From a virus: a stretch of DNA of 29,971 bases. Positions 1-29,971 of the stretch are shown here, one piece after another. The translations under genes and the position numbers were made by a program. Location of the stretch: positions 1 to 29,971 of the IMG/VR virus record IMGVR_UViG_3300032278_000082. One strand, given 5' to 3'. How positions within the stretch are numbered: position 1 is the first letter of the stretch; each line of letters starts with the position of its first letter. The notes under the pieces are model-generated. The model had not been told where the DNA came from. It worked only from the letters and a program-made list of their open reading frames with translations, and ran no database searches.

Positions 1-2
1 TA

Positions 3-122
3 CAAACTGATATGAAAATGTTAGAAAGAGATTTGAAATGTGAAGATAAAGATACTATTTATAAGATGTTTGAATTGAGTAAAATATGTTCAACAAAGTA
101 TGAACAGGTAGGAGAAATATAG
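3..122 (+). CDS. C-terminal fragment of an unknown gene (cut by window edge)
   Basis: An open frame enters from the left edge and ends at TAG 120-122, giving about 39 residues of a charged, Lys/Glu-rich C-terminus (contains DMKMLERDLKCEDKDT). The other two forward frames hit stops within the first 15 bases. Its stop overlaps the GTG start of the next gene by one base (TAGTG), the same tight coupling seen along this operon, so it is probably a real upstream gene of the replication arm. Too little is present to assign a function. Internal ATGs exist at 12 and 18, so a very short complete gene cannot be fully excluded. Confidence 0.55.
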   Translation, partial: QTDMKMLERDLKCEDKDTIYKMFELSKICSTKYEQVGEI

Positions 123-397
123 TGCCATATTATTCGTATATTTGTAAGAAATGTAAAAAGGAATTTGAGTTTATGCACGATTATGGAAAATGGAAAAAAA
201 AATGTGAGTGTGGGGGTGTGTTAGTAAGACAGATGTCAGCACCAAGAGTTGCAAAAATAACACGACCTGCACATGGTAGGTTCTGTCCGGAGACACAATT
301 TAGAGATTGGTGTAGAGAACCACTTACTCCGGAAAAAGATATGCAGGGTAAGGGAAAATTCAGAATGAAACCAAAGAAAAGGAAGGAACTCATATGA
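122..397 (+). CDS. FmdB-type small zinc-ribbon protein
   Basis: A 91-residue protein starting at GTG 122. An AGGAG at 110-114 lies 7 bases upstream, and the previous stop overlaps the start by one base. The N-terminus has the classic FmdB/zinc-ribbon pattern: MPYYSYICKKC, with C8 and C11 in CxxC and C28 and C30 in a CxCGG knuckle, followed by a basic tail (KPKKRK near the C-terminus). Such ribbons bind one zinc ion and are usually regulatory or nucleic-acid-binding; no enzymatic residues are seen. It overlaps the helicase gene by an ATGA junction, so it is co-translated with replication genes. A role as DNA-binding accessory or transcription regulator is inference from family and context. Confidence 0.75.
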   Translation: MPYYSYICKKCKKEFEFMHDYGKWKKKCECGGVLVRQMSAPRVAKITRPAHGRFCPETQFRDWCREPLTPEKDMQGKGKFRMKPKKRKELI

Positions 398-1608
398 TAC
401 AGAAACAAATATTAGCCTTGTGTTTATATAGTGAATTTTGGAAAGATGCAAAACGAATACTCAATATTAAAATGTTTCCAAAAGAATTGAATAGTATATT
501 TACTGCTATATCTGATGCTCATAAAAAATATGAAACTAGTTTTAATGTTATGGAATTACTGTTGGTTCATCGTGATAAATTTCCAGCTCTGCCACAAACA
601 ACAAGAAATGAAATTGAAGATGTGATAAAAAGTTTGGAACTTGTAAAAATTCCACATGTAAAATTAGCAAAAGATGTTCTTTATAATTTTTGGAAAAGAG
701 ATAAAGCTAGAGAGCTAGGGGAAAAAGCTATTGACATTTATAGGGGTAAGGACAATATAACATTTGGTGAATTACAAAAAATTATTGATGATGCAACAGA
801 TAAGGAAAAAATTGAAGGTGGTGCTACATATTCAATAGTCAATGAAGATATTGATGAATTACTAAAAGAAGCTATGACAGATACAGAATTTAAATTTAAT
901 TTAGAGCCTTTGTCCTTAAACATTGAGGGATTATCTCGTGGGCATTTTGGAATTATACTTGCAAGACCGGAACTTGGAAAGACAACATTTGCTTGTCATT
1001 TAGCACAGGAGTACATTCGTCAAAAAAAGAAAGTTGTGTATTGGGCAAATGAAGAACCGGCTGTGAGAATAAAATTAAGAATTTTACAAAGTTATTTTGA
1101 ACGAGAAAAGCATGAAATGGTGACAGATATTAAATATTGCAGAAAAATATATCACCAAGTAATAAAACCATATCTTATTGTTCACGATTGTGTGGGGACT
1201 GACATTTCTGAGATTACTGAACATGCAGAATTAAACAAACCGGATGTAATATTTATTGATCAGCTAGACAAAATAAAAATTGCTGGTTCGTATGACAGGG
1301 GTGATGAAAAATTAAAAGCCTTGTATGTGCAATCTAGAGAAATTTGTAAAAAAGCAAATTGTCTAGTATGGGCAGTTTCACAAGCTAGTTATAATGGTGA
1401 AAATAGACAATTAATAACATATGCTATGCTTGACAATTCTAGAACAGGCAAAGCTGGTGAAGCTGATTTTATAATTGGAATTGGTAAACCTTCAGAGGTA
1501 GATACTAATGGAACTAGAATATTAAATGTCAGTAAAAATAAAGTTAATGGGTGGCATGGATATGTTACCTGTAGAGCAGAATTTCTTATAGGGAGGTTTT
1601 ATCCATAA
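394..1608 (+). CDS. DnaB-type replicative DNA helicase
   Basis: A 404-residue RecA-fold helicase expected to unwind DNA ahead of the phage polymerase. The first ~150 residues are a charged helical region, similar in position to the DnaB N-terminal domain, with no primase motifs. The ATPase core has a Walker A/P-loop ARPELGKTT (190-198), a DnaB-like catalytic glutamate segment WANEEP (E220/E221), and Walker B DVIFID (284-289) followed by QLD. A late segment GKAGEADFIIGIGK resembles the DnaB H4/arginine-finger end region. Walker A is slightly divergent (E before LGKT, where DnaB usually has a small residue). The gene starts in an ATGA overlap with the zinc-ribbon gene, and its stop overlaps the next start by one base. 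The primase partner is not visible here; it may lie upstream or be host-supplied. Confidence 0.85.
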   Translation: MIQKQILALCLYSEFWKDAKRILNIKMFPKELNSIFTAISDAHKKYETSFNVMELLLVHRDKFPALPQTTRNEIEDVIKSLELVKIPHVKLAKDVLYNFWKRDKARELGEKAIDIYRGKDNITFGELQKIIDDATDKEKIEGGATYSIVNEDIDELLKEAMTDTEFKFNLEPLSLNIEGLSRGHFGIILARPELGKTTFACHLAQEYIRQKKKVVYWANEEPAVRIKLRILQSYFEREKHEMVTDIKYCRKIYHQVIKPYLIVHDCVGTDISEITEHAELNKPDVIFIDQLDKIKIAGSYDRGDEKLKALYVQSREICKKANCLVWAVSQASYNGENRQLITYAMLDNSRTGKAGEADFIIGIGKPSEVDTNGTRILNVSKNKVNGWHGYVTCRAEFLIGRFYP

Positions 1609-2156
1609 TGTTTATGGTACTTGATGTAGAAACAACATTTAAAGAAGTTAATGGCAAAACTAATCCAAGTCCTTTTGTAGAAGGAAATAAATTGGTATCT
1701 GTTGGATTACAAAAATTTAGAACAGAAGTAAATCCTGTTGAGTATTATAAGTTTTCTCACGAGAGTGGTGATGAGAGTGAAAAATCTCACAAAATAATAA
1801 ATAACTATTTGAAAGAAACAAAATTATTGATTGGGCATAACATCAAGTTTGATTTGCAATGGCTACTAGAATGTGGTTTTGCATATGGTGGGGCAGTCTA
1901 TGACACAATGGTTGTTGAATATTTAATGGCTGGTGGGATAAAATGTGATTTGACATTAGATGGCTGTTGCAGAAGACGAGAAATAAAAAGACCGGAAAAA
2001 GATTTAGTACGTGACTATATGAACAAAGGAATAGATTTTCATAGCATCCCTTGGGGTATTGTGAAAAAATATGGTATTGCAGATATAGAGGCTACTAAAT
2101 CCTTATCTGATTATCAGGTAGGGCTATTAAAAACATCTTATAAGGAGTTCTCATGA
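1608..2156 (+). CDS. Stand-alone DEDDy 3'-5' exonuclease (proofreading subunit)
   Basis: A 182-residue protein matching the exonuclease domain of family-A DNA polymerases. Exo I is LDVETT with D6 and E8, Exo II is GHNIKFD with N78 and D82, and Exo III is YGIAD with Y155 and D159, so all four acidic metal ligands and the tyrosine are present. It would remove mismatched 3' ends in trans or in a complex. The polymerase two genes downstream lacks this domain, which implies that a normally fused exonuclease-polymerase has been split here. ATG 1608 overlaps the helicase stop by one base, and the gene ends in an ATGA overlap with the next. RNase T/DnaQ-like housekeeping is an alternative, but the DEDDy signature and context favour proofreading. 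Confidence 0.85.
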   Translation: MFMVLDVETTFKEVNGKTNPSPFVEGNKLVSVGLQKFRTEVNPVEYYKFSHESGDESEKSHKIINNYLKETKLLIGHNIKFDLQWLLECGFAYGGAVYDTMVVEYLMAGGIKCDLTLDGCCRRREIKRPEKDLVRDYMNKGIDFHSIPWGIVKKYGIADIEATKSLSDYQVGLLKTSYKEFS

Positions 2157-2596
2157 TAAGACCAGTATATGAGACTGAAAAAGACAGAAAGATGGAACAA
2201 GCAATTATCAATGAATTATCAGATGCTTGGAAAATCTTTTATCAAAAACTACCGATTAAGCACAGACTTGATTTTGCATTGTTAGATGACAAAAAAGCTG
2301 TTATTGCTTGGGCGGAAGTTAAACGAAGAGATAATGATTCAACTACATATGATACATACATGTTAAGTTTGGATAAATATATGAGTGGCATGCAACTGTT
2401 TAAATTAACAGGTTTACCATTTTATATGGTGGTAAAATTTAGTGATGGTCTGTATTATTGTGAAGTGAGTTTGTTGAGCTATGCACAATTAAATATATCA
2501 TTTGGTGGCAGAACTGACAGGGGTGATTCCCAAGATGTTGAGCCGTGTATTTATTTTGATAGTAATCTTTTTAAAAAAGTTATAAGTAAGGAATGA
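2153..2596 (+). CDS. Small PD-(D/E)XK-like nuclease candidate between exonuclease and polymerase
   Basis: A 147-residue protein with no firm family recognition. Residues 38-57 read as an RLDFALL strand, a short turn, then AWAEVK, giving D40...E55-V-K57, the spacing of a PD-(D/E)XK nuclease active site. The upstream helix with E15 and E21 could supply the additional acidic residue. It sits exactly between the exonuclease and polymerase genes, joined to both by ATGA overlaps, so it is translated with the replication machinery. An endonuclease or DNA-end-binding replication role is inference. It could also be an inactive structural relative that tethers exonuclease and polymerase. Confidence 0.5.
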   Translation: MIRPVYETEKDRKMEQAIINELSDAWKIFYQKLPIKHRLDFALLDDKKAVIAWAEVKRRDNDSTTYDTYMLSLDKYMSGMQLFKLTGLPFYMVVKFSDGLYYCEVSLLSYAQLNISFGGRTDRGDSQDVEPCIYFDSNLFKKVISKE

Positions 2597-4125
2597 CATT
2601 GATACCAACTTGTAAATTATCCCTTGAAGTAACAAGAGTGCTGACAGATATTGAAGTGGCAGGACTGAAAATTAATAAGGATACTTTACAGAAAATTAAA
2701 GATGATTATACCAAAGAGTACAACAAGTTAAAAAATGATTTGTTGATACTTGGCAAAGAAGTTATGGGGGATACTCCATTTAATCTTAATAGTGCAGATG
2801 ACAGGTCAGCTATTGTTTATTCTAGAAAAGTAAAAGATAAGAAAATGTGGAAAGGCTACTTTAATCTAGGTTCTGAAATGAGAGGTAATACTAGAAAAGC
2901 AAAAAGACGAATAACTCTTACAGATAATCAATTCAAACGAAGTGTAAAAAGTATGACACAAGTCCAAGCAGTTACTATTGCACACAGATGTGTGGATTGC
3001 AAAGGAACAGGTAGAGTTGCTAAAAAAAGAAAAGATGGAACATATGGAACAGCACGATATATATGTAAAAATTGTAGTGGTAAAGGTATTTATTATGAGG
3101 CAACAAAAGTAGTAGCGGGTTTAAGAATTGGACCTCGTTCTGTTTACGATGTTTCTGCTAATGGTTTTAGAACTGATAGTGAAACTTTACAGGAATTATC
3201 TCTTACTTGTGGTCTTAGAGCAAAAGAATTTATAAAAAAATATGTGAGATATTCTGCTATAAAAACATATTTAAAAACTTTTGTTGAGGGTATAGAAAAA
3301 GCAGTAAATAAAAATAATTTTATTCATCCACAATTTATGCAATGTATTACTGCTACAGGAAGATTGTCATCTCGTAGCCCAAACTTTCAAAATATGCCAC
3401 GAGGTGTAACATTTCCTGTTCGTAAAGCTATAGTTAGTCGCTTTCAGAATGGCTTGATATTAGAGGGCGATTATTCACAACTAGAATTTAGAGTGGCAGG
3501 ATTTTTAAGTAAAGATAAACAGGTATATGATGATGTTGATAATAACGTTGATGTTCATAGTTACACAGCAGAGGTTATGGGTATCTCTAGACAAGAAGCA
3601 AAGGCTCATACATTTAAACCATTGTATGGGGGAACACAGGGAACAGAAAAACAAAAAGAATATTATAGAAAATTTAAAACTAAATATTCAGGAGTTGCCG
3701 ATTGGCACAAAGAATTACAAGAAGAAGCTATACTATACAAACGAATAAAATTGCCTAGTGGTAGAGTTTATAAGTTTCCATATGTTGAGAGAACTAGATA
3801 TGGAACTGCATCCCATGCAACTTCTATAAAAAATTATCCGGTGCAGGGATTTGCAACTGCTGATCTTTTACCAATAGCACTTGTTAAGACACACAAATCT
3901 ATGAAAGCATTAGGATTGAAATCTTTGATTATAAATACTGTTCACGACAGTATTATTATTGATGTTCATCCGGATGAAAAAAAAGCTTGTATAACTGCAC
4001 TACAACAAGGTATGTATTCAATAGTTCAAGAGTGTAAAAAAAGATACAATATAGAATATGATATGCCAATAGGTACAGAATTGAAGATTGGTGAGGATTG
4101 GTTAAATTTAAAAGAAACAGTTTGA
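2593..4125 (+). CDS. Family-A DNA polymerase with DnaJ-type zinc-finger insert, no exonuclease domain
   Basis: A 510-residue DNA polymerase I-type enzyme. Polymerase motif A is DYSQLEFR (D293-R300), motif B is R333-x3-K337-x3-F341-x3-Y345-G, and motif C is VHDS (H451, D452), so both catalytic aspartates are present. The residue equivalent to E. coli position 762 is Phe341. In the N-terminal third two CxxCxGxG units (C133/C136 and C158/C161, each followed by GxG) form a DnaJ-like zinc finger inserted before the palm/fingers. From memory, a partial DnaJ domain in the polymerase was reported for phage HMO-2011 and relatives. The 3'-5' exonuclease domain is absent here and encoded by the gene at 1608. 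The start lies in an ATGA overlap, and the stop overlaps the -35 hexamer of the following promoter. Confidence 0.93.
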   Translation: MTLIPTCKLSLEVTRVLTDIEVAGLKINKDTLQKIKDDYTKEYNKLKNDLLILGKEVMGDTPFNLNSADDRSAIVYSRKVKDKKMWKGYFNLGSEMRGNTRKAKRRITLTDNQFKRSVKSMTQVQAVTIAHRCVDCKGTGRVAKKRKDGTYGTARYICKNCSGKGIYYEATKVVAGLRIGPRSVYDVSANGFRTDSETLQELSLTCGLRAKEFIKKYVRYSAIKTYLKTFVEGIEKAVNKNNFIHPQFMQCITATGRLSSRSPNFQNMPRGVTFPVRKAIVSRFQNGLILEGDYSQLEFRVAGFLSKDKQVYDDVDNNVDVHSYTAEVMGISRQEAKAHTFKPLYGGTQGTEKQKEYYRKFKTKYSGVADWHKELQEEAILYKRIKLPSGRVYKFPYVERTRYGTASHATSIKNYPVQGFATADLLPIALVKTHKSMKALGLKSLIINTVHDSIIIDVHPDEKKACITALQQGMYSIVQECKKRYNIEYDMPIGTELKIGEDWLNLKETV

Positions 4126-4150
4126 CACAATTGTTTATACATATTATATT
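4122..4150 (+). promoter_or_regulatory. Sigma70-like promoter in the only gap of the left operon
   Basis: A perfect -35 hexamer TTGACA lies at 4122-4127 and overlaps the polymerase stop codon. It is followed by a 17-base spacer and TATATT (4145-4150) as -10. The next gene starts at 4191 behind AAGGAG (4177-4182). A short inverted repeat TTAAT-N4-ATTAA (4151-4164) directly follows the -10 at the expected start site and might be an operator, but in such AT-rich DNA it could be chance. The promoter would give the protein at 4191 and the downstream nucleases expression independent of the polymerase operon. Confidence 0.65.
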
Positions 4151-4190
4151 TTAATTATCATTAATACTTTTTATATAAGGAGTATAGTTT

Positions 4191-5039
4191 ATGAATGATG
4201 CTAATAATGCCGGTTTGCCTACGGATTTAAGTAAAGTTTCAACAGCTGATTTGATGAAACTTACAGGGCAAGTTGATAGTGGTTCTGAAGATAGTGGTTT
4301 ACCTCGATTATCGATAAATCATGCATCTGAAGATGATGAAGGCAATTCTTTACCTAGAGGATATTATGCGATTAAAAATCCTAAAACAGGTGAAATTGTT
4401 TTTGCCGAACAAGCATCTTTAAGACCATTTATCAGACTATTTATGTATAGTGCTTGGGATAATGAAGCGGAAGCTTTTGGTTCTCAAACTGTACAGTTAA
4501 ATACACTCAATGGTGTATTCTATGATTCTATTGGTGGTGAACGATGTGGTCGTTTATCAAAAGCAGAAATGGATAAACTTGACGCAAACTCTCCGGAGTA
4601 TGCTGTGCAAAAAAATGTAAAATGCAATCAAGTTATCTATGGTGTAGCTGCCGCAGAGGGTATAAATGCTAAAGGAGAAAAAGCAACTATCCAAAGACTA
4701 CCTGTTGTTTGGTATGTTAAGGGTGTGTCTTTTATTCCTGTTAGTAATTTTATTCGCAGTTTGAATAAACAAAAAAAACCTATGTGGGAATCTGTTTTAC
4801 GACTTACTACTGTCAAGAATAAAAAAGGTGCTAACACTTTCTATGGGGCTGTTGTTCAACACGAAGGAAATTCTCAATTTACTGCTGATGATAAAAAGTT
4901 GATGGAGTTTTTCTTTAAAGGTATAAAGGGCTTTAACGATTCTGTACTTAAAAAGTATAGAGATGTAATAAAGTCTAGTACTAAAGCTGTTGACGCAAGT
5001 TTAGGAGATAGTCTCGAAGGTGAATTGGCTACTAGTTAG
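4191..5039 (+). CDS. Conserved phage protein of unknown function; possible ssDNA-binding protein
   Basis: A 282-residue protein with its own promoter and a strong ribosome site (AAGGAG at 4177-4182, 8 bases before ATG), which suggests high expression. The N-terminal ~50 residues are acidic and Ser/Gly-rich. The core (about 55-235) alternates strand-like segments with aromatic residues (GYYAIKNP, FMYSAWD, WYVKGVSF, TFYGAVV). The C-terminus is a helix followed by a short acidic/Ser tail. The layout (beta-rich core, acidic flexible end, position between polymerase and recombination nuclease, strong expression) would suit a phage single-stranded DNA-binding protein, but I do not see a diagnostic OB-fold motif, so this is a context guess only. 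Confidence 0.8.
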   Translation: MNDANNAGLPTDLSKVSTADLMKLTGQVDSGSEDSGLPRLSINHASEDDEGNSLPRGYYAIKNPKTGEIVFAEQASLRPFIRLFMYSAWDNEAEAFGSQTVQLNTLNGVFYDSIGGERCGRLSKAEMDKLDANSPEYAVQKNVKCNQVIYGVAAAEGINAKGEKATIQRLPVVWYVKGVSFIPVSNFIRSLNKQKKPMWESVLRLTTVKNKKGANTFYGAVVQHEGNSQFTADDKKLMEFFFKGIKGFNDSVLKKYRDVIKSSTKAVDASLGDSLEGELATS

Positions 5040-5910
5040 AATACAATCCTACTTATCAGGAGCAAGCAGAGGAGAGAGTAAAATCTCTCCGGAGCTTGTT
5101 AAAGAATTTCAAGAACTTTGTGGTAAGGCATTAGATCGTCAGTTTAATCAAAAAAGAGATGATTGGCGACTTCGAATGTCAGAAGTTGGTAAACCACTTT
5201 GTCAGCAAAAATTAAAGAAAAAAGGAATAAAGCAGGAGTATGAGTACAATGCTGTTATGCGATTTCTTATTGGGGATTTAATGGAAGCATTGGCTATGGT
5301 TATTATGAAAGCTGCGGGTATAAAGATACAGGAATTTCAAAAAGAAGTAAGTATGAAAATAGCAAATATTAATTTGCAAGGAACATATGATGTAAAAATT
5401 GAAGATAAAATTTATGATATAAAAACTGCTAGTCCATATGCATTTGATTCTAAATTTGGTGAGTGGGGTGGGTATAATAAAATAAAAGAGGATGATACGT
5501 TTGGATATGTTGCTCAAGGATATTCATATTCATATGCAGGTAAATCAAAATTTGGTGGATGGATTGCTATAAATAAATCAACAGGAGAATGGGCAATATG
5601 TGAAGCACCTGAAGAACAAGAACACGAGCAATCTAAAGCACTACATATTGTAAAACATAATATTGAAAATATTAATACAGAATTTAAGAAAGAATTTGAT
5701 GACTATGCGGAAACATACAAACCTACATCTGGTCCTTATAAAGGTGTAAAAAAAGAAAGTGGAAACAGAATTATGACATATCCTTGTACTTTTTGTGGAT
5801 ATAAAAGTCATTGTTGGGAAGATGCAGTTCTTGCTCCCAAAGTTACTAGTCGAGCAAAAAATCCTCCCTATATTTGGTATACAAAACTAAAGACTAGGGA
5901 GATGAAGTAA
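5020..5910 (+). CDS. Cas4/RecB-like PD-(D/E)XK exonuclease with iron-sulfur cysteines
   Basis: A 296-residue nuclease. Active-site residues are D124 (GTYDVK) and D133-I-K135 (IYDIKTAS), with an upstream GDLMEA segment supplying the motif-I glutamate. Four cysteines in the Cas4/AddB arrangement are present: C61 in GKPLCQQ, then C256-x2-C259-x5-C265 in CTFCGYKSHC, expected to hold a 4Fe-4S cluster that pins the N- and C-terminal parts together. It likely degrades or resects DNA ends in recombination or host-DNA breakdown. GTG 5020 is the preferred start: an in-frame stop lies at 5002, AGGAG at 5003-5007 is 12 bases upstream, and the gene overlaps the previous one by 20 bases. No Cas1/Cas2 or CRISPR is nearby, so a CRISPR role is not suggested. 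Confidence 0.82.
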   Translation: MNWLLVRIQSYLSGASRGESKISPELVKEFQELCGKALDRQFNQKRDDWRLRMSEVGKPLCQQKLKKKGIKQEYEYNAVMRFLIGDLMEALAMVIMKAAGIKIQEFQKEVSMKIANINLQGTYDVKIEDKIYDIKTASPYAFDSKFGEWGGYNKIKEDDTFGYVAQGYSYSYAGKSKFGGWIAINKSTGEWAICEAPEEQEHEQSKALHIVKHNIENINTEFKKEFDDYAETYKPTSGPYKGVKKESGNRIMTYPCTFCGYKSHCWEDAVLAPKVTSRAKNPPYIWYTKLKTREMK

Positions 5911-6308
5911 TGCCTGTTTTACTACAAAGTAGTATTAATCAACATGACATATCAATAAATCAAGACACTCTCTATGTTTATCTTGATAATGAGCAGAAAA
6001 AGAGTGGTAGTGATTATGCTATATTAATGAGAAATTATTCCAATACTGTAGGTCTAGTAGTAAAGGAGAAACCATCAGATACACAAAAGAGCTATTGGAC
6101 AGATGGTGTATTTCCTAGTAAAAAAGCAGTACTTGATGAGGGATTACAGAAGATACACAGACACTTGAGAAAAGGGGGGGTTGTTGTTCTTACCTGTGAT
6201 TGGTCTGACGATGAAAACCTAGAAAAGTATTCATATAAAACCTATGATTATTTATTAGAAGCTATAGGAACATTTAGAACGAGGTATAGTAAACCCATTG
6301 ATTCGTAG
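5910..6308 (+). CDS. Conserved hypothetical phage protein
   Basis: A 132-residue protein starting in a TAATG overlap with the nuclease gene. The segment from about residue 21 (LYVYLDNEQKKSGSD) through the NYSNTVGL region to SYWTDGVF resembles a widespread small phage protein family whose pattern is roughly YVFGDN..R.G..GQA..MRG..N..GI..K..P......F.D. The key Gly/Gln positions are poorly kept here, so the match is weak. The C-terminal half has a hydrophobic strand (GGVVVLTCDW) and a Tyr-rich helix. No catalytic residues are identifiable. It sits between two nucleases in a tight operon, so a nucleic-acid metabolism role is possible but unproven. Confidence 0.7.
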   Translation: MPVLLQSSINQHDISINQDTLYVYLDNEQKKSGSDYAILMRNYSNTVGLVVKEKPSDTQKSYWTDGVFPSKKAVLDEGLQKIHRHLRKGGVVVLTCDWSDDENLEKYSYKTYDYLLEAIGTFRTRYSKPIDS

Positions 6309-6690
6309 TCACAAATTTAGATCCAATTTTGAATTGGGTGTTATGACAGCTGTCACTAAACATGGAGTAAAAGTTGAGTATGAGACACAGAAAATACAAT
6401 ATGTTGTACCTCCTAAAATATATACACCGGATTTTTATTTTCCAGAATATAATTTACATGTAGAGTGCAAAGGATTTTTAAAAATGGTAGACCGTAAAAA
6501 ACATTTATTGATTAAGGAACAACATCCTGAATTGGATATTAGATTTGTGTTTGGTAGGGTAACTAATAAACTTTCTCCAAAAAGCAAGACAACATATGGT
6601 GGTTGGTGTGAAAAAAACGGATTTATATATGCAGAAAAATTTATACCAAAGGAATGGTTCAATGAAAGAAATACTAAAGATATATCCTGA
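6298..6690 (+). CDS. T7 endonuclease I family Holliday-junction resolvase
   Basis: A 130-residue homologue of T7 gp3 (about 149 aa), an enzyme that cuts branched DNA and Holliday junctions in recombination, packaging and host-DNA breakdown. The catalytic set is complete: E12 in RSNFE, D45 in YTPDF, and E56-C-K58 in VECKG. The following DRKKHLLIKEQHPELDIR segment is nearly identical to the T7 enzyme, as is the GGWCEKNGF region. The start is TTG 6298, giving an 11-base overlap with the preceding gene; GAGG at 6281-6284 is a distant but possible ribosome site. The C-terminus overlaps the next gene by 29 bases. The short N-terminus, compared with T7, lacks the region before the first catalytic Glu that helps form the swapped dimer. 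Confidence 0.9.
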   Translation: MIRSHKFRSNFELGVMTAVTKHGVKVEYETQKIQYVVPPKIYTPDFYFPEYNLHVECKGFLKMVDRKKHLLIKEQHPELDIRFVFGRVTNKLSPKSKTTYGGWCEKNGFIYAEKFIPKEWFNERNTKDIS

Positions 6691-6913
6691 TGAAAAATTT
6701 ATCAAAGCAGATGGCTTTGATGATTGTGTTATAGGGGTCGCCCATAGGTATGGGGAACCTCTAATACTTGCTTATGATGAAGAAAAAGTAATAAAAAAAC
6801 TAATGAAAGAAGATAAAATAACAAAAAAAGATGCTTTAGAATATTACACCTATAATATTATTGGTGCTTGGGTAGGCAAACAGACTCCTATATTTATTGA
6901 AAAATTAAAGTAA
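6662..6913 (+). CDS. Small conserved phage protein of unknown function
   Basis: An 83-residue protein. ATG 6662 is chosen over an upstream in-frame ATG at 6596 because the upstream extension lies wholly inside the resolvase gene, whereas 6662 has AAGGA about 9 bases upstream. The sequence (DDCVIGVAHRYGEP, then LAYDEEKVIKKLM, DALEYYTYNIIGAWVG, then QTPIF) follows a pattern I associate with a common uncharacterised phage family with the consensus IG...R.G....YD..k.i..lm..d....eA.Ey..fN..ga..Ge.TP.f. No enzymatic motif is apparent. It overlaps the resolvase gene by 29 bases. Confidence 0.78.
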   Translation: MKEILKIYPDEKFIKADGFDDCVIGVAHRYGEPLILAYDEEKVIKKLMKEDKITKKDALEYYTYNIIGAWVGKQTPIFIEKLK

Positions 6914-6918
6914 AGCTT

Positions 6919-7338
6919 ATGAAAAAAAAATTTGATAGAATAAATTTAAAACAAGATGCTGCAAAATTATTGGGTTTAAAAAATGCAGCATGTGGTATTG
7001 TATTAGAAGCTATGAGTGATGAGACATTTGCAATCAAGGCATTTGAAAGTCCTAAAGTATCAAGAAAAAAAGTAATACAAAATCATGTACCTACAAAAAA
7101 AGATGTAGAGAAACTGATGAAGACAATGCAACCTAATATGCATCTAATGCATCTACAAAGAGGTTTAATCTATTTATTATTAAAACATATGGATGTTATC
7201 TATGAAGCTGCAGATAAATCTGTAGTAGAAAATTTTAGAGAAATTGAAGAAATGTTGAATACTCCTAAAAATAAGAAGGTAAAAAAGAAAAATAAAAATA
7301 TAATATATGTTAATTTTGATAAGGATACAATACATTGA
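6919..7338 (+). CDS. Hypothetical basic protein
   Basis: A 139-residue lysine-rich protein that I do not recognise. It is predicted to be mostly helical, with a Met/Leu/His-rich central helix (around MQPNMHLMHLQRGLIYLLL) and a very basic C-terminal stretch (KNKKVKKKNKN) that might bind nucleic acid. The ribosome site is weak (AAAGTAAAG before ATG). It lies 5 bases after the preceding gene, and its TGA stop overlaps the TTG start of the phosphoesterase gene (TTGA). Confidence 0.7.
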   Translation: MKKKFDRINLKQDAAKLLGLKNAACGIVLEAMSDETFAIKAFESPKVSRKKVIQNHVPTKKDVEKLMKTMQPNMHLMHLQRGLIYLLLKHMDVIYEAADKSVVENFREIEEMLNTPKNKKVKKKNKNIIYVNFDKDTIH

Positions 7339-8081
7339 CCACACACTTAATTATACCGGATGCTCATTGCATGCCGAGTGTTTCAAATGAACGGTTCACT
7401 TGGTTAGGTAAGTTTGTTGCTGAAGTACAGCCGGATGTTCTTATTGATATTGGGGATTGGTGTGATATGGAAAGTTTGTGTTTTTATGATAAAGGTAAGA
7501 TTCAGTTTGAAGGTAGGAGATATGAAAAAGATGTTAAGTGTGCACTTGATGCAAAGGAAAGATTTGAAAATGAAATTGCTAAGAAAGGAAGGTATAAGCC
7601 TGTAAAGATTGCTATTATGGGCAACCATGAACAGAGAATAGAAAGAGTTGCAGAGGAATCACCGGAATTGAAAGGTGTTCTTGATGTAGAAGATTTGGGA
7701 TATTTGAAATATGGATGGAAATTGATCCCATACTTGACACCATATAACATAGATGGTATTCTGTATGCACATTATTTTGCAACTGGTGTTATGGGCAAAG
7801 CTATATCAGGGGAAAATGTAGGTACTCGTCTAATCAAAAGTACATTTCAAAGTTGTACAATGGGTCATAGCCATAGACTAGATATTGCAACTCGTACAAG
7901 AAAAGATGGAACAAGATTATGGGGATTAGTGTGTGGATGTTTTTTTGAACATTATTTGAGATATGCACAGACTGATAATAATGCGTGGTGGAGGGGGATA
8001 ATTTTAAAACGAGATGTTAAAAAAGGAAATTATAATCCTACATTTATAAGTCTCGATGTTATTAAAAAGAGGTACAAATGA
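7335..8081 (+). CDS. Calcineurin-like metallophosphoesterase
   Basis: A 248-residue enzyme with the full set of binuclear-metal motifs of the calcineurin-like superfamily: PDAH (D9, H11), GDWCD (D41, D44), GNHE (N97, H98, E99), a single His in LYAHYF, and GHSH (H178, H180). It would hydrolyse a phosphomono- or diester; the substrate (nucleotide, DNA end or RNA) is not predictable from sequence. It starts at TTG 7335 with AAGGA at 7321-7325, overlapping the previous stop, and ends in an ATGA overlap with the DUF3310 gene. Similar phosphoesterases are common in marine phage replication arms and may act in DNA-end processing or nucleotide signalling; that role is inference. Confidence 0.85.
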   Translation: MTTHLIIPDAHCMPSVSNERFTWLGKFVAEVQPDVLIDIGDWCDMESLCFYDKGKIQFEGRRYEKDVKCALDAKERFENEIAKKGRYKPVKIAIMGNHEQRIERVAEESPELKGVLDVEDLGYLKYGWKLIPYLTPYNIDGILYAHYFATGVMGKAISGENVGTRLIKSTFQSCTMGHSHRLDIATRTRKDGTRLWGLVCGCFFEHYLRYAQTDNNAWWRGIILKRDVKKGNYNPTFISLDVIKKRYK

Positions 8082-8383
8082 AAAAAGACAAACAAAATAA
8101 AGAGGATCAAAAATACGATCCAGTAAATAGACCAAAACATTATAATCAAGGTGGTATTGAAGTATATGACTTTATAAAGAGTAATAAGTTCGGCTATGCA
8201 CAGGGTAATGTAGTAAAATATGTCAGTCGCTATAGATACAAGGGAACACCTATCCAAGACCTATTAAAAGCTAGATGGTATCTCAATAAATTAATTGAAG
8301 AGACTACACTTGAATTGTCTAACTTGAAAAAAGCTAGAGATGCGGAGGCGGAAGGTAAGGAAAAAGATGACAAAGGAAAATAA
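8078..8383 (+). CDS. DUF3310 family protein
   Basis: A 101-residue protein with the hallmark DUF3310 region: RPKHYNQGGIEVYDFI early, then GNVVKYVSRYRYKG and LLKARWYLNKLIE. The family is widespread in phages and often annotated as nucleotide-kinase-like or SaV-like, but its biochemical role is not established. The C-terminal 25 residues are charged (Lys/Glu). ATG 8078 overlaps the phosphoesterase stop (ATGA) with AGAGG upstream, and its 3' end overlaps the next gene by 17 bases. Confidence 0.88.
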   Translation: MKKDKQNKEDQKYDPVNRPKHYNQGGIEVYDFIKSNKFGYAQGNVVKYVSRYRYKGTPIQDLLKARWYLNKLIEETTLELSNLKKARDAEAEGKEKDDKGK

Positions 8384-8657
8384 AGGACAAAAATATCAAC
8401 AAATAGGTGGAATTATTCAAGCATCCTTATTACAGGGGAGGGAATTTCATAGGAATATGCTACGGGAGATGGCTACATCTATAGCTACAGGGATGACTAG
8501 TGGAAATACTCATCAAAATTTATCTCCAGAAATGATAGCGGAAGATTCTGTAAAAATATCAAGAGAAATATGTAAATTGCTGAATTTTGATAATCTTGAT
8601 GATACGGCTTTTGAAACAGAAACTGCCGCTTTATTACTGGGTGATAAAAAGAAATAG
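8367..8657 (+). CDS. Hypothetical protein
   Basis: A 96-residue protein without a recognised family. ATG 8367 is preferred to the in-frame ATG at 8340 because AAGGA (8357-8361) lies just upstream and the overlap with the DUF3310 gene is shorter. The protein appears soluble and helical, with a Met/Thr/Ser-rich centre (MATSIATGMTSG) and a region resembling a small all-helical fold (MIAEDSVKISREICKLL). Its TAG stop overlaps the GTG of the next gene by one base. Confidence 0.65.
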   Translation: MTKENKGQKYQQIGGIIQASLLQGREFHRNMLREMATSIATGMTSGNTHQNLSPEMIAEDSVKISREICKLLNFDNLDDTAFETETAALLLGDKKK

Positions 8658-9100
8658 TGGAAAATATCTGTTACAGAAAACTATCCATAATACAGACAAT
8701 TAGGATAGAGGAAAGACGAGTTCGTGTTCATGTCTGTTTTGATATACACCCTGTAAAATGGATGAAAAAAGAACCGAACTGTATACTTAGAATAAAAATT
8801 CATTCAGGAGGCAAGGCAACACATTCAGATCATATGTACGAAGATGAGTCCAATTTATTAACTGCGGCTCTTAAATATTCAGATGATCATATAAAAACCT
8901 TAAAGGACTTATATAAAGAAGTTCCTAGGAACAGGAGGAATGGCACACCAGTAACTATACTGGGTGCTATTTGTAAACTTTTAATAAATGATTATTTTTT
9001 AGAGAAACCTTATGAACAGAAAGCACGAAGCGACTATAGCTTCGATCAACTTCAAAATCAATTCTTATGGACAGATTATCACAGAAGTCAAATCAGTTAA
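8657..9100 (+). CDS. Hypothetical protein
   Basis: A 147-residue protein starting at GTG 8657 in a one-base overlap with the preceding stop (TAGTG). The ribosome site is weak, so translation probably depends on coupling. I recognise no family. It contains a basic strand-rich N-terminal half (EERRVRVHVCFDIHPVKWMK) and a helical second half with an NRRNGTP turn. Its last 89 bases are shared out of frame with the next gene. Confidence 0.6.
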   Translation: MENICYRKLSIIQTIRIEERRVRVHVCFDIHPVKWMKKEPNCILRIKIHSGGKATHSDHMYEDESNLLTAALKYSDDHIKTLKDLYKEVPRNRRNGTPVTILGAICKLLINDYFLEKPYEQKARSDYSFDQLQNQFLWTDYHRSQIS

Positions 9101-9236
9101 CGATAAAGATTTAAAGATAGTTCTTGATGGATGGAATACATCATATGAGAATACCCATCAGCTTTGCTCATTTGTAAAGTGGGCTAAAGCTTATATGGAT
9201 ACGTTTTCAAAAGATGCAAAAAATATGTTAGGGTGA
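9012..9236 (+). CDS. Small hypothetical protein, last gene of the rightward operon
   Basis: A 74-residue protein (MNRKHEATIAS at its start), with aromatic and polar residues in the second half (DGWNTSYENTH, FVKWAKAYMD). No family is recognised. It overlaps the preceding gene by 89 bases in another frame. Only a weak ribosome site (AGAGAAA) is seen, so its reality rests on the unbroken frame filling the last 136 bases before the convergent late operon. Its stop lies 6 bases from the stop of the facing spanin gene. Confidence 0.55.
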   Translation: MNRKHEATIASINFKINSYGQIITEVKSVNDKDLKIVLDGWNTSYENTHQLCSFVKWAKAYMDTFSKDAKNMLG

Positions 9237-9242
9237 GTTAGA

Positions 9243-9464
9243 TTATTGACAGAGTTCTAATTTCTCTGATAATTTGAGTTGTTCGATCATCCAAGTATCT
9301 ACAAGAGTATCCTGTAAATTTTCTATCTTATTGATGACCTCTTCGGGTGGGTAGGGGTAACTAGGGCAGTAACTACTTGCCTGCTTTCTCACGCAACTTG
9401 TCGTAAGCAGCAGTAGCAGAAACAATCCTAGTACTAATTTTATCGGCTTCTTTATGTTTTTCAT
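9243..9464 (-). CDS. Rz1-like outer-membrane spanin lipoprotein
   Basis: A 73-residue protein with a signal-peptidase-II sequence: basic N-terminus (MKNIKKPIK), a Leu-rich hydrophobic stretch and the lipobox LTTSC with C24 as the lipidated residue. The mature ~50 residues contain a Pro/Tyr-rich patch (CPSYPYPPEE) and a helix. Its start lies inside the gene at 9373-9639 in another frame (92-base overlap), the typical Rz/Rz1 arrangement. It should join the inner-membrane partner to fuse inner and outer membranes in the final step of lysis of a Gram-negative host. It is the last gene of the leftward late arm within this window. Confidence 0.8.
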   Translation of the reverse strand: MKNIKKPIKLVLGLFLLLLLTTSCVRKQASSYCPSYPYPPEEVINKIENLQDTLVDTWMIEQLKLSEKLELCQ

Positions 9465-9639
9465 TGTCTAATTCCGCTTGTTTTAATAGTTGGTCCTTCT
9501 TACCTTGATTTTTGGCAATGTACCATAACATCAAGGGTTGTAATATCTTAAATATAAATCCAAATATAAATTTACTTATCATTGTTTTTGTCAAAATGGT
9601 TAGAAATACGGATATAAATTTCGAAAAATAACCACGCAA
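9373..9639 (-). CDS. Rz-like inner-membrane spanin
   Basis: An 88-residue protein with an N-terminal Phe/Ile-rich membrane anchor (roughly residues 20-42) followed by a charged helix with coiled-coil character (KKDQLLKQAELDNEKHKEADK), the layout of an Rz inner-membrane spanin that spans the periplasm. The frame can start at TTG 9639; an internal ATG at 9582 would give 69 residues and a more conventional short N-terminal anchor. Neither has a clear ribosome site. The 3' part overlaps the Rz1-like lipoprotein gene in another frame. The function call rests on this topology and pairing, not on sequence identity. Confidence 0.75.
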   Translation of the reverse strand: MRGYFSKFISVFLTILTKTMISKFIFGFIFKILQPLMLWYIAKNQGKKDQLLKQAELDNEKHKEADKISTRIVSATAAYDKLREKAGK

Positions 9640-9843
9640 ATATGAGAAACCATATATGATGGTGTTTTATGCAAAAAAGCACGTTTTCTGTATCTAAGCA
9701 GTCATTCATTTCAGTTTTTCCTAATATAAGCCCCGTGGAGAGCTAATTTGACCCCTAGGCATACAAATGCCTATGAATTATAACTTTGCTCTCTACGGGC
9801 TAAAAATCCTTCATAATAGCGGTTTCGGTGTTTTTGAGCTATA
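9640..9843. other. Only sizeable gene-free gap of the window
   Basis: These 204 bases between the holin-like and spanin genes hold the nested stem structure at 9729-9801. The flanks (9640-9728 and 9802-9843) contain no convincing gene, promoter or T-tailed hairpin. A 17-codon open frame on the minus strand near 9659 has no support. Confidence 0.6.
9729..9801 (+). ncRNA. Nested stem-loop structure; candidate structured RNA (strand uncertain, + favoured)
   Basis: In the 204-base gap between the holin and spanin genes, AGCCCCGTGGAGAGC (9729-9743) pairs with GCTCTCTACGGGCT (9788-9801): 14 pairs with one bulged C (9734). Inside it, TAATT (9744-9748) can pair with AATTA (9776-9780), and TAGGCAT (9756-9762) pairs perfectly with ATGCCTA (9767-9773) around an ACAA loop. 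The pair 9737/9794 is G-U on the + strand but a C-A mismatch on the - strand, which favours a + strand RNA antisense to the late genes. No T-run follows on either strand, so it is not a simple intrinsic terminator. No known RNA family is recognised. Confidence 0.55.
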
Positions 9844-10035
9844 TTAGTCGCTATTTTTAGCTTTACCGAAATTCGCACCTGCAAAGTTCACAATTTTCCA
9901 TACCCAGTCGATGATTTTGTCGTCAGATTTGTTAGGTGTGATTGTAGCAACAATTGCTAAACCTCCAACAATCTTAAACAGTGCATCGAGTAGCTGTGGA
10001 AGTTGTGGTAACTGTGCTAATACCCATTCTACCAT
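9844..10035 (-). CDS. Holin-like small membrane protein
   Basis: A 63-residue protein with one hydrophobic segment (about residues 15-33, LLDALFKIVGGLAIVATIT) followed by TPNKSDDKIIDWVWKIVN and a GANFGKAKN C-terminus. This pattern is common in small phage membrane proteins that are often annotated as putative holins. A strong AAGGAG ribosome site precedes the start on the minus strand. It lies between a coiled-coil/TM protein and the spanins, so a role in timing inner-membrane permeabilisation is likely. No endolysin is adjacent. The holin function is inferred from size, topology and neighbours. Confidence 0.68.
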   Translation of the reverse strand: MVEWVLAQLPQLPQLLDALFKIVGGLAIVATITPNKSDDKIIDWVWKIVNFAGANFGKAKNSD

Positions 10036-10036
10036 A

Positions 10037-10255
10037 TTAAGCTCCTTTTAACATTTTAAAAATTATGGTGATTAGCCAACCTGCTAATGCACCAAAGATT
10101 AATATTACTCCAAATGCACCCTTCCAACGGTTGGCAGTGGCATTTAAAATATTTACATCTTTATTAAGATGTGAAACGTTTCGTTTTATGTCGTTCAACT
10201 TTGTTTGTATTGTTGCAATTTGTGCGGAAATATGTCTGAGTTCTTTTTCGTTCAC
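10037..10255 (-). CDS. XhlA-like coiled-coil protein with C-terminal membrane anchor
   Basis: A 72-residue protein. Residues 1-42 form an amphipathic coiled-coil helix (ISAQIATIQTKLNDIKRNV), and residues 47-66 (AFGVILIFGALAGWLITIIF) are a transmembrane segment with a short basic tail. This arrangement is typical of hemolysin XhlA-type and similar phage lysis accessory proteins. It starts at GTG (10253-10255) in a GTGA overlap with the stop of the 1670-residue gene, with GAGG upstream. It lies 1 base before the holin-like gene, so the two probably act together at the inner membrane. Confidence 0.65.
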   Translation of the reverse strand: MNEKELRHISAQIATIQTKLNDIKRNVSHLNKDVNILNATANRWKGAFGVILIFGALAGWLITIIFKMLKGA

Positions 10256-13200
10256 GACCTAGCCTCAAGCAATAAACTTTTTATTTGATTATCAGTATCT
10301 TCGAATTTCTTCTTGAGTTTTCTTTTTAATCCCGGTGGTCCAACATCTTCAAAAGGTTCTTTAGTTTCCTGACGTTCTACTTCCTTCTTAGTTGGAATAT
10401 AAAATTTTTTCATTTCTTCTTTGTAAGTTGTGTGTATATCTGGGCTTGTTGATAATCCAGTATATACTATGTCATAGGGCACACCATCACCAAACATATT
10501 TCTTACTTCTTCTCTTTTTTCTGGTTCTACTAGGCTATCCATTGAAAGATATCCATATTGATTGTTAGAATGACCCTGTGATGCTTCTTTTATTTTAAAG
10601 TCTTCTACGGCATCCGGTCCAGCCACTCTTCCTAGCCAACCTAAGAACCACGGTCTAAAAACTTTATTGCTAAAGGTTAGTTTCTCTACTTGATCACTGA
10701 TTACCATATCATATAAAACTTTTGTTGCTTTAGGATTTGTGACCAATTCCATTAACAATTGATGTTGCCTTGCTCTAAATTCATTTATTGCTAATTCAGA
10801 CAATACAAAACGTGGTGAAACAACTCCTTTTGATATGTTGTACCCCCTACCAAGTATTGCTTGTACAGTGTAATCTACAGGTAGCCCTACCATACTTAAA
10901 CTTTTTGGTGTGGCACTTAAACTGAAACCTAAACTAAATATATCCTTTAATCTTTGTAACTCTTCTGGTTTATATAATCTAGATAATATTTCGTCATTAT
11001 TCAGTAAGTAATCAATTCCTGCTGCAAAATCAACAGATTGTGATGTATCTAATTTAGATGCTAAATCTTTTAAATCAGGTCTATTTTTCAGTTTTGTTTT
11101 AAAGCCTGTTTGCACATATTGCATATGATCTTGCCATAATAGTCCTTTAAGTGCACTTGCATCGTTTTCTCGAATATATATAGTTTGTTTACCCTGTCCT
11201 GACCATCCGGGGTCACCCTTTTCTAAAGATGCCTTACCTGTAGCTGTCCATTCCTCTACTTTTAATTTTTCTCCACCTTTAAATTCCTCAATATGCTTTC
11301 CAGTTTTTTGATATATTTGTTTGAATCCTATTTCAATTGGAACTGCACCTTCAGTTCCCTTTTTTACTTGAATTGCTCGTAGTAATGTATCCATTACTTC
11401 AGCATTACCACCCTTTTGACTACTTTGTAATAGTGTTTCTACAAATTTTGTTTTATTTCCCGGTTCTCCTGCTTTTGCAAATAAATCTTGTAGTGTGTCA
11501 TGTCCTTTTTTATTTACATAATTTCTTGAATTTATTCCTGTGGCTATTTTCACAGATAAGTCTTCTGCTTTATTAAATATAGTTGTAATTGCATCGTGAG
11601 TAAGTAAACTTCTTCTTGCCCTGTCGGTAACATCATCTAACGCAGAATGTGAAGGTTTAATAGCTTCATATATTATATCACCAAATGAATCTTTATGTGT
11701 GACTCCTTGTGCAAAGTTAAGAACTTGTTTTCCATCTTTTTGTTTTATTGTATCAAAATCAATAGCTTTTAAATCATTTTTCCCCAGACTTAAATCCTCT
11801 AATATTCCTGCTTGCATTGTTCTGTCTGCTCTTACTCTGTGTTTCCTAAATGTTTCTGTGTGTTTTTCAAGACCATATTTTGTTACTATATTTTCACCAT
11901 CTCTATTTAAGGTAAAATTAGTTAAGAATAATCTGTCATAATCTTGTCTTCTAGATGTTGCAGAACTAGACAGGTCTTGGGAATATAGAAAACGTTTGTG
12001 AAAATTTTCTGGTTTTGTTGCTTCAGTAATTACCGGACCTTTTTTCATAATTTTATATCCGGTATTTTTATAAATAGCATCTGCTATTAAGTCCCTATAA
12101 GCTCCTTTAGCTCTTTTGGATTGCTCCTGTATACTTTGACTTATTTTAGATCCAAGTACTTCATCTCCTGCAAATGCATACTCAGTAGCATCATCAATTA
12201 TATGATTATCCAGATTGTGTTTTATTTGCTGTGTAACCCATCCATCTTTATGAAGAGAAGGATCTGATAGTGTTTTTCTGTATTGTCTGCCGAGTTCGCT
12301 GGATAGTTCATTGAAATTTTTTAAAGATATTTCATAGTTATTTCCAAAATATTGTTGATAGAATTTAAGTGATCTATCCTCTCTTGGTTGTTTAGCTATT
12401 TTCCACAGACTATCCCAATCCACTGCTTTATTTGCAGTAATTGCTGTAATTGTCTCCTCTGCAGTATCTGGTGCAATTAATCCGTCTTCTAACAGGCTTT
12501 GTACAAAACTTGTTTTTTTCTCAGTTGTACCTCGGGATGTAAAATTCTTAAAAGCTTTTGTTCTTTGATTTAACATAAACTGCTTAAAGCTAATTTCTCC
12601 GCTAGGCATTTTTCTGATAAATGGAGCAGTTCCCATATGTGTACCTAATGCCTCAGTATATAGATTATCTAGATTGAATAATATTTTATTGTTATTAGTA
12701 TCAAAAAGATTGACTAATAATCTATGACTTTCGTAACCTTCGATACCTCCATATATACCACTTACTATACTTTTTCTATTATCTATAACATCATCCAATA
12801 ATTTGGCGGACTGTTCAGCTCGTTTTGATTGATTAAATATTCGTCTTCCATCTTGCATATCAACTATTGCGGCAGGATGGTTGGCTAAATCTTCTTTTAT
12901 TCCAACAGATAAAAATTTATTGTTTAGTCTTTGATTTTCTAATACAGCTTTTGCTTTTCCTATATCTTTACTTGAAATTAGTGGGCGAGCTTCTTGATCT
13001 AATGTTTTTCCTTCTCTTTTTAAAAATTCTTGTTCAGGATCAATCTCATATAGTGTTTTATTCAACCGCTTTTGTGTTGTGCTTATTTTGACTTGATCTT
13101 TAAGATTATTTTTGTATGTTTTTTTAGAAAATGTGCCCTTTAGTTTTATCAATAAATTTTTTGTTTCAACATTATCTGTCTGATGTATCATATCAGTAAA

Positions 13201-15264
13201 TTTATCAAATAATAATGTATCAGATTCAACATGAAGGTCTATTACTTTTTGATGAGCAGGGTACATATTTGTTGATTCACCTGACCATCTATTTATTTTT
13301 ATAGAATTTCTTGCGTGGGCTTCATAAGCAGCTAATGTAGGACTAGGGAATAATTGTGCAGATAATATACCCATATCTTCGACAGGTATACCTAATCTTT
13401 CTAGTCTGTGAAATGTATAAATTGCAGAATTTACCATTTCATCATACTGGTCCATATCCATTCCTTTTAAAGCTAGTGCCATTTTTCCTAATACCCCTAT
13501 TTCTTTTTCACTCATATTCATTTCATATTTATAGAATCCTTTATTATCTTTACGAAATCCAATACCTTTTTGTAACATAGATGCTCGTGTTTCTAGAGAA
13601 TATTTTTTTACATCAATATATTCTTTTTTCATAAGCCCTTTTTTTACTAATACATCTTGTAAAGGCTGCAGTGCATACTTTCTAGTTACGCCCATTACTC
13701 CTGTTGTTGTTTTAGGAGCCATTTCATGCAATAGAAGTGCTGAAAAGGCAATTGATTTTTTTGCTGGTAGAGCTACAGTAGCTGGTAAGAATATTGCCCC
13801 AGCAAAATCACCAAAAAGAGCTGCTTCTGGTCCAATCATATTATGGAATAATGTATTACCTGCTGCTGCTCCTGCTATTATTGATTCTTCTGTAAGATAC
13901 CATTTTGCAAAATTTTCTGATCGTCTAAGTTGTGCGATTTTTACACGTGTTGGAATTGTTTTTCCTAGTTTAACTGGATATGCAAGAATAGGTGAAATTG
14001 TTCCGGATACTTTTGAATTTTTTATTTTATTTAATTCTGTTAATAGTGTTGCTTTGTATTGTGCAGGGGTAGTTACATATTTTGTTTTTGTTTTTCCTTT
14101 ATCTTTTCCGCTTTTTACCTTGTATTTATATTTTGTTTCAAATTTTCCGCCTACTTTTTTAATTTGTTTGAATGTGTTATTAAGAACTGTTGATTGAACG
14201 CCACCATATAATAGGAAAGGTGCTTGAAATGTTTTATATATTCCATATTGTTCAAAAGCATATCCTGCGTATCCATATGGATATACTTCCATTCCGGGTT
14301 GAAGTCCTCTAGTTATATCAAATGCTGCACCTCCTTTTCCTTTCCAAAAAGAACTTAGTTCTTCTTCATCAAAGTATTCAGCAGTTGGATCAAGAATTTG
14401 TTTTTTTGTTTGAAACCAGCTGGCTTCATAATTTGGATCACCTTTTAATTTTTTTGTTGCCCATTCTGCACCCGCTTGTCCTAGTGTTTGTACGCCTAAT
14501 GCACCTCTAGCTATACCCCTTGTCCATACGGGAGGGAATAAACTTCCTACTCCTGTATATGGTACATCTGATGTAAATATAGATGGATAAGGATTTAGAG
14601 CTCGTTGGTAGGCATCTTGTTGACCCGGAGTTAAATCGTCATATTTTTTTTCTGCTTCCATTTCAATTATATTTCTACGACCTGCTTTTGTCCATGTACT
14701 TAATTCATGCTTAGGCAACATACCCATATATTCAGGGTGGGGGAAATAACCTTTTCCCGGTTCTTCTTCAGTTTCCAATGGTTTATCTTCTCCTGTTCTT
14801 GCTATATCTCTTTGTAAAAAGTAATTTTGGTATTTATGTAAATTACCCATCCATTCAGGAAAATATGGATTTTGTCCTGTTAATTGTCCGCTTTTTATCC
14901 CGTGATTTAGGGTAATTAAATCTTTCATAGTGTCGTAACCTAAATTATACTGTTCGGGTAATTTTTCACTTTTTATTCGTTGTTGCATTTTTTCATCGGT
15001 AAGCCCGGCTCTGTCGGGGTGAGTTAATTTAGGTAAATATACACCAAAATTTTCTTCAGCTCCAGCTCCTCTTTTACCGTAGATAAATCCTTCTTTTAGG
15101 TTTACACTACCCACATTCAGATCAGGGTATTGTTCTTTTAAAGTTTCATAAGAATCCCACACTGTATACTGCTCTTCAAGAGGTCGATAAGTTGCACTTT
15201 TCTGTGCCCAATCTATCGTCTTAAATGTGTCTGATGTTAATATATCTTGTAAATTACTTGGCAT
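10252..15264 (-). CDS. Giant (1670 aa) putative internal virion / DNA-ejection protein
   Basis: The largest gene in the window. No enzymatic signature was found: I looked for lytic transglycosylase, peptidase and polymerase motifs. The N-terminal ~250 residues are Pro/Tyr/Gly-rich (KGYFPHPEYMG, VGSLFPPVWTRG). Around residues 460-530 there are Ala/Gly-rich hydrophobic stretches (ESIIAGAAAGNTLF, AIFLPATVALPA) that could contact membrane. The middle is long, charged and helical. Near residue 1500 there is another apolar region (ATPKSLSMVGLPVDYTVQAI), and the C-terminus is highly charged. Its size and place as last virion gene before the holin match T7 gp16-type ejection proteins, but sequence similarity is not evident. 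Its stop overlaps the next start (GTGA). Confidence 0.7.
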   Translation of the reverse strand: MPSNLQDILTSDTFKTIDWAQKSATYRPLEEQYTVWDSYETLKEQYPDLNVGSVNLKEGFIYGKRGAGAEENFGVYLPKLTHPDRAGLTDEKMQQRIKSEKLPEQYNLGYDTMKDLITLNHGIKSGQLTGQNPYFPEWMGNLHKYQNYFLQRDIARTGEDKPLETEEEPGKGYFPHPEYMGMLPKHELSTWTKAGRRNIIEMEAEKKYDDLTPGQQDAYQRALNPYPSIFTSDVPYTGVGSLFPPVWTRGIARGALGVQTLGQAGAEWATKKLKGDPNYEASWFQTKKQILDPTAEYFDEEELSSFWKGKGGAAFDITRGLQPGMEVYPYGYAGYAFEQYGIYKTFQAPFLLYGGVQSTVLNNTFKQIKKVGGKFETKYKYKVKSGKDKGKTKTKYVTTPAQYKATLLTELNKIKNSKVSGTISPILAYPVKLGKTIPTRVKIAQLRRSENFAKWYLTEESIIAGAAAGNTLFHNMIGPEAALFGDFAGAIFLPATVALPAKKSIAFSALLLHEMAPKTTTGVMGVTRKYALQPLQDVLVKKGLMKKEYIDVKKYSLETRASMLQKGIGFRKDNKGFYKYEMNMSEKEIGVLGKMALALKGMDMDQYDEMVNSAIYTFHRLERLGIPVEDMGILSAQLFPSPTLAAYEAHARNSIKINRWSGESTNMYPAHQKVIDLHVESDTLLFDKFTDMIHQTDNVETKNLLIKLKGTFSKKTYKNNLKDQVKISTTQKRLNKTLYEIDPEQEFLKREGKTLDQEARPLISSKDIGKAKAVLENQRLNNKFLSVGIKEDLANHPAAIVDMQDGRRIFNQSKRAEQSAKLLDDVIDNRKSIVSGIYGGIEGYESHRLLVNLFDTNNNKILFNLDNLYTEALGTHMGTAPFIRKMPSGEISFKQFMLNQRTKAFKNFTSRGTTEKKTSFVQSLLEDGLIAPDTAEETITAITANKAVDWDSLWKIAKQPREDRSLKFYQQYFGNNYEISLKNFNELSSELGRQYRKTLSDPSLHKDGWVTQQIKHNLDNHIIDDATEYAFAGDEVLGSKISQSIQEQSKRAKGAYRDLIADAIYKNTGYKIMKKGPVITEATKPENFHKRFLYSQDLSSSATSRRQDYDRLFLTNFTLNRDGENIVTKYGLEKHTETFRKHRVRADRTMQAGILEDLSLGKNDLKAIDFDTIKQKDGKQVLNFAQGVTHKDSFGDIIYEAIKPSHSALDDVTDRARRSLLTHDAITTIFNKAEDLSVKIATGINSRNYVNKKGHDTLQDLFAKAGEPGNKTKFVETLLQSSQKGGNAEVMDTLLRAIQVKKGTEGAVPIEIGFKQIYQKTGKHIEEFKGGEKLKVEEWTATGKASLEKGDPGWSGQGKQTIYIRENDASALKGLLWQDHMQYVQTGFKTKLKNRPDLKDLASKLDTSQSVDFAAGIDYLLNNDEILSRLYKPEELQRLKDIFSLGFSLSATPKSLSMVGLPVDYTVQAILGRGYNISKGVVSPRFVLSELAINEFRARQHQLLMELVTNPKATKVLYDMVISDQVEKLTFSNKVFRPWFLGWLGRVAGPDAVEDFKIKEASQGHSNNQYGYLSMDSLVEPEKREEVRNMFGDGVPYDIVYTGLSTSPDIHTTYKEEMKKFYIPTKKEVERQETKEPFEDVGPPGLKRKLKKKFEDTDNQIKSLLLEARS

Positions 15265-15265
15265 A

Positions 15266-17443
15266 TTATTGTATTAGTCCTAGATGTCCTCGTGTTTCCG
15301 GATCTATCGAATCATTCAAAAGTTTATATAATAGATCTGGTACATTAGCTTTAGTCCCTGCTTGTTGCTGCATTTTTAGCGTAGACATAGCTCCATATAG
15401 TTTTGGCATGAAGTTTCCATATTCATTATGAGTTTCCATAGTTGATTTTCCACTAGCATCTACAATATTTAATTGTATTAGTCCTTTTAGTTTTTGGTAT
15501 CTTTCTTGCACTTCTACATGTGTCCCTACTGGAGCAAATTTTTGTATGATAAATGCTTGATTTCGTCCTTCCTCCATAAATCTTAATATTCCTGATACAG
15601 AAGTTTGTGCTTGTTCTATAGTACTCCAATTTCCAATGCTCAAGGCTTGTTGTAGTCTTTCAAAGTCTTGGTCGGAAACTGTTCTTCCACCTGCACCACC
15701 TTGTAGAGCTACAGCAGCTTGGAAGGCAAACATAACTCTTAATGTATTAAATGATGCTCTAGCCATAGCTTTTCTCATTTCTTCGCTTTGGTCTACTGCT
15801 TTCTGTAATGCAAGTTGATATGCTGCCGGATTTTTTTGTGGATCTAGTTTACCATCTTTAATTCTCTGTTGTAGGTCTTGGTATGCTGGTATTTTTAATA
15901 GATTATCTTTTTCTATTCCTTTTTGATGAATCATGTGTTCTATATATCCAACTAATTTATCATAAGATGCTCGTTCATTTTTACCTGTCATAAGTCCTAC
16001 AGAACTATGGTTTCTAAGACTATCTAAAGTATTTTCAAGACCATCTATTCGTGAACCCATACCTCCTGTTCTTCCAAAAATATCGTGAAACTGGCTGAAA
16101 CCTTTTAGGTTAGAGTTAAAAAAGTCCAGTAGTCCAGCTAACTTTCCCGGACCTGCTAATATAGCTTCACCACCTGATTTTGCCCCGGCATTAACTAATA
16201 AATTCATTAATTGTTTTCCACTCATTATTCCTGCATTGAAGGAAGCCATACTTTTTGCCGCTTGTGCCCCCAAAGTTTTACTTCTATAAGGTCTATATAT
16301 ATCAATTAGTTGTTCATCTAGTCCGGCACCCACTGTTTGGTCCCTGTCTACACCAATACCAATTCCGTTAATTAAACTTATATCATCTGCAAATGTATAC
16401 TGAAATCTTTCAAGACCTCCGTGTGCACCTTGATCTATATAATGATACAGAGCAGCTTGTAAATAAGCACCGGGTGTTTTGTTTAAATCAAGATAATTAT
16501 ATACGGTGTACTGTCGTAATTCTTTTAGTATACCCGGATTACCTCTAGCCATGTGCCAAAGTTGTTCTTTTGTCTTTAAGCCTTTAGCTCTTAAAAATCC
16601 TTTTGGTACCTCAGATCCCGGAGTTATTTTTTCATTAGGTTTTAAAAGTATTTTTTGAATATTTTCCTGTTGGTTTGTGCTCCACAGTTCGGGATTTTTC
16701 TTCATTTCTTTGTGTTTATCTGCAATATCTTGATCAGCTTCATCTAGTGAATCTAAAGGAATTTCTTGTGAACCATTCTTAAAATCCGGAGTACCAGTTT
16801 TTGTACCCCCTGTATAACCTCTACCCCAGTTTCTGGTATCACCCTTCATATTATCTACTACAGCTTGAAAACGTGGATGCATTTTTCCTAGTGCTATAGC
16901 AGAAGGGGATGGTTTTTTATACATAGGTTTTCCAGTCTCACTATCTACTTTTACACCTGTATATGTTGATAAAGTGGTAGCAAACATTTGTGTTATACTG
17001 TCCATGGCTCCTTCATTTTTTATAATTTCAGGACCATGTTCACGCCACGTCCTTAATAAATGTTTATCTCTAAAAGGACCTCTTTCTTCTGCTGTGCCTG
17101 TTAGTTTAGGCATAAAAATATTTTTTCTAGTAAACCACGGTCCTATTTCAAAACCTCCTATTTCTTTTTCTTTGTTATCTTTCTCCCATTGTAATGACCC
17201 TACTATTTTTGCATTGCCAGCATTTACTCCATATTTGTAATCAAAATCTATATCTTTTTTACCCAGATATGTTAATAATTCTGTATCAGATGCATTTGCT
17301 TCGTCATCACTTTTAATATGTTGTCCTTGATATCCTGCTTCAGCACTTTCGCCAATAGTAGCACCAAGAGCTTTAGATGTTGCATAATGAGCAGCACCTT
17401 TTAGTATTTTTTTACCGACTTCTTTCCATTTACTTGTAACCAT
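15266..17443 (-). CDS. Putative internal virion structural protein (725 aa)
   Basis: An unrecognised large protein translated just before the giant ejection-type protein (1-base gap) and starting in a TAATG overlap with the preceding gene, behind GGAGGG. The N-terminal ~40 residues are an amphipathic Ala/Lys helix (KKILKGAAHYATSKALG). The region around residues 390-430 is Ala/Gly/Ser-rich, and about residues 540-640 are helical with Ala-rich segments (MARASFNTLRVMFAFQAAVALQGG) that might insert in a membrane. No catalytic motif is visible. Its position in a block of five large late genes suggests an internal core or ejection protein; this is inference from order. Confidence 0.65.
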   Translation of the reverse strand: MVTSKWKEVGKKILKGAAHYATSKALGATIGESAEAGYQGQHIKSDDEANASDTELLTYLGKKDIDFDYKYGVNAGNAKIVGSLQWEKDNKEKEIGGFEIGPWFTRKNIFMPKLTGTAEERGPFRDKHLLRTWREHGPEIIKNEGAMDSITQMFATTLSTYTGVKVDSETGKPMYKKPSPSAIALGKMHPRFQAVVDNMKGDTRNWGRGYTGGTKTGTPDFKNGSQEIPLDSLDEADQDIADKHKEMKKNPELWSTNQQENIQKILLKPNEKITPGSEVPKGFLRAKGLKTKEQLWHMARGNPGILKELRQYTVYNYLDLNKTPGAYLQAALYHYIDQGAHGGLERFQYTFADDISLINGIGIGVDRDQTVGAGLDEQLIDIYRPYRSKTLGAQAAKSMASFNAGIMSGKQLMNLLVNAGAKSGGEAILAGPGKLAGLLDFFNSNLKGFSQFHDIFGRTGGMGSRIDGLENTLDSLRNHSSVGLMTGKNERASYDKLVGYIEHMIHQKGIEKDNLLKIPAYQDLQQRIKDGKLDPQKNPAAYQLALQKAVDQSEEMRKAMARASFNTLRVMFAFQAAVALQGGAGGRTVSDQDFERLQQALSIGNWSTIEQAQTSVSGILRFMEEGRNQAFIIQKFAPVGTHVEVQERYQKLKGLIQLNIVDASGKSTMETHNEYGNFMPKLYGAMSTLKMQQQAGTKANVPDLLYKLLNDSIDPETRGHLGLIQ

Positions 17444-18060
17444 TATATTTCTTCTCCCTCCATTAATATTTCTTCATCAATTTCCATAGGTTCTTCAACT
17501 TCTTCTGCAGGTACCTCTGGTTCTTCTACAGGGGCTTCTTCAATAGTAGGCTGTTCTTCTCCTACAGATTGTTCCTTCATTTGCATAAAAGCTTCTCCAA
17601 CAGGAGCTGCTCCTTCTACACTATTTGCAGTTTTAAGTATTGAATCATATCTGTCAGGATTTAATCCTCCCATTATTTCTGGAATATTTACTCTTTTTGT
17701 ATCATCTGTATTGTAAAGCCGTGGTCGTATTCCTGCTTTTCTTGCTTGTCCTAATACATAAAAAAATAAATATATGTCTGCTATTTCGGCTACATCAGGA
17801 GTTATTAATCCTTCTGTAAAAGCAGTGAATGTTAATGTTTTTACTAATGATTCAATAGTTACACCTGCATACAATAAATCTAGCATATCTCTATAACTGT
17901 CAGGTTGTTGCAGATTTAATATAATTGCATTTATAGCTTCTGTTGGGATCGCATGAACTGCTGGTTTCTCCCACGCAGCTTCTCCCGGTGCTTGTGTTAG
18001 AGATTGTCCCGGCACTGCGGAATCAAACGGGTCTACATCTGGTGTGTCTTGTAATGGCAT
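17443..18060 (-). CDS. Marine-phage structural protein with acidic tail
   Basis: A 205-residue protein. The N-terminus (PGQSLTQAPGEAAWEKP) and the following helix-rich part with LDLLYAGVTIESLVKTLTF, then GLITPDVAEIADIYLFF, match a pattern I associate with virion-region proteins of marine cyano- and pelagiphages (PGQSLT..PG.AAWE.P..., GITVE...T..F..F.EG...PD.A). Their function is not established. Residues ~165-205 are almost continuous Glu with Pro and Ile/Met, a strongly acidic disordered tail that may bind basic partners or mimic DNA. AGGAG lies upstream of the start, and the stop overlaps the 725-residue gene (TAATG). Confidence 0.65.
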   Translation of the reverse strand: MPLQDTPDVDPFDSAVPGQSLTQAPGEAAWEKPAVHAIPTEAINAIILNLQQPDSYRDMLDLLYAGVTIESLVKTLTFTAFTEGLITPDVAEIADIYLFFYVLGQARKAGIRPRLYNTDDTKRVNIPEIMGGLNPDRYDSILKTANSVEGAAPVGEAFMQMKEQSVGEEQPTIEEAPVEEPEVPAEEVEEPMEIDEEILMEGEEI

Positions 18061-18106
18061 AATTTTTCTCCTATAAATAATTAATGATTAGTAATGAATC
18101 TTTATT

Positions 18107-19153
18107 CTAAGTATATTGAAATGGTTGTGGTAAATATCTATTTGCTCCTCCTGCATACCCGAAGGCAGGAGTAGAATTATTAAGGTTATTAAATACATTT
18201 ATTGCATTTGTCTCATTACTTGTTCCTAAAGCATTATTTACATATCCAACTAAATCTGGTGCAAATAAGTTCGGTGTTCCTGTTGTAAACTGAGTAGATA
18301 CTCCCGGTGCATCTGTACCTCCTAGCCCATATGCATTTACTGATCTATTCATGGCATTTTTATCTCCGAAACTTGGTGTTTCTAATGTAACTACGTTAGT
18401 TGGTGCCACGAGACTTAGAGCCCCTTTTGTTGCCAGTGATTTTACTGCACCTTTTTTTACAGCACCCATAAAGCTTGTCGATGCAGCAGTTCCATATTTG
18501 ACTGCACCTATAGATCCTTGTACTCCGGCAACTTTTGCCATACTAGCAGGGGCTGCCATAAAGGCGGAAGTTCCCGCAGTATACCCTGTTGCACTAGTCC
18601 CAACTGTTGCGGAAGTTGCAAAGGGTGCAGCTCCAAATAATCCTGTTGTGGATGCTGCCCCACCAGAAGCTGTAGATGCTGCTGGAAATAATCCTTTAAA
18701 TGGTGTTACTAGTTTAGTTCCAAGTTTAGACATAAATTGTCCAAACGCACTTTGTCCAGCTGCTTGTCCTCCAAATAATGCACCGAGTCCTCCACTAGCT
18801 ACCCAAGCACCTCCTAGAGCAATCAATATTGCCATACCAGCCGGACTTTTTACAATACTTGTAATACCTTTTACTGCTTTTTTTACAACTTTTGCTGCTC
18901 CGGAAAATACTTTACCAACAGCTCTAAAAACTTTCTTAAAAAAGAATTCAGGTTGTCCTGTAATTGGGTTAATACTGTTTGATGAACTTCCAACAGTATA
19001 TCTTTTTATATCTGTTCCTTGTTTTTCAAATGCTTTTTGCAGTTCCTTTTGTAATTTTAAATTTATAATGCCTTTAGGCACTACTATTTCACCAGTGGTC
19101 AAATGACCAATCTGTGTATCACCATTTCTTCCATATTTTGCTATTTCTTTCAT
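18107..19153 (-). CDS. Ala/Gly-rich internal virion-type protein with membrane-active segment
   Basis: A 348-residue protein. Residues 1-32 (GDTQIGHLTTGEIVVPKGI) and about 50-70 (RYTVGSSSNSINPITGQPEF) match motifs found at the start of internal virion-type proteins in many marine podoviruses. They are followed by a basic amphipathic helix (72-101, KKVFRAVGKVFSGAAKVVKK) and a glycine-zipper-like hydrophobic segment (about 105-130, GMAILIALGGAWVASGGLGA). The remainder is low-complexity Ala/Gly/Thr/Ser. A basic amphipathic helix next to a Gly-zipper is what one expects of a protein that inserts into the host membrane during DNA ejection; that role is inference. The ribosome site AAGGAG is strong. 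Confidence 0.7.
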   Translation of the reverse strand: MKEIAKYGRNGDTQIGHLTTGEIVVPKGIINLKLQKELQKAFEKQGTDIKRYTVGSSSNSINPITGQPEFFFKKVFRAVGKVFSGAAKVVKKAVKGITSIVKSPAGMAILIALGGAWVASGGLGALFGGQAAGQSAFGQFMSKLGTKLVTPFKGLFPAASTASGGAASTTGLFGAAPFATSATVGTSATGYTAGTSAFMAAPASMAKVAGVQGSIGAVKYGTAASTSFMGAVKKGAVKSLATKGALSLVAPTNVVTLETPSFGDKNAMNRSVNAYGLGGTDAPGVSTQFTTGTPNLFAPDLVGYVNNALGTSNETNAINVFNNLNNSTPAFGYAGGANRYLPQPFQYT

Positions 19154-19163
19154 AGTTTTCTCC

Positions 19164-21170
19164 TTATCCTAAAACTGTGTCAACTATTTTACCTATAGTA
19201 TTAAAGGCAAATTGTCCTAGTTGAGCATTAATATAATTTTTATATTGTGTAGTATATTGTTCTCTTTGAAAATCATTATTCATAGCTGCAACTGCTGCTG
19301 CATGTGCTCTAGATAATGTATTTTCCGCACTTGTCATAGCCCACTGTGCTTCATCACGATATCTCTGCCATAGTGCATTTTGTGAACCCTGTGTAAGTGC
19401 TAATAAATTTTGTGCATTTAATTGAGCAATTCTATTTGTATTTGTATTATTTGCTGTGTTTATAGATCTTCTCCATTGTGTATTTGATTGATCTATCACT
19501 GTTTGTTGAGTTGCATTGAATCTTTCTCTAGCATCCTGTACTTCACTGTTAAAACTTTCTACGGCTACTCCTTGTTCTACATTGAATTGATTCATAGCAT
19601 CTTGTCTTGTGGCATTATTTTGTGCTACTTGATTACCTAATGTTTCAAAAAATTGATTGACTTGCATATCACTTCTTGCATTAAATTGTCGTGTAGCATT
19701 TTCGGCAGCTTCCTGTGAGAATAATTGCTGTACACGATATTGTTGATTTAATGTTTGTGCTTGTTGTTTATTGGATAAATTTGCAAGATCTACATTCAAG
19801 AATGATTTTGCATTATTAACAGATGCTTGTACTCTTGAATCAAGATTTCTTGCATCCATTGTTGCATATGTTGCTGCATTTTGAACTGCTGCTTGTTGAC
19901 TGTTGTTTAAGTTTGTTAAGTTCATATTTTGTGAAAGTTTTGCATTTTCTAAGGCAACAGTTTGTTGGTTAGTAAGATTCATATTATTTGTTTCTGCAAT
20001 TCTTGCAGAATTAAGAACTCTTTCTTGTTGTTCATTTGTTAATTCTTGCCCTTGCATTGTGGCTCTAAGTTGAGCATTTACTACTGCTGATTGTTGAGAA
20101 TTAGTAAGATTAGCAAGATCTAATTGTTGTTGAAGTTGAGCATCTGCAGTTGCAATCGGAATAAGTTTGTCCATTAATCCTGCAGTAATTGCTTGTCCTG
20201 CTATACTGCTAGCACCTAATCCTCGGGCTGCAAGTGTATTTTCTATAGTTGTAACTACCCCTTTAGCAAAATCAGGAACTTTGCCATCTGCAAATAATCC
20301 TTGTAAATTTTCTAGTTGTTTTTGAACAGTTGTGGTAGGTGTAGTTTGTTGGGAAGCTGTGGCTTGTGCTACTTGATTAACTCCAATATCTGATAATGTT
20401 GCAGCATCTACAATTTCATCTGATGATACGGATCGTGTTTGTGCTATTGCTGCTGCTTCTGATCCTTGTTGTCCTGTTACTAATGCAGTGCTGTCGACAG
20501 TTCCTGTTGGTGGAGTAATTTGTGCTTCTGTACTTACTGCTCCTACTTCTCCGGTAATATCGGGTGTTGCAGCTGCTTGATATGATGTAACATCGGGTGC
20601 AGTTGTTACTGTTGGGGCAGTGACAGCTTGCCTTGTTACTGTTGTTGGGGTTGTTACTTGAGGTGCAGCAGTTCCTGTTTCACCTTTTGTTGTTAGTTCT
20701 TCTGTTTGTACTGTTTGAGGAGTATATGTTGCTTCAGTTCCTGTAGGTAATGCTGCAGGAGTAGCTGGAGTAAATCCTGCTTGTTTTTTCATTTCTGTAA
20801 GAGACTCTTCAGAACGTTCTTCTACAGTCTCTCCCCCTGTTTGATAACCTTTAATTTTTCCGCCCAATTTTTTACTTAAACTTTCTTGTTGTTTTCTAAT
20901 TTGTATAGCATCATAAATTTTTAATACATCTATAGGTACACTACCCGGAGCATCTCCTTTTCCTGTTCTTTCCCACACGTCATGTTGAAAATGCACAGGA
21001 CTTGATTTTGAGTTCCAATTTTTAGTAGTTAATCCTATAACTGTTCTTTTTTTACCGAGTTTTTCATCGGGTTGTCCCGTTCTTGGATCGATAGGTACAT
21101 CTAGGTTACCTATTGTATTAGCCATTAAAACTTCTAATTCATCTTGTGAAAGGTTAGTGTAATCTGTCAT
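19164..21170 (-). CDS. Internal virion-type protein with long 11-residue (hendecad) asparagine repeats
   Basis: A 668-residue protein in three parts. The N-terminal ~120 residues are a mixed domain (TDYTNLSQDELEVLMAN at the start, KRTVIGLTTKNWNSK). Residues ~130-300 are low-complexity Thr/Ala/Pro/Val, probably disordered. Residues ~330-640 are an almost pure helix without prolines, rich in Gln/Asn/Ala, with a strict 11-residue period. The C-terminus ends in a hydrophobic helix (AFNTIGKIVDTVLG). GGAGG lies upstream of ATG. The gene precedes the membrane-active 348-residue protein in the late block, as expected for a core/ejection component such as a helical tube subunit. I know similar Gln/Asn/Ala-rich proteins from marine phage contigs, but no defined function. 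Confidence 0.72.
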   Translation of the reverse strand: MTDYTNLSQDELEVLMANTIGNLDVPIDPRTGQPDEKLGKKRTVIGLTTKNWNSKSSPVHFQHDVWERTGKGDAPGSVPIDVLKIYDAIQIRKQQESLSKKLGGKIKGYQTGGETVEERSEESLTEMKKQAGFTPATPAALPTGTEATYTPQTVQTEELTTKGETGTAAPQVTTPTTVTRQAVTAPTVTTAPDVTSYQAAATPDITGEVGAVSTEAQITPPTGTVDSTALVTGQQGSEAAAIAQTRSVSSDEIVDAATLSDIGVNQVAQATASQQTTPTTTVQKQLENLQGLFADGKVPDFAKGVVTTIENTLAARGLGASSIAGQAITAGLMDKLIPIATADAQLQQQLDLANLTNSQQSAVVNAQLRATMQGQELTNEQQERVLNSARIAETNNMNLTNQQTVALENAKLSQNMNLTNLNNSQQAAVQNAATYATMDARNLDSRVQASVNNAKSFLNVDLANLSNKQQAQTLNQQYRVQQLFSQEAAENATRQFNARSDMQVNQFFETLGNQVAQNNATRQDAMNQFNVEQGVAVESFNSEVQDARERFNATQQTVIDQSNTQWRRSINTANNTNTNRIAQLNAQNLLALTQGSQNALWQRYRDEAQWAMTSAENTLSRAHAAAVAAMNNDFQREQYTTQYKNYINAQLGQFAFNTIGKIVDTVLG
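19416..20108 (-). repeat. 21 uninterrupted 11-residue protein repeats with terminal Asn
   Basis: Residues 355-585 of the 668-residue protein divide into 21 consecutive 11-mers with no insertion or deletion. Asn is the last residue in 18 of 21, for example LTNSQQSAVVN, LTNEQQERVLN, LNNSQQAAVQN, LDSRVQASVNN, VEQGVAVESFN and NTNTNRIAQLN. Alternating units tend to begin LTN/LSN or Ala, so a 22-residue super-repeat (66 bases) is also visible in the first half. The period fits three helical turns per unit. Confidence 0.85.
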
Positions 21171-21173
21171 CTG

Positions 21174-21752
21174 TTATATTTTCCTCCAACATAAGTTAAA
21201 TGATATCGATATTCTGTCCTCTTTGGACATATTTGTCTCTACGGAATGTTGTAACCATCCCGGGAATACAAGCAAATCTCCTGCTTTTGCGTCAATTGTT
21301 GTTCTGTCGTTTCTCATTTCGTTTTTTGGTGTCCTAACTGGATATATTTGTACTCGAGGATCGTATAATACGATTGCCCCTGAATCTTTTGGTTTTTTTA
21401 CATAATAAACTCCGGATAAATCTGCTCCCGGATGTATATGCATTTTATTTTCTGCGTGCTGTGGGTTAAGGTTTAGCCACGAAGTGTCCATGTCTAGGCA
21501 AAATCCTTCCTCGGGTTTAAGTTCACTTACTATAGATATAAACAGTTGTTCTGTAGATTTCATCCACGGTTTTGCTTCTTCTAGTTCGTGAAAGTTTTGT
21601 CTACTTTGCCATCCTCTGACTACAGACCTTAACTCTGTATCGGGATCTTTTTTCTGTAGCTCATATGTAAACTTTTCTAGGTCTTTGTTTATCTGAACAT
21701 TATCTTTAATATGTGCGTTCCATAACCAAGTAGGAAATATATCTGAGTGCAT
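21174..21752 (-). CDS. TIGR02466-type putative 2OG-Fe(II) oxygenase
   Basis: A 192-residue protein of the putative 2-oxoglutarate/Fe(II) oxygenase family best matched by TIGR02466. HIHPGADLSGVYYV (H105, H107), SGAIVLYDPR and GDLLVFPGWLQHSV (H169) followed by R180 in EDRISISFNL give the iron- and 2OG-binding residues, and the first ligand pair reads H-x-H rather than H-x-D. It would hydroxylate an unknown substrate. The start overlaps the stop of the second oxygenase gene (TAATG) with AGGAG upstream. Three oxygenases of different subfamilies flank the propeller proteins, so modification of virion proteins or host-surface sugars is a possible but unproven role. Confidence 0.82.
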   Translation of the reverse strand: MHSDIFPTWLWNAHIKDNVQINKDLEKFTYELQKKDPDTELRSVVRGWQSRQNFHELEEAKPWMKSTEQLFISIVSELKPEEGFCLDMDTSWLNLNPQHAENKMHIHPGADLSGVYYVKKPKDSGAIVLYDPRVQIYPVRTPKNEMRNDRTTIDAKAGDLLVFPGWLQHSVETNMSKEDRISISFNLCWRKI

Positions 21753-22378
21753 TATTTCTCCTGTGCGAAATATTTATCGGGATGCTTATCATTCTTCCAT
21801 TCTGTATTCGGTCCATTCGCATCTACATAATGAAGAAATACTTGTGCTAACTTTGTCCCCTCGTTGTAAGGTTCTCTCCAATGTTCTACTTCGCATCCTT
21901 TGTATACCATTGCATCTCCTTCTTCTAGCATTACACGAGCTATATGACCTTCTCCTAAGTTATGTTCTTTTTTATAGTCTGTATTGTCGGCATATATTGC
22001 CCAAATCTTTTCATTTCTTTTTTTTCTAAGACATACTGTCATTGATATTTCACAACTATGTCTATCTTTATGCTTTTCAAGAATATCACCAGCTTTATAA
22101 ACTCTAAAATATGTATATGTTGGTAATAACTTCATACCTGTTGCTGATTCTATTTTTGGTAACAGAAAATCTTGTAGGTTTTCCATTACAAAGTCACCAT
22201 AAAAGCTTGGTGTGTTTGGAACTTGTTCATCATCAATAGTTCCATCAGGTTTTTTACGAACTCCTCCTATTCTTGCTTTGTTGTAGGCGTGTATTCCTAT
22301 GAAATCTAATAGTTCTCCTGATAATATTTTTGGAACTACTAAATAACCATTATCTTTAAAAAATTTTGCATTAAACAT
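21752..22378 (-). CDS. 2OG-Fe(II) oxygenase (prolyl-4-hydroxylase-like fold)
   Basis: A 208-residue protein. The iron triad is H103-K-D105 (in EKHKDRHSCEIS) and H166 (CEVEHWREP); K176 in EGTKLAQVFLHYVD probably takes the place of the 2OG-binding Arg. The N-terminal NGYLVVPKILSGELLDFI segment is typical of phytanoyl/prolyl hydroxylase-like enzymes seen in marine phages. The substrate is unknown. It overlaps the upstream 110-residue gene by 8 bases and the next oxygenase by 1, so all three are co-translated. It is not a close copy of the other two oxygenases here. Confidence 0.82.
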   Translation of the reverse strand: MFNAKFFKDNGYLVVPKILSGELLDFIGIHAYNKARIGGVRKKPDGTIDDEQVPNTPSFYGDFVMENLQDFLLPKIESATGMKLLPTYTYFRVYKAGDILEKHKDRHSCEISMTVCLRKKRNEKIWAIYADNTDYKKEHNLGEGHIARVMLEEGDAMVYKGCEVEHWREPYNEGTKLAQVFLHYVDANGPNTEWKNDKHPDKYFAQEK

Positions 22379-22703
22379 TATTGTCCCACCACTCTTCGGC
22401 TTGATCTGTTACTTCTTCTTCAGTCATCTCAATCATGTTTTCTGGTAGATGTTGGTCTTCCTTTTCTGGGTCTGGTTTTTTAAACGGATAGCGATCATGT
22501 AGATCTAACTGTCTTTCTACAAAACTTTCTTTTGTATAACGAGTAACAGTCTCTGGTACTTTTACTTCTGGATCTTTAACTACACCTATGTAGGCATACT
22601 TGTCGGGATCATACCATACTCCACCTTCATCTAACCACAAAGGTCTGATTTTTCCGCCTTGTCGTTCTTTATCCATTTTATATTCACATATTATATTTGC
22701 CAT
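22371..22703 (-). CDS. Small acidic hypothetical protein
   Basis: A 110-residue protein with no recognised family, behind the strongest ribosome site of the late arm (AAGGAGG). The N-terminal half is strand-like and aromatic (IRPLWLDEGGVWYDPD). The C-terminal ~40 residues are very acidic and end in MTEEEVTDQAEEWWDNN. It lies between a propeller gene and an oxygenase gene, overlapping the latter by 8 bases. Such small acidic proteins next to fibres can be assembly chaperones; that is only a suggestion. Confidence 0.65.
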   Translation of the reverse strand: MANIICEYKMDKERQGGKIRPLWLDEGGVWYDPDKYAYIGVVKDPEVKVPETVTRYTKESFVERQLDLHDRYPFKKPDPEKEDQHLPENMIEMTEEEVTDQAEEWWDNNV

Positions 22704-22730
22704 ATTTTTTCCTCCTTTTTAATAATTTTT

Positions 22731-23897
22731 TTATACACAAAGCATACCCAGATCATCTTTAAGATTTGCAATTTCTCCAATTTCTGCCCCACTAGTTGAT
22801 GAACCAAATGCAAACCTCTCTACACCATCTCCTCCCGGTCCATATCTTGAAGCAGTATGACCATGAGTTAATGTACTTGCTCCCCTATGGGAACCATAAG
22901 CATTGGGAGTAGAAGATTCTCCGATATCTGTTGATGGAGTTGAACTTGCAAATGGAAATCTTTGTATTACATCTACTTCATTCAAAGGTGGTGGGCCACC
23001 TCCTCCGCTTACATAACCATAACCACCGTCAACATCTGAATTACCATGACGAGCAGACCTAGAATCTGTAAGCTCTCCAGTATCTGTTGAATCGGTTGTT
23101 GTTGATTTTTGGAATCTTTCAATGTTATCGTTTGTAGCCGCAATCCATCCACCTGCCACATAAGTATGTGTTGTATCATCGTGGCTAGTCATAAAATCTT
23201 TTCCAGCTGCCATTTCTGCAACATCAGCTGCTGCAAAAGGAGCTGCAAAAGTAAATTTATCAATAGTATTTACATATCTTGTAGCGGGAGCTTCTTGTCC
23301 TCCAAGTGTATATCCTTCAGTTGGACTCCAACCACTTGATCCATAAGCCCATACTCCTCGAGCTAAGTCTCCTTGATTAGATGTTGATACAGGTGGACCT
23401 GCAGTAGGAAAACTTGTTACTTCTGCATAATGTGTATCACCCGGATTACTATATCCTCCTGCTGTAAAACCTACATTACCCGGTCCTACATAAGATGCCA
23501 TACCAGCTATACCTTGTGCCAATTCTCCTACATCAGCTGTAGGATAAGGAGCAGCAACAGGCCATCTGGAAATTTTATCAGACATTGCTGTTGGACCCGG
23601 TGTAGCACCACCTAGTTCATAAGCATAAGTTAAACCCTGCCAAGCTGGAGAATGGTTAACATCGTCTCCTTCTTGTCCTCTCCACGTAGCATCTTCAGCG
23701 GAATCACTTGTACAAATAAATACTTGTCCACTTGTTGTATTTACCCAAGTTGTACCTGCAGCATATCCTAATCCTGTGTCATCTGTTGCTGCTGGATCAC
23801 TTGCACTTGTTACAAATAGTTTCTTTGATACTTTTCCCTGAGTTACTGAACCCGAGAGAAAATGCCTTCCTTCAAATCTTCTTGGTATATATTTCAT
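22731..23897 (-). CDS. Six-repeat beta-propeller (Kelch-like) fibre protein, copy 3
   Basis: A 388-residue protein. Residues 1-80 (start KYIPRRFEGRHF, then TDDTGLGYAAGTTW and AEDATWRGQEGDDVN) form a domain shared with the genes at 25413 and 26622, probably the virion anchor. Residues ~83-388 hold six repeats of about 50 residues with a Y..GG turn, an [I/V].RFPFA[S/A] strand and a D[V/I]GE turn (for example ISRWPVAAPYPTADVGE and VIQRFPFASSTPSTDIGE), as in Kelch/RCC1-like propellers. A likely role is receptor or glycan binding at the particle surface. It begins 6 bases after the stop of the oxygenase gene at 23904 and lacks a clear ribosome site, so coupling is likely. It is closest to the copy at 26622. 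Confidence 0.72.
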   Translation of the reverse strand: MKYIPRRFEGRHFLSGSVTQGKVSKKLFVTSASDPAATDDTGLGYAAGTTWVNTTSGQVFICTSDSAEDATWRGQEGDDVNHSPAWQGLTYAYELGGATPGPTAMSDKISRWPVAAPYPTADVGELAQGIAGMASYVGPGNVGFTAGGYSNPGDTHYAEVTSFPTAGPPVSTSNQGDLARGVWAYGSSGWSPTEGYTLGGQEAPATRYVNTIDKFTFAAPFAAADVAEMAAGKDFMTSHDDTTHTYVAGGWIAATNDNIERFQKSTTTDSTDTGELTDSRSARHGNSDVDGGYGYVSGGGGPPPLNEVDVIQRFPFASSTPSTDIGESSTPNAYGSHRGASTLTHGHTASRYGPGGDGVERFAFGSSTSGAEIGEIANLKDDLGMLCV

Positions 23898-23903
23898 AAT
23901 CTG

Positions 23904-24518
23904 TTATTTAAAATGCGGTCCGTGTACCCATCCGACTATACAATATCTAGTACCTCGTGTTACAGGGGTTACTCGATGGCGTACATAGGATGGAAACATA
24001 ATAATTGTTCCTTTTTTTCGTGTTTCTTCATTTGGTGGCATACCTACTATTTCTAACATTCCACCATCATATTCTGATGGATCAGATAGCTGTATGCTAA
24101 AACTAACTTTTCTGTTACTAAAAGCAGCACCATAATCCAAGTGCCAGTCGTAGTGACCATTTTCTTCCGCCTTATATCTAAGTACATTAGGCGGATCTAG
24201 TGCCATGTTAAATCCAGTTAAATCTAATTTCCATATTTCAGAATTAGCTCTTATTATTTTATCAGCCATTACGCAATGAGGAAAATCTTGTAAATCTTTA
24301 TAATTTCCTATTTTTAATTTTTGATGCATTACTGATCTAATTTTTTTATCTACTCTTCCCTCTGGCTTATTAGGATTTCCGCCAACTTGAGCATCTACCC
24401 ATTTATCTTCCTCAATACTGTTTCTTACAGCATTAATAAATTCATCATTAAATTCTTTTTTCCAAATAACCTGCCAATCAACTCGTGGGTTGGCAACTTT
24501 TTCAAATGTATAGAACAT
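23904..24518 (-). CDS. 2OG-Fe(II) oxygenase (PKHD-type)
   Basis: A 204-residue enzyme. The iron triad is H126-L-D128 in HYDWHLDYG and H181 in SYVRHRVTPV, with R191 in GTRYCIVGW for 2OG binding; GGMLEIVG and GTIIMFPSY are the expected core strands. This is the P4Hc/PKHD-type hydroxylase pattern common in marine phages. The substrate is unknown. The start overlaps the stop of the coiled-coil gene (TAATG), and the propeller gene follows 6 bases downstream, so coiled-coil protein, oxygenase and propeller are probably made together. Confidence 0.87.
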   Translation of the reverse strand: MFYTFEKVANPRVDWQVIWKKEFNDEFINAVRNSIEEDKWVDAQVGGNPNKPEGRVDKKIRSVMHQKLKIGNYKDLQDFPHCVMADKIIRANSEIWKLDLTGFNMALDPPNVLRYKAEENGHYDWHLDYGAAFSNRKVSFSIQLSDPSEYDGGMLEIVGMPPNEETRKKGTIIMFPSYVRHRVTPVTRGTRYCIVGWVHGPHFK

Positions 24519-25405
24519 TATTTCTTAATTTCCCCATTAGGTTTAGTCTCGTGTCTTAATAATTCCCTCTGTATATCATCTTTAAAGCCATGATATTCTA
24601 ATTGTTTAAGATTTAAGTCTTTAAATTCATCTGCCATTTTATTAACAAATTCATTTAATAGTAAACCTGATGGGTCGTCAGAATTGTGTTCTGCGTTAAC
24701 ATGTTCTACAATTCGTTTATACATATAAGATGGATTACCACCCCATTGTTCTATAAATTCTTGTTCACCTTTTGTAATTTTTCCTCGTTCTCTAACATCA
24801 CGAACACACTGCCTAATAGATCTCATAATGTGATGTTTTTGTTCCCACTTCTCAAAATCTTCTTCTGTTTGTAATCCGTATTTTTGAACTATATCGTCAT
24901 AACATTTTCGAAGTATTAATATATCTTTTAGTGCTCCTTCTATATAATCAATACCTCTATTAAAACCTACAATTTCTTTTTCAATTTTTAATTCTAATTC
25001 TAATATTTTTAAATCATCTTTTTCTGTTTCTAATTGTCTTTTATATCTTTCAACTTTAATTTGGTTTTGTTTGTGTTTATATTTGTGTTCAAATAAAGCT
25101 TCTTCCTTTTTCTTCATCTCTGCTGAAATTTGTCGAAGATTTCTACTAGGCGTGTCCCAACTAAGCGTTAAATTTTTAATTGTCCATTGTGAATTTCTTC
25201 TTCCATATTTTTTATGTTCTCTTGCAACATGGCGAATTGCCAATGATGCTTTTTGAAAATTCTCTTTAGTAGTTAAACCACCAAAAGACTTTTTATCATA
25301 CAAAGGAGAATTGTGCATTTCTGAAGTTATCAAACCCCAATGCTTTGTCTTTTCCTTATCATTAACAAGATCTTGTTTTACTGTATCTATTTCTTTTTTT
25401 TCCAT
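24518..25405 (-). CDS. Coiled-coil hypothetical protein in the fibre/oxygenase cluster
   Basis: A 295-residue protein. The frame opens to 25546, but the first 47 codons lie inside the propeller gene and encode an implausible Leu/Met run. ATG 25403-25405, 7 bases after that gene's stop, is the sensible start (MEKKEIDTVKQD). The middle third is a long Lys/Glu coiled coil (AEMKKKEEALFEHKYKHKQN and on to about residue 160). The C-terminal part is helical, with Trp/Tyr residues (EQWGGNPSYMYKRIVEHV). No enzymatic motif is found and no family is recognised. It could be a fibre-associated structural or assembly protein, and it is translationally coupled to the oxygenase at 23904. Confidence 0.68.
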   Translation of the reverse strand: MEKKEIDTVKQDLVNDKEKTKHWGLITSEMHNSPLYDKKSFGGLTTKENFQKASLAIRHVAREHKKYGRRNSQWTIKNLTLSWDTPSRNLRQISAEMKKKEEALFEHKYKHKQNQIKVERYKRQLETEKDDLKILELELKIEKEIVGFNRGIDYIEGALKDILILRKCYDDIVQKYGLQTEEDFEKWEQKHHIMRSIRQCVRDVRERGKITKGEQEFIEQWGGNPSYMYKRIVEHVNAEHNSDDPSGLLLNEFVNKMADEFKDLNLKQLEYHGFKDDIQRELLRHETKPNGEIKK

Positions 25406-25412
25406 TATTTTT

Positions 25413-26615
25413 TTAATCTGTCCAATTTCCTTGTGCACCGTGAACTGTTTCTGTCGTTTCTCCAACATCTGTAGCATTAGCATCAGAAGCAGTAGAAAAT
25501 TTTGATATTTGGTCCAAGCTTGCGTTTGGGGGATAAGTTGCACCACCTATTTGATAACTAACAGTTGGGGCAGATGCACCTCCTCCTTCATACATTCCTT
25601 GAAGTAAATTTCCAACATCTGTATTACTGGTAGGAGCAGTCATTGGATATTTTTCTATTAAATCTGTAAATGGGCTATGACTACCAAAATGGTAGGCATG
25701 GGTTGTTGAAGTGCTTGATCCCATTTTATGAGTAGCATAAGATGCTTCTCCATAATCAGTTTCATTTCCAGATGATATTCCTAATGAAAAATAAGCTAAT
25801 GTATCAACTTCAGTTGGACCGGACCCGACTTCTCCACCAGTTTGATATGCTCTGGAATTTACTAAATCTGTGTGAGCACCAAAATGTGCTATATCAGTTG
25901 CTAAATCTCCACCAGAATCTGATGTCGAAGCAGGGGATGCAAAAGTTACCTTTTCTATTTGGGTAGTAAAAGGTGGACTAATTGAAGTCGCACCTCCACC
26001 GCCACCCCATACAAACCAATTTGAAGAATTACAAGCAGTTCCGCCAAAAGCATGTTTGTTTCCTATTTCTCCAATATCTGCAAGTGTTGCTGGAGAAGAA
26101 ATACCGTGTCTTACCATTTCATCAGTAGGTGAATTGCCCGGAGTTGTAGTTATTCCACCATACCAGTAAACATAACTGGCAGGATAACCATCTTTTGCAC
26201 ATCCAGTTTGCCAACCTTTTACACCTAAACTTGGGGATGTTTCTCCTATATCAGCAGAATCTCCTTCTGATGCTACTGACATCATTTGTATATGGGCAGA
26301 TTGATATGTAGGCGATGGATCTCTAAACCCACCACTTCTACCTATTTTTGAATTTGCTTGATATAAAAAAAGATTAACATCATCACCTTCCATATTTAAC
26401 CATGTTGCATTTTCAGCAGAATGGTCTGAACAAACATACATATCTCCATTTGTTGAGTCTATCCATATAGTACCTTGGTTATATCCTAATCCTGTGTCAT
26501 CTGTTTTTGCAGGTGCTCCTGCGTTTACGTGAATGACTTTTTTGCTCATGTCACCACTTTCTAGTGTTTCGTCTTTTAATTCGTGTGCTTGTATTTTTTC
26601 AGGGATATATTTCAT
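25413..26615 (-). CDS. Six-repeat beta-propeller (Kelch-like) fibre protein, copy 2 (divergent)
   Basis: A 400-residue paralogue. The N-terminal ~80 residues carry the shared anchor (KYIPEKIQAHELKD at the start, then TDDTGLGYNQGTIWID and AENATWLNMEGDDVN). The propeller part has six repeats with the same [Y/W]..GG / I.KF..ASP / D[V/I]GE layout, for example QIEKVTFASPASTSDSGG and LIEKYPMTAPTSNTDVGN. The loops differ strongly from those of the other two copies, which are more alike. GGAG lies about 12 bases upstream of ATG. Divergent loops on a conserved scaffold fit alternative receptor specificity. Confidence 0.7.
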   Translation of the reverse strand: MKYIPEKIQAHELKDETLESGDMSKKVIHVNAGAPAKTDDTGLGYNQGTIWIDSTNGDMYVCSDHSAENATWLNMEGDDVNLFLYQANSKIGRSGGFRDPSPTYQSAHIQMMSVASEGDSADIGETSPSLGVKGWQTGCAKDGYPASYVYWYGGITTTPGNSPTDEMVRHGISSPATLADIGEIGNKHAFGGTACNSSNWFVWGGGGGATSISPPFTTQIEKVTFASPASTSDSGGDLATDIAHFGAHTDLVNSRAYQTGGEVGSGPTEVDTLAYFSLGISSGNETDYGEASYATHKMGSSTSTTHAYHFGSHSPFTDLIEKYPMTAPTSNTDVGNLLQGMYEGGGASAPTVSYQIGGATYPPNASLDQISKFSTASDANATDVGETTETVHGAQGNWTD

Positions 26616-26621
26616 AATTTT

Positions 26622-27785
26622 TTAAACTCCGTGACAGCAAACATCATCTAAACCAGAAGCAACTTCTCCAACGTCAGTTCCACTTGCTGGCGATCCAAAT
26701 GCAAATCTTTCTTTTACGTTTCCGGGAGTTGTTCTACTTATTGTAAAACCATGGGTTTGTGTGCTGACACCTCTATTTGCTCCATAAGCAATAAAAGGTG
26801 AAGCATGTTCTCCCACATCTGCTCCTGTAAAAGGGCTAGAAAATGCAAATCTTGTAATTTCATCTACTTCTGCTGGGGTTGTGCCTCCACCGCTTACAAA
26901 ACCATAGCCATTAGAGTTATCTGTATTACCACAAGCTGCATAAGTAGTTCGACTTAATTCTCCAACATCAGATGAATCAGTAGAAGTTCCTTTTTGGTAT
27001 CTTATTCCCTTGTCTATTCCAGAGCTCGGTGGCGAACCACCAACAAGATAAGTATGTGTATCGTCATCATGAGATGTGGGCCATTCTCTATCAGTTTCAG
27101 CATGCTCTGCTACATCAGATGATGAAAAAGGGCTTACAAGTGCATAATCTTGAATTGTATCTCCTGCTCCCGGACCATCATTTCCACTAAATAAATATCC
27201 TTTTGTTGCACTCCAACCACTTCCAGCATAAGCTGTTGAGTTATTTACATTTCCTATATCAGATACAACTGCTGGTGATGCTGCTGGAAAACTTGCAACT
27301 TCGTCTCTAAGTGTTACAGGAGCAATTCTTCCACTTGCTATAAAACAAGTAGCCGCAGATTTTTCTACTGCTGGACCTAAACTATACATTTCATCAGATA
27401 AAGTTCCAATATCAGCAACAGGGTAAGGTGCAGCTATTGGCCATCTGGATATTTCATCAGTTTTAGTTGGAGAACCCGGAAGATTTCCACCGCCTGTTTC
27501 GTAGCCATATGATAGTGATTGCCAAGCAGGAGAAATATTTATATCATCAGAGCCATCTTGTGCTGCCCATTGAGCTGCTTCATCAGAAGAACCAATACAA
27601 GTATAAGTTTCGCCATTAGAATAATCTATCCATAGACATCCAACAGCGAAACCTGTTCCTTCATCATCGTCTCCGTCTGGAGCCGCTGTAGCCAGATGTA
27701 TAAAACTTTCTGCAACTGCTGTATGATCTACAGCATTGTCAGCCACATCTTTACCTTCTATTTGTCTAGGTATATATTTAGGCAT
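26622..27785 (-). CDS. Six-repeat beta-propeller (Kelch-like) fibre protein, copy 1
   Basis: A 387-residue paralogue with the shared anchor domain (PKYIPRQIEGKDV at the start, later GTGFAVGCLWIDYSNGE and AAQWAAQDGSDDIN) and six propeller repeats (for example ISRWPIAAPYPVADIG, EITRFAFSSPFTGADVGE and KERFAFGSPASGTDVGE). It aligns along its length with the gene at 22731, including SPAWQ and the ISRWP blade. It is preceded by AAGGAAA before ATG and followed 6 bases later by copy 2. A surface adhesin or fibre role is inferred from the repeats and the late-gene context. Confidence 0.72.
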   Translation of the reverse strand: MPKYIPRQIEGKDVADNAVDHTAVAESFIHLATAAPDGDDDEGTGFAVGCLWIDYSNGETYTCIGSSDEAAQWAAQDGSDDINISPAWQSLSYGYETGGGNLPGSPTKTDEISRWPIAAPYPVADIGTLSDEMYSLGPAVEKSAATCFIASGRIAPVTLRDEVASFPAASPAVVSDIGNVNNSTAYAGSGWSATKGYLFSGNDGPGAGDTIQDYALVSPFSSSDVAEHAETDREWPTSHDDDTHTYLVGGSPPSSGIDKGIRYQKGTSTDSSDVGELSRTTYAACGNTDNSNGYGFVSGGGTTPAEVDEITRFAFSSPFTGADVGEHASPFIAYGANRGVSTQTHGFTISRTTPGNVKERFAFGSPASGTDVGEVASGLDDVCCHGV

Positions 27786-27801
27786 AAATTTTCCTTATCT
27801 A

Positions 27802-28197
27802 TTATGCGTCATTCAATACTTCGTATGAGATGAATAAATCTAAATCACTTGCTGCACTTGCTCCACCTTTTAATATATCATTTTCCATAAGATAGATTGG
27901 ACTATCTATTACAGATAATGAAGTATCAGCGGGGACGGACACAGTTTTTGCAAGATAAACAGTTGCATCACCTCCAGTTGCAACTGCGTCTGTAGGAACA
28001 CCGGAACCCATGCCATCCACCAATAAATTTAGATCAGCGTCATTGGTTCCATCTACATTTGAACAAATTATTGTATTTATTTTTACAACTACATCTGCTC
28101 CAACTGTTAATAGTGTGTCAGTTAAACCTGTTCCTAGATTCCAACCCGCATTACCTGCGTTAATCGTTGCGACATTTACTATATTTGGGTTTGCCAT
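27802..28197 (-). CDS. Small marine-phage virion structural protein
   Basis: A 131-residue beta-rich protein. The start (ANPNIVNVATINAGNAG), the middle (VVVKINTIICSNVDGTNDAD), then AKTVSVPADTSLSVID and the ending LDLFISYEVLND match a pattern I associate with small structural proteins of marine T4-like and other cyanophages (NIVNV..I.G.., KVNTI..SNVDG..AADV, AKT.SVPA..TL.VID). The exact particle location is not known to me; a tail or fibre-associated position is suggested by its neighbours. A strong AAGGAG precedes ATG. Confidence 0.75.
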   Translation of the reverse strand: MANPNIVNVATINAGNAGWNLGTGLTDTLLTVGADVVVKINTIICSNVDGTNDADLNLLVDGMGSGVPTDAVATGGDATVYLAKTVSVPADTSLSVIDSPIYLMENDILKGGASAASDLDLFISYEVLNDA

Positions 28198-28222
28198 ATA
28201 TTATTCTCCTTATTAATAAAAA

Positions 28223-29800
28223 TTATCCAAAAACAATAGCCATTGCTATTGCCTTTCCGACTGTTGCGGCTGTATTTAATTGTGTTTGTATAGCTGATGT
28301 TACACCATCACAATAATTTAACTCGGCAGCTGTTGCTGTTATATTTGTTCCGCCAATATCTAGTGTTGTTGTAGAAATTTCTCCTGCAATTGTTACTAAA
28401 CCATTGGCTACTGTAATTAAGTCAGTATCATCAGTATGACCTATTGTTGTTCCATTAATTAGAACGTTATCTATGTCTAGTGAGCCACCACTAATTAATC
28501 CTGTTGTTGTAATAGCTGAGGACCCTGTATCAATAGTGCCAAATCCAGAAGTAATTGAGCCGGAATCTAAAGCACCTGTTGTTACAATGCTAGAACTACC
28601 TGCTACAACACCATAGATTGAACCTATTGCAGTTCCTCCTATTGTGATAGCATCAGCTTCTACTGTACCATCAAAGTAGGCATCTTTAAATTCTAAAGCA
28701 TCAGTACCTAAATCTACAATCGCATTTGAACCCGGTGTCAAAGCACCATCAGTTAAAATTAATTGTTTTTCATTACCTGCGTAAAAATTAATTGTATCAG
28801 CAGTTTCAAAATCTATTTTAGTCTGATCGTCTTCACCAATTTTAATATCTGTTTTAAATAATGAAGCAATATTTGTTTGTGCTCCAGTTGTTACTTGTCC
28901 TGCAAAAGATGTGGCAGTTAATAACCCTGTACTTGGGTTATATGTTAAATCTCCATCAGATTCTAACCCTAAATTACCTCCATCAACATCACCACCTGCT
29001 GTAAATATAATAGCATTATCTTCATTTGTACTTTCATTATCTGTTATAGTAACTGTAGTTGCAATAGCTGCAGTACCGGTTGTATCTTGGTTAAGTGTAC
29101 CAACTGTAAAGTCTAATGTATTATCACCATCTTGATATGCTACAGTTATGCCCGATTCTGTATTTGAACCAACCATAGCCCCTACAGTATCTGCTATATA
29201 TTCATTAAGAGCTGTTCCGTCTACTGTATAAGCATCGGCTTCAAGAGTTCCATCTATGTCTGCGTTACCACTAATATCTAATGTAGCTGCATCCAACTCC
29301 CCTGATAAAGTAATGTTAGTGGCACCTGTAATAGCACCATCCATTGCAACTGCACCGTTAAGATCTATTGTAGTTGCATTAATTTCTATTTCAGTTGCAG
29401 TTAAGTCAATTTCATCTGTTGCTCCAAGAGCTAAAACAGTTGCACTAACACCATAAATAAATTGTGATGTATCACTAAAGTATATTCTTTCTGTGCTATT
29501 CATTAAGATGTCATTTGAGAATTTAAAATAATCCTCATCTTCCATCCAAGTTAAGAGACCATCATTATCATTTGTATTAAATGTAATAGATATATCTGAA
29601 TCTGCAGCTGTTCCAATTGTTATTGCATTAGAGTATAATTTAGATAGTGCTCCTCCATCGCCTGCTGTACTGCCGTCATGGGTGTGACCACCCGATAAAT
29701 CAAATGCTGTATTTAGTTCTGCAAATTCTAAATTAAGGTGATCTACTTCTATTACATCACCTGTACTATGAGTACTACTATTTCTTACATATCCTGCCAT
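28223..29800 (-). CDS. Tail-fibre-like structural protein (GHTHDG N-terminus, beta-repeat shaft)
   Basis: A 525-residue protein with an N-terminal domain (AGYVRNSSTHSTGDVIEVDH, then LNTAFDLSGGHTHDGSTAGD; H39 and H41 in GHTHDG) of the type found in marine phage tail-fibre proteins. The rest is a Thr/Gly/Asp/Ile-rich beta-repeat region with many short units like TLDISGNADIDGTL, ADAITIGGTAIG and TTLDIGGTNITATAAELN, typical of fibre shafts. There is no cysteine except one near the C-terminus (LNYCDGV). GGAGGT and AAGGT lie upstream of ATG. It immediately follows the partial virion gene at the right edge and probably anchors or forms part of the adsorption apparatus. Confidence 0.78.
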   Translation of the reverse strand: MAGYVRNSSTHSTGDVIEVDHLNLEFAELNTAFDLSGGHTHDGSTAGDGGALSKLYSNAITIGTAADSDISITFNTNDNDGLLTWMEDEDYFKFSNDILMNSTERIYFSDTSQFIYGVSATVLALGATDEIDLTATEIEINATTIDLNGAVAMDGAITGATNITLSGELDAATLDISGNADIDGTLEADAYTVDGTALNEYIADTVGAMVGSNTESGITVAYQDGDNTLDFTVGTLNQDTTGTAAIATTVTITDNESTNEDNAIIFTAGGDVDGGNLGLESDGDLTYNPSTGLLTATSFAGQVTTGAQTNIASLFKTDIKIGEDDQTKIDFETADTINFYAGNEKQLILTDGALTPGSNAIVDLGTDALEFKDAYFDGTVEADAITIGGTAIGSIYGVVAGSSSIVTTGALDSGSITSGFGTIDTGSSAITTTGLISGGSLDIDNVLINGTTIGHTDDTDLITVANGLVTIAGEISTTTLDIGGTNITATAAELNYCDGVTSAIQTQLNTAATVGKAIAMAIVFG

Positions 29801-29803
29801 ATT

Positions 29804-29971
29804 TTACCTTCTACCTCCCGGTGTAAATCCTAATTGAAATCCTTTAATAATAAATGGTGCTTTTCCGTCAACGTCTTTAATTTTTATTCCTACTGCAAAT
29901 CCTGAACCAACAACATGTTGCCTAATCAGGGGTATACCTTTTGTTGTTCCATAAAGTCCGGTTCCATATTT
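29804..29971 (-). CDS. C-terminal part of a virion protein (cut by window edge)
   Basis: An open minus-strand frame runs from the right edge to TAA at 29804-29806, encoding 55 residues. It contains YGTGLYGTTKGIPLIRQHVV and ends FQLGFTPGGRR. The other two minus frames are interrupted within this stretch. The Gly/beta-rich composition and its position just before the fibre gene suggest the end of a tail or connector protein, but too little is present for a family assignment. Confidence 0.65.
   Translation of the reverse strand, partial: KYGTGLYGTTKGIPLIRQHVVGSGFAVGIKIKDVDGKAPFIIKGFQLGFTPGGRR

Follow-up and report, generated by a model that had tools for sequence, protein, structure and literature searches.

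A nested hairpin ahead of the lysis genes of an uncultured marine phage, most likely a cis element of its late mRNA

Gene content and order around the lysis region

The window, by which we mean the whole 29,971-base stretch of DNA analysed here, is an entire IMG/VR record. Packaging genes are missing from it, and it probably represents a fragment of a genome. In its replication genes it resembles HMO-2011-type phages: the deposited phage nearest to its helicase is Pelagibacter phage HTVC033P (36% identity), and its polymerase is 48% identical to that of the same phage. The family-A DNA polymerase is split (1608-4125, + strand) into two ORFs, one of 182 aa for the 3'-5' exonuclease and one of 510 aa for the polymerase, which match the beginning and the end of the undivided 678-aa polymerase of HTVC033P (45% and 48% identity, respectively), and a PDDEXK_14 endonuclease gene (2153-2596) lies exactly between them. 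The structural block on the - strand includes two 2OG-Fe(II) oxygenase genes within 21174-24518 (21174-21752 and 23904-24518); the gene at 21752-22378, next to an oxygenase gene, looks similar by eye and has no Pfam match. Also on the - strand are the genes of three similar proteins of about 390 aa (22731-23897, 25413-26615 and 26622-27785) in which GG.../DVGE motifs recur. They are probably paralogues in tandem, of a tail-fibre or propeller-like type; the product of 22731-23897, compared with Pfam, gave no match.

Early genes occupy the + strand up to position 9236, and late genes the - strand thereafter. Read along the late strand, the lysis region consists of a 72-aa gene, a 63-aa gene, the element described below, a 45-aa ORF and the genes of a probable i-spanin and a probable o-spanin (Table 1). 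The end of the 45-aa ORF overlaps the start of the i-spanin gene, whose product has an inner-membrane anchor followed by a coiled-coil-like stretch and matches no family. The first-pass annotation had placed the element between holin and spanin genes. The spanin genes do lie downstream, but the 45-aa ORF intervenes, and the adjoining 63-aa gene is not the holin candidate, the weak holin match belonging to the 72-aa gene beyond it.

Because the 45-aa ORF separates the element from the i-spanin gene, the gap itself covers 9710-9843 and not 9640-9843, and the element occupies its middle. This is the largest non-coding gap of the window, but not the only sizeable one, as had been proposed, since gaps of 65 nt (4126-4190) and 46 nt (18061-18106) also exist.

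Table 1. Features of the lysis region and parts of the hairpin (positions in the window; L002 and L003 are the two relatives discussed in the text).
Feature	Position	Strand	Basis
Non-coding gap with the element, 134 nt, largest in the window	9710..9843	.	ORF map
45-aa membrane-protein ORF, one likely membrane segment; first gene downstream	9572..9709	-	kept in L002 and L003
Probable i-spanin	9373..9579	-	position, overlap with o-spanin
Probable o-spanin lipoprotein	9243..9464	-	weak match to PHROG 456 (Rz-like spanin)
63-aa gene, immediate late-strand neighbour upstream of the element	9844..10035	-	PHROG 9685, function unknown
72-aa gene	10037..10255	-	weak holin match, PHROG 689
Nested hairpin RNA element, probable late-transcript cis element	9729..9801	-	folds, alignment, covariance model
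Outer stem, 5' arm AGCCCGTAGAGAGC	9788..9801	-	folds, three-sequence alignment
Outer stem, 3' arm GCTCTCCACGGGGCT, one bulged G	9729..9743	-	folds, alignment
Middle helix, 5' side	9775..9780	-	three-sequence alignment
Middle helix, 3' side	9749..9754	-	three-sequence alignment
Inner 7-pair hairpin UAGGCAU-UUGU-AUGCCUA	9756..9773	-	folds, alignment

A stable nested hairpin without a U-tract

The nested structure of 73 bases that had been reported from inspection was confirmed: the outer stem carries one bulge, the middle part is AU/GU-rich, and the inner stem, with 7 uninterrupted pairs, is closed by an ACAA (+ strand) or UUGU (- strand) loop. Folded alone, it reaches a minimum free energy of -32.2 kcal/mol on the + strand and -30.5 kcal/mol on the - strand, the window copy thus folding 2 kcal/mol better on the + strand. 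The corresponding shuffle z-scores are -6.57 and -4.96, and none of 200 shuffles was equally good. It is also the most stable 80-nt fold on both strands in a scan of the whole window, and within the 1-kb lysis region the value of -30.5 was reached by none of 120 local dinucleotide shuffles (best shuffle, -29.1). In an alignment of three sequences, 90% of the cells of the 30 modelled pairs are paired. The hairpin structure is real.

No RNA family in Rfam accounts for it, in agreement with the first-pass annotation. Searches against Rfam 15 returned no match to the element at the gathering thresholds and nothing credible at E-values up to 10, where the best chance matches scored 17.3 and 13.9 bits, their cut-offs being 45 and 49.9; a tRNA/tmRNA search found none. 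No intrinsic terminator was predicted in 9200-10300, so that, as had been noted, none follows the early genes. The stem continues into UUAUAUUAGG on the - strand and AAAAAUCC on the + strand, and the element is not an intrinsic terminator, because neither strand provides a U-tract. As a kind, the element is familiar, an intercistronic mRNA hairpin, and its sequence is absent from the RNA catalogues searched.

Strong hairpins elsewhere in related genomes proved to be different objects. HTVC033P also has one near the convergence of early and late genes (~15146-15225), but it ends in a U-tract and is not homologous to the element of the window, which is set back from the convergence by about 490 nt. 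The strong hairpins of loci L088-L098 were likewise set aside, as they lie within coding sequence at a different place. One structure recurs among these loci: a near-perfect stem of 17 pairs, ACCCTTAGCAATTAGAC...GTCTAGTTGTTAAGGGT, at ~9630-9715 of L090 and also in L088, L089, L092, L097 and L098. It falls within the terminal part of the last early gene, where early and late genes converge.

Conservation of the hairpin and its strand

IMG/VR was queried with the 63-aa protein, the i-spanin, the C-terminus of a 1670-aa protein, a metallophosphoesterase and a 147-aa early protein. Only three distinct genomes covering the spot were obtained, namely the window, to which L001 is identical, and the relatives L002 and L003. 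Both relatives carry the element between the same genes, with 82-88% identity to the window copy, whereas the 19 nt downstream of it are 53-58% identical; the 42 nt upstream are 88% identical in L002 and 60% in L003. Most unpaired interior positions are also unchanged among the three sequences. The first-pass annotation had staked its proposal on the stems being kept in relatives with the same flanking genes, and both relatives covering the spot do retain the fold.

A covariance-model search, as had been suggested, was carried out with a model (R1) covering 9727-9801. It recovered the copies of window/L001, L002 and L003 at 94-99 bits, but none beyond these in two sets of related loci of about 0.88 Mb and 0.30 Mb (~1.2 Mb together), nor a further element in 12 whole records including HTVC033P. 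The lysis regions of the more distant relatives examined contain no comparable intergenic hairpin, and phage records searched by DNA gave no match, as did an exact DNA pattern taken from the window. A relaxed pattern run on IMG/VR and GTDB genomes retrieved the known contigs and two chance matches (L108 and L109), which lie inside coding sequence, show no fold and were discarded as copies. Compared with phage records, the 63-aa protein gave weak partial matches only. With no copy found beyond those of window/L001, L002 and L003, the element appears restricted to this close group.

An overlapping reading frame does not explain the conservation. A 37-aa ORF (9771-9884, - strand, TTG start) extends over the 5' arm and is open in L002, but in L003, where indels restore the KHRNR frame, a stop precedes the element.

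Selection on the structure was assessed by distributing substitutions of matching types randomly over the element and folding the products. The fold survives the 9-13 substitutions separating the sequences far better than random substitutions would allow: on the - strand, the fraction of random placements folding as well was 0.0025 from the window to L002 and 0.0005 from the window to L003, and a non-significant 10% when starting from L002 and ending at the window. One pair changed on both sides, 9775/9754, which is C-G in the window and U-A in L002 (C27-G48 to U27-A48 in the alignment). A pair-shuffle control on the three rows had no power, 179 of 500 shuffles attaining the observed value; the structural evidence therefore rests on the substitution test and on position.

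The substitutions also bear on the strand. Three C-to-U changes keep pairing on the - strand, turning G-C into G-U, where the + strand would have C-A; altogether, L002 has three stem pairs, and L003 one, that are G-U on the - strand and C-A on the + strand. L002 folds at -31.9 kcal/mol on the - strand and -21.4 on the + strand (10.5 better on the - strand), and L003 at -38.3 and -32.3 (6.0 better). The first-pass annotation had argued from a wobble pair for an RNA on the + strand, antisense to the late transcript. That argument concerns a single pair of the window (A8-C65 on the - strand, U-G on the + strand), and this A-C mismatch, in the 3' arm, is A-U in both relatives, whose own wobble pairs favour the opposite strand.

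We accordingly regard as very unlikely that the functional molecule is a + strand RNA opposing the lysis mRNA, whether transcribed past the end of the early operon or started at a promoter-like site (9246-9273). Such an RNA would be consistent with the good + strand fold of the window copy, with the early genes lacking a terminator after them, and with a strong sigma-70-like match just after the early operon on the + strand (TTGACA-16-GATAAT, 11/12), but its fold would be 6-10 kcal/mol weaker in the relatives, at the cost of the C-A oppositions just described. The promoter-like site, moreover, lies inside the coding end of the o-spanin gene, its -35 box reads TTGGCA in L002 and L003, and such sites are as numerous in shuffles as in the region. 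The stretch of DNA in which the site lies hardly varies among the relatives.

The same drift to G-U argues against a palindrome acting at the level of DNA, be it a protein-binding site, a replication or recombination signal or a mobile palindrome. Its location, free of genes and close to where the early genes give way to the late ones, would suit such a role, but in L002 the arms have drifted to G-T mismatches that spoil the DNA palindrome and keep the RNA pairing. The element also occurs only once in the window and in each of the L001 and L002 records, and no flanking duplication was seen, so that we give this explanation very little credence.

The wobble pairs and the folding bias of the relatives thus point to the - strand. 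Most probably, the element acts in cis on the late mRNA, where it precedes the 45-aa ORF and the two spanin genes.

Possible roles in the late transcript

The other proposal of the first-pass annotation, that the hairpin serves the processing or stability of the lysis mRNA, agrees best with the conservation and the - strand bias of the relatives. Late-strand genes flank the gap on both sides, and an intercistronic position is plausible because these genes are tightly packed and co-directed. Among the possible roles, we tentatively favour, at close to an even chance, a hairpin within the late polycistronic mRNA that is processed by RNase III, as at the sites of phage T7. The late transcript would run on the - strand through the element, between the structural and holin part and the lysis genes, and host RNase III would recognise its long irregular double strand. 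The cut would split a long structural mRNA from a short lysis mRNA; the paired ends left over would protect the upstream message against 3' exonucleases and the downstream message against decay that depends on the 5' end, and expression of the lysis genes would thereby be set separately.

T7 has about ten RNase III sites, irregular hairpins of ~60-75 nt between co-directed genes of a compact genome, much like the element. Immediately before its Rz-like spanin gene 18.5, T7 also has a structured gap of 94 nt, which holds the RNase III site R18.5; here, the structured gap is followed by the 45-aa ORF and then by the spanin genes. The T7 R1.1 site is a 60-nt hairpin with an asymmetric 4/5 internal loop (PMC6121014), and the element, at ~75 nt, shares its succession of outer stem, irregular middle and inner stem. 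In vitro, R1.1 is a substrate of the RNase III of the alphaproteobacterium Sinorhizobium meliloti, although this enzyme cuts it in part at different positions and prefers longer duplexes (PMC6121014). T7-type signals have a long irregular stem of about two turns, 20 or more pairs in all, and an asymmetric internal loop of fixed form at which the cut falls. The element, with 30 modelled pairs, has a stem of that length; its internal loop is predicted as 4/2 in L003 and in other forms in L002 and the window.

Unlike the T7 sites, to which no sequence relation is apparent, this candidate site has an internal loop whose exact form varies from one relative to the next, and no other hairpin of the kind occurs in the window. 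Against processing by RNase III also stand the small number of distinct sequences, only three, and the lack of the element in more distant relatives. On transcript handling in HMO-2011-type pelagiphages, nothing was found in the genome paper searched (PMC9038755). If a processing role fails, the element would be an ordinary mRNA hairpin.

A role that we hold possible, though distinctly less probable than processing by RNase III, is that of a decay barrier in the late mRNA, with no cut by RNase III. The stem would stop 3' exonucleases from entering the structural mRNA, in the manner of REP/BIME hairpins, or would shield the 5' end of a lysis mRNA made by another cut in the AU-rich flanks. A stem this strong suffices to stall exonucleases without a U-tract. 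The same structural and strand evidence speaks for a barrier as for an RNase III site, and the AU-rich flanks agree with it, but sequence does not tell the two apart, and the conserved region of the inner loop, with most unpaired positions unchanged, is not needed for a simple barrier. REP/BIME hairpins are likewise strong, intercistronic within operons and devoid of a U-tract; they occur in several copies, whereas the element is phage-borne, with a single copy in each of the window, L001 and L002 records, and contains an inner hairpin and a conserved interior.

That conserved interior, together with a 3' arm ending ~20 nt ahead of the ATG of the 45-aa ORF, might instead suggest a regulatory leader of the lysis genes, through which a protein, a ligand or the ribosome would control the translation or timing of the 45-aa ORF and the spanins. 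We consider this rather improbable: the ribosome-binding region and the ATG lie outside the hairpin, their predicted accessibility varies among the three relatives, no conserved alternative in which the ribosome-binding site is paired was observed, and no Rfam regulator matches. More doubtful still is a version in which a leader restricted to this genus would sense a phage or host factor through the conserved interior, uncouple the spanins from the structural operon of a streamlined marine phage and so time lysis.

Should processing by RNase III be confirmed, the element would be a concrete and testable signal for RNA processing in an uncultured marine phage, a relative of the HMO-2011-type pelagiphages. 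It would also suggest that unrelated podovirus-like phages have come to set the spanin message apart by means of a hairpin.
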